Below, one piece after another: positions 1 to 64,000 of a stretch of DNA of 64,000 nucleotides. A program made the position numbers and the translations under genes. The notes beneath the pieces were generated by a model. That model did not search any database and had not been told where the DNA came from. It saw nothing but the letters and a program-made list of their open reading frames with translations. How positions within the stretch are numbered: position 1 is the stretch's first letter; every line of letters starts with the position of its first letter. Source of the stretch: Candidatus Bathyarchaeota archaeon (GTDB taxonomy: Archaea > Thermoproteota > Bathyarchaeia > Bathyarchaeales > Bathycorpusculaceae); assembly GCA_026014615.1 (NCBI GenBank), contig JAOZHZ010000025.1, forward strand, positions 1 to 64,000, in the 5' to 3' direction.

Positions 1-72
1 TGCAACTGAAGCTGTCATTAGGAGTATCAGGGAGAGTGCTATGGTCCTGAATACTTGTTTTTTTGTTGCCAT
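1..72 (-). CDS. Secreted protein, N-terminal fragment (cut by window edge)
   Basis: Only the first 24 codons lie in the window. They read as a signal peptide: a basic N-terminus (MATKKQVFR) followed by a hydrophobic core (TIALSLILLMTASVA). An AGGGA-like ribosome binding site precedes the ATG and a TATA-like box lies about 75 bp upstream of it. The layout resembles the starts of the propeller-type secreted proteins at 25900 and 62878, so it may be another member of that family. This is inference, because the mature part is outside the window. Confidence 0.6.
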   Translation of the reverse strand, partial: MATKKQVFRTIALSLILLMTASVA

Positions 73-144
73 CGGGTTTTCCCTGTTTCTGAAAAACCGT
101 TGCCTACTTAGTAAATTTCAGTGTCTTTGTGTGCATCATAAAAA

Positions 145-159
145 CATATATTTATAAAA
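145..159 (-). promoter_or_regulatory. TATA-like promoter element
   Basis: On the minus strand this reads TTTTATAAATATATG, a good archaeal TATA box, and it points at the secreted-protein start at 72. The rest of 73-648 is AT-rich with no convincing gene. It holds one small hairpin at 478-495 (AACCCG / CGGGTT arms). Confidence 0.5.
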
Positions 160-648
160 AGTCTTTTAAAACTGGTTGAAACGCAAAATAAAGGCAGTTT
201 TAAGGTTTTTTATTTTGTTTTCTGTAAAAAATATGCATAAACTTTAGCACCACTATTTTTGTACACTGAAAGAAAACTTTGCTAGATAAATGGAGACCTG
301 TTTGCTCACTTTTTTACTGTAAACTTTTTTCTATCAAAAGCGAAATTGTTTCTTGTCAACAATTAGCGACCTCAACTAGTCTGCTTCTGGCAATCAAACT
401 ATGTTAACTACTGAGTTATGGAACCTTGCAAACTAAACTTGTGTGTAGTTGTCACTGTGCAATCACACATGTTTAAGAACCCGATTTGGCGGGTTATAAT
501 TGGTGTTGCATTTTACTCCATGTTTTTTCTGTTATCCACTCCCATCAGGGGGGGATTTGTCACTGGAGCCGCTAAAGTTAGCGATTGGTCAGGCTGATTC
601 TTGGTGCCGTCACCATCTAAAAGAAAGCCCCTTTCGGTGTAGTGTGGA

Positions 649-1572
649 GTGAACAGTTGTTGTCGAATGCATTTTGGAGGGCTGTATATAGTTAGATTTG
701 CATACTGCATAATGACCTACAAGGAGCCTGAACGGGTAGCTCGGCTTGTTAACCGTCTGAAAACCGATGAAGATTCTTTCTACATACATTTTGACACTAG
801 TATCGGCGAAAAAAAGTTTCAGAAATGGAAGAACATAATTGAAGCCAACTGTAACTGTGACCGCCTCGAAGTTACCCGCAAAATTCGTTGTAAGTGGGCT
901 TCTATTGGGCTTGTTGACGTTTTATTGGACGCCATGAAGCACTTTGAATCATTTGACTATGATTACTTCATAGACCTCAGCGGAGAATGCTACCCGATAA
1001 AGCCTATTCACGAAATCAAAGCAGCATTCGACTCCTCCGGTCATGGGTACATGGAGTTCTTCAAGTTACCTTATGAACGCTGGACAGGGAACGGAGGTTT
1101 GGACAGAGTAAATCATCGGTACAGCCTAATTAAAATCGGTTGGTCTCCATATCCGCGAATAATACATTTTCGACGGTTGCGAAACAAAATTCCTAGGAAT
1201 CTTACACCTTTTGGGGGTTCCATTTGGTTCTGTCTGCCAAAAAACCTCGTGAAATACGTTGTTGATTTTGTTGATGCCAATCAAGATGTAAGAGATTTCT
1301 TCACGAAGTCATTTGCCCCTGATGAGATGTTTTTTCAGACAATTTTGATGAATTCTCCTTACCAATCAATGATAGTTAACGACCACAGACGGTATATCGA
1401 TTGGACCGAGGGCAACCGTCACCCGAAAACATTGACTATCGACGATTTTAAGGCGTTGTTGAGTAGCGACAAGCTTTTTGCCCGAAAATTCAATCTTTCT
1501 GTTGATAAACGTATACTTCGAAAAATTGATGAAATGATTCATGGGTACGTCAACAAACCAAGATTCAATTGA
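649..1572 (+). CDS. Core-2/I-branching enzyme-like glycosyltransferase (GT14-like)
   Basis: The protein is about 300 residues and resembles the Core-2/I-branching family of N-acetylglucosaminyltransferases. The family-type start is visible as RFAYCIMTYKEPERVARLV, followed by the conserved FYIHFD segment, the DYFIDLSGECYPIK block and the FAPDEMFFQT block with acidic catalytic-site residues near the C-terminus. It has no signal peptide or membrane helix, so it probably acts at the cytoplasmic face on lipid-linked or nucleotide-activated sugars. It is followed by an RfbH-like dehydrase and a flippase, which suggests a surface-glycan or N-glycan cluster. The start is uncertain: GTG at 649 and ATG at 667 are both possible, and conservation begins only around residue 16. 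Confidence 0.75.
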   Translation: MNSCCRMHFGGLYIVRFAYCIMTYKEPERVARLVNRLKTDEDSFYIHFDTSIGEKKFQKWKNIIEANCNCDRLEVTRKIRCKWASIGLVDVLLDAMKHFESFDYDYFIDLSGECYPIKPIHEIKAAFDSSGHGYMEFFKLPYERWTGNGGLDRVNHRYSLIKIGWSPYPRIIHFRRLRNKIPRNLTPFGGSIWFCLPKNLVKYVVDFVDANQDVRDFFTKSFAPDEMFFQTILMNSPYQSMIVNDHRRYIDWTEGNRHPKTLTIDDFKALLSSDKLFARKFNLSVDKRILRKIDEMIHGYVNKPRFN

Positions 1573-1632
1573 AGGCATGATCTAAGTTTTACCGTTTTTG
1601 GAAAGGCGCTTTTTGTGAAATGAGGGATTTAA

Positions 1633-3033
1633 ATGAGCGAGCATTCTCTTCGCGAAACGATTTTCCAGACAGTTAAGGAAATCTTTTTGAATAGAGCATC
1701 CCGCGGGTATCACTCTTCAAGAGGCTTTAACGTTCAGTATGCTGGAGCAGTCTATGACTCTGAAGAGGTTAACGGTATGATAAACGCGATTTTGGATGGA
1801 TGGTTTGGGGTTGGTAAATGTACCTGTAAGTTTGAAGCTGACTTTGCAAAATTTGTTGATGTAAAGAAGGCGGTAATGGTCAACTCTGGATCCTCAGCAA
1901 ATCTGCTTTCTGTTTCAGCCTTAATGCAACATAACCCTGGCAATGGGGCGCTTAAACGTGGTGATGAGGTTCTGACTCCTGCATTAGCTTTTCCAACAAC
2001 AATCAATCCGCTAATACAGAACAGTTTGGTTCCCGTGTTTTTAGATTCAGACCTTGGCACCTACAATATGTCCATTGACCATTTACCCGAGGCTTTGTCC
2101 AGCAAAACCAAAGCAATTATGCTTTCTCACACGCTGGGAAACCCAAACGACATGGATATTATTCTTGAATTTGCGGAAGACTACGACCTATTCGTGATTG
2201 AAGATTCTTGCGACGCCTTGGGTTCGATGTACGACGGAAAATACGTTGGTTCTTTTGGTGACCTAGCAACTTTCAGTTTTTATCCAGCTCATCACATCAC
2301 CACAGGCGAAGGGGGCTGTGTCGTAACTAACAACGAAGACTTGTCGAAAGTTGTGCGGTCTTTAAGGGATTGGGGTAGAGCTTGTACAATGAATGTATGC
2401 TACCCGTTAGGCTGTTCCGACAAATCTTGCCCGCGGTCGGCGAGTTACGAAAAAAACTATAAACAAACAGAGTTACCCGATGACTATGACCTACGGTACT
2501 CCTACTTTAACATGGGCTACAATTTTGAGCCTACCGAAATTCAAGCAGCAATGGGGCTTGCACAGCTTAGGAAACTGCCAAAATTTATCACGCAACGGAA
2601 AAAGAATTTTATGTGGTTGTATGATGAGTTCAAGAACTATGAAGACTTCTTTATTTTGCCTAAGTGGTCCAAAGAAAGTGAGCCTTGTTGGTTTGCTTTT
2701 CCTTTAACTGTTCGCGAAGAGGCTCCTTTCCGTCGAAAAGACATAGTTAAATGGTTACTTAGGCACAGAATCGAATCAAAATTGCTATTCGGCGGAAACA
2801 TAACTAAGCATCCAGCATACACGAATGCGAAGTTCAGAGTTCCTCAAACGCTTCAAAATACAGACTTAGTGATGCATAATTCCTTTTTTGTTGGAGTTTA
2901 TCCTGGACTGACTGAACATCACATAACTTACATGTGCAAGGTTTTTAAGGAATTTTTCAAATCTGTTGCGGTTCAAGTCCCTTTAACTCACTCAAGTTTG
3001 GCTAACAATCCTCCTTTCTTTGAAGCGAACTGA
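1633..3033 (+). CDS. rfbH: RfbH-like PLP enzyme (CDP-4-keto-6-deoxyglucose-3-dehydrase family)
   Basis: A DegT/DnrJ/EryC1-fold enzyme of 466 residues. The substrate-binding start (RGYHSSRGFNVQYAG) and the glycine-rich PLP segment (VNSGSSANLLSVSAL) are clear. The active-site stretch SFYPAHHITTGEGG has histidine (H220/H221) where sugar aminotransferases carry the PLP lysine, which is the hallmark of the 3-dehydrase E1. Cysteines at about 193, 251, 256, 261 and 266 suggest an iron-sulfur cluster, but the spacing differs from that of the classical enzyme. The known family role is C-3 deoxygenation of CDP-4-keto-6-deoxyhexose towards 3,6-dideoxyhexoses, with a separate E3 reductase not seen here. 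It sits 60 bp after a glycosyltransferase and 30 bp before a flippase, so cotranscription is likely. Confidence 0.85.
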   Translation: MSEHSLRETIFQTVKEIFLNRASRGYHSSRGFNVQYAGAVYDSEEVNGMINAILDGWFGVGKCTCKFEADFAKFVDVKKAVMVNSGSSANLLSVSALMQHNPGNGALKRGDEVLTPALAFPTTINPLIQNSLVPVFLDSDLGTYNMSIDHLPEALSSKTKAIMLSHTLGNPNDMDIILEFAEDYDLFVIEDSCDALGSMYDGKYVGSFGDLATFSFYPAHHITTGEGGCVVTNNEDLSKVVRSLRDWGRACTMNVCYPLGCSDKSCPRSASYEKNYKQTELPDDYDLRYSYFNMGYNFEPTEIQAAMGLAQLRKLPKFITQRKKNFMWLYDEFKNYEDFFILPKWSKESEPCWFAFPLTVREEAPFRRKDIVKWLLRHRIESKLLFGGNITKHPAYTNAKFRVPQTLQNTDLVMHNSFFVGVYPGLTEHHITYMCKVFKEFFKSVAVQVPLTHSSLANNPPFFEAN

Positions 3034-3063
3034 ATTAGGCATCTCAGGCAAAATCAATTTTAG

Positions 3064-4743
3064 GTGTTTTTCTTGGATAAGGCATTAACAATGGGTAAAA
3101 CTTCTGCAACTGGCAGTTTTCAGTTGCTCATAGGCGTAGCTGCCTCTTCCATAATATTAGCTTTGGGCACGATTATTCTTGGTCGCATTTTGCCTGGTGC
3201 AGCTGATTACGGCTTGTATGGAGCAGCCTTGATTCCTTCCTCAATTATAAATTTCTTTAGAGATTGGGGAATAAACTCGGCAATGACAAAGGATATAGCT
3301 AGCCTTAAAGCCGCCAACAGAACTGCCGAAATTCACGATGTGATTCTTTCTGGTGTTATTTTCGAAATTATAAGTGGAGCCGTTCTGTCTTTGCTGTGTT
3401 TTGTGCTTTCTGGCTTTTTTGCTTCAGTACTTAACGCTCCCGAAGCCACACCTTTCATTGCAATCATGTCGCTTTCAATTTTTGCAGGTGCCGTAATTGC
3501 TGCTGCAAGCTCTATTTTTGTAGGTTTTGAGAACCTGAAACTTGACAGTTTAACCTTGATATCTCAAGCAGTCGTAAAAACGGCTGTCGGTCCCCTTCTG
3601 GTGTTGGTAGGCTACGGTGTACTCGGAGCAATTATTGGTACAGCGGTCTCTTACGTTGCAGGCGCCATTGTTGGATTGGCTGCTGTATTTTTCTTCTATT
3701 TCAGACGCTTGCGTAAGTTAAAAGGAGGTAAATTCAACTTCTTAAAAACCATCAAACCCATGTTGGGTTTTGGTGCTCCTTTAATGGTTTCTAACTTTGT
3801 AATTGGGGTTCTTCCGTTGGTGGTTAACTCTTTGATTGTTATTTATGCGGGTGCTGCCTTGTATGGCAACTACACGGCGGCGTTAAATTTCACAGTTATT
3901 CTTACTTTTCTTACAATCCCGATTAACACAGTTTTGTTTCCTGCTTTTTCCAAATTAAATGCAGAAAATGACGCTGGGTTAATGCAAACGGTTTTTGCTT
4001 CCTCAGTGAAATACACTTCCGTGCTTATTGTGCCTGCAACTTTTGTTTTGATGATTTTGTCGACGCCTATGGTGAACACAATATTTGGTTACTTGCCTTC
4101 TGGCGACCCAAAGTATGCCTTTGCACCGTTTTTCCTCACGCTTTCTGTCATCATTAACCTTTTCGCGTTGGTGGGAAACTTTAGCGTGGGAAACTTGTTG
4201 GCGGGTTTAGGTGAAACGAAACTACTCATGAAACAGGGCTTGCTTACGTTGGCGTTGGGTTTACCTTTAGCGTTTGTGCTTGTATCGTCTTTTGGCGTGG
4301 TTGGCGGTATAGTTGGGAACATCATCGCGAGTGTGCCTGCCATGATTTGGGCTCTTTACTGGATTTGGAAAAAATACAACGTAAAAGTTAACATAGGTGC
4401 CTCAGTCAAAATCGTAGTTGCCTCCCTAATCGCCGCTTTTGTTGCCCTTGTGTTGTTGAATGTGCTGGTTGCGTCTGATTGGATACTGCTGGTACTTGGG
4501 TTTGTAGTGTTTACGGTGTCATACTTGACTGTCGCGCCTTTAGTTGGCGCAATCAACCAACTAGACGTTAATAATTTGCGGACTATGCTTTCAGGTTTGG
4601 GTATAGTATCTAAGCTTCTTGAGGTGCCCTTCAGGTTTATAGAAATGTCCTTGCGGCTCCGAGAGAAGCAGTCCGTGGACAAAAACAAATTCAAGTTTCG
4701 TATTCGCCGCGGGAAGTGTCAAGCTAACGCTTACTATAATTAA
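3064..4743 (+). CDS. Polysaccharide flippase (Wzx/MVF-type, MATE-like superfamily)
   Basis: An integral membrane protein of about 550 residues with roughly 14 hydrophobic segments and a charged C-terminal tail. Length and helix pattern fit the polysaccharide-export (Wzx/RfbX) branch of the MOP superfamily, which flips lipid-linked saccharides across the membrane. Recognisable segments are the N-terminal SFQLLIGVAASSIILALGT helix and the mid-protein APLMVSNFVIGVLPLVVNS helix. GTG 3064 is the longest start. ATG 3091 is a good alternative with an AAGG motif 9 nt upstream. It forms a three-gene group with the preceding glycosyltransferase and RfbH-like dehydrase, consistent with export of a surface glycan. 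Confidence 0.85.
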   Translation: MFFLDKALTMGKTSATGSFQLLIGVAASSIILALGTIILGRILPGAADYGLYGAALIPSSIINFFRDWGINSAMTKDIASLKAANRTAEIHDVILSGVIFEIISGAVLSLLCFVLSGFFASVLNAPEATPFIAIMSLSIFAGAVIAAASSIFVGFENLKLDSLTLISQAVVKTAVGPLLVLVGYGVLGAIIGTAVSYVAGAIVGLAAVFFFYFRRLRKLKGGKFNFLKTIKPMLGFGAPLMVSNFVIGVLPLVVNSLIVIYAGAALYGNYTAALNFTVILTFLTIPINTVLFPAFSKLNAENDAGLMQTVFASSVKYTSVLIVPATFVLMILSTPMVNTIFGYLPSGDPKYAFAPFFLTLSVIINLFALVGNFSVGNLLAGLGETKLLMKQGLLTLALGLPLAFVLVSSFGVVGGIVGNIIASVPAMIWALYWIWKKYNVKVNIGASVKIVVASLIAAFVALVLLNVLVASDWILLVLGFVVFTVSYLTVAPLVGAINQLDVNNLRTMLSGLGIVSKLLEVPFRFIEMSLRLREKQSVDKNKFKFRIRRGKCQANAYYN

Positions 4744-4963
4744 AGCCAAATACTTTGACAGGAGTTAAGACGAAAAGCGTTATTGTTGGCTGCTTGGACT
4801 CTTCAGTCTCAACGTAACTAGGTGTCTGTTTTCCGAAAAACCCTTGTTGCAGCTATTTAATTTGCGTCGATAATGTGGTGAGCACCCCCTCTTTTTGAAA
4901 CAAGCCTTTTTTCGTTGGCTGGTTTTGTGTAGCTGATACGCTTGTTTTGGTTTTGGTGAAGTT

Positions 4964-6256
4964 ATGACTATTTTGAAAAATGAAGATTTGCGTCTGAATT
5001 CGGGAATAAATGGGGTGTGCTCTAAGGTTGGTTCTGTATTTGTTGTCAGCAATGGGTGCCCCGAGAACCGCATGGACGTGGCAAGGGCAGAGCGGTACTT
5101 GGTTGAAAACGGGTGGACAATTAACGCCGGCCTAGAGGATGCTGACCTTATTTTATTTAATGCCTGTGGGCGGTCCAGCAAAACCGAGAGCTACTCCATA
5201 GGCATAATCAAAGAAATTCAAAGCAAAATGCGGTCTGACCAGCAGTTAATTGTGTGGGGATGCCTGCCAAAAATTGACCTTGAAGGCTTACGTAAGGAGT
5301 ATGGGGGGCAGGTTTCTTTGGGGTCGGAGTTGCCCGAGCTTCAGAAAACGCTTGGTCTTCAGACGTCTATTGATGGGTCGTTTGCGAATTATTTAGGTCC
5401 TGTTTGGCCGATGAGTAAAAGTAACGCGCCTGATTTTCTTCGGTACGAGGGTTCACGGGTCAGTCAGACTTTGAAACGTGCTGCGATATGTTGGGATGAC
5501 TATTTGAATTCAAGGTTTAATCTTGTCCGAAGCAAGGACCCCTCTGTTTTTTACATTAAAATCTCCACTGGATGTATGAATAAATGTGCTTACTGTGCGG
5601 TGCGGTTAGCTCGAGGACGCACCCGCAGCAAACCGTTGGAGCGTGTGGTGAGTGAGTTTAAGTTGGGTTTACAGAAGGGTTATCGGAAGTTTAGTTTGAT
5701 GGGTACAGATCCGGGTTCTTACGGGGTGGATTTGGGCTGTAACCTTATGGATTTGCTTTGGGAGCTTACTGGTTTGGAGGGGGATTTTCGTATTTTTCTG
5801 CGGAATTTTCATCCGGGCTACGTGAAGAAGATGCAGAGCGACTTCATCGAGGTTTTGAAGACAAAGAAGATTAAGTATGTGGAGATTGCTTCTGAGTCCG
5901 GAAGCAACCGTGTTTTGAATTTGATGAACCGCAACTACACAATCGAAGAATACAAGCGTTTAGTGGAGACCCTGCGGGTGGCTCATCCACCGTTGATTAT
6001 TCGTACGCAGGTGATTGCGGGTTTTCCCACCGAGACTGAGGAGGAGTTTGAGCAAACTTTGAAGTTGTTGGATGATGTGGCGTTTGATTATGTTGAGGTT
6101 TACGAGTTTTCTGCGCGTCCGGGAACGGCTGCTGCGGTGATGGAGCCTCAGGTGCCTGACGCGGTGAAGCGGCAGCGTTTTCTTAGGCTGTACCGCAAGG
6201 CGGTGCTTAATCGTACGCCTCGGAAAGTCAAGAACATTCTGCTTAACCGCATGTAG
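4964..6256 (+). CDS. MiaB-like radical SAM methylthiotransferase
   Basis: 430 residues in the methylthiotransferase arrangement. The N-terminal UPF0004-type domain has the three cluster cysteines C32 (SNGCPENRMD), C68 (FNACGRSS) and C100 (VWGCLPK). The radical SAM domain has C204-x3-C208-x2-C211 (STGCMNKCAYC) and conserved downstream motifs (GTDPGSYG, IASESGSNRVLNLMNRNYT, RTQVIAGFPTETEEEF). The archaeal family member acting on tRNA t6A37 (e-MtaB type) normally ends with a TRAM RNA-binding domain; this protein stops about when that domain would begin, so its substrate is less certain. The opening about 20 residues form a short extension before the first conserved strand. It stands alone in its orientation. 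Confidence 0.85.
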   Translation: MTILKNEDLRLNSGINGVCSKVGSVFVVSNGCPENRMDVARAERYLVENGWTINAGLEDADLILFNACGRSSKTESYSIGIIKEIQSKMRSDQQLIVWGCLPKIDLEGLRKEYGGQVSLGSELPELQKTLGLQTSIDGSFANYLGPVWPMSKSNAPDFLRYEGSRVSQTLKRAAICWDDYLNSRFNLVRSKDPSVFYIKISTGCMNKCAYCAVRLARGRTRSKPLERVVSEFKLGLQKGYRKFSLMGTDPGSYGVDLGCNLMDLLWELTGLEGDFRIFLRNFHPGYVKKMQSDFIEVLKTKKIKYVEIASESGSNRVLNLMNRNYTIEEYKRLVETLRVAHPPLIIRTQVIAGFPTETEEEFEQTLKLLDDVAFDYVEVYEFSARPGTAAAVMEPQVPDAVKRQRFLRLYRKAVLNRTPRKVKNILLNRM

Positions 6257-6318
6257 CCGCCCTATTTTTTCTCGGCTTTTACGCCCTTTGTAGCTGCTTT
6301 CTGTGTTGTCGGGGAACG

Positions 6319-6810
6319 TTATTCTGCTGGTTCTGTTTTATCCTCGTCAAGGCAGAAAAGCATAGTCACGGGGCTGCTTTTTTTGCCTGTTTTTTCTGCT
6401 GTCCTAGTGGATACTTTGTTTGCTCTGGGTTTGGCGTGTTTGGTTTTGGCTGTGGGTTGTGCGGTTTGGGTTTTTTGCAGGACTTTTTCGGGTACGGCTC
6501 GGAAGTGTGTGGTTTTGCTGACGCGGCGTTTGTTTAGCCAGCCCATGCGGGCGAGTTGGTTTAGGTAGTTGCTTTCTATGGGTCGGCATCTGCCTGAGAG
6601 GTTGCTGACTTGTATGGCGCTGCATTCGCCTTTGGATGCTACAATCATGTATGTTCGGCGTAGGTGGTCGGGTAGGCTTATGAGTTTGGATTCGGTGATT
6701 TCCATGGGTTGTGGGTTCCAGCTTGCCATAGAGTTCTCCAAGTCGTCAAGGCGGAAACGGATGTTTTGCATTTCCCTAAATATTTTGTCAAAGATTGATC
6801 TTCTAACCAT
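6319..6810 (-). CDS. Winged-helix-like protein with basic tail, unknown function
   Basis: 163 residues. Residues about 1-35 look helical and could form a coiled coil (RRSIFDKIFREMQNIRFRL). Residues about 45-105 read as a winged helix, with a recognition-helix-like segment LSGRCRPIESNYLNQLARMG followed by a wing (WLNKRRVSKTTHF). The last 55 residues are a low-complexity K/T/A/P tail. The coding strand of the tail is strongly depleted in G. It could be a DNA-binding regulator; no target is evident. It is convergent with the methylthiotransferase gene, 62 bp apart. Confidence 0.6.
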   Translation of the reverse strand: MVRRSIFDKIFREMQNIRFRLDDLENSMASWNPQPMEITESKLISLPDHLRRTYMIVASKGECSAIQVSNLSGRCRPIESNYLNQLARMGWLNKRRVSKTTHFRAVPEKVLQKTQTAQPTAKTKHAKPRANKVSTRTAEKTGKKSSPVTMLFCLDEDKTEPAE

Positions 6811-7650
6811 AGTGATGTCCCCTCACTGGTTTTCAGAAACTAATCGGCAGAAGTTAACTTATTAATTGTTGCAAATCTGAGTTGACGGGTTTGTTAATTG
6901 GGCTTTGCAACTTCATGGTTTGTGTCTAAGCGCAGCTACCCGAGTGGAAACAAGGTTTCTTGTTGCGCGCGTGGTGTTTGGAGGGGTGTAGGGTGCCCTT
7001 TTTGGTGTTCTGCTGGTTAGTTTGTCGGGGGACATCACAGAACACAAGAGCACTGAACGCAACGTCAGTAGGCACAAAAGACGCCTCACCCATATCCCTC
7101 TAAAAAAACAAGCAGACAGAGAATAATTTTAACTTTCATGTACACAAGATGCACACAAAAACAGAACGCAAACTCCACGTTGCCCCGAGAAAATGCCCGA
7201 TGCCAGAATGACTGATGGAACAGCTTGAACAAAGAGGACTAAAACTACCCGAATACATAATCAGCTGGTACCACACCGTAACAAAATAAACGAAAACAGT
7301 TAGTGCCCGCGCGAAAATATACCAACGTCTATACTTTGTTTAACTTCTTACTTTTCTTGCTACCACTATTCATAATTGTCAGAGTTCAAATTCTGCTATC
7401 CCCACCAAAGAATACATACAATTCCATCAGCGAAGAGGTTTGCCTGCTTGCAAAGTCACTACAAGAGACCAATCCTCTTTTTGGGTATCTAGGGCAGTCT
7501 CTGGAGCAAACTGAATTGGTTTTTTTGTCTCTTGGGAGTAATCTATTTGTTTTGACATTAGTTCACCGATAGAGAGGAGATTGTGCGAGCATCTAATGTC
7601 TATGACAAATGGCGTTATGTCCCAGTTAAAAGCAACATACCCACAAGGAT
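6811..7650. other. Intergenic stretch with a decayed or interrupted small reading frame
   Basis: No full gene is visible in these 840 bp. One protein-like frame runs on the plus strand from ATG 7149 to TAA 7289, broken by a single in-frame TGA at 7209. Its second part reads LMEQLEQRGLKLPEYIISW, which looks like real protein. Short open frames at 7303-7572 (plus) and 7427-7663 (minus) overlap each other and have no recognisable features. The stretch probably marks the left edge of the inserted TcmP/DUF5131 pair. Confidence 0.4.
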
Positions 7651-8535
7651 TTGTCAATAACAATTAAAAGCAAACCCTGTAGTAATCATTCTAAACAATC
7701 GATAGAGGCGTTGGCTATCCCAAAAAAAACACCCACACTCCTAGATATTTCAACAGAAGATTACTGCAAAGTGTTGAAAGAAAACAAGAAGTTAAAACTC
7801 ATTAAGAATGTCCTTGAAACAAGCCTCAACCACAAAACACATGGAAAAATGTTTAGTATTGTCACTTCAACGTGGAACCCGATAAGTGGCTGTCTCTATG
7901 ATTGCCGATATTGTTGGGCAAAAAACTTGGCATTAACCAAGCTGAAGACCGCAAAAAGATATGCTAATGGCTTCAAACCGAGCCTCAACACATCTGAATT
8001 TCGAGTGCGTTTTGGAAAAGGTGACCTTGTGTTTGTTGCTGATATGGGCGACATGTTTGCACCTTTTATACAAGATAAGTGGATTAAACAGGTGTTAGAC
8101 CACATTCGACAGTTTCCCGAAGCAGACTTCTTGTTCATGACCAAGAACCCTAAGCGATACCTTGAGTTGTTACCGTTCATCCCTCAGAACACTATACTTG
8201 GAACAACAATCGAAACAGACATTGACTCAATAATCACTCAAGATAAGGTTTCCATTGCACCTCCACCGAGTGAGCGTGCTGAAGCCATGAAGAAGCTCGA
8301 ATGGGACAGGAAAATGGTGTCCATCGAGCCAATTTTGCAATTTGACCTTAACACCCTTGTTTTGTGGCTAACAGACATAGACCCCTTTATTGTGTATGTT
8401 GGCTACGACAATTATTGTAACCAGTTACGTGAGCCATCAATGCAACAAACGTTGCAACTTATGCAACAATTGTCTGAAACCGCATTGGTCATCAAAAAAA
8501 CAATCAGACCTGCTCGGTTTGAAGATTCCAAGTAA
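7651..8535 (+). CDS. DUF5131 / phage Gp37-Gp68-like three-Cys-motif protein
   Basis: About 294 residues. The conserved start block STWNPISGCLYDCRYCWAK contains a radical-SAM-like C-x3-C-x2-C triad (C81, C85, C88). Downstream family blocks include FVADMGDMFAPFI, FLFMTKNPKRYLE and TILGTTIETD, and a late block KMVSIEPILQFD. This is the family known as DUF5131 or Gp37/Gp68, found in phages and scattered genomes, usually beside TcmP. The reaction is unknown; a radical-type or RNA/DNA modification role is conjecture. The start is TTG 7651 with AAGGA just upstream; the first in-frame ATG is deep inside the conserved region. It is 33 bp upstream of its partner. Confidence 0.85.
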   Translation: MSITIKSKPCSNHSKQSIEALAIPKKTPTLLDISTEDYCKVLKENKKLKLIKNVLETSLNHKTHGKMFSIVTSTWNPISGCLYDCRYCWAKNLALTKLKTAKRYANGFKPSLNTSEFRVRFGKGDLVFVADMGDMFAPFIQDKWIKQVLDHIRQFPEADFLFMTKNPKRYLELLPFIPQNTILGTTIETDIDSIITQDKVSIAPPPSERAEAMKKLEWDRKMVSIEPILQFDLNTLVLWLTDIDPFIVYVGYDNYCNQLREPSMQQTLQLMQQLSETALVIKKTIRPARFEDSK

Positions 8536-8568
8536 TCATTTACAGGAAGAAAACATGAAAATAAAACT

Positions 8569-9504
8569 ATGTCAACTTCCGATTGGCTACAAGGCAAACT
8601 TAACAAACTATTTGATATGACAGACACCTTACGAAAAATAAGCCCTGAAACATATACAAAAATTGACCATGACTACGGCTTTTGGTCGCTTAAGAAAGAA
8701 ATCGCTTTGATGTATCTTGCTAGACCGTTCCAAAACATCGCAAACAGCCCCAACAGCTATTTTTCATCATATTATTACATTGACCTTTTCGCTGGCTCAG
8801 GGTTAGTTAAAGCAGAAGACACCTTTTTTGTAGGTTCACCAGTTGTCGCCATCGGCTCAACTTTGAAAGACAAGCCCTTCAGCAAATATATTTGCATAGA
8901 AGCAGACGAAAACCGCTGTAAGGTGCTTCAACAACGTTTGGATGCGACTTGCACTCACTACCAGACGTGCAAAGCTGAAGTTGTTCAAGCCGACACTAAT
9001 GCAGAAATAGGGAATGTTTTAAACAAATATGCGCCGAAAGGTGACACTTGTTATTTGGCTTTTGTTGACCCCGAAAAGTACACAGACCTCAATTGGAGCA
9101 CATTGGAAACATTAATGCGGTTTGGCACAGGCGACATTATACTCAATTTTCCTTCACATAGCGTAGTTAGAAATTTGCCGACTAAAACAAGTGTTGGTGC
9201 TGTTGCTTCATTGTCAACCTTTGTAGGTGACTCAGATTGGGCTTCACAGCTAATGTCTTTAGACGATTTCCTTGAGTATTTCAAAGCAAAGATGCACCGA
9301 TACAGACGTGAAGTACACAGCATCACATTGTATGGTGATGGCAGAAAACGATTGTTCGATTTGGTGTTCGCTACCAATTCAAAAGGAATGAACAACAGTC
9401 TGCAAGACTTGAGCAGGCGATTGGATAAAATTAAGACTAAAACAATCAAGGGTTTGTCAGAAGTAGCTAATGAGAAGCAGAAGCAACTATGTGGCTTCGC
9501 ATAG
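8569..9504 (+). CDS. tcmP: Three-Cys-motif partner protein TcmP
   Basis: 311 residues matching the TcmP family. An N-terminal helical segment is followed by a Rossmann-like methyltransferase-style core: YYYIDLFAGSGLVKAED (glycine-rich SAM-type loop), YICIEADENRCKVLQQRL (acidic end of strand 2), then CYLAFVDPEKYTDLNW (the DPEKY/DPxG-like block of the family) and DIILNFPSHSVVRN. The family is defined by its neighbourhood with three-Cys-motif proteins, as here. Known facts stop at the association; a methyltransferase-like or nucleic-acid-modifying role is inferred from the fold. Neighbours are unrelated housekeeping genes, which suggests transfer as a two-gene cassette. Confidence 0.85.
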   Translation: MSTSDWLQGKLNKLFDMTDTLRKISPETYTKIDHDYGFWSLKKEIALMYLARPFQNIANSPNSYFSSYYYIDLFAGSGLVKAEDTFFVGSPVVAIGSTLKDKPFSKYICIEADENRCKVLQQRLDATCTHYQTCKAEVVQADTNAEIGNVLNKYAPKGDTCYLAFVDPEKYTDLNWSTLETLMRFGTGDIILNFPSHSVVRNLPTKTSVGAVASLSTFVGDSDWASQLMSLDDFLEYFKAKMHRYRREVHSITLYGDGRKRLFDLVFATNSKGMNNSLQDLSRRLDKIKTKTIKGLSEVANEKQKQLCGFA

Positions 9505-9992
9505 CAAGACAAGAAACTGGGCACATGAATGACGCAATGATAACCTAACATGTAGACGCTCGCCCTTTGTCTTGTGTTGTTGTGTCGTGTTGCTTGTTGT
9601 TGTATTGAGGGTGCGCTTAAGGATTAGTGGTATAGTAAGAGTAAGCGTAGTCGTTAGTTAATTTTCGAAAGTATCCTTTGTATCGTGGGATATTTGGAAG
9701 ACTTTCTCTCCTACTTTGAGCACTACGTTGGTTTCTGTGAAAGAGTTAAGTTATACCTGCTGTCTCGAATGGTAAAAGATTTAATTTTGATTGCCGGTTT
9801 TTACTTCTTAGTTTCTTTGTAAATTTATTTGTGAATTTATGAATTTTGTGAGGGTTCTTATGTGGGTTGTTGGTTTGGGTTTGGGTGGAGTGGAATCTTT
9901 GCAGAAGTTTGTGGGAGGTGATTGTGAGAGAGGAAATGTGATTTATGTTTTGGGCTATTCTGATATTGTGCCCGCTTCATTGGGAAATCAGC
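9505..9992. other. Intergenic region, no gene recognised
   Basis: AT- and GT-rich spacer after tcmP. A 26-residue protein-like minus-strand frame ending near 9660 (TNVVLKVGEKVFQISHD) may be a remnant, but it is too short to call. It leads into the dispersed repeat at 9993. Confidence 0.35.
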
Positions 9993-10140
9993 GTGTCTAT
10001 TTGGATGCTAATATCCAATCTATGCAGCAGGATAGGCGGAAGGTCTATATGTTCAAGTGTTGCTTAAACCAAAACCGTCTGCCTATTTGGATGCTGTTAG
10101 AAATTGTATGCAGAAACGATAGGGGGGTCTACGCTATTGG
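9993..10140 (+). repeat. Dispersed two-unit repeat element, copy 1
   Basis: Two related units of about 60 bp lie about 75 bp apart. Each begins CTATTTGGATGCT and continues through TATGCAG; the second ends with GATAGGGGGGTCTAC and CTATTGG. A stretch of at least 36 bases from 9994 is identical in reverse complement to 23809-23844, and the second unit matches 23700-23760 in reverse complement with few changes. A single unit is also at 35137-35198. Unit 1 contains a small dyad (TTGGAT...ATCCAA). No coding function is evident. Confidence 0.8.
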
Positions 10141-10154
10141 CGGGAATTCAACGC

Positions 10155-10347
10155 AAACCAACATGGAAACCCACCTGTCCCAAACGGAAAGGAATTTAGC
10201 CAAACCAAACCCAACCAAGACCCAAACAGCAAACCCAAAAAGTTTCAAACAAAGGCAACAACAAAACCAAAAAACAAACCAAACAAAACACACCACAAAC
10301 CCAAAAATAAACACCAAAAACCAGCCGAAAACGCCAAACAACAAATA
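10155..10347 (+). other. Low-complexity A/C-rich tract
   Basis: About 190 bp composed almost only of A and C on the plus strand (repeated ACCAAACCCAA-like words). It directly follows the repeat and continues compositionally into the 5' part of rpoB. A reading frame crosses it, but its residues simply reflect the composition (N/T/P/K/Q), so no gene is called. Confidence 0.6.
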
Positions 10348-10418
10348 AAAAGGTTTATTAGAACGTTGCGTAGCATGTGTTTGTGCTCTTAAAAAACGTT
10401 AATGACCCCTTTTTCGAG

Positions 10419-10458
10419 TTGGACCCACCAAACTCGGAGAAAACATGCATGTTTAAAA
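10419..10458 (+). promoter_or_regulatory. Likely rpoB-operon promoter with upstream hairpin
   Basis: A perfect small stem (CGAGTT / AACTCG, 10419-10440) is followed by ATGTTTAAAAAAC, a TATA-like box about 60 bp before the rpoB start. A ribosome binding site GGGAGAGA lies at about 10500. These are sequence-only assignments. Confidence 0.45.
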
Positions 10459-10516
10459 AACCCGCACCAAACCCCACCCCAACCCAACCAAAAAACTGCG
10501 GGAGAGAAAAAACAAA

Positions 10517-13500
10517 TTGACTGAACTCACAAAAGAAGACACCCACCTGCTCCTCAAAACCTTCTTCCAAGAAAAAGGCCTAGTCCGCCAACACCTAGAC
10601 AGCTACAACGAATTCATCGACCACGGACTACAAGAAGTCGTCGACGAAGTCAACGAAATCCCCATCGAAATCCCAGAAAACCCCTACAGCGTAAAACTAG
10701 GCCAAATCTGGGTCATCGACCCCCAAAGCCGCATCACAGGACCCTACGCCACCGAAGTCGACGGAACCAAACACGAAATCTACCCCATGGAAGCACGCCT
10801 CAGAAACCTCGCATACGCCGCACCCATCGCCCTCGAAATGACCCCCGTCATCGACGGCAGAGAACAAGACACAGAACTCGTCTACATCGGTAACATCCCA
10901 GTTATGCTCAAAAGCAAACTCTGCTTCCTCAGCCAACTCAGCAAAGAAGAACTCATCGCAGCAGGCGAAGACCCCGACGACTCAGGCGGCTACTTCGTCG
11001 TAAACGGGTCTGAACGAGTCATCGTCGCCATGGAAGACCTCGCACCAAACCGAGTAATAATAGACGTAGACGAAAAAGGCACCAGCCCCGTCTACCAAGC
11101 AAAAATCTTCAGCACAACAGTCGGCTTCCGCGCACGTATCGAACTCAAACTCAAAGCCGACGACGCCATATACGTCTCCATGCCCGGCGTCCCAACAGAA
11201 ATCCCCTTCATCGTCATCATGCGTGCACTCAACCTAGAAAAAGACAAAGACATCGCCGAAGCGGTGTCCCTTGACAAAGACATCCAAAAAGAACTCGCCG
11301 CTTCGTTTGAAAAAGCGGTCGGCGTGGACACACCCCAAGACGCCATCCTATTCATCGGAAACCGCGTTGCACATGGGCAAGTAGAGGAATACCGTGTGCA
11401 AAAGGCGGAAACTGCTCTGGACAAGAACTTTTTACCGCACTTGGGCAGAACCGAAAAACAACGCGAAGACAAAGCAATATTCCTTGGCGAGATGGCAAGC
11501 CGCGTTATCCAACTTAAAATGGGTAGACGCCAAGAAGACGATAAGGACCACTTCAAGAACAAACGGCTGCGCCTTGCAGGTCCACTTCTGGCAGACTTGT
11601 TCCGCGTTGCCTTCAGAAACTTAACTCGCGACATAAAATACCAGTTGGAACGTATAGGCGTCAAAGGACCGATAATCACTGTATCCGCAGCCGTGCGGCC
11701 AGGTATAATTACTGAACGTTTCCAGCATGCGCTTGCAACGGGCAACTGGGGCAGAGGCAGAGTCGGCATCACCCAACTTCTAGACCGAACAAACTACATA
11801 TCCACGCTGAGTCACCTGCGCAGGTTGCAGTCGCCGCTCAGCAGAAGCCAACCTAACTTCGAAGCCCGCGACTTACACCCAACTCATTGGGGACGACTAT
11901 GCCCCAACGAGACACCTGAAGGCTCCAACTGTGGGCTCGTAAAGAACCTCGCCTTATCCTCCTCAATTTCGGTAGGTGTGAACCCTGACAAAATCAGGCA
12001 ACTCCTATTCGAAATGGGCACCGTTCCGTCACATGAAGTCACCGAAGCCCTAAAGATTAATGGCGCCAAAGTTTTCGTTGACGGCAACATCATAGGCTTC
12101 TGCGGCAACCCTCATGATATGGTTAAGAGTTTCCGAGAAAAACGCCGCACAGGCGAAATCTCAACCGAAGTCAACGTCACTTACTTCTCCAAGGATCAAG
12201 CTGAATCCGAAGAGCTTCACACAAACTGTGACGAAGGAAGAGTCCGAAGACCTCTCATAATTGTTGAAAACGGCATACCCAAGCTACAGGCGAAGCATCT
12301 GGAACGAATCGCTCTGGGCGAATGGTCTTGGGAAGACTTAGTTAAAAACGGTTTAATTGAATACTTAGACGCTTCAGAAGAAGAAAACGCTTACGTTGCC
12401 ATATCCCTTGACAAAGTAGGTCCTGAACATACACATGCAGAAATCGCCACTTTCACGATTTTGGGCATTTGCGCTTCCACAATTCCTTATCCTGAACATA
12501 ACCAGTCACCACGTAACTCTTATCAAGCAGCCATGGCAAAACAGGCATTGGGCATTTACGGCACAAACTTCCAGAACCGCGTAGACTCCCGCTCCCACAT
12601 TCTGCACTATCCTCAGGCTCCTCTTGTAGAAACTGAGCTTATGGAGGTCATGGGTTACAAGCAGCGCCCCACCGGCCAGAACTGTGTTGTCGCCGTGTTG
12701 AGCTTCGAAGGCTACAACATGGAAGACGCCATCATATTCAACAAAGCATCTATAGAACGTGGTTTAGCCCGCTCAACCTTCTTCCGCATTTACGAAGCTG
12801 AATGCCGCCAATACCTTGGTGGGCTCAAGGACAAGTTTACTGTTCCTGAACCAGGTACACGCGGCTACCGTGGCGAACAGTATTATAGGCTTCTGGAACC
12901 TGACGGCATAATTAGCCTTGAATCATCCGTCACTGGCGGAGATGTGCTTATCGGCAGAATCAGTCCACCCAGATTCCTCGAAGAATACAAAGAATTCGAA
13001 GTCAAAGGTCCCAGTATGCGTGACACATCCGCTGATATGCGTCCATCAGAAAACGGCGTAGTTGACGCCATCTTTGTTACTGAATCAGGCGAAGGCAGCA
13101 AGCTCGTTAAAGTTCGTGTCCGCGACCAACGGGTTCCAGAATTAGGTGACAAGTTCGCGTCACGCCACGGACAGAAAGGCGTCATCGGCTTGATTGTTCC
13201 ACAGGAAGATCTGCCTTTCACAGATGAGGGCATAGTTCCTGACCTAATCATCAACCCGCATGCTATACCTTCAAGAATGACCATCGGGCAATTCATAGAA
13301 TCTCTGTCTGGTAAATGCGCGGCTGCCAGAGGAAAACCAGTTGATGGAACACCCTTCACTAATGAGGGACCCACTGAAATCCGCAACAGCCTCGTAAAAT
13401 TGGGCTTTAGCCACACAGGCAGCGAAGTATTCTATAACGGAACCACAGGCCAAAAATTCGTTGCTGACGTCTTCGTGGGCATCGTTTATTACCAGAAACT

Positions 13501-13882
13501 GCACCACATGGTCGCTGACAAGATTCACGCCAGAGCTCGCGGACAAGTTCAAATGCTTACCCGACAGCCAACTGAAGGTCGCGCTCGCGGTGGTGGTCTC
13601 AGATTTGGAGAAATGGAAAGAGACTACCTTATCGGGCACGGCGCAGCTATGCTTCTTCGGGACAGGTTGCTAGAAGAATCCGACAAGTACACCCTGTACA
13701 TCTGCGAGAACTGTGGACAAATTGCCTACTATGACATGAAGCAGCGCAAATACGTCTGCAAGATCTGTGATGAGAAAGCTAAAGTAGCTCCAGTAATTGT
13801 TTCATACGCGTTTAAGTTGCTGTTGCAGGAGCTTCAAAGCTTGTGTATTACACCTAAACTTAAACTTAAGGAGAGGGCATAA
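10517..13882 (+). CDS. rpoB: DNA-directed RNA polymerase subunit B (unsplit B''+B')
   Basis: 1121 residues, an undivided archaeal Rpo2. Clear landmarks are the N-terminal lobe (YFVVNGSERVIVAMEDLAPN), fork region (RRLQSPLSRSQPNFEARDLH, LCPNETPEGSNCGLVKNLAL), SYNM-equivalent (SFEGYNMEDAIIFNKAS), hybrid-binding region (GDKFASRHGQKGVIG) and clamp (GLRFGEMERDYLIGHGAA), ending with a C-terminal zinc motif (CENCGQ...CKICDE). It forms the catalytic core with subunit A. TTG 10517 is chosen as start because a GGGAGAGA site lies just upstream. The stop overlaps the rpoA start by one base. The first about 700 bp use almost only C- or A-ending codons, unlike the rest of the gene. Confidence 0.97.
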   Translation: MTELTKEDTHLLLKTFFQEKGLVRQHLDSYNEFIDHGLQEVVDEVNEIPIEIPENPYSVKLGQIWVIDPQSRITGPYATEVDGTKHEIYPMEARLRNLAYAAPIALEMTPVIDGREQDTELVYIGNIPVMLKSKLCFLSQLSKEELIAAGEDPDDSGGYFVVNGSERVIVAMEDLAPNRVIIDVDEKGTSPVYQAKIFSTTVGFRARIELKLKADDAIYVSMPGVPTEIPFIVIMRALNLEKDKDIAEAVSLDKDIQKELAASFEKAVGVDTPQDAILFIGNRVAHGQVEEYRVQKAETALDKNFLPHLGRTEKQREDKAIFLGEMASRVIQLKMGRRQEDDKDHFKNKRLRLAGPLLADLFRVAFRNLTRDIKYQLERIGVKGPIITVSAAVRPGIITERFQHALATGNWGRGRVGITQLLDRTNYISTLSHLRRLQSPLSRSQPNFEARDLHPTHWGRLCPNETPEGSNCGLVKNLALSSSISVGVNPDKIRQLLFEMGTVPSHEVTEALKINGAKVFVDGNIIGFCGNPHDMVKSFREKRRTGEISTEVNVTYFSKDQAESEELHTNCDEGRVRRPLIIVENGIPKLQAKHLERIALGEWSWEDLVKNGLIEYLDASEEENAYVAISLDKVGPEHTHAEIATFTILGICASTIPYPEHNQSPRNSYQAAMAKQALGIYGTNFQNRVDSRSHILHYPQAPLVETELMEVMGYKQRPTGQNCVVAVLSFEGYNMEDAIIFNKASIERGLARSTFFRIYEAECRQYLGGLKDKFTVPEPGTRGYRGEQYYRLLEPDGIISLESSVTGGDVLIGRISPPRFLEEYKEFEVKGPSMRDTSADMRPSENGVVDAIFVTESGEGSKLVKVRVRDQRVPELGDKFASRHGQKGVIGLIVPQEDLPFTDEGIVPDLIINPHAIPSRMTIGQFIESLSGKCAAARGKPVDGTPFTNEGPTEIRNSLVKLGFSHTGSEVFYNGTTGQKFVADVFVGIVYYQKLHHMVADKIHARARGQVQMLTRQPTEGRARGGGLRFGEMERDYLIGHGAAMLLRDRLLEESDKYTLYICENCGQIAYYDMKQRKYVCKICDEKAKVAPVIVSYAFKLLLQELQSLCITPKLKLKERA

Positions 13883-16800
13883 TGGCATCTGAGGAACTAA
13901 TTCACAAAGTAGTTGACGAAATCAGCTTCGGCTTAATTTCACCAAAAGACCTGAGAAAGCAGTCAGTTGTTGAAATCCAAACCCCTGACACCTACGACGA
14001 AGACGGCGCCCCAATCACAGCTGGACTCATGGACGGAAGACTCGGCACTCTTGAGCCACGGCAACGCTGCAAAACCTGCGGCAACACCGCCATCCGCTGC
14101 CCCGGACACTTTGGACACATCGAACTCGCTGTGCCCATCGTGCATATTGAATTCACAAAGATAATCTTCGACCAGTTGAGAGCCACCTGCCGTACTTGTG
14201 GTCGCATATTGTTGTCCGATGAGGCAGCAAAGAAAACCCGCGCCAGAATCGAACGATACATGGAACTCTTAGGGCTCATCCCCGACGCAATTTACAAAGA
14301 AATTATCCAGGAAATCAAGACCAAACAGTGTCCTCACTGTGCATCCAGCCAATTCAAGATAACTTTTGAGAAGCCCACAAAATTCATTGAGCAGACCGAT
14401 GCAGGCTCTGAACCGTTAACTCCCAGTATGATTCGCGAACGCTTAGAGCGTATTAGCGATGAAGACTTGGAAATCTTGGGTTTCAACCCCAAAGTTGCCC
14501 GACCAGAATGGATGGTTTTACAGGTTTTGCCTGTGCCGCCAGTTTATGTGCGTCCCTCCATCACTTTAGAGTCAGGCATTCGCTCTGAGGACGACTTAAC
14601 CCACAAACTGGTAGACATCATCCGCATTAATCAACGGCTCAAGGAGAACATGGAAGCCGGTGCACCAACACTCATTATCCAAGACTTGAGCGAACTTTTG
14701 CAGTACCACGTAACAACTTACTTTAACAACGAAGCCTCAGGCATTCCGCCAGCCAGACACCGCTCAGGAAGAGCGTTAAAGACCATTTCTCAGCGTCTAA
14801 AAGGCAAGGAAGGCCGGTTCAGAAGCAACCTTTCAGGCAAACGTGTAGACTTCTCTGCACGTACAGTCATTTCTCCTGACCCGAACTTGGACATAAACGA
14901 AGTCGGTGTCCCGCAAGATGTTGCTATGAGGCTTTCAGTGCCTGAGAAAGTTACCGCTTGGAACATCGAAGAGCTAAAGAAGCTGGTTGTTAACGGACCT
15001 GAAAACTATCCGGGTGCCCTTTACATTATTCGACCTGACGGTAAACGCATTCGCTTGGAGTTCGTGGTTGACCGCACCAAAATTGCTGAAGCCGTTGAAC
15101 TTGGCTTCGTGATTGAGCGGCACCTGAAGAATGGTGACATCGCAATTTTCAATCGGCAGCCTTCGCTTCACCGCATGTCCATCATGGCGCACTACGTCCG
15201 TGTCTTGCCCTACAAAACTTTCCGCATGCACCTCTGTGTTTGCCCACCTTACAACGCTGACTTTGACGGCGACGAAATGAACCTTCACGTTCCACAAAGC
15301 GAAGAAGCCCGCACAGAAGCATTACTGCTGATGCAGGTTCAAGACCAAATTCTTTCTCCACGATTCGGTGGACCCATCATCGGCGCCATCAGAGACTTCA
15401 TCACCAGCGCATACTACTTCACTCGAAGAGGCAACTATCTAACCCGCAACGAAGTAAACCGCCTCCTAACCGCAACTGGGTATCTTGGGGCTCTTCCTGA
15501 ACCCGCAAAAAAGGACCCTGTACCGATGTGGTCTGGCAAACAAATCTTCAGTTTGTTTATGCCAAAAACGTTGAACTACGTTTTGAAGGCTAACATTTGC
15601 CAAGGATGCGTTAAATGTAAAGAAGAGGAATGTGAGCACGACGCATACGTTGTTGTCAGAAACGGTGAGCTAGTTTCTGGCATCATTGACAGGCGCAGCA
15701 TTGGCTCGGAGCAGTCGGAAAGTTTGCTTCACAGGATAATCAAAGATTACGGCACTCAAACAGGTCGCGAATTCCTCAACAAGATTACTCGTATGCTGAA
15801 ACTTTTCATTTCAATGCGTGGTTTCAGCTACACCTACGAACAACTGGTGCTTTCGCCTAAAGCAAGAAACCGAATCGCCAAGACCATGGACCGCATCCAA
15901 AAGAAAATCGATGAACACATAGAAAACTTCAGCAACGGCACGCTACCACGGCTGCCTGGTCAAACTTTGGAGGAATCCTTCGAAATTTATGTCATGCACG
16001 AACTTGCAACTGCCAGAGACGAAGCAGGCAAAATCGCAGACGACGACTTCACACTCGAAAACGCAGGTATTGTCATGACTCGAACTGGCGCCAGAGGCTC
16101 AAGCCTAAACATTGGGCAAATGGCAGCTTGTGTTGGGCAGCAGTCAGTCCGAGGTAAAAGAATCCTTAGAGGATACGCTGGACGCGCGTTGCCACACTTC
16201 ACTCCAGGTGACCCACGCCCGAGAGCACGAGGCTTCGTGTATAACTCTTATCAGACTGGGTTGGATGCGATTGAATTTTTCTTCCACGCTATGGGCGGTC
16301 GTGAAGGTCTAGTTGACACTGCCGTGCGTACGCAACAGAGCGGTTACATGCAGCGTAGGCTCATTAACGCACTTGAACACATACGTTTGGAATACGACGG
16401 CACTGTTAGAGACTCCGCGGGTGACATCATTCAGTTCAGGTATGGCGAGGACGGTGTTGACCCTGCCAAGAGCGACCACGGTAAAGCGGTAAACGTTAGC
16501 AGATTAATGGATGCACTTAACATCAGCGAAGAAAAAGGCACTCCCGCCACGTCCGATTACATCAAAAAGCAACTGAAAGAAGTCGAAGGTCAACTAACTC
16601 CAATACTTATGGACCAGCTTAAACAGCAACTAACCAAGGGCAAATTCACCAAGAAAGGCGTTGACAAAGCCATAACCACCACCGCAGAACGTTACAAGCG
16701 GGCTTTAATGGAACCCGGCGAAGCAGTAGGCATTGTCGCAGCACAGTCGATTGGGGAACCTGGTACACAGATGACTCTTAGAACCTTCCACTATGCAGGA

Positions 16801-17721
16801 GTCAAAGAACAAAACGTCACTCTGGGTCTGCCGCGTCTGATTGAAATCGTGGACGCAAGAAGAATTCCCTCTACGCCTATTATGACCATCTACTTGACTG
16901 GTGAATTCCGCAAGAGCAAAGAAGGCGCCGTCGAGATTGCCCGCCACGTAATTTACACTTCACTGGAGAATTTAGCGTCGGAGATTTACGAAGACCCAAT
17001 CAACGAGGAAATCGTTGTTGAACTAAACAAGACCATGATGGAAGACCGCTCGATAACGATAGAGGAATTGGAAGAACGTGTGGAACTGCCGAACGCAACA
17101 ACCAAAGCCAAAGGCGACAACGCACTTACAATCAAACCTAAGAAAGTAGAGACAATCAAGAAGCTGCTGGAAAAAGTCACTAACTTCCACGTTAAAGGCG
17201 TACCCGACATCAACCGTGTACTCGTAACCCAAGAAGAAAACGGCGAGTGGGTTATCCGCACGGACGGCTCCAACCTACCTAAAGTGCTGGAGATTGTAGG
17301 CGTTGACACCTCACGTACAACAACCAACAACGTACATGAAATCGCGAAAACCTTGGGTATAGAAGCAGCAAGAAACGCCCTGATTAACGAAGCCAAAGGC
17401 GTGCTGGAGGAACAAGGCTTAGACGTGGACGTTCGCCACGTTATGCTCGTCGCGGACATGATGTCTTCAAACGGTGAAGTTCAGCAGATCGGCAGACACG
17501 GCATCAGTGGCAAGAAATCCAGTGTCTTGGCACGAGCAGCGTTCGAAATTACGGTTCCCAACATTGTAGAAGCAGCCATTAAAGGTGAAAGTGACCCGCT
17601 GGCAGGCGTGACCGAAAACGTAATAGTCGGTCAATCTATTCCGATTGGCACAGGCTTGGTAGAGTTATACATGTCAACATTTGAAAAGCAAGACAAAGCA
17701 GGAGTAAAAACAGAAACATGA
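13882..17721 (+). CDS. rpoA: DNA-directed RNA polymerase subunit A (A' and A'' unsplit)
   Basis: 1279 residues, long enough to contain both A' (Rpo1N) and A'' (Rpo1C) in one chain. The N-terminal zinc-binding clamp is visible (RCKTCGNTAIRCPGHFGH, near residue 62), and the Mg-binding catalytic loop NADFDGDEMNLHVPQ is near residue 457. The bridge-helix and trigger-loop part follows in the A''-type section (AVGIVAAQSIGEPGTQMTLR near residue 955). Most archaea split this gene; an unsplit form is known from Thaumarchaeota-related lineages. It overlaps rpoB by 1 bp and rpl30e by 4 bp, so the operon is translationally coupled. Confidence 0.97.
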   Translation: MASEELIHKVVDEISFGLISPKDLRKQSVVEIQTPDTYDEDGAPITAGLMDGRLGTLEPRQRCKTCGNTAIRCPGHFGHIELAVPIVHIEFTKIIFDQLRATCRTCGRILLSDEAAKKTRARIERYMELLGLIPDAIYKEIIQEIKTKQCPHCASSQFKITFEKPTKFIEQTDAGSEPLTPSMIRERLERISDEDLEILGFNPKVARPEWMVLQVLPVPPVYVRPSITLESGIRSEDDLTHKLVDIIRINQRLKENMEAGAPTLIIQDLSELLQYHVTTYFNNEASGIPPARHRSGRALKTISQRLKGKEGRFRSNLSGKRVDFSARTVISPDPNLDINEVGVPQDVAMRLSVPEKVTAWNIEELKKLVVNGPENYPGALYIIRPDGKRIRLEFVVDRTKIAEAVELGFVIERHLKNGDIAIFNRQPSLHRMSIMAHYVRVLPYKTFRMHLCVCPPYNADFDGDEMNLHVPQSEEARTEALLLMQVQDQILSPRFGGPIIGAIRDFITSAYYFTRRGNYLTRNEVNRLLTATGYLGALPEPAKKDPVPMWSGKQIFSLFMPKTLNYVLKANICQGCVKCKEEECEHDAYVVVRNGELVSGIIDRRSIGSEQSESLLHRIIKDYGTQTGREFLNKITRMLKLFISMRGFSYTYEQLVLSPKARNRIAKTMDRIQKKIDEHIENFSNGTLPRLPGQTLEESFEIYVMHELATARDEAGKIADDDFTLENAGIVMTRTGARGSSLNIGQMAACVGQQSVRGKRILRGYAGRALPHFTPGDPRPRARGFVYNSYQTGLDAIEFFFHAMGGREGLVDTAVRTQQSGYMQRRLINALEHIRLEYDGTVRDSAGDIIQFRYGEDGVDPAKSDHGKAVNVSRLMDALNISEEKGTPATSDYIKKQLKEVEGQLTPILMDQLKQQLTKGKFTKKGVDKAITTTAERYKRALMEPGEAVGIVAAQSIGEPGTQMTLRTFHYAGVKEQNVTLGLPRLIEIVDARRIPSTPIMTIYLTGEFRKSKEGAVEIARHVIYTSLENLASEIYEDPINEEIVVELNKTMMEDRSITIEELEERVELPNATTKAKGDNALTIKPKKVETIKKLLEKVTNFHVKGVPDINRVLVTQEENGEWVIRTDGSNLPKVLEIVGVDTSRTTTNNVHEIAKTLGIEAARNALINEAKGVLEEQGLDVDVRHVMLVADMMSSNGEVQQIGRHGISGKKSSVLARAAFEITVPNIVEAAIKGESDPLAGVTENVIVGQSIPIGTGLVELYMSTFEKQDKAGVKTET

Positions 17722-18059
17722 TAGACATAGATAAAGCATTAGCATCAGCCGTGAAAACTGGCAAAGTTTCTTTCGGCGCCAACTCGGCATTGCTGAACGC
17801 GAAGACAGGTAAAGCTAAGATGATTGTTTTGGCTTCAAACTGTCCAAAAATCATAAAAGACGAGATAGAATACTATGGTAAACTCTCAAAAGTTCCCGTT
17901 ATGACCTATAAAGGTGCTTCCATGGATTTAGCCATAGTCTGCAGCAAACTCTTCATTATCTCGGCACTCAGCGTCAGGGAACCCGGAGACTCGGAGATTC
18001 TGAAAGCCGTGGAAATGGAATACTACGAGAATCCAGATGTTGTTGGAGGAACTGAATGA
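17718..18059 (+). CDS. rpl30e: Ribosomal protein L30e
   Basis: 113 residues of the L7Ae/L30e RNA-binding fold. Typical segments are IDKALASAVKTGKVSFGANS, the KMIVLASNCPK strand-turn, and the C-terminal DLAIVCSKLFIISALSVREPGDSEIL. It is normally about 100 residues; a short acidic tail is added. It binds 23S rRNA kink-turn-like sites in the large subunit. Its position after the RNA polymerase A gene is conserved in archaea. ATG 17718 overlaps the rpoA stop (ATGA). Confidence 0.95.
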   Translation: MIDIDKALASAVKTGKVSFGANSALLNAKTGKAKMIVLASNCPKIIKDEIEYYGKLSKVPVMTYKGASMDLAIVCSKLFIISALSVREPGDSEILKAVEMEYYENPDVVGGTE

Positions 18060-18493
18060 CAACCGGCATAAAAATCACATGCGATGAAATGCGTTACATC
18101 GCTTTGTTTGAAAGCATAAGCGGCGCCAGCGTAAAAGACTGCATCATCGACGAAGCAGAATCACGTGCCATCTTTATTGTTAATCCTGGTCAAGTGGGTG
18201 TTGCAATCGGTAAAGGCGGCAGAAACATTCATACCCTTGAAAAGATGACTGGCAAAAAGCACGAAATCATCGAGTACTCAGAGGATCCCGTGCATTTCAT
18301 AAAGAACTCTCTTAAACCTGCTCAGGTCCGTGAAGTACGCATCACCGAAAAGACCGACGGCAAAAAGATGGCGGTCGTAACCATCAACCCCAAAGACAAG
18401 GGCATTGCAATCGGTAAAAACGGTAAGAACGCCGAGCGTTTACGCTTTTTAGCAAAACGGTATTTCGATATTCAGAACGTCAGCATCACTTAG
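18056..18493 (+). CDS. nusA: Archaeal NusA-like KH-domain protein
   Basis: 145 residues with two KH RNA-binding domains and no S1 or N-terminal domain, as in archaeal NusA. The GXXG-type loops are visible as VGVAIGKGGRNIHTLEKM (first KH) and KGIAIGKNGKNAERLRFLAK (second KH). It is thought to act in transcription elongation and termination. It overlaps rpl30e by 4 bp. In many archaea rps12 and rps7 follow; here the operon ends and a convergent transporter begins. Confidence 0.95.
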   Translation: MTTGIKITCDEMRYIALFESISGASVKDCIIDEAESRAIFIVNPGQVGVAIGKGGRNIHTLEKMTGKKHEIIEYSEDPVHFIKNSLKPAQVREVRITEKTDGKKMAVVTINPKDKGIAIGKNGKNAERLRFLAKRYFDIQNVSIT

Positions 18494-18495
18494 CT

Positions 18496-18510
18496 GCCCC
18501 TCCTTGGGGC
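18496..18510 (+). terminator. Hairpin after nusA
   Basis: A GCCCC-TCCTT-GGGGC stem-loop starts 2 bp after the nusA stop. It may mark or protect the transcript end. T-rich patches follow only from about 18572. Confidence 0.4.
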
Positions 18511-18618
18511 GCTAGGCGATTTGGCATCGCTACTTCTAGTTTTGCGTATGAACCAAACCTGTCCCTGAAAGACATTTTGTTTTTTGATGGCGCGCAACTG
18601 TGAACTTGTGCGTTTCGG

Positions 18619-19968
18619 CTATTTTGAAATTTCTTCCAGCGTTTTCCCTTTGGTTTCAGTTCCCAGCAACGCAATGGTCACGGCACCCACAAAGTGAATC
18701 AAAGCAAACACTGTAAACGCGGCAGCTAATCCACCGTAAGCGTACAGAATCGGTGTGACTGTTGGTGCAATTACCCCTGCAAGTCGCCCCATACTCGCGG
18801 CGGCACCTGCGCCCGTTCCTCTTATCCTTGTGGGGTAAAGTTCAGGTGTGTATGCGTATAGCGCTGACCATGCGCCCAAGTTAAAGAAAGATATCACAAT
18901 GCTCCAGAACAGAATCGAATTGGTGTCCATTGCTAAACTAAGTAGGGCGCTGCCGACGCCTGCGAAGGTGAGGTAGATTATGGCGATTTTTTTGCGGCCT
19001 ACCCTGTCAAGAAGCAACGCTGCTGTGTAATATCCGGGTACCTGTGCCAAAGTAACAATCAGCACCCACTCGATTGACCTGACAACCGTGAAGTTTAGGG
19101 TGCCATAGTAGAAAGTGGGTAGCCAGATGAATATGCCGTGGTAGGTGTAAACCAGAACCGCCCACGCGACCCAAAGCATAACTGTTCTTTTTCGGAAAAC
19201 CGTGGAAAAAAGCTCCTTGAGTGCAGCTGAGGTGCTTCTTTTTTCGGTTTGAGGCGCGGTCAGTTGGGTTTCTTGGAAATCCTCTTTGACGAGGCTGTGT
19301 TTTTTGAGCAGTTTGAGTGCTTGTTGAGTTTTTCCTTTGAGTTGCAGGTACCGTATTGATTCTGGCAAAAAGAAGTAAACGACTGGAATCAGAACAAGCG
19401 GAATTAACGAGACAAGGAAGGTTAATCGCCAACCGATTATGGGAAACAAAAAGAACGGAAAAGCCAGCGACAGCAATGCGCCGTAAACCCATGAAGCTTC
19501 CACTAAGCCCAAAAAGCGTCCCCTGAACTTTGCTGGAATGTATTCTGAAATGTAAACTCCGGGTTGTGGGAGCGCGCCGCCTAGTCCGATGCCTGCGAGG
19601 AACCGCAGCACAGCCATGGTGGTGGGGTCAGGTGCGACGGCGTTTAGTGCCGTGAAAACGGTCATGGTTGTGATGGTGAAGAGAAGCGTGTTTCGTCTTC
19701 CTATGCGGTCGGCGAGGATGCCGCAGGTTAAGGCTCCCACGAACATGCCTATGTAACCGCTGCTCAGAAGCAGACCTGCGATTAGGGGTTGCTGGCTTAA
19801 GCCGAACTCCGCGATTATGGGCGTGTAGACTGCCCCGATGAGCAAGACGTTCATGGCGGTGAAGGCGTAGATGAGGCTGCTTACCGCAAATAAGCTATAG
19901 TGGAATCTGCCCAGTTTCGCTTGCTCCACCTGAGACTCAATGGACCCACTCATAGGCGTACCACCCAC
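18619..19968 (-). CDS. Major facilitator superfamily transporter (sugar/organic-acid type)
   Basis: 449 residues with twelve predicted membrane helices in two six-helix halves. The signature loop between helices 2 and 3 is present (GILADRIGRRNTLL), with the matching loop in the second half (LLDRVGRKKIA). The motif FLAGIGLGGALPQPGVYISEYIPAKFRGRFLG is typical of the metabolite:H+ symporter branch that includes aromatic-acid and sugar carriers. The substrate cannot be read from sequence. It is convergent with the RNA polymerase operon and stands alone. Confidence 0.9.
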   Translation of the reverse strand: MGGTPMSGSIESQVEQAKLGRFHYSLFAVSSLIYAFTAMNVLLIGAVYTPIIAEFGLSQQPLIAGLLLSSGYIGMFVGALTCGILADRIGRRNTLLFTITTMTVFTALNAVAPDPTTMAVLRFLAGIGLGGALPQPGVYISEYIPAKFRGRFLGLVEASWVYGALLSLAFPFFLFPIIGWRLTFLVSLIPLVLIPVVYFFLPESIRYLQLKGKTQQALKLLKKHSLVKEDFQETQLTAPQTEKRSTSAALKELFSTVFRKRTVMLWVAWAVLVYTYHGIFIWLPTFYYGTLNFTVVRSIEWVLIVTLAQVPGYYTAALLLDRVGRKKIAIIYLTFAGVGSALLSLAMDTNSILFWSIVISFFNLGAWSALYAYTPELYPTRIRGTGAGAAASMGRLAGVIAPTVTPILYAYGGLAAAFTVFALIHFVGAVTIALLGTETKGKTLEEISK

Positions 19969-20087
19969 AACCTCTAGCAGATACGGAAAAGAGTTAACTC
20001 CGCTATTACTTTTGGTGGTTAGAACTATTTAGGTTTCCTAAAATAAACGTGAAAGACGCAAAGAAGGGTTTTTGGAAGCTGCTTGTT

Positions 20088-20702
20088 TTATTCTTCTTCC
20101 GCTGTTTCTTCCTCTTCCATTTCTTCATCTGCTGCTTTTTCTTCTTCTGAACGCAAAAGCATGTCTATGAGGATTTTCTGGTCTACTTCCGCTCGGGTTC
20201 TCCAGTCCAGATAAAGCTGTTCTTTGTCGTCCTGCTGCAGGTAGCCGTAGCGGATGTAGCGGTCGAGGTTTAAGCCGACTCTCCAACCTGCGATTTTCTC
20301 GCCCAAAAGCTCCTCCACATCTCTGCGCGATGCTTGCCCTTTCTTGCTGATGATGTATGATATGGTTATGGCTAAGCCTGCTAAGTCGTCGATTCTCCAG
20401 CCAATCATCTTTGCCTCTTTAGGCTGCAAATCACCCCGCAGGGTAACGTAAAACCGCGCTTTATCCAACTCGTCTAACGTCGGCTTCTCGGGCGTTTTGC
20501 CTTCTTCGTAAACGGTTTTAACTTGCAAATCCAGCGGCTTCAAAAAATCGTCCATCACATCCAGAACTTTGGGGTAGTCGGAGCCGAGGGCTTTGTGGAG
20601 TTCCCAGCCTTTCACGCCGGGTTTCTGGTGCCTTCGGTAGAACAGGATGTGTGTGGCGCGTTTCATCTTTGATGCGTATGTTGCTTTTCTTTTGCTGCTC
20701 AA
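20088..20702 (-). CDS. KITE/ScpB-like winged-helix partner of SMC-like ATPase (inferred)
   Basis: About 205-214 residues. The N-terminus is very basic. A central segment (HILFYRRHQKPGVKGWELHKALG) and a later one (RRDVEELLGEKIAGWRVGLNLDRYIRYGYLQQ) look like two winged-helix units. The tail is an acidic E-run. It is the last gene of an operon with an SMC-like ATPase and a kleisin-like protein; in condensin-type complexes this position belongs to ScpB/KITE subunits. That assignment rests on context and general fold, not a recognised signature. TTG 20702 overlaps the upstream stop (TTGA) with GAGGCG 9 nt before it; TTG 20732 is an alternative start. Confidence 0.55.
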   Translation of the reverse strand: MSSKRKATYASKMKRATHILFYRRHQKPGVKGWELHKALGSDYPKVLDVMDDFLKPLDLQVKTVYEEGKTPEKPTLDELDKARFYVTLRGDLQPKEAKMIGWRIDDLAGLAITISYIISKKGQASRRDVEELLGEKIAGWRVGLNLDRYIRYGYLQQDDKEQLYLDWRTRAEVDQKILIDMLLRSEEEKAADEEMEEEETAEEE

Positions 20703-21538
20703 TCTTTTTCGCCTCGTTTCCACTTCTGCCAACTTTCAAACGAGAGGTTAATGGGCACCGAAATAGCTTGCTTGTCCAGCTTCGCCACGGGATCTTCGAG
20801 GGGCATGATGTACACTTCTTCTTCCAGCGGGATAACCTCTAGCGTCGCGTAACCGTATGTGACTAAGAAGCTGGTTATGTAGGCTCGGTGGACGGTTTGC
20901 TCGTAGGTTTCCGCGTCTACCCAGTCCATATAGAACAGCTTGCCGTCTTTGCCTTGGGTTTGGGTTTTGGCTTTGAGTTCGTTCCAGTATCGGTCGAGCT
21001 CCGCTGAAAAGGCTTCGTCCCGCAGTACACTCTGGTCAACCAGTTCTTCCCAGCTGGCTGTTCCCGCAGCGACCTCTGCAACCATCGGCTGCTCCCACCG
21101 TTGCTTAATCGGCGTTAACGCGTCCCAGTACCGCAAGGCATCTGCCAAGCTTCGCACAGTAAGCTGTTCTTGCTCTACTATGGGGTGCCATGCGTGCAGG
21201 AAAACGTTGACCATTTCTTGTTTGTTGTTCTGCATGATTTTCTCTTCCAGCAAAAACGGGTCCGTGTAAAGCGATGTGCTACGCTGTTTCACCCAATCAC
21301 TCTGCAGCTTTATCACGGTTGCCAAGTGGTGGATGGCTTCTGCGTCAAGATTCAGCTCTTCTGGTTGGTCCCATTCGGGGAAGTATTCTTGTACGATGAG
21401 TATGATTTCGTCTACGTTTAGTAGGAAGGGGTCTACGGTGTGGTCTTCGATGCCTTTCATCATTTCAATTACGCGTTCCAGCCTGTCTTTGCCCAGCTTC
21501 TTAGCTTCCTTGTGAGTCTTGGGTTTTTGCGCCTGCAT
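20699..21538 (-). CDS. Kleisin-like partner of SMC-like ATPase (inferred)
   Basis: About 279 residues starting MQAQKPKTHKEAKKLGKDR. The ATG at 21538 comes one base after the stop of the SMC C-terminal part, so this start is preferred over an upstream alternative at 21613. The N-terminal third (VDPFLLNVDEIILIVQEYF) has the short, mostly helical look of a kleisin/ScpA N-domain. The middle is helical and tryptophan-rich, and the end is a beta-rich block (EEEVYIMPLEDPVAKLD). Tight coupling between an SMC ATPase and a winged-helix gene is the main support for a kleisin role. It has no signal peptide or enzyme motif. Confidence 0.55.
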   Translation of the reverse strand: MQAQKPKTHKEAKKLGKDRLERVIEMMKGIEDHTVDPFLLNVDEIILIVQEYFPEWDQPEELNLDAEAIHHLATVIKLQSDWVKQRSTSLYTDPFLLEEKIMQNNKQEMVNVFLHAWHPIVEQEQLTVRSLADALRYWDALTPIKQRWEQPMVAEVAAGTASWEELVDQSVLRDEAFSAELDRYWNELKAKTQTQGKDGKLFYMDWVDAETYEQTVHRAYITSFLVTYGYATLEVIPLEEEVYIMPLEDPVAKLDKQAISVPINLSFESWQKWKRGEKD

Positions 21539-21539
21539 T

Positions 21540-21938
21540 CTACTGTACCTCGCGTACTGCTGATTTGCCTTCCACGTTTTGGACGGCGACGATGTTGGCG
21601 TTTTCCTGTGCAAAAGTGACTTGGCTGGGCGTTATGACGATGTATTGGGCGTTGGCGTCTTTGATGGTTGAGATGAGGATTTTGGCTATCATTTCGCGGT
21701 TGCGGGGGTCCATGTGAATGTCATATTCGTCCACTGCTCGGAGAGGTGACCGCACATGCTGCTGCAGGGCTAACAGGAAGCTCATGGTTGCGGTGGTTCG
21801 TTCGCCGCCGCTTTGCGTGTAAGCATCCAATGGCACGGGTCTTCCGCCTTTGAAGCCCACTAAAATTTCCAGTCCCGCCGTTTCGATGTCCTGAGCGTTA
21901 GCCAAGCGCACTTCGCCTGCGGCTCGGGTTTGACCCAT
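21540..21938 (-). CDS. SMC-like ATPase, C-terminal ATPase half
   Basis: This segment carries the second half of an SMC-type head: the ABC signature QSGGERTTATMSFLLALQQH and the Walker B/D-loop PLRAVDEYDIHMDPRN. It is in the same frame as the upstream N-terminal half (21978-23465), separated only by one TAG codon at 21978-21980 and 13 sense codons. Those 13 codons (TLLLRVNGEYQRI) also look like SMC sequence, so the real protein should run through. If it is translated separately, ATG 21938 with AGAGGA close upstream is the likely start. It is followed after one base by the kleisin-like gene. Confidence 0.8.
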   Translation of the reverse strand: MGQTRAAGEVRLANAQDIETAGLEILVGFKGGRPVPLDAYTQSGGERTTATMSFLLALQQHVRSPLRAVDEYDIHMDPRNREMIAKILISTIKDANAQYIVITPSQVTFAQENANIVAVQNVEGKSAVREVQ

Positions 21939-21977
21939 AATCCTCTGGTACTCACCGTTAACGCGCAGCAGCAGGGT

Positions 21978-21980
21978 CTA
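21978..21980 (-). other. In-frame amber codon inside the SMC-like gene
   Basis: TAG lies in frame between WRNVM and TLLLRVNGEYQRIM. Both sides belong to one SMC-like reading frame. The alternatives are a nonsense mutation, a sequencing error, a recoded amber, or a split gene with reinitiation. Confidence 0.85.
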
Positions 21981-23465
21981 CATGACGTTGCGCCAGCTTT
22001 GCATACGCGTTGAAACCTCTTCGAGGGCTTTCTGGCGGTTTTCTGCGACCATCTGCGCCTTCTCCTTCAGCTCAAGGTAGAGTTTGCTGTACGACTCGTA
22101 TTGGCGTTCAATGTCTTCAGATACGCCAGCCAGCGCGGCTAAGTGCCCGTCGGTTAAGCGGATTTCGTCTTGAATGTCTGCCGCGTTTTTAGGCACGGCT
22201 ATTCTTGCACCTGACTGGGATGCCTTGGCTATTGACGTGTCCAAGCTGGCTTGCGCGTTTCTGATTGTGGTTTCCAGCTTTTTAAGTTCTTTAACGGCGT
22301 TTTCTTTTCGGTATTCAAGTAGCGCCAGCTGGATTTTACGGTCTACCACTTGTAGGGTGATTTTATCAGCTTTCTCTTCTGTTGCCGCGATTTGAGATTG
22401 GGTGTCTCGGGCTTGCTCATGAACACTGGTAAGCTGTTTGTGCGCGTTTTCTACGAGTTCCCGTAGACTTTGGGGTCGCAGAAGCTTAATCTGGATTCCC
22501 GCCTTGTCGCTGACAGCCTGTTCCAGCATTTCGGCTTCTTTAAGCAGCTTCTCCACCAAAGAAACCGTTGACTCTTCCGCGGCTATTTGGTATTCAAGCT
22601 TTAGGCGTTCTTCAAAAAGCGCCTTGTTTTCGCCTTTCAGTTTGTCCTGCTGCTTGCCCTGTTTCTCCACCTGCTCGGCGTTGGTTGCTGTTTCTTTTTC
22701 GATGCGCTCTAAGGTCTGTTGCAGTTTCTGCTTGTCCGCTTCGAGCTCTTTGACTGCGTTTTCTTTGCGTTCCACTTCTGCCCACGACAGTTCCCTCTCC
22801 AGAAACCGCCGCTTGGTCTGCAGCTGCTTTTTTTCTTGGAACTTGTCGTATTGTTCTCGCCAGTAGTTCAGGGTTTGCTCGGCGGATTCAAGCAGTTTAC
22901 CCACGGATTCTGACTGGCTCAAGATGCGGGTGAGCTTTTGTTGGGCTTGTACGACGTTTTCGCGAAACGGCTCCAACCCAACAGCGGCTTCCACCATACG
23001 CAGCTTGTCTATGTTGCTTAAAACGCTGAATTGTTCCACCATGTTTTGGTGCATGATGATGAGCATGTTGTCGGGGTCTACGCCGAACCTGCCCAGCAAC
23101 CGCTGCACTTCCTGTTTGTTTGCGGCTTTGTTTTCTAAATCAAACCAGTATTGTCCGTCGCGGCGGAGGTTGCGCGCGAGGAAAAGCTGGTCTTTGCTGT
23201 ACTTGGGTACGGGGCGTTTACCGTGTTGTTTACTGTTGTCCAGTACGACGGTGACACGGGCTTGGTCTTTGCCCCATCGGATGAGGTTGCTGAGTTTTTT
23301 ACTACGTTCCGTGTATGTCTGTCCTAAAGCTACGGAAATCGCGAGCAGAAGGCTGGATTTTCCTGCGCCGTTAGGTCCCACGATTAGGTTTACGCCTTGT
23401 TTGAAGGATACCCTAGCGTACTCGTAGCTCATGAAATTTTCAAGGATAACTTCAGAGATTAACAT
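21978..23465 (-). CDS. SMC-like ATPase, N-terminal ATPase half and coiled coil
   Basis: About 495 residues. The start MLISEVILENFMSYEYARVSF leads to Walker A (IVGPNGAGKSSLLLAISVALG), and a Q-loop-like region follows (FGVDPDNMLIIMHQNMVEQF). Then comes a long heptad-like coiled coil rich in E, K and Q, with no clear hinge domain, so the arms are much shorter than in canonical SMC. The overall build resembles small SMC5/6- or Rad50-like ATPases. ATG 23465 is chosen because it begins the conserved strand; 30 upstream residues are cysteine-rich and unlike the family. It is the first gene of an SMC-kleisin-KITE type operon. The C-terminal ATPase half lies behind an in-frame TAG. Confidence 0.85.
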   Translation of the reverse strand: MLISEVILENFMSYEYARVSFKQGVNLIVGPNGAGKSSLLLAISVALGQTYTERSKKLSNLIRWGKDQARVTVVLDNSKQHGKRPVPKYSKDQLFLARNLRRDGQYWFDLENKAANKQEVQRLLGRFGVDPDNMLIIMHQNMVEQFSVLSNIDKLRMVEAAVGLEPFRENVVQAQQKLTRILSQSESVGKLLESAEQTLNYWREQYDKFQEKKQLQTKRRFLERELSWAEVERKENAVKELEADKQKLQQTLERIEKETATNAEQVEKQGKQQDKLKGENKALFEERLKLEYQIAAEESTVSLVEKLLKEAEMLEQAVSDKAGIQIKLLRPQSLRELVENAHKQLTSVHEQARDTQSQIAATEEKADKITLQVVDRKIQLALLEYRKENAVKELKKLETTIRNAQASLDTSIAKASQSGARIAVPKNAADIQDEIRLTDGHLAALAGVSEDIERQYESYSKLYLELKEKAQMVAENRQKALEEVSTRMQSWRNVM

Positions 23466-23699
23466 CTTAGTTTTTTGCCTCTTTAGGCAGCGAAAAGTAT
23501 AGGTGAATTCTCTATTATTAAAACAAATTGCACAAGAGCAGCGAAATCTCTGCATGTTTAGACGGAGTTTCTTTTGCTGACGATTCAGGATTTTTCGTCA
23601 TTTTTCAACGTGTTTATAACTGCTTTATCCATGCTTCTGCTGCGGTTCCTTTGTATTTTTCTGTTTTCAGATTTTATCTTGTTTTTGCCTCGTTTTTCT

Positions 23700-23844
23700 C
23701 CAATAGGGTAGACCCCCTATCGTTTCTGCATACTATTTCTAATAGCACCCAATAGGTCAGTTCTTCTGGCTTAAATACCGCTTGAATAGTAGACCCTCCT
23801 TCTACTCTGCTGCATAGATTGGATATTAGCATCCAAATAGACAC
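23700..23844 (-). repeat. Dispersed two-unit repeat element, copy 2
   Basis: Reverse complement of the element at 9993-10140. Unit 1 is identical for at least 36 bases. Unit 2 (ending CTACCCTATTGG) differs at a few sites and forms an ATAGGG/CCCTAT dyad. It lies about 100 bp upstream of the membrane protein/winged-helix pair, at the divergent side from the SMC operon. Confidence 0.8.
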
Positions 23845-23885
23845 TTTGTGGATTTGCTTTTTTTTCAGTTACTGGATGTGCAAAC

Positions 23886-23930
23886 TACTTTGTGATGCAA
23901 AGTTATATAAGTTGCAAAGTTATTAGTATA
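23886..23930 (+). promoter_or_regulatory. Promoter with direct repeats upstream of 23946
   Basis: Two copies of TTGCAAAGTTAT-like sequence overlap a TATA box (GTTATATAAG) at about 23901-23910. This is about 40 bp before the GTG start at 23946. The direct repeats are candidate sites for the winged-helix protein encoded second in this operon. Confidence 0.45.
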
Positions 23931-23945
23931 GTTGAGGCTTAGATT

Positions 23946-24569
23946 GTGACTAAAACACCTGACATGAAAGAAATTGAACGTAAAACATACATGTCCTACC
24001 ATCAAGACGGCTTACTTGACATATTCATCGGCGTGTACGTCCTAGGCTTTGGCTTAGGAATAGTAATGGATGCAGTTTGGGAACTCAGCTTCGGCACAAT
24101 AATGCCCGCTATCCTCATAGCAATAATCCTGCCCCTCTGGATTGCCCTCAAACGCAAAATCACTATGCCCCGTATAGGCTTTGTCAAATTTGGTCCTTCA
24201 GGCTCAAACAAACTCATGGCAGTTCTGCTGGGGTTGATGGTGGCTGGTTTAGGCGTTCTCTTCGTTTTCACGCTCTCTATTGGTCAGCGTCCACAATGGC
24301 TGAACTTCATCTACCAGAATGGGCTGCTAGTTATTGGCGTAGGAGCCTTGGCTGTTTGTGCTTTGTTTGGGTACACAATGGGGCTCAAACGGCTTTACGG
24401 ATACGGCTTATTGACTTTGTGTCTTTTTATGGTGGGGCACTTTCTGGGAATTTTCTTTGCATACCTACTCTTGGCGTTAGGAACGGCGGTAATCGTCACT
24501 GGCTTTTACCTGTTGATGAAATTTATGCAAAAGTATCCCTTGCAAGGTGACAGAGCACTTGCCGACTGA
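23946..24569 (+). CDS. Multi-pass membrane protein, unknown function
   Basis: 207 residues, GTG start. After a hydrophilic N-terminus (MKEIERKTYMSYHQDGLLDI) there are about six hydrophobic helices in pairs separated by short basic loops (LKRKITMPRIGFVKF; GLKRLYGYG). The arrangement suggests an inner-membrane protein of unknown role. It overlaps the downstream winged-helix gene by 23 bp, so the two are coupled; a membrane sensor or transporter with its regulator is a reasonable but unproven reading. Confidence 0.65.
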   Translation: MTKTPDMKEIERKTYMSYHQDGLLDIFIGVYVLGFGLGIVMDAVWELSFGTIMPAILIAIILPLWIALKRKITMPRIGFVKFGPSGSNKLMAVLLGLMVAGLGVLFVFTLSIGQRPQWLNFIYQNGLLVIGVGALAVCALFGYTMGLKRLYGYGLLTLCLFMVGHFLGIFFAYLLLALGTAVIVTGFYLLMKFMQKYPLQGDRALAD

Positions 24570-24870
24570 CGACGCTAACATCCAAGGCATAGACCGACTT
24601 ATACACGAACCCGCCCGACTAAACATAATGGCGCACCTCTATGTGGTTCAAAGCGCCGATTTCCTCTTCATTCAGCACCAAACCCAGATGACACCCGGAA
24701 ACCTGTCTGCACATCTGAGCAAACTGGAAGAAGCAGGGTACGTTGAAGTAATCAAAGAGTTCATCGACAGAAAACCCCACACAGCGCTTGCTCTCACAAA
24801 AAAAGGGCGCGTAGCATTCAAAGAATATTTAAAAAGCATCAAAAAATTTGTTGCGAGATTACCCGAATAA
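24547..24870 (+). CDS. Winged-helix transcriptional regulator (MarR/HTH_27-like)
   Basis: 107 residues. It has a helix-turn-helix with recognition segment TPGNLSAHLSKLEEAGYVEV and a wing (KEFIDRKPHTALALTKKGR), the common archaeal pattern for small MarR- or ArsR-like regulators. GTG 24547 lies inside the end of the upstream membrane-protein gene. A decayed partial copy of this gene lies at 35308-35456 behind another copy of the dispersed repeat. It likely regulates its own operon. Confidence 0.8.
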   Translation: MTEHLPTDDANIQGIDRLIHEPARLNIMAHLYVVQSADFLFIQHQTQMTPGNLSAHLSKLEEAGYVEVIKEFIDRKPHTALALTKKGRVAFKEYLKSIKKFVARLPE

Positions 24871-25149
24871 TCTCCTTTTTTAGTTTAAATTGTCTATCCG
24901 TTTTTGAGAGGGTACATTCATTAAGACATTCTGTATAGTTAGTCTGTTCAAAACTGTTGAATTTTTGAAAAGTTCATTTATCAATACTTGTTGTTTTGAG
25001 TTTGTAAAGCTTGTGAGACTTATCCAATTTGACTTATGAACTAATAAAATGTTGCTTTTTAGGTCAAAAATGTGTGGTGGCACCTTACCTACAATAGCAC
25101 TTAAAACAACTCCGCAAAAACTTCGATATACCCGAAAGTATAGGAGATG

Positions 25150-25720
25150 AAGAACTGTCTTTACAATTTAAAACAAGGACACGTCATAAAACAAAAGCTG
25201 CAATAATTAGTCTGATTCTGTTACGGGCACTAAGTACTTTTCTAACTTTCCTACCATTCGCAAACGCTTCAACCGTTACCACCTATGCTTACCTTTACGT
25301 CGGTCCCAGTCCCATAGGCGTAAATCAACCCGTATCCGTTGTTATGTGGCTAGACAAGGTGCCGCCAGTGGATGAACAAAGCAAGCTATGACTTACGATA
25401 ATTACATGTTAGAAATCACCAAACCCGACGGCAAAACCGAAGAGATGGGGGCCCTTCAAATCTGATTACATTGCTTCTCATTACATCTCTTATACCCCAG
25501 ATACGATAGGCAAATACTGCTTCCAGTTCAAATATCTTGGACAAACAATAGAAGGCAGATTCCGTTCTGGCGACCCATTTTAATAACAACACTTACTTGC
25601 CAAGCAGTAGCCCGTGATGGAACTTACAGTTCAAGCAGACCCGATTCCAATAGACATTCCCAGTACCCCTTTCATTCAAGAACTGGCAAAAAATCGTCTA
25701 TGCTTTGTAGCTAATTAGGC
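25150..25720 (+). pseudogene. Decayed propeller-type secreted protein (paralog of 25900)
   Basis: Three consecutive frames give fragments in the order of the intact protein downstream: a signal-peptide-like start, then YVGPSPIGVNQPVSVVMWLD, then after a frameshift LEITKPDGKTEEMG, then after another frameshift GPFKSDYIASHYISYTPDTI, and finally LTVQADPIPIDIP. The intact protein has NPLGVNQETLFVYWLD, LDITKPDGSKDTLG, GPFTSDALGGGYAKYVPDQV and LTVQEEPIPSFDE at the same places. At least three frameshifts or stops show it is dead. The remainder (24871-25149 and 25721-25899) holds no gene I can recognise. Confidence 0.85.
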
Positions 25721-25899
25721 TCATTGATTCTGAATTTGCCCTACAGATGTCAAATTTTTTGTCAATTTGCTTGTCATCGGGAATTCAGCGTTTAATGGTT
25801 TTTTGATTTTTCTTAGGTTTTGGTAGTCGGAGTTCAAACTGCGAGTTGTTAAATATGTTTTCTATGTGTGTATTAGGAGCTAACAGGGAGAGAAGTTAA

Positions 25900-28761
25900 G
25901 TGATTAAATCAATAAATTATAAACAAGTTAAGTCTAAAACGCAAACGCTGTTAACTACAATAACTCTGCTACTCGTTGTAACTGTCGGATTTTCACTGGT
26001 TGCTTTACCCCCCGCTGCTGCACATGACCCTCCATGGGAAGTTCCCACATGGGCTTTTATCTACGCCACACCGAACCCCCTTGGTGTCAATCAAGAAACA
26101 TTATTTGTCTACTGGCTTGATTCGATCCCGCCGACCGCGTTAGGTGCTTACGGCGATCGATGGCAAGGTTTCACGTTGGACATTACAAAGCCTGATGGCT
26201 CCAAGGACACACTCGGACCATTCACTTCGGACGCCCTTGGCGGCGGGTACGCCAAATATGTGCCTGACCAAGTAGGCACTTACACTGTTGTGCTCAACTT
26301 CCCCGGAAACGTGGTGACTGGCCTTCCAACCGCTAATGGCGTGCCCATGAACAATGCCGCTGTCAACGACACCTATTCAGCCTGTAAAAGCGACGAATAC
26401 ATTCTTACCGTTCAGGAGGAACCAATACCCTCGTTTGACGAGGCCCCTCTGCCAACCAGCTACTGGACTCGCCCAGTGAACGGGATGAACCGGAACTGGC
26501 AGCAGATTGCAGGAAACTGGTTGAACGCGGGCGATACTGAAGCCGGAGCACCTGGAACAGGTCCTACTAGAAAGTATAATCCCTACTCAGAAGGACCTGA
26601 GAGCGCTCACATACTGTGGGCACGCGAGTTTTGGGCTGGAGGCGTCATGGGTGGACAAACAGACGACAAGGGCTACTATACAGGGCAGTCATACGAGCTC
26701 TTTTGGGATCCCGCAATAATCCTAAATGGAAAACTGTACTATAGCGTCCAAGCCCCTCCAAGATACGGCTATTACTGCGTTGACCTTTACACAGGCGAAA
26801 CAGAATACTTCTTCAACACTACTGGTCCCGTGATGTCTACAGGTCATCCTGGAGCCAACCCCTCAGGAGTTATCACCGGTCAGCTACTTTCATTCGGACA
26901 AGTATACAACTATGAATCGCCTAACCAGCACGGAGGCTTCCCATACTTATGGAGCACTAATGGTGGAGCCACTAAAACGGTGATGGGTCCATTTGGGCCG
27001 TCGCAGCAATACACTGAATGGAACATGTACGATGCATTTACCGGAAGCTACATTTGTAGCATAGCTAACGTGACTCAAACCGAATATAGGAACGGCGCTT
27101 CTGTAACAACTGGTGCTACAGGAACATCTGTCTACGGCAAAGACGGCAGCATACTACGCTATAACATCGTTAACTTTGGAAACGCCAGCCATCCCGCAAA
27201 GTATTTGCAGGTCTGGAATACAAGCCGCGCTATTTGGTGGAACCCTATCTTTGACAGTCCAACTTATGATCCTGCTGCTCCGTTTTCCAGTTTCTACTAC
27301 TGGGAGTGGAGACCATACCTCAACAACACATTTGACGGAAGCAAGGGCTTTTCATTGAACGCATCAATACCTAATGTCGGCGGTAGCATTCTTGCGGTTC
27401 GTGAAGACCAATACGTTATCGGTGGAACTGGCGGAAGCAACAATGATCTAGGGATTACAGAGGGCAATCTGTGGGCTATAAGCTTAGAACCTGGGCAAGA
27501 AGGCGTACTACTATGGAACAAAACGTTTACTCCGCCTCAAACAGTGGTGCCTTCCTCAAAAGGAAGTACACATGCCGTAAGCTTGGCTAGTGTAGACCCA
27601 GAAGATGGCGTGTTCACCTTTGAGGAAACAATGACTGGACAAAGATGGTGCTACAGTCTCGACACAATGCAACCCTTGTGGGGTCCATCTGAACCCGAAC
27701 CTGACGGCGCTTTCTACGGCATGGATGAAATCATCTACCAAGGCATGCTTCTCGGAGGCGGCGTAGCTGCTGGGCTTGGAAACGTAGCCGGCTACACTGG
27801 GCACATAATCGCTTACGACCTGATGACCGGCGAAGTCTTATGGGACTATGCAAGTGGAAACTTGGGTTTTGAAGCTCCATACGAGAACGTTCCGATAGGT
27901 ATAGGTTGCATTGCTGACGGCAAACTCTACATCTACTCGAATGAGCACTCGCCAAATCAACCCTTATGGCGCTCTTCCTACATGCGATGTGTCAACGCAT
28001 CAAACGGAGATGAACTCTGGAAAATAACTCACTGGGGAAGCAACCCCACCATCGCAGACGGTCACCTCGTTGACCTTAACCTCTTTGACAACAGAATATA
28101 CTGCTACGGCAAAGGTCCAAGCGCCACAACAGCATACATACAAAGCGACGTTATAACTCAAGGCAGCACCGTACTCATCAAAGGCACAGTAACAGACCAG
28201 AGCGCAGGCACCAAACAACTCGCTGACAACTTTGGCTTCGTTAACGGTGTTCCAGCAGTTGCAGATGAGGACCAGCAAGAGTGGATGGAGTACCTTTACA
28301 TGCAGCAAGGGAAACCAACAGACGCAACTGGTGTTTCTGTGCATTTGACGGCTGTTGACCCGAACGGTAACTTCCAGGACATAGGCTACGCCACGAGCGA
28401 TATTCAAGGAGACTTTGCACTGCAATGGACGCCGCCAGTTCCAGGTATGTATAAAGTTACAGCCACATTCGAAGGCTCAGCTGCCTACTATGGAAGTGAA
28501 GCAGGAACCTCCTTCTACGTCACAGAAACAGTAGCTAACCCCGCAGTAACTCAAAGTCAGCCTGAACAGCCTAACGCTGCACCCGCTCAAACCACAAATC
28601 CAACTCTCGAGCCGTCAACGCCCGCATCACCTTCACCAAGTGAAGCTCCACAACCAGCAACCACCGCAAGCACGCCCACATTGACCTACGTTGCAATCGG
28701 CGCCGCAGTCATTGTCATCGTTGCAGTCGCAGCAGCGCTTGTGCTGAGAAGACGCAAGTAG
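25900..28761 (+). CDS. Secreted, membrane-anchored PQQ-like beta-propeller protein
   Basis: 953 residues. It has an N-terminal signal peptide (hydrophobic TLLTTITLLLVVTVGFSLVA) and a start block shared with the gene at 62878 (AHDPPWEVPTWAFIYATPNP). PQQ-like propeller strands follow (YYCVDLYTGETEYFF, IIAYDLMTGEVLWDY, RCVNASNGDELWKI). Near residues 770-880 an Ig-like domain is seen (GVSVHLTAVDPNGNFQDIGY), then a P/T/S-rich stalk and a C-terminal helix (VAIGAAVIVIVAVAAALVL) ending RRRK. This is a cell-surface protein; the ligand is unknown. GTG 25900 follows an AGGGAGAGA site. A decayed relative lies just upstream. Confidence 0.85.
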   Translation: MIKSINYKQVKSKTQTLLTTITLLLVVTVGFSLVALPPAAAHDPPWEVPTWAFIYATPNPLGVNQETLFVYWLDSIPPTALGAYGDRWQGFTLDITKPDGSKDTLGPFTSDALGGGYAKYVPDQVGTYTVVLNFPGNVVTGLPTANGVPMNNAAVNDTYSACKSDEYILTVQEEPIPSFDEAPLPTSYWTRPVNGMNRNWQQIAGNWLNAGDTEAGAPGTGPTRKYNPYSEGPESAHILWAREFWAGGVMGGQTDDKGYYTGQSYELFWDPAIILNGKLYYSVQAPPRYGYYCVDLYTGETEYFFNTTGPVMSTGHPGANPSGVITGQLLSFGQVYNYESPNQHGGFPYLWSTNGGATKTVMGPFGPSQQYTEWNMYDAFTGSYICSIANVTQTEYRNGASVTTGATGTSVYGKDGSILRYNIVNFGNASHPAKYLQVWNTSRAIWWNPIFDSPTYDPAAPFSSFYYWEWRPYLNNTFDGSKGFSLNASIPNVGGSILAVREDQYVIGGTGGSNNDLGITEGNLWAISLEPGQEGVLLWNKTFTPPQTVVPSSKGSTHAVSLASVDPEDGVFTFEETMTGQRWCYSLDTMQPLWGPSEPEPDGAFYGMDEIIYQGMLLGGGVAAGLGNVAGYTGHIIAYDLMTGEVLWDYASGNLGFEAPYENVPIGIGCIADGKLYIYSNEHSPNQPLWRSSYMRCVNASNGDELWKITHWGSNPTIADGHLVDLNLFDNRIYCYGKGPSATTAYIQSDVITQGSTVLIKGTVTDQSAGTKQLADNFGFVNGVPAVADEDQQEWMEYLYMQQGKPTDATGVSVHLTAVDPNGNFQDIGYATSDIQGDFALQWTPPVPGMYKVTATFEGSAAYYGSEAGTSFYVTETVANPAVTQSQPEQPNAAPAQTTNPTLEPSTPASPSPSEAPQPATTASTPTLTYVAIGAAVIVIVAVAAALVLRRRK

Positions 28762-28796
28762 TTTCCCCCCTTTTTCCTTTTTTATTTAGTTAAAAA
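28762..28796 (+). terminator. Pyrimidine-rich terminator after the propeller gene
   Basis: CCCCCCTTTTTCCTTTTTTATTT follows directly after the stop, the kind of T-rich stretch that ends archaeal transcripts. The rest of the gap to 29080 contains only the possible microprotein at 28786-28866. Confidence 0.5.
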
Positions 28797-28866
28797 CCAA
28801 TGAAACAAAGACAGGGGCTGAGTGGGCTTTGGGCACAGTGATTTCCAACTTGTTGTTGGGTTTCAT
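28786..28866 (-). CDS. Possible 26-residue microprotein
   Basis: An ATG at 28866 is preceded at ideal distance by GGAGAGA. The frame encodes MKPNNKLEITVPKAHSAPVF and six more residues, then stops within the terminator of the convergent propeller gene. The strong ribosome binding site is the only argument; there is no recognisable family. It could be a chance frame. Confidence 0.3.
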   Translation of the reverse strand: MKPNNKLEITVPKAHSAPVFVSLVFN

Positions 28867-29080
28867 TTTCGTTCTCTCCTAAGATTTGTGTTCCAGAGCC
28901 CCAGCAAACCCTTTTCGGCGTGTAACAATGGTTCGGAATAAACTGACTTGACTATTTCTGTCTAACTTGCCCGTGTCGCTTGCACTTTTTTATTGCAGTG
29001 TTTTTTCGTATGTCCTTGAAAGATAATCTTTTATAATGCGGACGAGTAGGCGCTTTCTGGTGTTAGAACTTTAACTGGCT

Positions 29081-29428
29081 TTAATTGTTGTGCTCTTTTG
29101 TTATGAACTCTTTTAGTGCTTCTCTTACAGGCATTTCAAAAAGCTCACGTAAGCGGTTCAGTAGTTCTTTTCCGCTTGGGGTTGTCGAGTAGTATTTGGT
29201 GCGGCGTCTGCCTTTTTGTGTCCACTCGCCAGCAATGAAGTCGTCTTTTTCCAACTCATACAAGAGGGGGTAGATTAGTCCTGAAGTTAGATGTTGTCCC
29301 GTTGACCTTTCTAACTCTTTGACAATTCCGTAGCCCGACATGGGCTTTTGGTTAACAAGCCATAGAATGATGCCTCTGCTCAAACTTGTTATGGTGGTTT
29401 TAATCAGTTCTCTTTCTGTTTCAGCCAT
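29081..29428 (-). CDS. PadR-family transcriptional regulator
   Basis: 115 residues. The PadR winged-helix fold is clear: GIILWLVNQKPMSGYGIVKE, LTSGLIYPLLYELEKDDFI and a wing GRRRTKYYSTTPSGKE. Only a short C-terminal helix follows, so it belongs to the small PadR class that dimerises through that helix. It is divergently oriented to a second PadR gene 121 bp away, so the shared promoter region probably carries sites for both. Targets may include that pair or the nearby surface-protein gene. Confidence 0.9.
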   Translation of the reverse strand: MAETERELIKTTITSLSRGIILWLVNQKPMSGYGIVKELERSTGQHLTSGLIYPLLYELEKDDFIAGEWTQKGRRRTKYYSTTPSGKELLNRLRELFEMPVREALKEFITKEHNN

Positions 29429-29549
29429 CGAGCAGATACCTCAAATTGTAGTTACTATCTACTAAGGTGTCTGTTATTATTAATCTCTTTCAGAGTACGT
29501 GAAAAGGTTGATATATCGAAATTTAAAATAGTCTAGTGGCGCAGAACTC
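29429..29549. promoter_or_regulatory. Divergent promoter region of two PadR genes
   Basis: A 121-bp spacer. A TATA-like CGAAATTTAAAATAG lies about 25 bp before the rightward start at 29550, and a TTATTATTAATC stretch could serve leftward transcription. No strong palindrome was seen by eye. Confidence 0.4.
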
Positions 29550-29879
29550 ATGGTTGATACTGTCAGCGCGTTTCAACGGGGTCTTGAGCGACCACTTATA
29601 CTGTGGCTTATATCCAAAGGTCCCATGCACGGTTACGAAATCATAAAAGAAGTGAAGAGGCTAACTGGGCGACGGTTGAAGCCAGCAACCTTGTATCCGT
29701 TTCTTAATCGGTTAGAAACTGAAGGCTTCTTAGTGAGCGAATTGATAGAAAAAAATCGAAGAGAGCTGAGGTGTTACCGCTTAACTGAGAAAGGAAAAAC
29801 TTTTCTCGCGAAAATGTTTGACTTGTTTAAGATGCCTATTAGGCGGGTAATTGCTGACCTGTTAGGTGAACAGGAATAG
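29550..29879 (+). CDS. PadR-family transcriptional regulator
   Basis: 109 residues, with ILWLISKGPMHGYEIIKEVK, LKPATLYPFLNRLETEGFL and RRELRCYRLTEKGKTF marking helices 1-3 and the wing of a PadR winged helix. It is similar in build to the divergent neighbour ending at 29428, but clearly not a recent duplicate. It is convergent with the UbiA-family gene. Confidence 0.9.
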   Translation: MVDTVSAFQRGLERPLILWLISKGPMHGYEIIKEVKRLTGRRLKPATLYPFLNRLETEGFLVSELIEKNRRELRCYRLTEKGKTFLAKMFDLFKMPIRRVIADLLGEQE

Positions 29880-29887
29880 GGCTGAAT

Positions 29888-30778
29888 TTACACGCCAAGA
29901 ATTTTTGCAGCGAGGAGACAACTAACAATTAAAACCATTACGATAATGCCTTGTTTTCTTGTTGTTTTTTGCAGGATAAGTGCATTTTGAGTTGTGGGTT
30001 TACTTGTCAAGGTAATGTATTTCAATGCAATCGGTATGCAAAATGGAATCGGCAAGAAGAGCACAGGAAACAAGTTGGTGGGCAAGAAGCCGCGCGTCGC
30101 GTATATGAAGGGTAATATTCCCGCTATTATTGAAAAGATGCCCATTAGGATAATGGCTTTTTTTCTTCCGGATTTGACCACGAATGTTTGGACCGCTTGC
30201 TTCTCGTCGGCTTCATGGTCTCCAAGTGCTTGCAGAATGTGGCCACTTGAATGAGCCAAAGTCAAGGACAACCCAATAATCAGTACGAACAAAACATTAA
30301 CGTTTTGTTGGGAGGATAAACTTAAACCTATTAGAAATGGAAGTAGGCCTGCGCCGATGCCTGAGACGGCGAAATCCATGGTTGGAATAACCTTAAGCCG
30401 GAAAGGCGGAGCCGAATATGCAGTCCAAAGAACGAGGTAGACAAAGAACAAAGCAAAAGTGGCCACGTTAATTGAGAACGCTAGTAGTAAACTTGTCGCC
30501 ATTAGGGAAAGCGAAAGAATTAATGCTCTTTGTGGCGTTATTCTGCCCGAGGCAACAGGAAGGACGGCTTTTTCTATGTTCTCTTTGTCGTCCTCTCTGT
30601 CATAGTATTGGTTAAGGATAAATATCCCTGCAGTGGCGAATGAGAACGCAAAAAGAAGAATTGTGATAAGTACAGGTGAAGGTAATGTTAGGAAAACGCA
30701 TCCTATGCATAGAGAAAAAATCCATCCAACCCAATTGTCAACTCTGGCAATTGCAAGGTATTCTTTAAGGGACGTCAT
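29888..30778 (-). CDS. UbiA-family prenyltransferase
   Basis: About 296 residues with eight to nine membrane helices. The first aspartate-rich motif is NQYYDREDDKENIEKAVLP and the second is LGDHEADEKQAVQTF, placed as in UbiA enzymes that bind Mg-prenyl-diphosphate. In archaea the family includes digeranylgeranylglyceryl phosphate synthase and quinone or heme prenyltransferases; the substrate cannot be decided here. ATG 30778 is preferred because conserved sequence (MTSLKEYLAIARVDNWVGW) starts there and an AAGGGA lies upstream; ATG 30832 would add 18 unrelated residues. Two tandem radical SAM genes nearby could act in the same lipid context, but this is speculative. Confidence 0.85.
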   Translation of the reverse strand: MTSLKEYLAIARVDNWVGWIFSLCIGCVFLTLPSPVLITILLFAFSFATAGIFILNQYYDREDDKENIEKAVLPVASGRITPQRALILSLSLMATSLLLAFSINVATFALFFVYLVLWTAYSAPPFRLKVIPTMDFAVSGIGAGLLPFLIGLSLSSQQNVNVLFVLIIGLSLTLAHSSGHILQALGDHEADEKQAVQTFVVKSGRKKAIILMGIFSIIAGILPFIYATRGFLPTNLFPVLFLPIPFCIPIALKYITLTSKPTTQNALILQKTTRKQGIIVMVLIVSCLLAAKILGV

Positions 30779-30850
30779 AAATTGGCTTTCCCTTTTTCCT
30801 GTAGAAAATCGAAAATCGTTAAACAGCCTCATTTGAAAGCATCTAACTGT

Positions 30851-31188
30851 TTATTCCGATTCGCCCACGACAATTCCGTCCGTAACGTTCAGCATTCCAG
30901 GCACTGTATCCAGCAGACTCGCGAGTTTCTTTATCCCTCTTCTTCGTAGGATGTAACTTCGCCCGTGTTCATGTCTACTTGAGTCTCGAAAGCTTTCACA
31001 GTAGTGAAGAAGTGTGCGCGCTTGAATTTCACTTCTCCCTGTAGTATCCAAACATTCTCCTCGGGATACCTTTTTGCCAAGAAGATTCGTTCCACTCCAG
31101 TATGCCTTTGTTTGATAAAATTCTTGGCCTTTGCCTCTGCATCTATGGAGCAAATTCTTCTTTTTTCAGACAGCTTAAACGACCTCTT
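30851..31188 (-). pseudogene. Small protein gene with a frameshift, unknown function
   Basis: A protein-like frame on the minus strand (about 31188 to 30931) contains GVERIFLAKRYPEENVWILQ, GEVKFKRAHFFTTVKAFETQ and VDMNTGEVTSYEEEG. It then stops, while the next frame continues with GIKKLASLLDTVPGMLNV to a stop at 30851. No ATG, GTG or TTG is available at the N-terminus of the first frame until a GTG well inside it. This looks like one about 110-residue gene damaged by a frameshift, or a sequence error. The content suggests a small beta-rich domain of unknown role. Confidence 0.5.
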
Positions 31189-31227
31189 TTAAAAAAGGGG
31201 TGTATTGAGCGTAAACCCTTCCTGAAT

Positions 31228-31401
31228 TTACTCAGCAGTTTTTCTTTCTGTTTCCTCAGGGGCATACTCAATTTTTCCTGTAACCGATAGAGTGCCTATT
31301 TCTGTGCTACCGACTGCAAATTTCAGGTTGGTGTCAACATTCAATGCTCTCTTTTTTGCCAACATTATTTCAACCACGTTTCCAAGAGTTTTTTGTGACA
31401 T
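31228..31401 (-). CDS. Small hypothetical protein, 57 residues
   Basis: ATG 31401 with GGGTG upstream begins MSQKTLGNVVEIMLAKKRAL, followed by NVDTNLKFAVGSTEIGTLSV and an acidic end (EYAPEETERKTAE). Residue composition and ribosome binding site support a real gene. It lies 40 bp upstream of the frameshifted small gene in the same direction and is divergent from the radical SAM pair. I do not recognise the family. Confidence 0.55.
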   Translation of the reverse strand: MSQKTLGNVVEIMLAKKRALNVDTNLKFAVGSTEIGTLSVTGKIEYAPEETERKTAE

Positions 31402-31423
31402 TTAATCACCCGTTAAGAGAATA

Positions 31424-31442
31424 GATATATATCGGAATTTAA
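31424..31442 (+). promoter_or_regulatory. TATA region for the radical SAM pair
   Basis: TATATAT followed by GGAATTTAAAT. With transcription starting about 25 bp downstream, the transcript would begin near 31463. This favours TTG 31495 over ATG 31462 as the first start codon. Confidence 0.4.
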
Positions 31443-31494
31443 ATGTTTTGTAAAACAGAATATGTTGGGTGCTGAGGCGAGAGGGAGAGACAAA

Positions 31495-33105
31495 TTGAAA
31501 AAAACAAACAACGGGTTCAAAATCGTTCTAACTGCCGACAGAACTCTAATGAGCGAGTACAACGGAGCTATCTTTTTAGGTTTTAGCGCCTGCATTCCAC
31601 GCGGAATCATCCCCGACAAGCTCTATTTCTCGCTGTTCTGTCCATCAATACCTGTAAACAAAGACGGCTCAGTCAAATATGCCCCATGCGGAACCAGAAA
31701 AATCGAAGCTGCCTTCCTCAACAACGGCTTTACCCGAAACGAAGTAGTCGTTGCTCACCCTGAACATCTCGACAAAGTCATAGGACCAAACCCGAAAATC
31801 CTCTGTATAACCGAAAACGACCCTTTAGGCATAGGACCCGCCACCTCCACGTTTACACAGCTATTCGGCGGCGAAGCCTACATGACTACGAAATTCAAAG
31901 AAATCCTCAACCATCCCGCCGTCCAAAAATACAAACCCAAAATTATCGTTGGCGGAGCAGGCGCTTGGCAACTAGAAGACGCAAAAGTTAGGCGAGCACT
32001 GGGTATTGACTGTGTCATAATCGGGGAAGGAGAAAACGCGGTTTACTCCCTTCTTAACAAAAATGTCCTAGACGCGGCTTTACCCGAGGTCGTTTACGGT
32101 CCAATCGTTGAAGAACCAGACATTCCCACTATTCAGGGAGGAACCGTTAGCGGCATAATTGAGATTGCTCGCGGATGCGGACGCGGCTGCGCTTTCTGCC
32201 AACCCACACTCCAACGTTACCGCTGCCTATCGATTGAAAGCATCCTGAAAGAAGTTGATGTAAACCTAAAATTCGGCAGAGGTCCCCTACTTCATGCGGA
32301 AGATGTTCTGCGGTATAAGGCGAATGGGTTTGAAATCAATAAGCCTGCCGTGAAAGAGTTGTTTGAGAGGGTTTATCGTCATCCGGGCGTGAAATCTATC
32401 GGGATAAGTCATTTTGCGCTTTCCTCTGTGGTCAGCGCTCCCGACCTGCTGAAGGATTTATCTGCTATTCTTCAGGTTGGCGACGAAAGCGACTGGATAA
32501 GCGGGCAATGCGGAATCGAAACAGGCAGTCCCAAACTGATAAGGACTTTAATGGCGGGTAAAGCCAAACCTTTCACACCTGAGGAATGGCCAAAAGTTGT
32601 CGAGGATGCCTTCCACATCTTAAAGGAAAATAACTGGGTTCCTGTGGCTACCCTCATTATAGGGCTTCCAGGCGAGGAAGAAGACGATGTCCAGTTAACA
32701 ATTGACCTTGTCAATAGACTCAAAGGATGTAAAAGTCTACTTGTGCCGCTGTTCATGGTTGAGGAAGGCGGGCTGAAAGGCAAGGTATCATCTTTCACTA
32801 TTGACAAGATTACCCGCAAACAAAGCGAGCTCTTCTTAGAATGCTGGGAACACAACTTGTATTGGAGCGACAGTTTTCTCAAAGAGTACTTTCTTACAAA
32901 ACGCAGAGGCATAGGAAACGGAGTGAAACTAGTCTTTTCCTACGGTATTAAACAAGGCAAGAAATTGATCCACACCTGCAAAGAAGACTACGAATGCGAC
33001 ATGCAAGCTATGATTAAAGACGCACGCGAAGGCAAAATAAACGTGGCTCCGCTACCTGTCCGTTTCATCTATCGATTATTGAAGTCAAAGAACGACGGAG
33101 ATTAA
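31495..33105 (+). CDS. Radical SAM enzyme with cobalamin-binding-like N-domain, paralog 1
   Basis: About 536 residues. The N-terminal part (about 1-200) has the Rossmann-like layout of B12-binding domains (KIIVGGAGAWQLEDAKVRRA, CVIIGEGENAVYSLL). The radical SAM cluster motif is EIARGCGRGCAFC with C228-x3-C232-x2-C235. Later blocks are ISGQCGIETGSPKLIRTLMA and VATLIIGLPGEEEDD. TTG 31495 follows GAGGGAGAGA and is preferred. The next gene is a paralog only 6 bp away. The architecture fits archaeal B12-type radical SAM enzymes, including those that build rings or crosslinks in tetraether lipids, but the reaction cannot be assigned from sequence alone. Confidence 0.85.
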   Translation: MKKTNNGFKIVLTADRTLMSEYNGAIFLGFSACIPRGIIPDKLYFSLFCPSIPVNKDGSVKYAPCGTRKIEAAFLNNGFTRNEVVVAHPEHLDKVIGPNPKILCITENDPLGIGPATSTFTQLFGGEAYMTTKFKEILNHPAVQKYKPKIIVGGAGAWQLEDAKVRRALGIDCVIIGEGENAVYSLLNKNVLDAALPEVVYGPIVEEPDIPTIQGGTVSGIIEIARGCGRGCAFCQPTLQRYRCLSIESILKEVDVNLKFGRGPLLHAEDVLRYKANGFEINKPAVKELFERVYRHPGVKSIGISHFALSSVVSAPDLLKDLSAILQVGDESDWISGQCGIETGSPKLIRTLMAGKAKPFTPEEWPKVVEDAFHILKENNWVPVATLIIGLPGEEEDDVQLTIDLVNRLKGCKSLLVPLFMVEEGGLKGKVSSFTIDKITRKQSELFLECWEHNLYWSDSFLKEYFLTKRRGIGNGVKLVFSYGIKQGKKLIHTCKEDYECDMQAMIKDAREGKINVAPLPVRFIYRLLKSKNDGD

Positions 33106-33111
33106 ACTGTT

Positions 33112-34716
33112 ATGAATCCATTATCGGCTTCGCTTGACTTTAGAAAGGACAATTTAGACAAACCTGGTGCCAAGATTATTCTGACGGCTTCAGCAATAGA
33201 AATGAGTGATTTCTACAATAGTCAATTCTTCGCTTTCATGGGTGGTTTCTCGAAGGGTCCAATACCTGCGTGGCTTCCAAGGAAGCATTTATACCCACCA
33301 GTCGAAAGCAAAAGCGACGGAACCGCAAAGTATGCGCCTTATGGGCTTAGGAAAGTGGAAACCGTCCTTTTAGAGCATGGGTTTGACGAATCAGATGTAG
33401 CTGTTGTTCAACCCCATCAACTTGACTCTTTTGTCGGTTCTGGCACGAAAGTTGTGGGTATATCGACCATGGATCCTTTGGGAATGGGATACGTCAGCAA
33501 AACGTATTCTTCGCTGATCGGAGGCGGAGAACCAATGAACGCAATAGAATTCAGAGCTTTAATGAGGCATCCAAGCTTCCGAAGACATAAGCCAACAATG
33601 ATAGTTGGGGGCGCAGGAGCATGGCAACTGGAACGCAAACATACAATGCGCTCTTATGGAATTGACTGCGTGGTATTAGGCGAAAGCGAAACAATAGTAG
33701 CCGACCTTTTTACTAAGGCAGTGAAAGGAGAAAAAGTTCCCCCCGTAGTTCACTGCAACACAAATCCAACAATAGAAGAAATACCCTCAATAAAACATCC
33801 TTCACTTCATGGATGCGTGGAGATATCCAGAGGCTGCGGCAGAAACTGCCAGTTCTGCACACCCACGATGCAACAGAGAAGAAACTTTTCAATAGACAAA
33901 ATTATGAAAGAAGTAGCGGTCAATGTCAAAGAAGGAAATGGAAAAATAACTCTTGCAACAGAAGACCTTTTCCTATACGGCGCCAAAGACAATGGTTTCA
34001 TCCCTAACAAAGCCGCAGTCTTAGAATTGCTAAAAAAAGTTGCGTCATATCCTGGAGTTACAGCGGTGCAACCTGCTCACATGTCACTCGCCCCAGTCGT
34101 TTACGACCCCCGCATGGTCAAAGAAGCAGCGGAAATACTGATTGAACGCAACTGGCATGGCTACTGCGGGAAACCTATTGTAACTGCTGAGACTGGAATA
34201 GAAACCGGAAGTGTTCGTCTCTTACGGAAGTATATGGCGGGTAAACCGCTTCCTTTTAAGCCTGAAGAATGGCGCGAACTTGTTCCTCAGGCTTTTGGGA
34301 TTCTGAACGGCAATGATTGGTTTCCGCTTGCCACGTTGATTGTGGGTTTGCCCGATGAAACAGAAGACGACGTAATCCAAACTCTGGAGCTGATTGATGA
34401 CCTCGACGAATTCAACGCCCTTTTTGTTCCCTTGATGTTTGTTCCATTGGAAAAATGCCGCTTAGAAAACCAATCTGGAGTTGAGCTGAATAATCTTTCA
34501 AAGCTGCGCTGGGAATTTCTAACAAAATGTTGGGAGTACAATTTTCGTGTTTGGCGGTCATCTTATTTAGAATTTAGGATTCGTAATCCTTTGCTCTATG
34601 ATGCCTTCACGAAGTTCGTCATGCCGTCAATCGGGTTCATTTCGGGACTCTACTATGGCGCAAAACATGGAGAAATTGCAAAAAATGCGATTTGGAATAT
34701 GTCTGGATTAACGTGA
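33112..34716 (+). CDS. Radical SAM enzyme with cobalamin-binding-like N-domain, paralog 2
   Basis: 534 residues, colinear with the preceding protein. It has MIVGGAGAWQLERKHTMRSY in the N-domain, EISRGCGRNCQFC with C242-x3-C246-x2-C249, then ETGIETGSVRLLRKYMAGKP and LATLIVGLPDETEDDVIQTL. The two proteins share block order throughout but differ strongly outside motifs, so the duplication is old. They are probably cotranscribed (6-bp gap) and may act sequentially or as a pair. Confidence 0.85.
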   Translation: MNPLSASLDFRKDNLDKPGAKIILTASAIEMSDFYNSQFFAFMGGFSKGPIPAWLPRKHLYPPVESKSDGTAKYAPYGLRKVETVLLEHGFDESDVAVVQPHQLDSFVGSGTKVVGISTMDPLGMGYVSKTYSSLIGGGEPMNAIEFRALMRHPSFRRHKPTMIVGGAGAWQLERKHTMRSYGIDCVVLGESETIVADLFTKAVKGEKVPPVVHCNTNPTIEEIPSIKHPSLHGCVEISRGCGRNCQFCTPTMQQRRNFSIDKIMKEVAVNVKEGNGKITLATEDLFLYGAKDNGFIPNKAAVLELLKKVASYPGVTAVQPAHMSLAPVVYDPRMVKEAAEILIERNWHGYCGKPIVTAETGIETGSVRLLRKYMAGKPLPFKPEEWRELVPQAFGILNGNDWFPLATLIVGLPDETEDDVIQTLELIDDLDEFNALFVPLMFVPLEKCRLENQSGVELNNLSKLRWEFLTKCWEYNFRVWRSSYLEFRIRNPLLYDAFTKFVMPSIGFISGLYYGAKHGEIAKNAIWNMSGLT

Positions 34717-34880
34717 AAAGTGCCCAGCTCTTGACGCATTGTTAGAAAATTGAGTTGCGTGAGGACCTACTATCGCATCTTATCCCCAATTTTAGCTGCA
34801 AAACATCTCGCTATATCACATTTATTTTTCGGCTGAATTCATTATGACGAGTCTGTGTAAGAGTTCTCTTTTTTCATTTG

Positions 34881-35141
34881 TTAGTGCTTTGGTTTGCGTA
34901 TCACTTCAACTTCTTTTTTATGTTTGAGGGTGTTTTGGTGTAGGTTGTTTTTTTTACGTTCTGTTTTCGTTGTGGCTTCTTCCACAAGCAGATGCGTATA
35001 TGTTTGGGTCTGCGCGTTTGCGGTTGCCCTCTGCGTTTGCTTGCTACGTTGTTTGTTCATAGGTCGACGACGTTTTCGATAGATCCTTCCCCCTCTACGC
35101 TTTCCCTGCTTCAACACTTTTTTGGACATGAATTCAGCCAA
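34881..35141 (-). CDS. Possible small basic protein (doubtful)
   Basis: 86 codons rich in K, R, T and Q (for example QGKRRGGRIYRKRRRPMNKQ). Its N-terminal codons overlap the dispersed repeat at 35137-35198. A nucleic-acid-binding small protein is possible, but the biased composition may come from a T/G-rich plus strand. The rest of 34717-34880 and 35199-35307 shows no gene. Confidence 0.25.
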   Translation of the reverse strand: MAEFMSKKVLKQGKRRGGRIYRKRRRPMNKQRSKQTQRATANAQTQTYTHLLVEEATTKTERKKNNLHQNTLKHKKEVEVIRKPKH

Positions 35142-35198
35142 TAGCGACCCTCCCCCTATAGTTTCTGCAATGAATCAATATTAGTCGGCAAATAGGCT
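35137..35198 (-). repeat. Dispersed repeat element, copy 3 (single unit)
   Basis: In reverse complement it starts GCCTATTTG, passes through TGCAGAAACTATAGGGGG and ends CGCTATTGGC, matching the second unit of the elements at 10076-10140 and 23700-23760. It lies about 110 bp upstream of a dead copy of the winged-helix gene, just as copy 2 lies upstream of the intact one. Confidence 0.7.
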
Positions 35199-35307
35199 TG
35201 CTTAAGTGTCTGCTCCTGTTCCCCGATGGTGTGCATCGACTGTACACTGTGCCAGTATCTACGCAGGGTGTTATGTATAGTTCTTTTGTGACTTTTAGGG
35301 TTAAACG

Positions 35308-35456
35308 GCAAACTTGAAGAAGCAGGGTACGTTGAGGTAATCAAGGCGTTCGTCGACAGAAAACCCCACACAGCACTTGCCCTCACAAAAAGGACGCGAA
35401 GCATTCAAAGAACACCTCAAAAGCATCAAACAGTTCGTGGAAAACTCCCAGAATAA
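35308..35456 (+). pseudogene. C-terminal remnant of the winged-helix regulator at 24547
   Basis: About 150 bp closely match 24720-24870, including the runs GAAGAAGCAGGGTACGTTGA and CGACAGAAAACCCCACACAG. A two-base deletion after CTCACAAAAA breaks the frame, and the N-terminal helix-turn-helix start is missing. It is a truncated duplicate. Confidence 0.85.
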
Positions 35457-35515
35457 TTTTTTCTTTTTTTTTAATAATCTAAAAAGTTTTTTGAGCAGGC
35501 GAATTTTGACTGGTT

Positions 35516-36034
35516 TTAGTTTTTGAAGAATTTTTCAAGCACCCACGTCAAGTGGTACTGATAGTCTTCTTCTCTGGAAACGTATGTTGGGCTCACCTGA
35601 GCTGCTCTCTCCTTGATTTCTGCTTCTGAAATGTTGTATTCTATGATGCATTTTTCGATGTCTTGGATGTCTCTTTGGTTAAGTCTGCCAATCTTGGTGA
35701 CAATTATGTCAAGTGGGTTCAGCGCTCGTAGGGATATGTGGCTGAACTCTTTGATTTTGATGCCTTTGTCTAGGTAGTCGTTTGGCAGGGCTTGACAGAA
35801 GACGTATCCATCTGTCCACCGGTCTACTTTGTAGCCTGTGGGGTTGTTTTTGAGGGCTTGCTCAAATTCTGGTAAGTCACCGCTTGGGATGGTGAAGTCT
35901 ATGTCGATTGTTGAGGGTTTAAGGTCTAGCAGGGTCATGGCTGTTCCGCCTGCGGCTACGAGGGTGATTTTTTTGGTTAGGCTTTCGTTTATAACTTCTA
36001 AGAATTCGAAGAGTGCGGTTTTGTCACAAGGCAT
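35516..36034 (-). CDS. Nucleotidyltransferase-fold protein (AbiEii/DUF6036-like), module 1
   Basis: 172 residues. The nucleotidyltransferase signature is visible: ITLVAAGGTAMTLLDLKPST (the GG-type loop), then IDIDFTIPSGDLPEF with the two metal-binding aspartates. LNPLDIIVTKIGRLNQRDIQ contributes the later catalytic-core Lys/Asp region typical of DUF6036/AbiEii relatives. The start overlaps the regulator gene by 11 bp, so the two form an operon in regulator-then-enzyme order. Related enzymes act as toxins in AbiE-type systems or as MNT-type antitoxins; which applies is unknown. Confidence 0.75.
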   Translation of the reverse strand: MPCDKTALFEFLEVINESLTKKITLVAAGGTAMTLLDLKPSTIDIDFTIPSGDLPEFEQALKNNPTGYKVDRWTDGYVFCQALPNDYLDKGIKIKEFSHISLRALNPLDIIVTKIGRLNQRDIQDIEKCIIEYNISEAEIKERAAQVSPTYVSREEDYQYHLTWVLEKFFKN

Positions 36035-37076
36035 TATACAACCTCAGCTTCGCCATGATGCTCTCTTTGTCGGCTGAAATCTCCTCTACGCTGAATATGC
36101 TTAAAAGATCTATTGTTTGGTCGATTTCACGAGTTGGCTTAAGTTCCTGCAAGATTTTCAGTGTGCCCAAAAGTTTGTTTGATGTTCCAAATTTTTGGCT
36201 CAAGAACGCCAGTACGTTGCTCTTGAAGCTGTTTTTCGCAAGAATTACAGGCGCCGCTTCCTGCAACCGAACATCGTCTTGGAGTAGCAGTGCGGTTGTT
36301 ATGTATTCGATGCAGATTTTCTGGCCTTGATTTATAGGGCGCCCGAGTTCTCGATATCCGAATCTATTAAAATTGTAGGCTATGTCTATCTCCGGTATGC
36401 TGGCTGGTTTTGTTTCTGTTTTGGAAGCTTTGATTTCTGTTTTTTCTGTGATATCCCTAATTTGGCTCCAGAAAGCTTGAGGACCAAAGAAAATGATTTT
36501 TTCACTTAATGCTTCTCTGACTGGGCTAATTTCGTCTGATGTCGATAGTTCTTGAAAATCGGTTTTGTTCAGGATTAAACTGTCAATTTTGAGGTTATGT
36601 TTGTTCTGTAGTTTTTGCATCTCTTTGAAAAGCTCAACTGTTTCGGTGTGGCTGTCTTGTGTTTCTGCTATTAGGAAGAGTAGTTCGATTCTGTTTAGTT
36701 TGAGGCTTTTTGCGGGGTTTATTGCGGTTATCGTCTTTATGGTGTATGTGTCCTTGAATGCGTGGTCCATTTCGGTTAAGAAGGGCAAGAGGTTGGTTAG
36801 TTTTGTTAGGAGTTTTCTTTTTTTCTCTATTTCCATTTCTGCAAGTGCATCGATTAGTAGGTAGTTTTGGAAGTTGAGTTTGACGTTGGAGGACCTTCCG
36901 ATTGGATCCAACGTGAGTAAGCCTTCGTTTTTTAGTTCCTGGAGTTTTTGGTAAATGTTTGCGTAGTATGCTGTGCCGTGGGTAGTCTTGATTCTTTGTG
37001 TGAGTTGGTTTATCGACAGAGAACTGCCTATGCTAGACGATGTAGCATCTAAAATTCGTAGTGTGGGCGTATCCAT
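36024..37076 (-). CDS. Winged-helix regulator of nucleotidyltransferase module 1
   Basis: 350 residues. The first about 80 residues are a winged helix (SINQLTQRIKTTHGTAYYAN, KLQELKNEGLLTLDPIGRSS). A predicted second domain (about 95-205) resembles the adjacent type of regulator that senses or binds a nucleotidyltransferase (IELLFLIAETQDSHTETVEL, LSEKIIFFGPQAFWSQIRDI). The C-terminal third is helical. It precedes and overlaps a nucleotidyltransferase gene, the layout of AbiEi/AbiEii-like modules. Palindromes at 37122-37163 and 37169-37215 lie in its promoter region and suggest autorepression. It shares organisation, but not close sequence, with the gene at 40026. Confidence 0.65.
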   Translation of the reverse strand: MDTPTLRILDATSSSIGSSLSINQLTQRIKTTHGTAYYANIYQKLQELKNEGLLTLDPIGRSSNVKLNFQNYLLIDALAEMEIEKKRKLLTKLTNLLPFLTEMDHAFKDTYTIKTITAINPAKSLKLNRIELLFLIAETQDSHTETVELFKEMQKLQNKHNLKIDSLILNKTDFQELSTSDEISPVREALSEKIIFFGPQAFWSQIRDITEKTEIKASKTETKPASIPEIDIAYNFNRFGYRELGRPINQGQKICIEYITTALLLQDDVRLQEAAPVILAKNSFKSNVLAFLSQKFGTSNKLLGTLKILQELKPTREIDQTIDLLSIFSVEEISADKESIMAKLRLYNAL

Positions 37077-37110
37077 TTGTTGTTTCCTCTTGACTGTACC
37101 GTGGCTTCTT

Positions 37111-37163
37111 TATTATATAAAATTAGCTATAACATTATAGTCTAAATGCTATAGTTAGCTAAT
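37111..37163 (-). promoter_or_regulatory. TATA box and palindromic operator of module 1
   Basis: On the minus strand TTTTATATAATAAAG (37111-37121) is a TATA box 35-45 bp before the start codon at 37076. Directly upstream is a dyad with arms ATTAGCTA (37122-37129) and TAGCTAAT (37156-37163), and inner TATAG/CTATA. A repressor bound here would cover the BRE/TATA region. Confidence 0.6.
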
Positions 37164-37166
37164 GAT

Positions 37167-37432
37167 AAATTTCATAAAATTGAAAACCTATAAAAGCTTT
37201 TCAATAATATGGAACGAAGAAATTTGTGATAGTCCCTCTTTCTTAGTGTTAACTAATTCTGAGCTGAGAAGTAGTCGGTGCTACGCGCTTTATGACCACT
37301 GCTTCTTGTTGGTTGTTCTCTGAACTGGTCGCGCCTTGGTTCCCGCTGCATCTGCGGTTTTGGCTATAGCTCTGGAAGTAGTAGAACACGCGTTTTTTCA
37401 TTGTTCTACTACTTCTAATTAGAACGTAAAAC
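37167..37432. repeat. 260-bp dispersed repeat, copy 1
   Basis: Closely similar to 47696-47960 in the same orientation. It opens with a dyad (left arm 37169-37186, right arm 37198-37215; ATTTCATAAAATTGAAAA against its complement with few mismatches). It ends with a perfect 13-bp inverted repeat GAAGTAGTAGAAC/GTTCTACTACTTC (37375-37387 and 37403-37415). No frame is kept open through both copies, so it is probably non-coding. It fills most of the 420-bp gap between the module-1 regulator and the decayed MATE gene. Confidence 0.75.
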
Positions 37433-37496
37433 TATGTTAAGGTCGCTTTTTTCTAACTGCCATACCGCTTCTTTGATTTTGATGCCACTATGTCTT

Positions 37497-38683
37497 CTAC
37501 TGTATAGCTCCTGCACTTTTGATTCTCATTTTTTTCATGACTTTTCTAACCAGAACGTAGGTTATGGCTAAATCCACTGCAAACACAACCACGAATAGCG
37601 CCATTACGTTGTCAAATGAGGCTGTTAGGTGGCCTAGTTTTGCGAATATCCAGAACAAGGCGCCGCCTATCGCAATTACTGCCATGGCGATGGATAATAG
37701 GAGGAGCGAGGTGAGCAGGACTTTTTTAGGTTGGTGTAGTTGCGTTCGCCGTAGTAGTTGCCAACGACCACGTTTGTGCCTTCTGTAACTGCTAAAACTG
37801 GAATAATGAGCGTCCACATGACCGTCATGGCGAGACCATATCCTCCGTAGGGGTTTGTTCCGATGACGTTAAGCACGTTTAGGAGGACAAGGATGTAGCC
37901 CACGTTTCTAACTAGCGAATCAAGTCCTGTCCAGCCGCCTATGGCGAATACCGAGCGGGCTGTGGAGTTCCATTTTGAGAATGAGATGGCTCGAAGGTTG
38001 ATACCCAGAATTCTACCAGTGAAGACGGCTGTCACGAGGAGGAGACCGACTTTTGAGATGACGTAACCTATGGCTGCACCTTGAACTCCCATGTTCAGGG
38101 ATACGCTGGTGTTTGATATTAGGAACAAATCCAGAACCACATTAAGTACGCCTGAGAAGAGCACAAGGTATATCACGTCTCTTCCTCGTCGCATGGACGT
38201 TATGGCGATTAGCAGCAGGATTGCAACGGAGTCGAATAGCAGTGCAATCGCCTTTAGGAGTAGGTAGTTGCTGGTTAAGGAGACGATTTCTGTGGGTGTT
38301 CCAATGGTTGAGACGAATTGGGGCGTGAAAAGCACTACAATTGACATTAGGATTGATGAGAAGATGATTTGCAGAATTATGCCTGATTTCAATATGGCCG
38401 CTATCTTTTCTTTGTTAGTGAAGTTCTGGGCAACCAAAGCTAGAATTCCGAAGGGAATCATTTCGTTAACTATCTCTATGGTGCCGCCTAGAAACTCGTA
38501 TTGTTCTGTTATTGCCAAGGCGTTGTAGCTTATTTGGTCTATCCAAAAAGTGTTTGCCAATTCATAAATTTTCGGAATCAACGCCGCAAGAATCAGAAAG
38601 CCGATGAAGCTTCACTGGTATGGTTTGAAAGTTGACACTAAACGCTTTCTAAAAGAGGATATATCATCAGTCTCAGTTGGCAT
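37497..38683 (-). pseudogene. MATE-family transporter, disrupted
   Basis: The frame starts at ATG 38683 (MPTETDDISSFRKRLVS), hits TGA at 38612-38614 and continues in frame with SFIGFLILAALIPKIYELAN and the rest of a MATE/MOP transporter (MIPFGILALVAQNF, GVLNVVLDLFLISN, MGVQGAAIGYVISK). It shifts frame near 37700, inside a run of A bases, and ends in the other frame with VLLTSLLLLSIAMAVIAIGG to 37497. The length without errors would be about 395 residues, slightly short for MATE. One stop and one frameshift indicate a pseudogene or sequence errors. Confidence 0.8.
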
Positions 38684-38756
38684 ATTTGTGGTCGCTCTGG
38701 TCGTGGGGATCAAGCAGCTATTTTCTTTGTAAACTCAATTTAAGATTTATGCAGTC

Positions 38757-38985
38757 CACATCTAACCATGTTTTAGGGCAACTGAGCGATGCTGTTGTGG
38801 CGACGCGAAGCGAAAGTGCAGAATTGGCAAATGCCCTGCATGAGTTGCTTGGCTTAGAGAGCAACAGCAAGTCGACATCGTTCAAACGTCCAGAAGATAG
38901 AAGGTATGTTTCATAATTTCCAATCCAAGAATTCTTGTGTTTGCGGGGACCGCAGTTTTGCGTTTTTGGCAGTGGAAGAATGTTC
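38757..38985 (+). pseudogene. Truncated copy of a coiled-coil-like protein gene
   Basis: Encodes LGQLSDAVVATRSESAELAN, then LLGLESNSKS and EDRRYVS before an early TAA. The same order of segments is in 44990-45187, and similarity continues beyond the stop (AGTTTTGCGTTTT, TGTTCAAAA). It overlaps nothing functional. The gap 38986-39195 holds no gene I recognise. Confidence 0.65.
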
Positions 38986-39195
38986 AAAAGCTCTTTTTTG
39001 TTTTGTGCAAGGCATGGGAAAAGTCCATGCTTTTTACGGGTCAGTTTTCTGAGTATGCATAGTCCTGATTACCCGTTGTCAATTTTGACTTGCGTTGATG
39101 AAGCCGATTTCTTGGTTTGTGCATTCTGACATGGAAAATACTGTAAAGCCTGTTCAGATGGGTGAAAATATGTCAGAAAAAGAATATTTTGAGTG

Positions 39196-40029
39196 CTATC
39201 CAGCCTTGTTGACTTTGAATTTGTGAGGTTTCTGTGATTTATCGACCTTAACTATTCCTTCAGTCGCTAGTCGTTCCAATTCTTTTCTGACAAAGCCTTG
39301 TGGTTCTTTGATTGCTTGGGCAATGCCTTTGATGGTGTTTTGTCCTTTCTTTATTTCTTCGAGTAGGGTGATGGTGACTAGTTTTTTCTCTGCACTATCC
39401 CGTAGGAGCTTTTCTATTGGTGATTCGATGTGGTGCTTTGCTTTTAGGTCGAGTAGTTTTTGGTAGAGTGCGTCTTCCCATATGCGTCCGGAGGCTGCGG
39501 ATTGGTTTTGGCACTCCTGATTTATGATGTTCCATTGTAGGCCTGATTCTGCGAGTATTCGCATGTCGTCTAAGTCTGTTTCGCGTTCGGTTATTCCTTT
39601 GAGGATGAAAACGTCTTCTTTTGCGGCTATGGCGACTGTTAAGCAGTTGCCCTTGTAGAGTTGTTTGGCTCTTTGTTTCATGGCAGCAGTTAAGGTGAGG
39701 GCGTTGCAGACTTTGTTTACAAACAGGTCCCATCGAAAGCCATCTTGGTTTTCTAGTATGGCGTTGGTTTGCATGTTGTTGTAGGGTGTTGTGATGAAGG
39801 CGGGTTCCGGTGTTTTGTAGCCTGTGCTTTCGAGGGCTGCCTTTAGGCCGTTTAGGTCTTCGCTGCTGGTGAGAATGATGTCGATGTCTTTGGTGGCGTC
39901 TTTAAGTCCGTAAAATGCCATTGCACCGCCGCCTATGAGGAAAAGCGTAAGCTGATGTTTTGTGTTAGCGTTTAGTTTGTCGAATTCCTGCTGGAGATAG
40001 TTTTTGTCGAAGCCGCGTCTTTGGGTCAT
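39196..40029 (-). CDS. Nucleotidyltransferase with C-terminal winged helix, module 2
   Basis: 277 residues. The N-terminal nucleotidyltransferase fold is marked by LTLFLIGGGAMAFYGLKDAT and KDIDIILTSSEDLNGL with the paired aspartates. A DLFVNKVCNALTLTAAMKQR block follows, then KEDVFILKGITERETDLDDM, typical of AbiEii-like proteins. The last about 75 residues form a winged helix (TITLLEEIKKGQNTIKGIAQ, VRKELERLATEGIVKVDKS). The start overlaps the regulator stop by 4 bp (ATGA), so translation is coupled. A toxin or signalling enzyme is likely; its target is unknown. Confidence 0.75.
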   Translation of the reverse strand: MTQRRGFDKNYLQQEFDKLNANTKHQLTLFLIGGGAMAFYGLKDATKDIDIILTSSEDLNGLKAALESTGYKTPEPAFITTPYNNMQTNAILENQDGFRWDLFVNKVCNALTLTAAMKQRAKQLYKGNCLTVAIAAKEDVFILKGITERETDLDDMRILAESGLQWNIINQECQNQSAASGRIWEDALYQKLLDLKAKHHIESPIEKLLRDSAEKKLVTITLLEEIKKGQNTIKGIAQAIKEPQGFVRKELERLATEGIVKVDKSQKPHKFKVNKAG

Positions 40030-40973
40030 GCAATCACAACATTGTAGTCTCTTGCTTTACTAGCGAACTCGTTCCAGGTGGGCAAGGCTTGGTCTGTTTG
40101 CTGAGTGTGGGTTTTTAGAAATTGGAGCATGCTGTTCACTTGGTCCTTAAGTCCGTGTGTTTGGGCTTCTTGCAGCAAATAGTTTTTGTCTAATTGTTTC
40201 TCGGTTTTTTTTAGTAACAGAAGAGCGTATGTAGTGTATCTTGTGTTTTTGGGTTCTATCAGTAGGGTGTGCAGTATGACGTCTTCGGGTTGGATTTGCT
40301 TTTTGTTTTTTGAGTAGAAGTAGCTGTCTGATTCTGAGAAAAGAGGCAGGTCGTATTCTTGAAATTTTGATGTGGCCGTCTTGTGGAAGTCTTTGGTTGG
40401 TGGCTTGGCGTTTTTGGGTGCTCTGATTAGGAATTCCATGTCTTCCTGCCATAGGATGACTGCGCCTTCGGAGAGTGCCTTGGCGAGTTTTTGGGCGAAG
40501 AATCGTTGGTATTCTTTAAGAAATTCGATTAAGATTGAGAAGCCGGGGGTTATTTTGTATTCTTTTCCGGTTTGTGTAATTATGCCTCTTGCTTTTAGGT
40601 TTTTGAGGTGTCGCCAAAGGGTGGCTGTTGAAACATTAGCATGGTGGACTTCTGGGGTGAGCGCTTGGAAGAGAATTTCCAGGGTTCTGCCTGTTAGGAT
40701 GTTTTGCCAATCGATATGGTCATAGGTTATCAGCAAATCTCTGAGTAGCAATGCATGTTTTGTGTCGTTAAAATAGGCAAATTTTCTGTTTCCTTGACCA
40801 GTTGTTTGAATTAGCCCTTTCTTTAGTAGCTTTTTCAAGTTTTGAGAGAGAAGAGCTGGCTTGAGTGAAAGCGCTTTTTCTATCTCTGATAGCGAACATT
40901 TTCCTTTGCTGAGCTGTCTAAGTATTCGTATCTCTGATTTACTCAATACATACTCAGCATTTATGGTTCGCAT
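40026..40973 (-). CDS. Helix-turn-helix regulator of nucleotidyltransferase module 2
   Basis: 315 residues with two winged-helix segments: an ArsR-like one at the N-terminus (CSLSEIEKALSLKPALLSQN, LKKLLKKGLIQTTGQGNRKF) and a second near residues 120-150 (STATLWRHLKNLKARGIITQ). The central domain (EGAVILWQEDMEFLIRAPKN, EDVILHTLLIEPKNTRYTTY) may recognise the partner protein. It is the first gene of a two-gene operon. A near-perfect 17-bp palindrome lies immediately upstream of its start, which argues for autoregulation as in toxin-antitoxin operons. Confidence 0.7.
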   Translation of the reverse strand: MRTINAEYVLSKSEIRILRQLSKGKCSLSEIEKALSLKPALLSQNLKKLLKKGLIQTTGQGNRKFAYFNDTKHALLLRDLLITYDHIDWQNILTGRTLEILFQALTPEVHHANVSTATLWRHLKNLKARGIITQTGKEYKITPGFSILIEFLKEYQRFFAQKLAKALSEGAVILWQEDMEFLIRAPKNAKPPTKDFHKTATSKFQEYDLPLFSESDSYFYSKNKKQIQPEDVILHTLLIEPKNTRYTTYALLLLKKTEKQLDKNYLLQEAQTHGLKDQVNSMLQFLKTHTQQTDQALPTWNEFASKARDYNVVIA

Positions 40974-40976
40974 GAC

Positions 40977-41023
40977 ATTTCATAAAACTAAAAACATATT
41001 TAAACATTTTAGTAATATGAAAT
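40977..41023 (-). promoter_or_regulatory. Palindromic operator/promoter of module 2
   Basis: Arms ATTTCATAAAACTAAAA (40977-40993) and TTTTAGTAATATGAAAT (41007-41023) are complementary except for three central positions. The spacer contains ATGTTTAAATATG on the minus strand, a TATA box. The dyad begins 4 bp before the start codon. It resembles the dyad at 37169-37215 in the 260-bp repeat. Confidence 0.65.
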
Positions 41024-41343
41024 AAATAAAAAAATATGGTGATCCGCACCACCACTAATCGAAACTGCAAAATGAAGTACTATCACATTTAGTTTTGACA
41101 AATGAGCAGCCCACTTTATCACTCCAAAAAAGGAGTGATGCCCGTCATTGAACCCGAAAGGGTTCAAAACCTGAACCAACGATAGCTGGCTTTTATTTTC
41201 TGAAACCTAATCTTGAGATCAAATTCGCGCGCGACAAAAGGCAGACCAAACTAGCCGATTTGGCCGTTCTGACTTAGCCATTGTCTCCGAAACAGTAATC
41301 AAGGAAGAAACTCCCATACGCACCTAATATAGAAAAGCTTTTC
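41024..41343. other. Spacer with GNRA-loop hairpin
   Basis: No gene. It contains a hairpin GAACCC-GAAA-GGGTTC near 41151-41166 and a CTCC/GGAG stem just upstream. ACCCGAAAGGGTTCA occurs again near 44670. From 41299 the sequence is open in the frame of the next gene and looks coding (PNIEKLFLALKN), hinting at a longer ancestral protein. Confidence 0.4.
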
Positions 41344-41802
41344 TTGGCGCTGAAGAATATGTGTGGACCAGAGGAGAAAAGAATAGTGGAGCGGCTTTTG
41401 GCGCATATTGGTCAAGATGACGGTTTAGCCATTGCTGGGCTTGATTTGGTGTTGGAGGCGCTTAAGGATGGTGAAGTGGAAGTTGCGCTGGTTACGGATA
41501 GTACCGATATAATTGAGGCTGTTGCGATGTGCAAGCGTTGTGGTCTGTCAAGATCAAAGATAGTCGATAGAGCGGATAAGGTTCAAACTGTTCAGTCAAT
41601 GATTTCGAGTCCCTGTGAGCGGTGTAAATTGGTTGATTACGAGGTGGAGGAGAAAGACATAGTGGATGTCTTGGAGGATTTGGCTGCGCAGACAAACGCA
41701 ATGGTTGAGGTGATATCTACAGAGTCGGAGGAAAAAGCCAAGCTCACAACGTTTGGGGGTGTTGCCGCCATCTTGAGATACCGAACTGATAAAGCTGGTT
41801 AA
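41344..41802 (+). CDS. Stand-alone aRF1 (eRF1) C-terminal domain protein
   Basis: 152 residues matching only domain 3 of the archaeal peptide-chain release factor. It has DGLAIAGLDLVLEALKDGEV, cysteine pairs CKRCG and CERCK flanking a short insert, and the C-terminal block DIVDVLEDLAAQTNAMVEVI followed by FGGVAAILRYR. The stop-codon-recognising domain 1 and the GGQ domain 2 are absent. TTG 41344 is the first usable start, although the frame is open and protein-like for about 14 codons upstream. Either it is a remnant of a partial duplication or an independent L7Ae/eRF1_3-type protein. A true aRF1 must be encoded elsewhere. Confidence 0.75.
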   Translation: MALKNMCGPEEKRIVERLLAHIGQDDGLAIAGLDLVLEALKDGEVEVALVTDSTDIIEAVAMCKRCGLSRSKIVDRADKVQTVQSMISSPCERCKLVDYEVEEKDIVDVLEDLAAQTNAMVEVISTESEEKAKLTTFGGVAAILRYRTDKAG

Positions 41803-41845
41803 GAATCGCGAGAGATTGCTTAGCGCGGGAGCTTAACGGTTTTTG

Positions 41846-42547
41846 TCAGTTGGTTAGTTCGGGGATTTGCTGGGTTAACTTAGCCCAGTTTTCTGCGGCA
41901 CTCTTCTTTATTAGTTGTTTAGCCATGGCGAAAACTGGAGGCGGCATCAGGGCCATCCACCCTTTAGTTACTGTAATTTGGTCGTTTAGCTCTAGCAACG
42001 GGAACAGCCATTGAGTGAAAGTGGGGAATTTTTCTGGAGGTATCTTGCTTGACATTATTTTGGCAATTGATGCTTGCCTTTCGTTTGTGGTGCGTTCTCT
42101 GAGAATCGGGTAAAGATGTACATCTTCTTTGTCTAAATGAATCCGGAGATGCGATTGCAGGACTGCTGTTGCTCTAGCGGTTGTTAAAGGGTCAGGTGCT
42201 TTGCGAATTGTTTCTAATCCGTTGACCATGTTGTCAAGCTCGCGGTGATCAATAAAGTAGGCTTGAGAAACGAAAGGTGTAAGTTTGTCAACCGCCGGGA
42301 ATACCGCTGCTTCCTCACCCTTAGCATGATAGTCCAAGACTTCGCCTAAAACCTGAAGCCTGTCCAAGAGAGGTCTCATATCATCACCCGAACGCGCCAA
42401 GCTATGGGCCTGTGTGTCTATTTGGAAAATGTCCCTACGAAATGCATTTGTGGAAACAACGAACAATGTCAATAACCTAAAGATCTTTTTCTCAAAGTCG
42501 CTCCAGCTACCAGTAGATTCCACACCCAAATCAACTTTATTAAACAC
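41846..42547 (-). CDS. Hemerythrin HHE-domain protein
   Basis: 233 residues. A four-helix hemerythrin-like core is suggested by the repeated metal-ligand pattern DYHAKGEEAAVFPAVDKL, FIDHRELDNMVNGLE and HLRIHLDKEDVHLYPIL. Such proteins bind a di-iron site and serve in O2, NO or iron handling. A C-terminal 70-residue extension (FTQWLFPLLELNDQITVTKG) follows. ATG 42547 begins the frame. No operon partner is evident; the radical SAM gene upstream in the same direction is 90 bp away. Confidence 0.85.
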   Translation of the reverse strand: MFNKVDLGVESTGSWSDFEKKIFRLLTLFVVSTNAFRRDIFQIDTQAHSLARSGDDMRPLLDRLQVLGEVLDYHAKGEEAAVFPAVDKLTPFVSQAYFIDHRELDNMVNGLETIRKAPDPLTTARATAVLQSHLRIHLDKEDVHLYPILRERTTNERQASIAKIMSSKIPPEKFPTFTQWLFPLLELNDQITVTKGWMALMPPPVFAMAKQLIKKSAAENWAKLTQQIPELTN

Positions 42548-42637
42548 TCCATCAAAAATAACTGTTAATAACCTATGAATAAAGAAACTTTACGCTTACC
42601 TTCTTTTTAATTTTGTGCTCTCTATTGAACCGTATCT

Positions 42638-44482
42638 TTAGGATTTTCGAGATTTCAGCTTCTGTAGATTCCACGCCAAAGCACTTGTTCCAACTGCAGC
42701 AAAAAGCCTAAACGTATTCCAAAGTTTTTTGATGGTTAAATTACGTGAGAACACCAAAGCAACTCTCTCAATAATGCGTGAATTGTTGGGTTCACTTAGC
42801 CACTTTAAGTCTACATGAAGAGTTATGGTGGCGTCAGTTTGTCTTCCTCTTATGATGCGTATGTACTCAACAGTTGTTTTAGTTGTTTTGAATATGAAGC
42901 TAGCATGGGTGTCGTCTAAGCTTAGTGTGCATTGAATTTTTTGAGGCCCCAGTATTTTGAGGAACTGGGTCATTTCTAAGACTTCATGAACTCCGACTTT
43001 TCTGGTATATGCTTCTACTCGCGTGTCTATGTAAGCCTCAAGAAATATTTTTATGTGTTTTTCAAAGTTGTCTTTTTGTAATTCTGTTCCGTTATTAGTC
43101 ATGAAGCCGAGATTCGTTATTCTTTCGTTAACAAAATCTACTATTGGCTTTTTTTGTTTGGTTCGTGTTTGAGAGATTTTTTCGTGGTCAATGAAGGTGT
43201 CCATGTTCCAGAATTTTGCCATACAGTAAGTGGCCATTTCTTCAATTTTTTCTTTTGTTAGATACTTGGTAGTGTACACGGAGTGCATTTCGTCAAAGTT
43301 GTCCCAGTTGGTTTCAAAGATTAGGCTTTGGTCATCTATCTCTTTGTAGAATTCTGTGCCGGGAAATGGCGTTGCGATGCCAAAGGCGGCTCCTGTTAAA
43401 CCAATTTCTTTTGCGTACGTTGGAAAGGTTTTTATTTCTTCTTCTGTTTGATCAGGCAGTCCTATAACAAACGTTCCTCCTGCTCTGCCGCCGTTTTCAC
43501 GTATGTTCCTAGCTGCTTCACCATGAACCCTATTGGTGACACCTTTCTTTGTTGACTTTAGGTCTTTGATGTTTGGGCTTTCAATTCCCATTTCAAACCT
43601 GCGTATGCCTACTTGGCACATTTTCTTTACAAGTTGTGGGCGTGTTGCCATGGCGTCTGCTCTAACTAGGGCACAGAATTCCATGTTTAAATCGTGTTCC
43701 ATCAACAAGTCGCAAAGACGATCGACCTGTTTTGGGTTACCCATAAAGTTTGGATCGGCAAACATTACGTTTACCGGTTTTCTTTTGTGATGTTCCGACA
43801 TCTCAAGGATCTCTTTTAGGACGTTTTCCGGTGATCTATTTCGTAGGCAGCCTTGGCTCATGCTTGGTTCGCAGCAGAAACTGCAAAGTCCGTTGCAGCC
43901 CCTAGACATTACTATAACGTCGCAATCTGTTACGCGGTCTTGGCTTTTGTAGGGGTATTGCCTCAAATATCGAGCTGGAAAAGGAAGGGTATCCAGATTT
44001 TCAATTTGGGGTCGCTGCGCATTGTGGATTATTTTTCCGTTGTTCTTGTACGATATTCCTGGAACATTCTCAAAAGTGCCTGTTTCTACAAGTTCTTTCA
44101 TGGTGACTTCGCCTTCTCCGCGAATAACCATATCGATTTGGGGGTGGGAAAGCATAATATCCGGAACACTTGTCGGGTGATAGCCCCCTACGACAGTGTG
44201 TATATTGTTCTGCTTAGCAATCTTTGCCAGATGTAGACCTTGGTTATGATCGGTTGCAGACAATGTGATGCCGATGAGGTCTGGTTTATAGAAGTTGATG
44301 ATGTCTTGGAATTTTCTTTTATCCAGTTCCATGTCAACTATGTGAACTTGATCCACAGCGTCTTTGAGGTAGGCAGCAATATACTCTAAACCGGTAGGTA
44401 TCATATCGAAAGAAAAACTCAACCCTTTTCTTCCCGGAGGCTTGACAAGCAAGATCCGCTTAAATGCCAAATGGAACACCAA
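42638..44482 (-). CDS. B12-binding radical SAM protein with C-terminal extension
   Basis: 614 residues. The N-terminal cobalamin-binding-type domain (about 1-150) contains KRILLVKPPGRKGLSF, YKPDLIGITLSATDHNQG and HTVVGGYHPTSVPDIMLSH. The radical SAM motif is MSRGCNGLCSFCCEP (C-x3-C-x2-C). Then come FADPNFMGNPKQVDRLC and FVIGLPDQTEEEI. About 160 extra residues form the C-terminus, with a sterol-carrier-like feel, ending in a hydrophobic stretch. The build is that of class B methylases such as those acting on lipids or porphyrins; the substrate is unknown. Upstream, 44483-44761 holds a TATA-like stretch near 44625 and a second ACCCGAAAGGGTTCA hairpin near 44670. Confidence 0.85.
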   Translation of the reverse strand: MVFHLAFKRILLVKPPGRKGLSFSFDMIPTGLEYIAAYLKDAVDQVHIVDMELDKRKFQDIINFYKPDLIGITLSATDHNQGLHLAKIAKQNNIHTVVGGYHPTSVPDIMLSHPQIDMVIRGEGEVTMKELVETGTFENVPGISYKNNGKIIHNAQRPQIENLDTLPFPARYLRQYPYKSQDRVTDCDVIVMSRGCNGLCSFCCEPSMSQGCLRNRSPENVLKEILEMSEHHKRKPVNVMFADPNFMGNPKQVDRLCDLLMEHDLNMEFCALVRADAMATRPQLVKKMCQVGIRRFEMGIESPNIKDLKSTKKGVTNRVHGEAARNIRENGGRAGGTFVIGLPDQTEEEIKTFPTYAKEIGLTGAAFGIATPFPGTEFYKEIDDQSLIFETNWDNFDEMHSVYTTKYLTKEKIEEMATYCMAKFWNMDTFIDHEKISQTRTKQKKPIVDFVNERITNLGFMTNNGTELQKDNFEKHIKIFLEAYIDTRVEAYTRKVGVHEVLEMTQFLKILGPQKIQCTLSLDDTHASFIFKTTKTTVEYIRIIRGRQTDATITLHVDLKWLSEPNNSRIIERVALVFSRNLTIKKLWNTFRLFAAVGTSALAWNLQKLKSRKS

Positions 44483-44761
44483 AGTTAAACCAACTACTAC
44501 AACAGCTACACATAAAAATTAATCGCGTTACTATGCATAGTTAGGAATGGAGATTCTCTGAAAAGCAGAAAAGAGTCAATGGCCACCCTAGATTCAGTGG
44601 TCTCTACTCAAAACTACGGTAATTTAAATAATATAAAATTTACTTGGTGAGGCTGCCCGTTCCTCATACCCGAAAGGGTTCAGAACCTATTTGTAAACGG
44701 ACGATTGAATTTTGCCTTTTTCAAAGTCCTGACACACAGCAAATCCAAAATCGAGTTTTAT

Positions 44762-44782
44762 TGGGGTCGCTGGGATTTGAAC
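44762..44782 (-). other. tRNA 3'-end fragment (possible attachment-site scar)
   Basis: On the minus strand GTTCAAATCCCAGCGACCCCA has the T-loop, T-stem 3' strand and acceptor 3' strand of a tRNA. No matching 5' acceptor (GGGGTCG), D-arm or anticodon arm is present upstream, and the T-stem 5' strand is mismatched. It is not a full tRNA gene. Such fragments are left by integrases that use tRNA 3' ends. Confidence 0.45.
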
Positions 44783-44822
44783 AGAGATTGTTTGTGCAGG
44801 CTTCCAAAGGTTACCCGAGAAA

Positions 44823-45187
44823 TTGCCAAGTGGTGAGCGTGTGTTGCGTGCGGAGGTTCATAGTAATGGTGAGGAGCGGAGTTTGGACCAGATGATTGCT
44901 TTACTGAATGGGGACCTAAGTGTCGTTGATACAAATAACTTGCTTCGGACAGTAACTGAAGCCACCACCAACAACACGAAGGCTTTGGGCGAAGTCATAA
45001 AGCGCATAGGACAATTGAGTGATGCTGTTGTTGCGACTGAAGCGAAGGTGCAGAGTTGGCAAGTGCCCTGCGTGAATACCTCGGCTTGGATAGCAATGAC
45101 CGCTCAGACTCTCTTAAACGTCAGGAGGATAGACGATATGTTTCAGAATTTCCGCTGCGAGAATTGTTTTATTTTCCTTGCCCGTAG
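44823..45187 (+). pseudogene. Frameshifted coiled-coil-like protein gene
   Basis: The first frame encodes LRAEVHSNGEERSLDQMIAL and DTNNLLRTVTEATTNNTKAL then IGQLSDAVVAT. Near 45050 the frame must shift to continue with ELASALREYLGLDSNDRSDS and EDRRYVSEFPLREL to TAG at 45185. The sister copy at 38757 keeps the joined order (LSDAVVAT then AELANALHELLGLESN), which proves the shift. Function is unknown; the helical pattern suggests a coiled coil. Confidence 0.7.
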
Positions 45188-45251
45188 TTTTGCGTTTTGA
45201 GCGGTGGAAACCTGTTCAAAACGGGGTTGTTGGTTTCGGGTTTGTATACGT

Positions 45252-45379
45252 TTGTCAATAAATTATGTATGTTGACAAAAGTATATTGAAGATTATGAAA
45301 GTACTTCTCAAAGATGTTGCTAAGTAACTACAGATATTTTTATTTTTGTAGTTTCTTAGTAGGTTCTCAAAGGTGTCGC
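45252..45379 (+). promoter_or_regulatory. Operator region of the AbiE-like operon
   Basis: Three overlapping features are visible. A TTGTCAA/TTGACAA dyad lies at 45252-45278. A 13-bp inverted repeat CTAAGTAACTACA/TGTAGTTTCTTAG lies at 45320-45332 and 45347-45359 with one mismatch. Direct repeats TTCTCAAAGATGTTGC and TTCTCAAAGGTGTCGC (45305-45320, 45364-45379) flank it. AbiEi proteins are known to repress their operon by binding inverted repeats, so this is the likely site. Confidence 0.6.
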
Positions 45380-45464
45380 GGCTAAAGAGTTGCGAGTTAA
45401 AGACTTTAATATGCGTAATGCACTGTGTATGTGGTGTGTTGTGCATACAAAAGGTGAATGTGGG

Positions 45465-46658
45465 ATGTCGACGCTCAAAGGAAGAGCATTTGTAGATTAT
45501 GTAGCCAATAATCTGTCTAGACTTTTCCCTAATCTGAATTTTGTAAATCGGCACGGACAAGTTGGAGACCGCGGTTTCGACATACATGCAAAGGACGCAA
45601 ATGGGGTTGACTATTTTATTGAGATCAAGAATTCTGAATGCAACAGGCTGAATATAGGCCAGATTGTAGAGTATAAAGCAGAGTTGGCAAAAAAGGCTCC
45701 TGAAGCAAAGATCATGTTGGTCTGCAAAAACGTGGATGAATCAATAAAAGACTTGGTAAGAAAGATTGGAGTAGATATTTGGACTTTTTCGGATCTTGGA
45801 ATACTTGAAAGTACAATCGCTGATATTGAAGAAAAAAAGGAAGTATTAAGACTGAGCCCCGTTGAGCAGAAGGCGTATTTTGCTCTCTTGAAACGTGGGT
45901 CCGTAGTAGCACGGGCTGAAGATCTCTCATCAGCACTTGGCGTTTCTGCTGCTTGGGCTAAAAATATCTTGTCAAAATTAGCTAAAAATGGTGTTGCTCA
46001 GCGAGTGGGCAGAGGAAAATACGCTGTGATCCCAGCTGATGTTTTGTACGGCAGAAAAAGCTACGTTGCCGACCCCTTGGTCCTGGTAAGCGATTTACTG
46101 AAGGAAACCAAATATTATGTGGCTTACTATAGCGCTGCACACGTTCATGGGTTAACTGAACAGATGCCTTTCAAAACTACTGTTGCAGTTCTAAAACAAA
46201 TGCGACCAATACGAGCTGGAAACATATTCGTGAGTTTTGTTAATCTGAAAAAGTCAAGATTCTTTGGGTTTGAAGAAATCAGATATTTAGATGCCACTCT
46301 CAAGGTTTCCGATCTGGAGAAAACTTTAGTCGATTGCGTGGACAGACCGGAGCTTTGCGGTGGTGTTCCAGAGGTGGTTCGAATAATGTCAAATGCTTTT
46401 GAAACTGAACGTGTGAGTTTGCAGAAATTAGTTTCTTACGTAAAAAGGTTCGGAAGTCACGCTGTTGCCCAGAGACTTGGTTTCATCCTTGAATACGTTC
46501 AAGAAAAGCGTAAGGTGCGAGTGGAGCCGGAAATCATAGAGGATTTGCTACGTTTAACTGGGTCCAAAATTTATCCTCTAGATGTCAAATCTTCCAAGGG
46601 CGGGGAAATTGCGAAAAAATGGAAGATAATCAATAATGCAGGATATCTTGAGGTTTAG
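45465..46658 (+). CDS. AbiEi-like antitoxin/regulator with N-terminal PD-(D/E)XK nuclease-like domain
   Basis: 397 residues from ATG 45465 (AAGGTG upstream). Residues about 1-105 look like a restriction-endonuclease fold: a start MSTLKGRAFVDYVANNL, then GDRGFDIHAKD with D39 and YFIEIKNSE with E53-x-K55. Residues about 125-185 are the AbiEi winged helix (RAEDLSSALGVSAAWAKNIL, KNGVAQRVGRGKYAV), and the rest matches the AbiEi effector part (YVAYYSAAHVHGLTEQMP, VSDLEKTLVDCVDRPELCGG). Ordinary AbiEi lacks the nuclease-like part. A longer GTG/ATG-initiated form from 45390 is less likely. Confidence 0.8.
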   Translation: MSTLKGRAFVDYVANNLSRLFPNLNFVNRHGQVGDRGFDIHAKDANGVDYFIEIKNSECNRLNIGQIVEYKAELAKKAPEAKIMLVCKNVDESIKDLVRKIGVDIWTFSDLGILESTIADIEEKKEVLRLSPVEQKAYFALLKRGSVVARAEDLSSALGVSAAWAKNILSKLAKNGVAQRVGRGKYAVIPADVLYGRKSYVADPLVLVSDLLKETKYYVAYYSAAHVHGLTEQMPFKTTVAVLKQMRPIRAGNIFVSFVNLKKSRFFGFEEIRYLDATLKVSDLEKTLVDCVDRPELCGGVPEVVRIMSNAFETERVSLQKLVSYVKRFGSHAVAQRLGFILEYVQEKRKVRVEPEIIEDLLRLTGSKIYPLDVKSSKGGEIAKKWKIINNAGYLEV

Positions 46659-46681
46659 ATTCAGAGGAGGCGTTAAGCGAG

Positions 46682-47677
46682 ATGCTTAATTTAACTAATC
46701 ATGATTTAAAAGTATGGGCAGATGAGCAAAACCTTCCAGACTTATTGTTCGCAGAGTTAGACTACCGTCTTGTAAAGACTCTTGAAACGCTTTACAAAGA
46801 TGAGTTCTTGTCAAAGCGACTTTGCATAAAAGGCGGCACCGCAATAAATAAGCTGTATTTGGTCGAAACCTCTCGACTTTCGGTTGACTTGGATTTTAAC
46901 CAGATAGGTCCCAAAGAGGAAGTTCTGAGAGAAAGACCTGATGTCCGTGAGAGAATTGTTGAGCTCTTAACAAAACAGGATAGCTCTTACGAAATACATT
47001 CGGAACACAGGTATGAACAAACTAGAATCAAATCAAGATACAAAACAGTAGCGGGTCCGCCTTGGAGCTTCAAAATCGAGATTTCCCACGTTGAGCGCTT
47101 TCCCATCGTTTCTCCCGTGAAGAAACAGGTCAAAACGCCTGATGGTTTAGCTGACGTAGTAACATATACTTTAGAAGAGTTGACTGCAACGAAACTCAGG
47201 GCGCTGCTTGAGCGGTTTAAGGGTAGAGACGTTTACGATCTGTATTTCATTTCTCAGCTCAAGCCTAATCCGACGGTAATAAGGAAGATGTTTATGTACT
47301 ACTTTTACAGATCCCGCAAGGTCTACAATCCGAAGGTTCATTACAAAAACCTAATGGAGAGGTACGAAATTGGAAACTACAAAGACGATGTGACAGACTT
47401 TGTCAAGCCAACAGTGACTTTTGATTTAACCAGAGCTGCAAAGAACGTGATATCCCAATATTCGTTCCTTAATCAATTTGATTCACAGGACAAAGACTTT
47501 CTCAAGCTAGCGGGTATATTACTGGGCAAAAGAGTTCCCAAAGAAAGTATTGATAGACTGAAAACGGTGGATAAACCGTTTAAGCTTCTTTTCGATTCCA
47601 TCAACATTTCTCAAGAAGCTTCAGAAATCTCGACAGATGAAATCAGACTCTTCCGCAAGAAAAAAAGAATAACTTGA
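46682..47677 (+). CDS. AbiEii-type nucleotidyltransferase toxin
   Basis: 331 residues. Motif I is LCIKGGTAINKLYLVETSRL (GG loop), followed by SVDLDFNQIG with the metal-binding aspartates. KIEISHVERFPIVSPVKK, TLEELTATKLRALLERFKGR and DVYDLYFIS give motifs III-IV (Lys and the Arg-Asp-Asp region) of the AbiEii/DUF1814 family. Family members transfer nucleotides, for example to tRNA acceptor stems, and cause growth arrest that can block phage. It is the second gene of the AbiE-like operon, 23 bp after the regulator, with GAGGCG upstream. Confidence 0.85.
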   Translation: MLNLTNHDLKVWADEQNLPDLLFAELDYRLVKTLETLYKDEFLSKRLCIKGGTAINKLYLVETSRLSVDLDFNQIGPKEEVLRERPDVRERIVELLTKQDSSYEIHSEHRYEQTRIKSRYKTVAGPPWSFKIEISHVERFPIVSPVKKQVKTPDGLADVVTYTLEELTATKLRALLERFKGRDVYDLYFISQLKPNPTVIRKMFMYYFYRSRKVYNPKVHYKNLMERYEIGNYKDDVTDFVKPTVTFDLTRAAKNVISQYSFLNQFDSQDKDFLKLAGILLGKRVPKESIDRLKTVDKPFKLLFDSINISQEASEISTDEIRLFRKKKRIT

Positions 47678-47695
47678 AAATAAAATCAAGTTGGC

Positions 47696-47960
47696 AAATT
47701 TCATAAAATTGAAAACCTATCAGAGCTTCCCAATTATATGGAACGAAGAAATTTGTTATACTCCAATCTCTCAGTGTTAACTAATTCTGAGTTGAGTAGT
47801 CGGTGCTAAGCGCTACAGGACTACTACTTCTTGATGATTGCTCTCTAAACGGTTTAAGTCTTGGTTTCCCCGCTGCACCTGCGGTTTTGGCTACTACTCT
47901 GGAAGTAGTAGAACACGCGTTTTTTCATTGTTCTACTACTTCTAATTAAACTCGTAAAAC
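47696..47960. repeat. 260-bp dispersed repeat, copy 2
   Basis: Matches 37167-37432 in the same orientation over its full length. The terminal inverted repeat GAAGTAGTAGAAC/GTTCTACTACTTC is intact (47902-47914, 47930-47942). The opening dyad is decayed on its right arm. It begins 19 bp after the AbiEii stop. Confidence 0.75.
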
Positions 47961-48576
47961 GGTCTTGTGGAAGGCTGTTTTCGTTCAGAGCAGGCTCCAA
48001 AGTCAACTGCAGCGTATATTCTGTGCAGAAGTCTGAGCGCTGATGTCTTGTTTGATCCAATCTGTGATAGACGAAGAAAAACGGCTGTTTTCCTACGGCA
48101 CCCCGTTCTTCTTTCCTGCTACACGCTTTTTTCGTATGGCACGTTAAACCGAGGTTGACTAATTTTGGTTTGAGGCTGGGTCTTTCCCGTTGAAGGGACA
48201 GTTTCAGTCTTTGTTATGATGGATTCACCATTTGGACAGTGTTTGCACACATTGGTCAAGGGTTTAACTTCTAAAATGCTGTTTATAGTTGAGGTTTTTA
48301 GGTAATCTAGTAGCGTTTTGGCTGTGGGCGTGTTTGTATTCGTGCAGCGTTTTTGCGGGCCCTTCGGCGCCAGCAGTTTATGAGAGCCGTGTTAAGTATC
48401 AAATTGATGCAGTCGCTTTCTTGATGCCGTACGTTCTTCTTCATTTCAAACATAAAAATTAGACGTTATGGCGACAACGTTTCGGGAGAATAGTGGAATC
48501 CGAGAAATTTGCCAAAGTTCAGTTAAAATATAAAAAGTAAAGAGGGACATATGTGAACCTGTGGGGTTAACACAGT
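47961..48576. other. Spacer between AbiE-like and cas genes
   Basis: No gene is called. On the minus strand 48391-48119 is open for 90 codons without a start codon and reads like protein in its middle (KTLLDYLKTSTINSILEVKP, VCKHCPNGESIITKTE); it may be a gene remnant with a CxxC pair. The cas promoter should lie in 48500-48565 (AAAATATAAAAAGTAAAG is TATA-like at about 48525). Confidence 0.4.
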
Positions 48577-49233
48577 TTGTCTACCAAACTATCTACGCTT
48601 ATATTAACTTCAAGCAAACTAATCCCTAACAACCCAGAAAAGTTTAGAGGGGATATTGCCTCTAAGCACTTAAACAACCCACTGTTTCATCAACACTTGC
48701 AAAACAGTAAATTAGCTTATAGGTATCCGTTAATACATTACTTAATTATACGAGGAAATGCAATAATTTTTGGTTTACAAGCAGGTGCAGATGAAGTATC
48801 AAGATTATTTAGTGAATTAGATGACATAACCATTGGAGCTGAAAAATATCCTATACTCAATAAACAATTGAACATAAAAGCTCACATATTTACGGTTACA
48901 GATTCACAGAAGCAATACTATTTTGTTACGCCTTGGTTGGCCTTAAACAATACTAATTACTTGAACTACAAAGATGCAAATTGGACCGCACGGAAACAAT
49001 TATTATCGCGGGTACTTACAGGGAACATCCTTTCTGCAGCAAAAGGGCTCGGTATCAAAATAGGTAAAAAACTTTTTGCTGAAATAGAATCTGTTAAACC
49101 AGTTAATTGTAACATAAAGGGCAGTCCACTAATAGGGTTTTATGGGCAATTCAAAATAAACTTTGATATGCCCCCATTATTCAGCATAGGTAAATCAGTA
49201 TCCAGAGGATTTGGGGTAATTTTGGGGGAATAG
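48577..49233 (+). CDS. cas6: CRISPR endoribonuclease Cas6 (Cas6b type)
   Basis: 218 residues. It shows the features of the small Cas6b family: an N-terminal STLILTSSKLIPNNPEKF strand-loop, YRYPLIHYLIIRGNAIIFGL, the block RKQLLSRVLTGNILSAAKGL, and the C-terminal glycine-rich loop IGKSVSRGFGVILGE that contacts the crRNA repeat. It cuts the precursor CRISPR transcript to leave an 8-nt 5' handle, here expected to be ATTGAAAC. The start is TTG 48577, the first start after an in-frame stop, with GTGGGG 10 nt upstream. It is the first gene of the cas operon. Confidence 0.85.
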   Translation: MSTKLSTLILTSSKLIPNNPEKFRGDIASKHLNNPLFHQHLQNSKLAYRYPLIHYLIIRGNAIIFGLQAGADEVSRLFSELDDITIGAEKYPILNKQLNIKAHIFTVTDSQKQYYFVTPWLALNNTNYLNYKDANWTARKQLLSRVLTGNILSAAKGLGIKIGKKLFAEIESVKPVNCNIKGSPLIGFYGQFKINFDMPPLFSIGKSVSRGFGVILGE

Positions 49234-49235
49234 AA

Positions 49236-50207
49236 ATGCAGCTTGTTATAAACAATTTTGGTGCATATCTCAGGAAACATCACGACATGTTCCTGATCAT
49301 GATAGACGAAAAAAATGTTGAGGTGCCTGTAATCAAAGTGGACAACATTTGGATATCCACCTCAGCTCTAGTCTCTACTGACGCTATCCAGTGTGCGATG
49401 AAAAACAACATTGACATTGTATTCCTTGACAAATATGGAGATCCATACGCTAGAATATGGCACCCAAATTTAGGAAGCACACCATTGATTAGACGAAGAC
49501 AATTAGAAGCAAGTACAAACGATAAAGGACTCGATTTAATTAAAGAATGGACCGAAAAGAAACTCAAAAATCAAATTAACTTGTTAAAAAAACTGAAAAA
49601 AACTAGACCAGTGCAGCAAAAGCAAATAGCATCCGTTATTGAACAAATTCAAAAATATACTCAGCAAATTTGTAAACTTGAGGGCAAAATTGACGAAAAC
49701 CGGCAAAAAATTCTTGGCCTTGAGGGCATCTCATCACGCATATACTTTGAGACCCTTTCAAGCACTCTATCACAGAAATGGAAATTCAACGGAAGAAGTA
49801 GGAGACCCGCAAAGGATCCTTTTAATTGCACCTTAAATTATGGTTACGGCGTCCTTTATAGCATAGTTGAAAGAACCTGTATTCTAGCGGGGCTTGACCC
49901 TTACGTTGGTTTTCTTCACACTGATGATTATAACAAAAAATCATTTGTTTTTGACATCATAGAGCAATATAGGAGTCATGTTGACGAGATAGTGCTTTTT
50001 CTTTTCACACGTAAAATGGTGAACGATAACTGTTTTGATCATGTCGAAGGTGGATGTGTGCTAAATGATAATGGTAAAAAGATTTTAATGACCACTTTAA
50101 ATGATCATTTCGACACACAAGTTATGTATCAAAGAAAGAAAACTAAGATGCGAAATATTATCCAGTCTAACTGCTACTGCATAGCAAATGAATTAACTGG
50201 AACGTGA
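49236..50207 (+). CDS. cas1: CRISPR adaptation integrase Cas1
   Basis: 323 residues. An N-terminal beta domain is followed by the helical catalytic domain with metal ligands at about E172 (RIYFETLSSTL), H228 (PYVGFLHTDDY) and D240 (FVFDIIEQYR). The conserved segment LNYGYGVLYSIVERTCILAG lies between. A charged coiled linker (about 95-160) is longer than in many Cas1 proteins. It works with Cas2, and probably Cas4, to insert new spacers. It is 2 bp after cas6 and overlaps cas2 by 4 bp. Confidence 0.95.
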   Translation: MQLVINNFGAYLRKHHDMFLIMIDEKNVEVPVIKVDNIWISTSALVSTDAIQCAMKNNIDIVFLDKYGDPYARIWHPNLGSTPLIRRRQLEASTNDKGLDLIKEWTEKKLKNQINLLKKLKKTRPVQQKQIASVIEQIQKYTQQICKLEGKIDENRQKILGLEGISSRIYFETLSSTLSQKWKFNGRSRRPAKDPFNCTLNYGYGVLYSIVERTCILAGLDPYVGFLHTDDYNKKSFVFDIIEQYRSHVDEIVLFLFTRKMVNDNCFDHVEGGCVLNDNGKKILMTTLNDHFDTQVMYQRKKTKMRNIIQSNCYCIANELTGT

Positions 50208-50500
50208 ATTCTTTGCTTGTTTGGGTGATATATGATATTAGCGACAACAACGTCCGAAACACCGTAGCCGATCGATGTAAAGGTTATGGGTTATACAGGG
50301 TCCAGAAAAGCGCTTTCTTAGGCACATTGACCTCTAATCAGCAGGATTCTCTCGCCCTTGAATGCCGTGATTTAATCGAGGAAACCGATTCAGTATACGT
50401 TTTTCCCATGTGCGATAAGTGTTTAAAACGAATACAATTATTGGGAAAAGATTTTGACCTTGAGCTTGTGAGGGATAAGCTTGGTATTATGTTTCTCTGA
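50204..50500 (+). CDS. cas2: CRISPR adaptation protein Cas2
   Basis: 98 residues, ferredoxin-like fold. VWVIYDISDNNVRNTVADRC is the first strand with the conserved aspartate, followed by GLYRVQKSAFLG and the C-terminal VYVFPMCDKCLKRIQLLG. GTG 50204 overlaps the cas1 stop. It forms the central dimer of the Cas1-Cas2 integrase. Confidence 0.93.
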   Translation: MNSLLVWVIYDISDNNVRNTVADRCKGYGLYRVQKSAFLGTLTSNQQDSLALECRDLIEETDSVYVFPMCDKCLKRIQLLGKDFDLELVRDKLGIMFL

Positions 50501-51080
50501 AGAGTCAATTACAATCAGCGATTTAATTGAGTATCTTTTCTGTCCCCGATTCACCTATTTTATACATTGTTTGAGAATACCTCAACGTGAGGAGCGATTA
50601 ATCAAAGTGCAGAAGGGCAGAGCACTTCATAAAAGTAAAGAGAAAACAAACCTTGGATATCCGAGGAAACGATACGGAGTAACAGATAAGCTTACTGGGA
50701 TTTACCTTTGCTCAAAGAACCACCGGATTAGAGGCATTATGGATGAGGTGCTTTTTCTTGATGACGGTTCAGTGGCTCCATTAGACTATAAATTCGCTAA
50801 ATACTGTAATCATGTGTTTAAAACTCATAAATACCAATCTGCGTTGTATGGATTAATGATAACAGAACACTTCAACCGTCCAGTAAATAGAGGCTATTTA
50901 TGTTATAGCCGCAGTGGAAACAAGATTGTAGAGATCCCGTTCAACGAAAAACTGTTTCAGCAAGCAAAGGACATAATTACGAACATATTTTTTATTATTC
51001 AAAGAGAAGAGTTCCCCGAAACAACAGGAAATAAGAAAAGATGCATTGATTGCTGCTATAGAAGAATTTGTCCACATTGA
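50481..51080 (+). CDS. cas4: CRISPR-associated Cas4 nuclease
   Basis: 199 residues of the RecB-like PD-(D/E)XK family. It has the N-terminal cluster cysteine in IEYLFCPRFTYF, the nuclease core GIMDEVLFLDDGSVAPLDYKFAK (acidic residue and D-x-K), QSALYGLMITEHFNRPVNRGY, and the C-terminal iron-sulfur cysteines CIDCCYRRIC. It trims prespacers and helps define PAM and orientation. TTG 50481 overlaps the end of cas2 by 20 bp. Placement next to cas1-cas2 supports a role in adaptation. Confidence 0.92.
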   Translation: MVLCFSEESITISDLIEYLFCPRFTYFIHCLRIPQREERLIKVQKGRALHKSKEKTNLGYPRKRYGVTDKLTGIYLCSKNHRIRGIMDEVLFLDDGSVAPLDYKFAKYCNHVFKTHKYQSALYGLMITEHFNRPVNRGYLCYSRSGNKIVEIPFNEKLFQQAKDIITNIFFIIQREEFPETTGNKKRCIDCCYRRICPH

Positions 51081-51121
51081 TACAAAATTTTTTAAGCAAA
51101 ACTCGTTGTTATTAAGAGCTT

Positions 51122-53023
51122 ATGATTGAAGCCATCTATACCGTTGGCGTTTACTCCTTACATAATAGGCATGCTAATCTTGATGATGCTAAACAAGTAA
51201 CAGAAATCTTATGTGAAGACCCCCAAAGCTCAGATCTGTATAAAACTATAATAACCGTAGAACTCAACAAAAAAGGCGAAGATATAACTTTTTGTCGAGT
51301 CGGCAAAGAAAAATACACATCAGAGAAAACTTTTTGTTATCTGTATAGGCGTGGTGGTTCAAATGGATCCGATTTTTCTCCCACCTGTAGATTAACAGAG
51401 CCTAAGAAAACAGTTACAGGGAAATTTTTCAAATGGTTCTATACTGACTTTTCTGATCCTTCATACGGGCTCACCGAAGAGGAACAAGCAATTCTCACCA
51501 ACATTAAATCATGTATTCTATCAAACAGCAAACAAATACTTGAAGCCATTACAACACAATACCTTTCTCTTAAAAATGAGAAACAAAGTGGAATAATCAC
51601 TATAGTTCTTCATGATAAGGGCGGAAAAAAATATCTTGGAGATATTTCTGAGTTTAAGAAAATATTACGTGCAAACGCTTTGGCAAGTTATTCTCATAAA
51701 TTTAATAAAATCTCAAAATCAAAAAATCAGATTTGCACTATTTGCAGAGAAAAAAGGGCTGAAGTTTACGGTTTTGTTTCAACGTACAATTTCTATACAG
51801 TTGACAAGCCAGGCATGGTGTCTGGGGGTTTCGACCAAAGCAAAGCTTGGAAAAACTATCCTGTCTGTAGAAATTGCGCGTTAACTCTTGAAGAAGGAAA
51901 AAAGTTTCTAGATGAAAATGCAACGTTTAGATTTTACGGTTTTGATTATCTGTTGATTCCAAAGTCTTTGACTACTAACGTTACTGGTGAAGTTTACGAA
52001 CCACTGCAATATTATCATGAGAAAGGGGCACAAATTAGGTTAACAAAAGAGTATAAAAAACTATTAGACGAAACAGAGGGCGATATATTTGATTATCTTT
52101 CAGGCAAACCTAACACGTTCCAATGTATTATCCTAATTTATGCTGCTTCAAATAATGAATTCAAGATTTTACGGTATATTGAAGGTGTATTCCCAAGTAG
52201 ATTACGTGAACTCTTCAAAGCAAAAGAGATTGTTGACCAAAACCAGTATTTTAAAGAATTTCCAGTTAAGGTTTATGAGAAAGGAAAACAAACTGGAGAA
52301 AAACCATTAGAGTTTAACTTCGGTTCGTTTTGGCATTTTTTCGGAAAACGAAAAGATGAAGACAAGAGCGCATATTTCCTTGATATTGTAGCCAAGGTTT
52401 TTCAAAACGAAAAAGTCAGCTACCGTTTCTTCCTCAACGGCGTAGTTAACCGTATACGAAAACAGTTTGCACAGGGTTACAGTACAAAGGAGGATGCAAT
52501 GAGAGGTCTCTGTTCACTTGCGTATCTACAAAAACTATGCCTTCTGTGCGATTATAATCAAGGTGATAACATGAACGGAAATAAAATTCGTGAAATAATA
52601 AACGACCCCAAACATCAAGAAAGCACACAAAAACTCGATGCTATTTTTGATGGTTTCCCCGAATTCTTTAACCGAAACTCTACGCGCGCAATATTCAGTG
52701 TCGGTGCACTCGCCCAACTCCTAATAGACATTCAATGTGTTGTAAGGGGGACTCAACCCGCAAACGCGCCATTTAGGACAAAACTTCAAGGTCTTCGACT
52801 AGATCAAAGAAAAGTCTCAGCACTGCTTCCCGAAATACAGAACAAGTTTGAAGAATACAATAAAAACTATTACAAAGAATTGGAAAAATTTGCAAGCGAA
52901 TACTTAATTCAAGCAGGCAATGATTGGGAGTTATCTAAAGACGAAGTTAGTTTCTATTTTGTACTGGGAATGAATTTGGCTAGTTATTTAAAACAATCAA
53001 AAGAAGTGAAAAATGATGAGTGA
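51122..53023 (+). CDS. cas8b: Type I-B large subunit Cas8b (Csh1/TM1802 family)
   Basis: 633 residues. The TM1802/Csh1 family is recognised by a mid-N-terminal zinc-finger-like segment (CTICREKRAEVYGF near residue 205 with NYPVCRNCALTLEEG downstream) and the context before cas7-cas5-cas3. Other segments are FGSFWHFFGKRKDEDKSAYF and FSVGALAQLLIDIQ. As the large subunit of Cascade it recognises the PAM and recruits Cas3. It starts 42 bp after cas4, and cas7 begins inside its last codons, so the effector genes are coupled. Confidence 0.88.
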   Translation: MIEAIYTVGVYSLHNRHANLDDAKQVTEILCEDPQSSDLYKTIITVELNKKGEDITFCRVGKEKYTSEKTFCYLYRRGGSNGSDFSPTCRLTEPKKTVTGKFFKWFYTDFSDPSYGLTEEEQAILTNIKSCILSNSKQILEAITTQYLSLKNEKQSGIITIVLHDKGGKKYLGDISEFKKILRANALASYSHKFNKISKSKNQICTICREKRAEVYGFVSTYNFYTVDKPGMVSGGFDQSKAWKNYPVCRNCALTLEEGKKFLDENATFRFYGFDYLLIPKSLTTNVTGEVYEPLQYYHEKGAQIRLTKEYKKLLDETEGDIFDYLSGKPNTFQCIILIYAASNNEFKILRYIEGVFPSRLRELFKAKEIVDQNQYFKEFPVKVYEKGKQTGEKPLEFNFGSFWHFFGKRKDEDKSAYFLDIVAKVFQNEKVSYRFFLNGVVNRIRKQFAQGYSTKEDAMRGLCSLAYLQKLCLLCDYNQGDNMNGNKIREIINDPKHQESTQKLDAIFDGFPEFFNRNSTRAIFSVGALAQLLIDIQCVVRGTQPANAPFRTKLQGLRLDQRKVSALLPEIQNKFEEYNKNYYKELEKFASEYLIQAGNDWELSKDEVSFYFVLGMNLASYLKQSKEVKNDE

Positions 53024-53936
53024 AATAATATCTAACAGATCCGAAATCGTGTTTCTATATGACGTCAAAGACAGTAATCCTAATGGTGACCCCTTGGACG
53101 AGAACAAACCCCGAATAGACGAAGAAACTATGGTAAATCTAGTTACTGATGTCCGGCTAAAAAGAACAGTCCGCGACTATCTGCATGACTTTCGTAACGA
53201 AGAAGTGTTCATCTTAGCTGTGAAAAATGATAAAGGTACAACACTAAAGACTAAAAAAGAACGCATGACTGATATGAAAATAGGCTCTTCTGAGGCTATG
53301 ACCAAAAAATGTGTAGACATTAGATTATTTGGAGCAACAGCTGCTGTTCAAGGGAAAACTATTACCTTAACGGGGCCAGTTCAGTTCAAGATAGGACGGT
53401 CGCTCCACAAAGTCCAGCTTAAATTCATTAAGGGCACTACTGTTTATCCATCAGACAAAGGTAAAGATCAAGGCACTTTTACAGAGATGTATGTTCTTCC
53501 GTATAGCCTCATAGGGTTCTATGGAATAATTAATGAGAACGCTGCTAAACACACTAAGCTTACAACTGGTGATGTCGACCTGTTGATGGATGCGCTTTGG
53601 AACGGAACTAAAAACCTAATCAGCCGGTCTAAAGTTGGTCAGATGCCTAGGCTTCTCCTGAAAGTAAACTATAAAGAAAAAAACTATCACATAGGTGACC
53701 TTAACGAGTTACTGGAGCTTAAGTCAGAGATTAGAGATGAGGAAATTAGGGATGTCGAAGATTATGTTCTAGATGTAACCAAATTACTTGATGCTTTGCA
53801 GGATAACAGCGACAAAATAAAGGACATAGACATCACGCTTGATGAACGGGTAACGTTCAAACGGGAAGGCGAGAAAATTGATCTGTCAAAAGAGCTTGCT
53901 AAAGAAGGACTAACCGTAAATCAGCGTGATCCATAA
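53013..53936 (+). CDS. cas7: Type I-B Cascade backbone Cas7 (Csh2)
   Basis: 307 residues. The Csh2/Cas7 start RSEIVFLYDVKDSNPNGDPL is characteristic, followed by VTDVRLKRTVRDYL and KCVDIRLFGATAAVQGK. A glycine-rich centre follows (TLTGPVQFKIGRSLH). Several copies of this subunit coat the crRNA spacer. The ATG overlaps the cas8b stop by 11 bp; cas5 follows after 12 bp. Confidence 0.93.
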   Translation: MMSEIISNRSEIVFLYDVKDSNPNGDPLDENKPRIDEETMVNLVTDVRLKRTVRDYLHDFRNEEVFILAVKNDKGTTLKTKKERMTDMKIGSSEAMTKKCVDIRLFGATAAVQGKTITLTGPVQFKIGRSLHKVQLKFIKGTTVYPSDKGKDQGTFTEMYVLPYSLIGFYGIINENAAKHTKLTTGDVDLLMDALWNGTKNLISRSKVGQMPRLLLKVNYKEKNYHIGDLNELLELKSEIRDEEIRDVEDYVLDVTKLLDALQDNSDKIKDIDITLDERVTFKREGEKIDLSKELAKEGLTVNQRDP

Positions 53937-53948
53937 CTGTGATGCATA

Positions 53949-54656
53949 ATGGACCGGCTCCTTGCTTTTGACCTCTGGGGAGACTACGCTCACTTTAGGA
54001 AACACTATACAACAACAAGCCCCCTTACTTTTTCTATACCTCCAAGAACAACTCTATGCGGACTCTTAGCAGCAATCATCGGTTTAGATAAAACAGAATA
54101 TCTCAGCCATTTTTCTGATAAAGATGCTTCAATAGCAGTGCAACCGCTAAACGAAATGAAAAAGACCATGTTAGCCGAAAATCTTATAGATACAAAAAAA
54201 TCAGGAAAACTGATGAATAGAATAGAACAAAGAACTCAAATTCGCTTCGAGCTTCTAAAAGACCCCAAATACAGAATTTTTGTTCATCATCAGGATACAT
54301 CCATTTACCTGAAACTCAAGGAAATGCTGGAAGCCCATAAAACAGTTTACACGCCATGTCTAGGATTGAGCGAATTATTGGCCAACTTCAAGTATGTAAA
54401 AGAGTACGATATGAAGATAGGTGAAACTGAGTCTGAAATGAAGATTCTAACAGCTTTGCCTAAAAAGAACTTGATAGAACTAAGTTTCCAAGATGACTCT
54501 GAATATTTATCAGAGACTATGCCGCGGAACATGCTTCCAGACAGAACGATTACGGAGTATTCACCTGTGATTGTTGAAAGAAAAGCTAATCCACTAAAAG
54601 CAAGGGTCAAAAAATTCATCCGACTTGAAAACGATGAAGCCATCACTTTCCTGTAA
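53949..54656 (+). CDS. cas5: Type I-B Cascade subunit Cas5
   Basis: 235 residues. The Cas5h/Cas5b start LLAFDLWGDYAHFRKHYTTT and the loop LTFSIPPRTTLCGLLAAIIG are conserved. YTPCLGLSELLANFKYVKEY is the later family block. It binds the crRNA 5' handle in Cascade. Its end overlaps the cas3 start. Confidence 0.92.
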   Translation: MDRLLAFDLWGDYAHFRKHYTTTSPLTFSIPPRTTLCGLLAAIIGLDKTEYLSHFSDKDASIAVQPLNEMKKTMLAENLIDTKKSGKLMNRIEQRTQIRFELLKDPKYRIFVHHQDTSIYLKLKEMLEAHKTVYTPCLGLSELLANFKYVKEYDMKIGETESEMKILTALPKKNLIELSFQDDSEYLSETMPRNMLPDRTITEYSPVIVERKANPLKARVKKFIRLENDEAITFL

Positions 54657-57036
54657 TCTGCTGGCGCGTCCAGACAAAAAACTTCGAGACCATCTCCAAA
54701 GAGTCTCAGAACTATGCAATAACCTATGTATGGAACCTAAACTCAACCTTGAATCAATCAATCTTACACAAGATAAACTTGCAAAAACCCTTGAACTGTT
54801 AGGGTGGTGCCATGACTTTGGGAAAGCAACGACTTTTTTTCAGGAATACATTCATGAAACAGATGAACAAAAGAAAAGAAAGTTAAAAAACAGGAAAGAA
54901 ACTCATCATGGTCTTATTTCCGCGGTGTTTACTTACTATGTTTTAAAAAGCCAGTATTACACGTCTGATTCTCCTCTCGATGAAGCCATGCCGCTCATAG
55001 GCTATTTGGCGGTAAAAAGGCATCATGGGAACCTAAAAGATATACGAAAAGAAATTATGGACCTAATCCAAGACAGCTGCACACAAGATATTTTGAAAAA
55101 GCAACTTGATTCGATAGCTGTTGAAACTGTAGCTGGGCTCTATAAAAACGTGTTTTCTGAGCAAACGTTCATCACGTTCAAAGAAGACTTTGATTTGATA
55201 TTAGAGCAGATGACGCGAAGTCGCAAAAACTTGTGGAAATTCTTGCTAAAAGGTAGCCTGTTTCCTGCGATTATAACCAGTTTCTGTTACTCAATTTTGT
55301 TGCAAGCTGACAAAGAGCATGCTTCAGGCATCACTGTAAAAAGACCTGCTCCCCTTCCTGATAACATCGTTGATACGTATCGACATTTAAAGGGATTTAA
55401 CGAACCAACCACTAAAATTAACGAAATAAGAAACAGTATATATGCAGAAACAACAAATTGTGTTGATTCGCTTGATCTTGCTCAGTACATATATTCTCTT
55501 AATGCTCCTACTGGAACGGGTAAAACTTTAACTGGATTGGCGTTTGCAAACAAATTGGCATCTAGGCTTCGGAGTGAACAGGGATTTAATCCTCGAATTT
55601 TTTATTGTATTTCATTCATTAGTATCATCGATCAGAACTGTCAAGTGTTCGAGGAAGTGTTTGAAACAGTTACTGGAAAAAAACCTGCTAATAACATTCT
55701 TTTGAAGCATCATCACCTAGCGGATATGTGTTATTCTACGGATGAAGACGAGTTCAAACCTGAGGAGGGTTTGTTTCTTGTTGAAGGATGGAATTCCGAG
55801 GTTATAGTTACCACATTTGTTCAGCTTTTCCACACTTTATTCACAAACAGGAATCGGTCTCTGCGGAAGTATCATCGATTAGCCAATTCAATAGTAATAC
55901 TTGATGAAGTTCAGTCGCTTCCTCATGAATATTGGTTATTGTTTCGAGAGTACCTGAAAACGTTTTCAGTGTTGTTTAAAACATACTTTATTTTTATGAC
56001 AGCTACCCAGCCACTTATTTTTCAGCCCGGAACTGAAATCAAAGAATTGTGTGCAGACAATGATCAGTATTTCCGCCAGTTTGATAGATTGGACCTTGTT
56101 CCATGTCTTGAACCTGTAACTTTAGACGGTTTTATGGAACAAGTATCAACAGATATTGAAGGTAATCCTGATAAAAGTTTTCTGATAATAATGAATACAA
56201 TACGTAGTTCTCAGCAACTATATCAGCATCTCCAGAAAAGTATGGGTAAAAAAAATCTTTTTTATTTATCCACTATGATTTTTCCTAAGGAACGGCTTGA
56301 CCGTATAACCCAGATACGTAAAGGAAGAAAAAGAAAGATTATAGTTAGTACACAGCTTGTTGAAGCTGGTGTGGACCTTGATGTTGATGTTGTGTACCGC
56401 GATTTTGGTACTTTAGATTCTGTGGTACAAGCTTCTGGTCGATGTAACCGAAACTTTAACGAAAAACGTGGTTTAGTTAAGCTTTTCAGGATACAAGACG
56501 ACCGACGCTTCTTTTATAGCTATATCTATGGCGGGAACTCGATGCTTATCGATAAGACAATACAGGTTCTTGAGGAAAAAACGGTGATGCCTGAACATGA
56601 ATTTAAAGAGCTGGTTGAGAACTATTACCAGTTAGTAAAACATTCCACGAGCAATGATGAAGCAAATAAATTACTTAAAAATATTGCTCGACTTGAATTT
56701 AAAGAAATTCAACATAACTTCAAACTAATTGCTGATGACTATCCTAAGATCGATGTTTTCATTGAGTATGACGCTGAAGCTGTTAAGGTCTGGAAAGAGT
56801 TCCAGAGAATACAAGAAATCACTGATCCGTCTGAGAAACGAAGTGAATTCACGCGAATTAAGAAACAGTTAAGGGACTACATTATTTCGGTCCCAGAGAA
56901 GTATAAAGAAGATGCGGGCTACATGGATGCTATTAACATGGGTTATATCTCAAAGATGATTATTGAACAAACAGGAGTATATGACAAACAATTAGGGTTC
57001 CTGAAAGAACAAACCACAAATACGCTTTTTGCATAA
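54634..57036 (+). CDS. cas3: CRISPR helicase-nuclease Cas3 (HD + SF2)
   Basis: About 800 residues. The N-terminal HD nuclease is shown by LLGWCHDFGKATTFFQEYI and KETHHGLISAVFTYYV plus RHHGNLKDIRK. The helicase has Walker A LNAPTGTGKTLTGLAF (near residue 290), the DEVQ box VILDEVQSLPHEY (near 423), FIFMTATQPL, and motif VI-like STQLVEAGVDLDVDVV with VVQASGRCNR. It degrades target DNA after recruitment by Cascade. ATG 54634 lies inside the end of cas5; TTG 54625 is an alternative. It is the last cas gene before the array. Confidence 0.95.
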   Translation: MKPSLSCNLLARPDKKLRDHLQRVSELCNNLCMEPKLNLESINLTQDKLAKTLELLGWCHDFGKATTFFQEYIHETDEQKKRKLKNRKETHHGLISAVFTYYVLKSQYYTSDSPLDEAMPLIGYLAVKRHHGNLKDIRKEIMDLIQDSCTQDILKKQLDSIAVETVAGLYKNVFSEQTFITFKEDFDLILEQMTRSRKNLWKFLLKGSLFPAIITSFCYSILLQADKEHASGITVKRPAPLPDNIVDTYRHLKGFNEPTTKINEIRNSIYAETTNCVDSLDLAQYIYSLNAPTGTGKTLTGLAFANKLASRLRSEQGFNPRIFYCISFISIIDQNCQVFEEVFETVTGKKPANNILLKHHHLADMCYSTDEDEFKPEEGLFLVEGWNSEVIVTTFVQLFHTLFTNRNRSLRKYHRLANSIVILDEVQSLPHEYWLLFREYLKTFSVLFKTYFIFMTATQPLIFQPGTEIKELCADNDQYFRQFDRLDLVPCLEPVTLDGFMEQVSTDIEGNPDKSFLIIMNTIRSSQQLYQHLQKSMGKKNLFYLSTMIFPKERLDRITQIRKGRKRKIIVSTQLVEAGVDLDVDVVYRDFGTLDSVVQASGRCNRNFNEKRGLVKLFRIQDDRRFFYSYIYGGNSMLIDKTIQVLEEKTVMPEHEFKELVENYYQLVKHSTSNDEANKLLKNIARLEFKEIQHNFKLIADDYPKIDVFIEYDAEAVKVWKEFQRIQEITDPSEKRSEFTRIKKQLRDYIISVPEKYKEDAGYMDAINMGYISKMIIEQTGVYDKQLGFLKEQTTNTLFA

Positions 57037-57145
57037 TATGACATCTATTTATAAGCAACTCAATAAAAAAAGGCGGTGAAAAATACGTCTCTTAAACAAC
57101 CCCAAAAAAGTCTTAAAACATCAAAAGAAGCCGAAAAAACGTGCT
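57037..57145 (+). promoter_or_regulatory. CRISPR leader
   Basis: A 109-bp A-rich tract between cas3 and the first repeat. A TATA-like ATTTATAAG lies at about 57049. Repeats end in ATTGAAAC in the plus direction, so transcription runs left to right from this leader and new spacers should enter at 57146. Confidence 0.65.
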
Positions 57146-60100
57146 GTCCGAGGCTGAAATCCATTAAAACAAGGATTGAAACATAATAAAAGGCTGCAGT
57201 TCCTTAGTACCGAACCGCGTCCGAGGCTGAAATCCATTAAAACAAGGATTGAAACACAAATTGTTTTGGCTTTTCAAAATAGTGCTGGGGAGTCCGAGGC
57301 TGAAATCCATTAAAACAAGGATTGAAACTCAACTGTACGCCAACGACCGGTACGACGACATTTTGTCCGAGGCTGAAATCCATTAAAACAAGGATTGAAA
57401 CTCCTGGGGGCAGTCGTGAATGGAGTTTCCTGATTGACTGTCCGAGGCTGAAATCCATTAAAACAAGGATTGAAACCACAACGGGAGTAAATAACCTATT
57501 TGACCATAACGGTCCGAGGCTGAAATCCATTAAAACAAGGATTGAAACACCATGGATTAGACGTCACTCCCGACCACGCGCCACGTCCGAGGCTGAAATC
57601 CATTAAAACAAGGATTGAAACCAAGAAGGAGCGGGTTAACCGGGCTTCTGCTGAGGGTCCGAGGCTGAAATCCATTAAAACAAGGATTGAAACTCCAAAA
57701 CGTCCTCTACACACCTGTAACCCGCATCCCCCAGGTACACTTGTCCGAGGCTGAAATCCATTAAAACAAGGATTGAAACTTCATTTCTACAGGAACAGCC
57801 GCCGTGAAACGTGTGTTATGTCCGAGGCTGAAATCCATTAAAACAAGGATTGAAACTCCGAAGAATCCACACTGGGAACACTATCAAACGCAGCCACGTC
57901 CGAGGCTGAAATCCATTAAAACAAGGATTGAAACATAATTCGGGGGGGGTGACTACCATCAGCGTCCATAAGTCCGAGGCTGAAATCCATTAAAACAAGG
58001 ATTGAAACACAAATTGTTTTGGCTTTTCAAAATAGTGCTGGGGAGTCCGAGGCTGAAATCCATTAAAACAAGGATTGAAACACAAATTGTTTTGGCTTTT
58101 CAAAATAGTGCTGGGGAGTCCGAGGCTGAAATCCATTAAAACAAGGATTGAAACTATATAATTTCGTAGATGCCCACAGACATAAGACTTAGTCCGAGGC
58201 TGAAATCCATTAAAACAAGGATTGAAACACTGTAAAGTTGCCAAAAGAAATTGAGCAGGCACAGTCCGAGGCTGAAATCCATTAAAACAAGGATTGAAAC
58301 TGCATGTATATTCTTTGCCTCTTGTGGCGAAGAGGCGTCCGAGGCTGAAATCCATTAAAACAAGGATTGAAACATTGAAATGGGGATAACCCGTGAAGGA
58401 TGTAAACGAGTCCGAGGCTGAAATCCATTAAAACAAGGATTGAAACTTTCACCTCCAAGGGTTTATCAAGATAGTATTTTTTCTGTCCGAGGCTGAAATC
58501 CATTAAAACAAGGATAGAAACATTTTATGGCTGAAAACATCAAGCGCATAACTGTTTCGTGTCCGAGGCTGAAATCCATTAAAACAAGGATTGAAACTTC
58601 TTTTTAGATGAAGAAGTGGTTTACGATAGTACAAGTCCGAGGCTGAAATCCATTAAAACAAGGATTGAAACTTCTTTTTAGATGAAGAAGTGGTTTACGA
58701 TAGTACAAGTCCGAGGCTGAAATCCATTAAAACAAGGATTGAAACTTGTTGGACCACTGAGCCGTGTTTGGAGAATGGAAAGGTCCGAGGCTGAAATCCA
58801 TTAAAACAAGGATTGAAACCTAATTAATTGACTTTCAGAGAGGCTAGTTGCGTTTGTGTCCGAGGCTGAAATCCATTAAAACAAGGATTGAAACTCACCA
58901 TACTATACTACTCTACCCTACACATATAAGTCCGAGGCTGAAATCCATTAAAACAAGGATTGAAACTAGTTACAAACAACTATATTGCAGGTTTCTTGTA
59001 TGGTCCGAGGCTGAAATCCATTAAAACAAGGATTGAAACCAGAATGCGAATACTACAGGGAGGCACGTAAGCCATGTCCGAGGCTGAAATCCATTAAAAC
59101 AAGGATTGAAACTTTGATTTGAACGAAGAGATAATGAACCGCCTATTTCTGTCCGAGGCTGAAATCCATTAAAACAAGGATTGAAACATTGAACGTAGAA
59201 AAGGGAGGCAGAAAAAAAGTTGAGGGTCCGAGGCTGAAATCCATTAAAACAAGGATTGAAACATTAGTGGTTTAGATTGGTCAGCCATTATTTTCCTTCC
59301 TGTCCGAGGCTGAAATCCATTAAAACAAGGATTGAAACCTATGCTATTGATACCACAAAGTTCGAGGATAATCATGTCCGAGGCTGAAATCCATTAAAAC
59401 AAGGATTGAAACCGGTTGGCATGTGCATTGTGGGGACTGCGGCGAAATAGTCCGAGGCTGAAATCCATTAAAACAAGGATTGAAACGACAAAACTCACTT
59501 TCGTCACATAGATACCTCCAATAGTCCGAGGCTGAAATCCATTAAAACAAGGATTGAAACTGGACGAAGTAGACCGCATCGTAGAAAAATTCAGCTTGTC
59601 CGAGGCTGAAATCCATTAAAACAAGGATTGAAACATGCTTGAAAACTTGCATCTGCAACATACCTAAAGCTGTCCGAGGCTGAAATCCATTAAAACAAGG
59701 ATTGAAACTATGCCTCTGTAAATGCGGCAAACGACTGCAAGAAGAGTCCGAGGCTGAAATCCATTAAAACAAGGATTGAAACATTCGTTATGATTGGCTG
59801 CAACGTGCCACCAAAAAAGAGTCCGAGGCTGAAATCCATTAAAACAAGGATTGAAACTTAAGTTGGATGTGATTGGGGGGCAGCGGTATTTGAAGTCCGA
59901 GGCTGAAATCCATTAAAACAAGGATTGAAACCCCTGTACCGATAATGAAATGTGATCAAGGAAGCCCCGTGTCCGAGGCTGAAATCCATTAAAACAAGGA
60001 TTGAAACTGGACGAAGTAGACCGCATCGTAGAAAAATTCAGCTTGTCCGAGGCTGAAATCCATTAAAACAAGGATTGAAACATCGGCTGGGCAACCCGTT

Positions 60101-60382
60101 TGACCCTGACCTGCTGGACACCGTCCGAGGCTGAAATCCATTAAAACAAGGATTGAAACCGGATGAGAATGGCGACGAGTTTGACCCTGACGCTGTGTCC
60201 GAGGCTGAAATCCATTAAAACAAGGATTGAAACTGAGCAGGCTAAACAGCTTTTCGCCAAGCGTTTAGGGGTCCGAGGCTGAAATCCATTAAAACAAGGA
60301 TTGAAACCAAAATGACGAAACGCCAAAGCAGCGTAAGTTTCCCAAGTCCGAGGCTGAAATCCATTAAAACAAGGATTGAAAC
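57146..60382 (+). CRISPR. CRISPR array, 44 repeats of 37 nt, 43 spacers
   Basis: The repeat starts GTCCGAGGCTGAAATCCATT and ends AAAACAAGGATTGAAAC, 37 nt in all, and is nearly invariant. One copy (58485-58521) has GGATAGAAAC in place of GGATTGAAAC. Spacers are mostly 35-38 nt, the longest 49 nt (57694-57742). By direct count the repeats start at 57146, 57219, 57292 and so on to 60346. Three spacers occur more than once (see findings). The ATTGAAAC 3' end fits type I-B repeats processed by Cas6. The terminal repeat is intact. No spacer matching another part of the window was noticed by eye. Confidence 0.98.
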
Positions 60383-60416
60383 CTCAACGTATAATGTTCG
60401 CTTAATACCAAACTAA

Positions 60417-60656
60417 CTATTCTCGTCTTACTCGTTTTCGCCAACCAAGTTCAGTTGCTTCTTTCTCTGAAATTGGCTTTATGACGAGTTGTTCTTTAGT
60501 CTCGTCGATTTTTACCATACAAGGGGCGCCAATTTTGAATGGGAAAGCGGTGTCTTCGCTGACTTTGGTTGGAATGTAGACCCAAACTCTTGCGTATTCT
60601 TTGCCTTTGCTTGCGGTTTTTCTGCCGATGATTGTTCCTACGCCAGTGCGCGCCAA
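60417..60656 (-). CDS. Small AbrB-like domain protein
   Basis: 79 residues, TTG start with GGTGA just upstream. The segment RVWVYIPTKVSEDTAFPFKI followed by GAPCMVKIDETKEQLVIKPI has the strand-helix-strand order of SpoVT/AbrB-type swapped hairpins, which often bind DNA or serve as antitoxins. The tail is basic (GWRKRVRRE). It is convergent with the end of the CRISPR array, 34 bp away. Its role is unknown. Confidence 0.55.
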   Translation of the reverse strand: MARTGVGTIIGRKTASKGKEYARVWVYIPTKVSEDTAFPFKIGAPCMVKIDETKEQLVIKPISEKEATELGWRKRVRRE

Positions 60657-60732
60657 ACTATCACCGGTTGTTAATGATATGTATGCGGGTATGTTACTAT
60701 ATTTGATTACTACGTTGATACACTAACCTTTT

Positions 60733-61620
60733 ATGTTTAAACACTGTTACTTAACTAAACGTGTGCAGATGCAGTCGAAGTTAGTTAGGTTGCTGGGGTC
60801 TTCTGGGGCTTTTGGTCATTGTGGGTCAGGTGTTTCTGCAGGTGGGTTAGAGGATGTGGAAGTTTTGGTGGGTTTGGGTCTTACGGGTAGGCAGGCACGG
60901 GTCTATCTTGCATTGCTCAGGACAGGTGTCGCAAAAGCCAAGGCAATTGCTGCTCTTTCGTTGGTGAATCGTCAGGAGATTTATCGCATAATCGATAGCC
61001 TTCAGAAAATTGGTTTGGTGCAGAGAAACGTTACTGCCCCAACAACCTTTACAGCAACGCCCATAGCGGAGGGCACAAAATTGTTGCTTGCACAAAAAAC
61101 GAGTGAACTAAGCATTATGTGCCAAAAAGCAACGCAACTAACAAAAAAACTAAGCCAAGCCACCTGCAACCCTTATTCAGTTGCATCTGACCAAAAGCCT
61201 TGTTTGGGCACCGTGTCTGAAGGCGACCGCGGCAAAAAATACCGCCAAGCAATCGAAAACACAAAACACACCCTAGAAGCAGTCACCAGCTGGAAACGAT
61301 TCAAACAAACAACCACCCTCTTCGAAACCCAACTGCAAAACGCACTCCAAAACGGCGCAACCATCCACATAGCAACCCAAAAAACCCCAAACCAGCCCCT
61401 CCCAAAATGGATCACCCAAACCCAAAACAAAAAACCAACCCGCCTCCAACTAAAAACCCTCCCCAACCCAGCCACCGCCGCCATAACCATATTCGACCAC
61501 ACCCACGCAGCCATAACATTCAACCCAGACACACCACTCACCAAAGGACCTGACCTGTGGACCAACAACCCAACCTTGATTGCCCTAAGCAGAGCCTACT
61601 TCACCAACATCTGGACATAA
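60733..61620 (+). CDS. TrmB-family transcriptional regulator
   Basis: 295 residues. The N-terminal TrmB winged helix reads LVGLGLTGRQARVYLALLRT, GVAKAKAIAALSLVNRQEIY and IIDSLQKIGLVQRNV. A helix then leads to an effector-like domain (VTSWKRFKQTTTLFETQLQN, NPATAAITIFDHTHAAITF). The N-terminal 30 residues (VRLLGSSGAFGHCGSGVSAG) are atypical, and ATG 60733 is the only upstream ATG; a start nearer residue 40 is possible. The last about 370 bp of the coding strand are markedly C/A-rich and poor in G and T, like the start of rpoB. The targets are unknown. Confidence 0.8.
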   Translation: MFKHCYLTKRVQMQSKLVRLLGSSGAFGHCGSGVSAGGLEDVEVLVGLGLTGRQARVYLALLRTGVAKAKAIAALSLVNRQEIYRIIDSLQKIGLVQRNVTAPTTFTATPIAEGTKLLLAQKTSELSIMCQKATQLTKKLSQATCNPYSVASDQKPCLGTVSEGDRGKKYRQAIENTKHTLEAVTSWKRFKQTTTLFETQLQNALQNGATIHIATQKTPNQPLPKWITQTQNKKPTRLQLKTLPNPATAAITIFDHTHAAITFNPDTPLTKGPDLWTNNPTLIALSRAYFTNIWT

Positions 61621-61724
61621 ACAAAACCCAAGAAACCGTAAACTCCCACAGTAGCGTCTTCTCAACTTACTCTGTAGTTACCGCCAATTCCGTCTGAAAC
61701 TAATCAAACACAAATCCGGCATTT

Positions 61725-62588
61725 TCAAAAATTTTTGATCTTTCCTTTTGCGATCTGAGCAATCTTATTTGGGTCCAAGATTCCTTTCTCTGTTATGATT
61801 TTGGATATTAAATTTGAAGGGACGCGATCAAAACCTTTCTCTAAGTCACTTTTTTTGCCTAGATACTCCAAAGTGTTTACCTTGGCAGTTTCGCAGACGG
61901 CGTAGAAGGGTATGCCCACTTCGTTTGTCTCTAAAGCAACTTTATGTGATGGTGTTCCGTTTATGATTGAGCCGTCAGAAAGCAAGCTGTCAGCTCCTAC
62001 TAAAACATACTTTGCCCTTGGGATGTACCTGCCAATTTCTCCATCGGGGAATACCTCAACAGCAATGTTTAACGATTTGAGAGCCATCGCCAAAACTTGG
62101 CCGTACGCCATGCTATGATCTTCAGTTTCTGACTTTGCAACAAAAACCTTGAAGCACTTTTCCTGTTCTTTCGCCACTTTTAACGTCTCATAAACGGTTG
62201 AACTGTAACTGCAAGTGACCAGAGGGTCAAAATCAGAAATTATTGTGGCTCCCCACTCAGCAGTTTTCTTAACTGCACTCTTGGATTCTTCACACAACTC
62301 ATCTATCCTTGATACAGCAAACTTCCGAACAGACGACAAGTCCTGATCATCCAAAGCAACGACTTCGTAGACAATCTGCGCCACCAAATTCTGAATGGAC
62401 GCCATGTTAAGCTTTACTTCAAAAAGCCTTTCGCCAAGTATCTTAAAATCTTCTTTAAACTCTCTGCTGGTCTTGTTTTGGCTGTTTTGAGCAAACAATC
62501 TGAGGACATTTAAGGCTTTTCGGGCAAGTTGACTGGCCCCGCTTGTTCTGTCAAACTCGACCTCCCTAATTTTGTCAGAAAACTGCAT
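61725..62588 (-). CDS. aIF2B / eIF2B-like family protein
   Basis: About 287 residues from MQFSDKIREVEFDRTSGASQ. The helical N-domain is followed by the Rossmann-type domain with TIISDFDPLVTCSYSSTVYE, KVFVAKSETEDHSMAYGQVL, AKYVLVGADSLLSDGSIING and VGIPFYAVCETAKVNTLEYL, the diagnostic order of the eIF2B-alpha/ribose-1,5-bisphosphate isomerase/MtnA family. In archaea members act as sugar-phosphate isomerases (AMP salvage) or remain of unknown role; which applies is not decided here. ATG 62588 begins conserved sequence; GTG 62603 would add five residues. It is divergent from the propeller gene. Confidence 0.85.
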   Translation of the reverse strand: MQFSDKIREVEFDRTSGASQLARKALNVLRLFAQNSQNKTSREFKEDFKILGERLFEVKLNMASIQNLVAQIVYEVVALDDQDLSSVRKFAVSRIDELCEESKSAVKKTAEWGATIISDFDPLVTCSYSSTVYETLKVAKEQEKCFKVFVAKSETEDHSMAYGQVLAMALKSLNIAVEVFPDGEIGRYIPRAKYVLVGADSLLSDGSIINGTPSHKVALETNEVGIPFYAVCETAKVNTLEYLGKKSDLEKGFDRVPSNLISKIITEKGILDPNKIAQIAKGKIKNF

Positions 62589-62877
62589 ACCTACAAAAAA
62601 CACATCTTGGCTTAAAAAAATTAAACCTGCCGAGGGCGTCGCCTAAGGAAGAACTGAGATGCAATCTGGATTCGTTCTATAGACCTTTAACCATAGTGCC
62701 AGACATTGCAGAGCAACAGGCATTAAACAACCAGGCTCTCGATAGCAGAGCAAGAACCACAAACTACCTCGCTCTTTCTGCCCCTGTGTTTTTTGTCGGT
62801 CGGCAACCCGAATCGCAACACGATAAGTAGCGTCAACGGCAATACTGATTCCACAAAAATAGGAGAAAAAACAACAA

Positions 62878-64000
62878 ATGTCAATTGACAAAAACCTAAG
62901 AACAAAAAGAAACCAAACCGTAACTGTACTCGCTCTGATTCTGATTTTGGCTTTCTCAACTTTCGCGGCTTATAATCCCTTAGCCATGGCACATGACCCA
63001 CCATGGGAACTTGATACTTGGACGTACGTTGTTGTTTCACCAGACATAGTTGGAGTTGGTCAAACTACATGGGTGGTCTTTTGGTTAAACTATGTGCCAC
63101 CTACAGCAGTAGGCGCATCCGGCGACCGATGGTCCTTCAATGTGGAAGTCACCAAGCCAGACGGAACCACAGAGACAATAGGACCAGTTATCTCTGACCC
63201 AGTCGGAAACGGATACATCTCATACACACCTGACGCAGTCGGCACGTACCAATTCAAAGCAATCTTCCCAGGCTACACAATAACAAATGAAAACCCACAT
63301 CCATCCGGCACCACTGGCGTAGCATCCATCGGCGACATTTACAAGCCCAGCACAAGCGAAACGGTAGAGCTCAAAGTTCAGCAAGATCGAGTGGCTGACA
63401 TAGAAAACACCCCCCTTCCAACAGATTATTGGGAGCGCCCAATAGAAGGACAGAACAGAGACTGGTGGACAATTTCAGGAAACTGGTACGCACCTAACGG
63501 CTACAACCAAAGCCAAGGTTACTATTACAAAGGAGGCGGCTTCAACCCCTACACAACTGGACCCGGCAGTGCACATATTGTTTGGAAGCAGCCACTTGAA
63601 ATGTTCGGAGGCATAATCGGCGGTGACCAATCAATTGACGGAGGAGTCGGCAGCTACTACAACGGAATGTCATACGAGCAAGCATTTGCACCACCTGTGA
63701 TAATTCAAGGCAGACTCTATTACACAACGCCACCAAGCGCTAAACCAAACTACGGAACCCACTGCGTTGATATCCGCACGGGAGAAGAAATCTGGTACCA
63801 GAACATCACCATAAACTACGGTCAGGTTTACAACTACATATCGCCTAACCAATTCGGAGGCATACCGTACCTGTGGTCAACATCAGGAACCACCTACAGC
63901 CTTTACGATGCGTACACGGGCAACTGGATTCTGGACCTAGAAAATGCGACAACACGCGGAACCATTGAATTTGCAGAAGACGGAAGCATGCTTGCGTACT
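62878..64000 (+). CDS. Secreted propeller-type surface protein (cut by window edge)
   Basis: ATG 62878 follows AGGAGAAAAA, and the frame is open to the end of the window (374 codons). It starts with a signal peptide (hydrophobic VTVLALILILAFSTFAA) and MAHDPPWELDTWTYVVVSPD, directly comparable to the start of the gene at 25900 (AHDPPWEVPTWAF). Shared blocks include LPTDYWERPIEGQNRDWWTI, GPGSAHIVWKQPLEMFGG and the propeller strand YGTHCVDIRTGEEIWYQN. It is a second intact member of the same surface-protein family; the C-terminal anchor would lie outside. The 290-bp upstream spacer (62589-62877) shows no gene. Confidence 0.85.
   Translation, partial: MSIDKNLRTKRNQTVTVLALILILAFSTFAAYNPLAMAHDPPWELDTWTYVVVSPDIVGVGQTTWVVFWLNYVPPTAVGASGDRWSFNVEVTKPDGTTETIGPVISDPVGNGYISYTPDAVGTYQFKAIFPGYTITNENPHPSGTTGVASIGDIYKPSTSETVELKVQQDRVADIENTPLPTDYWERPIEGQNRDWWTISGNWYAPNGYNQSQGYYYKGGGFNPYTTGPGSAHIVWKQPLEMFGGIIGGDQSIDGGVGSYYNGMSYEQAFAPPVIIQGRLYYTTPPSAKPNYGTHCVDIRTGEEIWYQNITINYGQVYNYISPNQFGGIPYLWSTSGTTYSLYDAYTGNWILDLENATTRGTIEFAEDGSMLAY

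What the first reader, a model, noticed from the sequence alone, without database searches (positions are those of the whole stretch)
21540..23465. In-frame amber codon splits a short SMC-like ATPase
Seen directly: TAG at 21978-21980 lies in frame between the N-terminal half (Walker A) and the C-terminal half (QSGGERTT signature and Walker B) of one SMC-like head. The 13 codons after the TAG also read as SMC sequence (TLLLRVNGEYQRI), so the protein was or is continuous. TAG could be one transition from a TGG tryptophan codon. TAG is also an ordinary stop elsewhere in the window (for example at 6254, 9502 and 18491), which argues against wholesale recoding but not against occasional readthrough or pyrrolysine.
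Basis: partly seen in the sequence, partly recalled or inferred. Interest (0 to 1): 0.8.

Follow-up and report, generated by a model that had tools for sequence, protein, structure and literature searches.

The report
Stop codon breaks archaeal SMC gene
In one uncultured archaeon, the gene for a small chromosome-handling motor protein carries a premature stop codon where many relatives have glutamine; it looks like an ordinary recent mutation or assembly error rather than a special genetic code, though the intact gene family itself resembles part of the eukaryotic Smc5/6 machine.

Summary
The minus-strand gene 23465→21540 has an in-frame TAG at 21978-21980 (codon 496 of 641). The codons after it remain SMC sequence, 84-95% identical in protein to five of six congeners.

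The amber-decoding reading is not supported. The site is Gln in 23 of 30 homologs fetched from related genomes (nearest: CAG) and in 31 of 80 named loci; Trp and stop occur in none. That points to CAG→TAG, not TGG. PylS reached cut-off in 0 of 40 genomes and PylD in 0 of 60, this one included. None of 41 tRNA matches reads UAG, but the inventory is incomplete. The same gene's natural terminator is also TAG, where four relatives end with TGA, TAG, TAG and TAA. An intact copy in the bin lies on a contig that looks like a second organism.

Best reading: a very recent nonsense lesion or a consensus error; reads must decide.

More interesting is the family: a hinge-less SMC whose best PDB matches are SMC5/6, with a neighbouring kleisin resembling Nse4, found in 78 of 80 named archaeal loci.

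The parts
21540..23465 (-). Gene for a short (641 codons) SMC-type ATPase, interrupted at codon 496; natural terminator TAG at 21540-21542
   Evidence: Translation; SMC_N over residues 3-630 when read through; best PDB profile hits SMC6 and SMC5
21978..21980 (-). In-frame TAG, codon 496; homologous column most often Gln
23355..23378 (-). Walker A, GPNGAGKS (residues 30-37)
   Evidence: G30, P31, N32, G33, G35, K36 and S37 invariant in the 41-row alignment A2
21798..21815 (-). ABC signature QSGGER (residues 551-556)
   Evidence: S552-R556 invariant
21726..21743 (-). Walker B region, LRAVDE (residues 575-580)
   Evidence: D579 and E580 invariant
21543..21938 (-). C-terminal half that could be made from the next in-frame ATG (132 aa, signature plus Walker B)
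   Evidence: ORF list; use of this start not tested
20699..21538 (-). Kleisin-like protein (279 aa), next gene of the operon, intact
   Evidence: Profile hits EID3 and Nse4 (E 3e-6 to 1e-4); Nse4 chains and the ScpA C-terminal winged helix lead the structure matches, in a weak model
20088..20732 (-). Third operon gene (214 aa), possible KITE-type winged-helix subunit, intact
   Evidence: Found in 75 of 80 named loci; no relevant PDB relative, so the assignment is inference

Best explanation
The TAG is an ordinary premature stop in an otherwise intact, strongly constrained archaeal SMC gene, not a recoded codon. Shown: the frame, the stop, the Gln-rich column, the conservation on both sides, and no PylS or PylD above cut-off. 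Inferred: the ancestral codon was CAG, changed by one C-to-T transition. It is either a very recent nonsense mutation in the sampled strain or population, or a wrong base in the metagenome consensus; I put these near 55:45, a judgement. If real, the truncated product (495 aa: Walker A lobe plus both coiled-coil arms, no signature or Walker B) cannot form an ATPase head alone, so the complex would be off in that strain unless the C-half is made separately. The intact protein most likely dimerises through ATP at its heads and is bridged by the kleisin encoded next door to hold or move DNA, like other SMC-kleisin machines; that function is inference from homology.
For: No decay: C-part identity 84-95% to five of six congeners; dN/dS about 0.05 (G006) and 0.01 (G002) where it could be computed. 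Short branch, 0.081, inside the genus clade. No other internal stop and full-length alignment to G006, G001 and G002. Same gene's natural stop is TAG; G006, G001, G002 and C24 end there with TGA, TAG, TAG and TAA. PylS over cut-off in 0 of 40 genomes and PylD in 0 of 60; of 14 named control genomes 1 was over cut-off in each search. Interrupted copies occur elsewhere: 3 of 80 named loci. The gene is not universal: 50 of 60 genomes, own included, have a match at E 1e-97 or better, so loss may be tolerated.
Against: Two of the protein's 14 private residues (T497, L500) lie within four codons of the TAG (shuffle P 0.012, test chosen after seeing the cluster), so a single clean transition may not be the whole event. 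The column is variable (Gln in 31 of 80 named loci, Glu in 22), so CAG is an inference. tRNA detection is incomplete: no tRNA for Trp, Tyr or Asn was found, so a suppressor could be missed. Weak matches below the cut-off to PylS and PylD exist in most genomes searched (38 of 40 and 41 of 60) and also in the control genomes. The assembly is 88.8% complete and 7.4% contaminated. No reads were available.
Confidence: 0.87

Rival explanations
1. The TAG splits the gene into two cooperating polypeptides: an N-part with Walker A and coiled coil, and a C-part started from the ATG 14 codons downstream (21938) carrying signature and Walker B, which assemble into one head.
For: The cut lies in the last coiled-coil helix (452-512), with 18 residues between it and the first C-lobe strand. 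Both parts keep full conservation. AGAGG lies just upstream of the ATG (codons). PDB entry 1xew has two chains that match the two parts of the head separately (1xew_X 4-169, 1xew_Y 490-635).
Against: No relative has a stop at this site: 0 of 30 and 0 of 80. The AGAGG is only 3 nt from the ATG. Nothing shows selection for the split; a very recent lesion looks the same.
Confidence: 0.07
2. The TAG is translated, as pyrrolysine or by an amber-suppressor or readthrough mechanism inserting Gln or another residue.
For: Downstream sequence is conserved; the column is Gln-rich, so a Gln insertion would be tolerated.
Against: No PylS or PylD above cut-off; no CTA anticodon among 41 tRNA matches; TAG ends the same gene and nusA at the place where relatives stop; none of the homologs examined has TAG here.
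Confidence: 0.03
3. The gene is a dispensable pseudogene because an intact paralog on contig C24 does the work.
For: C24 encodes an intact 641-aa frame, 67% identical.
Against: C24 also carries a second RNA-polymerase-nusA stretch at 77% DNA identity and the same downstream pair, and its copy falls outside the genus clade: it looks like another organism in the bin, not a paralog.
Confidence: 0.03

Closest known systems
SMC5/6-related SMC of Archaea (Yoshinaga and Inagaki 2021, as mentioned in PMC9389158; the 2021 paper itself was not held)
   Same: SMC head motifs, archaeal, best PDB matches are eukaryotic SMC5 and SMC6
   Different: I could not compare with their sequences, so identity with that group is likely but unproven; this copy is broken by TAG
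Eukaryotic Smc5/6-Nse4 complex
   Same: Best PDB profile hits are SMC6 (215 bits) and SMC5 (195 bits), ahead of archaeal Smc (146 bits); neighbouring kleisin matches Nse4 and EID3
   Different: 571-682 aa in 41 sequences against 1069-1157 for the ten SMC5/6 chains listed; no globular hinge in the model; one such gene per operon rather than two; no Nse1/Nse3 match for the third gene
ASRP family (coalescin ClsN, Sph)
   Same: Short archaeal SMC-like ATPase
   Different: The vast majority of ASRPs have a zinc hook (PMC9389158); no CxxC in any of 41 sequences here; NCBIfam ASRP model scores 42 bits against a cut-off of 300
Canonical prokaryotic Smc-ScpA(B)
   Same: SMC plus kleisin with C-terminal winged helix; the best NCBIfam model is SMC_prok_A (167 bits), far under its cut-off of 729
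   Different: About half the length, no hinge in the model; the bin has a separate SMC-like open frame of 1182 aa on C26

Membership tests
Pyrrolysine (UAG) decoding | PylS present | tested here: not met
   TIGR02367: only match in own genome 33.8 bits against cut-off 178; 0 of 40 genomes over cut-off. Own genome is 88.8% complete
Pyrrolysine (UAG) decoding | PylD (biosynthesis) present | tested here: not met
   TIGR03911: 0 of 60 family genomes over cut-off, own genome included
Pyrrolysine (UAG) decoding | tRNA with CTA anticodon | tested here: inconclusive
   41 RF00005 matches, typed: none CTA; Trp, Tyr and Asn tRNAs were not found, so the list is incomplete
SMC superfamily | Walker A in the N-part, signature and Walker B in the C-part, joined by coiled coil | tested here: met
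Smc5/6 complex | SMC sequence nearest to SMC5/SMC6 | tested here: met
   Among PDB chains only: the ten best profile hits are SMC5 or SMC6. No tree with eukaryotic sequences was made; Foldseek ranks Smc6, archaeal Smc and Rad50 chains close together
Smc5/6 complex | Globular hinge between the coiled-coil arms | tested here: not met
   Model: helices 165-318 and 331-418 joined by a 12-residue low-confidence turn (mean pLDDT 85.8, pTM 0.58)
Smc5/6 complex | Nse4-type kleisin | tested here: met
Smc5/6 complex | Nse1/Nse3 KITE subunits | tested here: inconclusive
   Third gene found in 75 of 80 named loci but its profile found no relevant PDB relative; it was not folded
ASRP (ClsN/Sph) | Zinc hook CxxC | tested here: not met
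   0 of 41 sequences
ASRP (ClsN/Sph) | Score over the NCBIfam NF045487 cut-off | tested here: not met
   42.1 against 300 bits

The most novel reading that the evidence does not exclude
The intact form of this gene, with its two neighbours, is a minimal hinge-less archaeal Smc5/6-type machine: one short SMC, an Nse4-type kleisin and a possible KITE subunit, kept together from Bathyarchaeota to Nitrososphaeria, Hadesarchaea and Methanomethylicota. The eukaryotic Smc5/6-Nse4 core would then descend from such an archaeal operon rather than from canonical Smc-ScpA. The amber codon is only a local lesion in it.
Probability: 0.4. Interest if true: 0.65.

Novelty: new member of a known kind. Interest (0 to 1): 0.25.

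Why it matters
As an amber codon it matters little: it shows how an isolated stop in a metagenome assembly can look like recoding until homologs, the gene's own terminator and pyl genes are checked. The operon matters more. If the short SMC, Nse4-like kleisin and third protein act together, they offer a simple archaeal model for the origin of Smc5/6 and a test of whether an SMC machine needs a hinge.

Tried and rejected
Rejected: TGG origin (no Trp in the column); pyrrolysine; intact paralog rescue (C24 looks like a second organism); old pseudogene (no other lesion); coalescin/ASRP membership.

Led nowhere or weak: dN/dS of the C-part could be computed for only 3 of 15 pairs (the sixth congener, G005, was not in that script). 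The third gene's profile gave one irrelevant PDB hit (E 0.11). In one search five TAG-ended frames were tested; three (nusA, this gene, 4964-6256) had a relative in the fetched regions, two had none.

Papers: PMC9389158, parts 1-3 of 4 read; passages only of PMC9499178, PMC5228436, PMC7055376 and PMC10003631. Searches for Nse4 with archaea and kleisin (19 papers listed), SMC5 with Asgard and kleisin (none), SMC5 with archaea, kleisin and Bathyarchaeota (none), and at least four of kite, kleisin, archaea, SMC5 and Thaumarchaeota (38 papers, 12 listed) listed no title on an archaeal Nse4-like operon. This is not proof that it is unpublished; a paper on Kite proteins in Archaea (Palecek and Gruber 2015, seen only as a citation) bears on it and was not read. 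For pyrrolysine with Bathyarchaeota 31 papers matched (15 listed); I did not establish from them whether any Bathyarchaeota use it.

Stops elsewhere: 535 stop-to-stop frames of at least 120 aa from four related regions were matched to 84 kb of this contig; matches under 35% identity were dropped; 25,083 of 84,000 bases were covered. Of the stops inside matches, only 21980 was hit from all four regions. I judged the others to be antisense, shadow or leader frames from their position and single weak support, not one by one.

Full report
What is there. The window is contig C4 of a 2.63-Mb, 29-contig archaeal assembly, 88.8% complete and 7.4% contaminated. The nearest named loci are Candidatus Bathyarchaeota. 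On the minus strand, 23465 to 21540 encodes one 641-residue SMC-type protein whose only internal stop is TAG at codon 496, 21978-21980. It aligns end to end with three congeners (residues 1-641).

What the site was. One search found a match at E 1e-97 or better in 50 of 60 genomes and fetched 30 homologous loci. All 30 align through the site: 23 have Gln; the others are D, K, E, L, K, R and R; none has Trp or a stop there. One of the 30 is the C24 copy of this bin. The six congeners have CAG (G006), GAA (G002), CAA (G004), AAA (G001), CAG (G003) and CAA (G005). G006 is nearest in the tree. One C-to-T transition from CAG is the simplest path; TGG is not supported. Two private residues, T497 and L500, sit beside the stop. 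The protein has 14 private residues in all, against 19-33 in five congeners counted the same way, and two or more falling within four codons of the TAG has shuffle probability 0.012. The test was chosen after seeing the cluster, so it only hints at a compound event or a poor stretch of consensus.

Is the second half still constrained? The 145 codons after the TAG are 92.4, 94.5, 86.9, 93.8 and 84.1% identical in protein to congeners G006, G002, G004, G001 and G003; pairs among those five range from 80 to 92.4%. Where the calculation worked, dN/dS of this part was about 0.05 (G006) and 0.01 (G002). The gene's branch in the tree is short, 0.081. So the lesion is very recent, or not real, or the codon is read; conservation alone cannot choose.

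Is TAG read? Four results argue against it. First, the natural terminator of this same gene is TAG (21540-21542), and G006, G001, G002 and C24 stop at the same residue with TGA, TAG, TAG and TAA; nusA ends with TAG where G006 has TAG and C24 has TAA. Second, no PylS is over cut-off in this genome or in any of 40 genomes including it, and no PylD in 60 family genomes including it. Of 14 named control genomes 1 was over cut-off in each search. Matches below cut-off were common (38 of 40 and 41 of 60 genomes) and also occurred in the control genomes, which rang in 13 and 10 of 14 cases in all. Third, among 41 tRNA matches, typed without introns and, where needed, with introns, none has a CTA anticodon; no Trp, Tyr or Asn tRNA was found either, so this list is incomplete. 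Fourth, none of the homologs examined has TAG at this site.

Is there a back-up copy? Contig C24 holds an intact 641-aa frame, 67% identical. C24 also holds a second RNA-polymerase-to-nusA stretch, 77.4% identical over 7,992 aligned columns, and a second copy of the downstream pair. Its SMC copy lies outside the genus clade while the window copy lies inside it. C24 is most likely a second organism in the bin.

How unusual is a broken copy? Among 80 named loci, one has two in-frame stops (L091) and two show frame changes (L115, L142), 3 of 80. L014 and L091 are at the same record coordinates and are the same case. Ten of 60 genomes lack a strong match: seven have only weak matches to other SMC-like proteins and three none; some of these are incomplete, but others are listed at 92-97% completeness. 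Loss is therefore possible in nature, and an error in a metagenome consensus could equally give one stop.

What the protein is. Read through, it matches Pfam SMC_N over residues 3-630. A profile of 41 sequences has as its ten best PDB hits SMC6 and SMC5 chains (215 to 164 bits), ahead of archaeal Smc (146) and SMC2 (127); the single sequence also puts SMC5 and SMC6 chains first, then archaeal Smc. In NCBIfam, which names prokaryotic proteins, the best model is SMC_prok_A, 167 bits against a cut-off of 729. Foldseek puts Smc6 first but with archaeal Smc and Rad50 close behind, so the fold does not discriminate. The model (mean pLDDT 85.8, pTM 0.58) shows an ABC head, two coiled-coil arms and a bare turn at 319-330, with no globular hinge. 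No CxxC is present in any of the 41 sequences, which argues against the zinc-hook ASRP family (coalescin, Sph) described in PMC9389158 (three of four parts read); the NCBIfam ASRP model scores 42 against a cut-off of 300 bits. That paper mentions an archaeal SMC5/6-related SMC group from earlier work, the likely home of this protein; the earlier paper was not held. PMC10003631 (passages) repeats the idea that archaeal SMC diverged into canonical and SMC5/6-related forms.

Mechanism. The truncated product would keep the Walker A lobe and both coiled-coil arms but lose the signature and Walker B, so it could not make a working head alone (inference). The cut is in the last helix before the C-lobe; in PDB entry 1xew the two parts of a head are separate chains, and I recall the same for Rad50 entry 1f2u. 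A two-piece head therefore cannot be excluded if the ATG at 21938 is used; nothing supports it beyond geometry and conservation. The intact complex most likely works like other SMC-kleisin machines.

Verdict. The interest is low for the amber codon and moderate for the operon.

Noticed in passing
window 20088-21538; L086-L165: The gene next to the SMC looks like an Nse4-type kleisin and is followed by a conserved third gene; 78 and 75 of 80 named loci carry them.
   Followed up: partly
G000:C24 (L005-L008) against window 10515-23473: A second RNA-polymerase-nusA region and a second SMC operon in the bin at about 68-77% DNA identity: C24 is probably a contaminant from a related genus; it also shares stretches with contig C29.
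   Followed up: partly
L014 1501-3390 (same record coordinates as L091): Another broken copy of the same gene: TAG and TAA three codons apart in the coiled coil, otherwise one open frame.
   Followed up: partly
L115 near 3671; L142 near 1745: Frame changes in two further named homologs.
   Followed up: no
L079 308-392: A tRNA-Sec (anticodon TCA) with a T.T mismatch in the acceptor stem, a feature reported for Bathyarchaeota tRNA-Sec in PMC9499178 (passage).
   Followed up: partly
window 21966-21980: Codons 497 and 500 beside the TAG are private to this sequence; L500 replaces an acidic residue found in 28 of 30 homologs.
   Followed up: partly
G000:C24 42115-42233 and G000:C29 29573-29691: Similar intron-bearing tRNA genes on C24 and C29; ARAGORN types the C29 one as Leu(CAA) and the C24 one as Ser(CGA), possibly an intron-placement ambiguity.
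   Followed up: no
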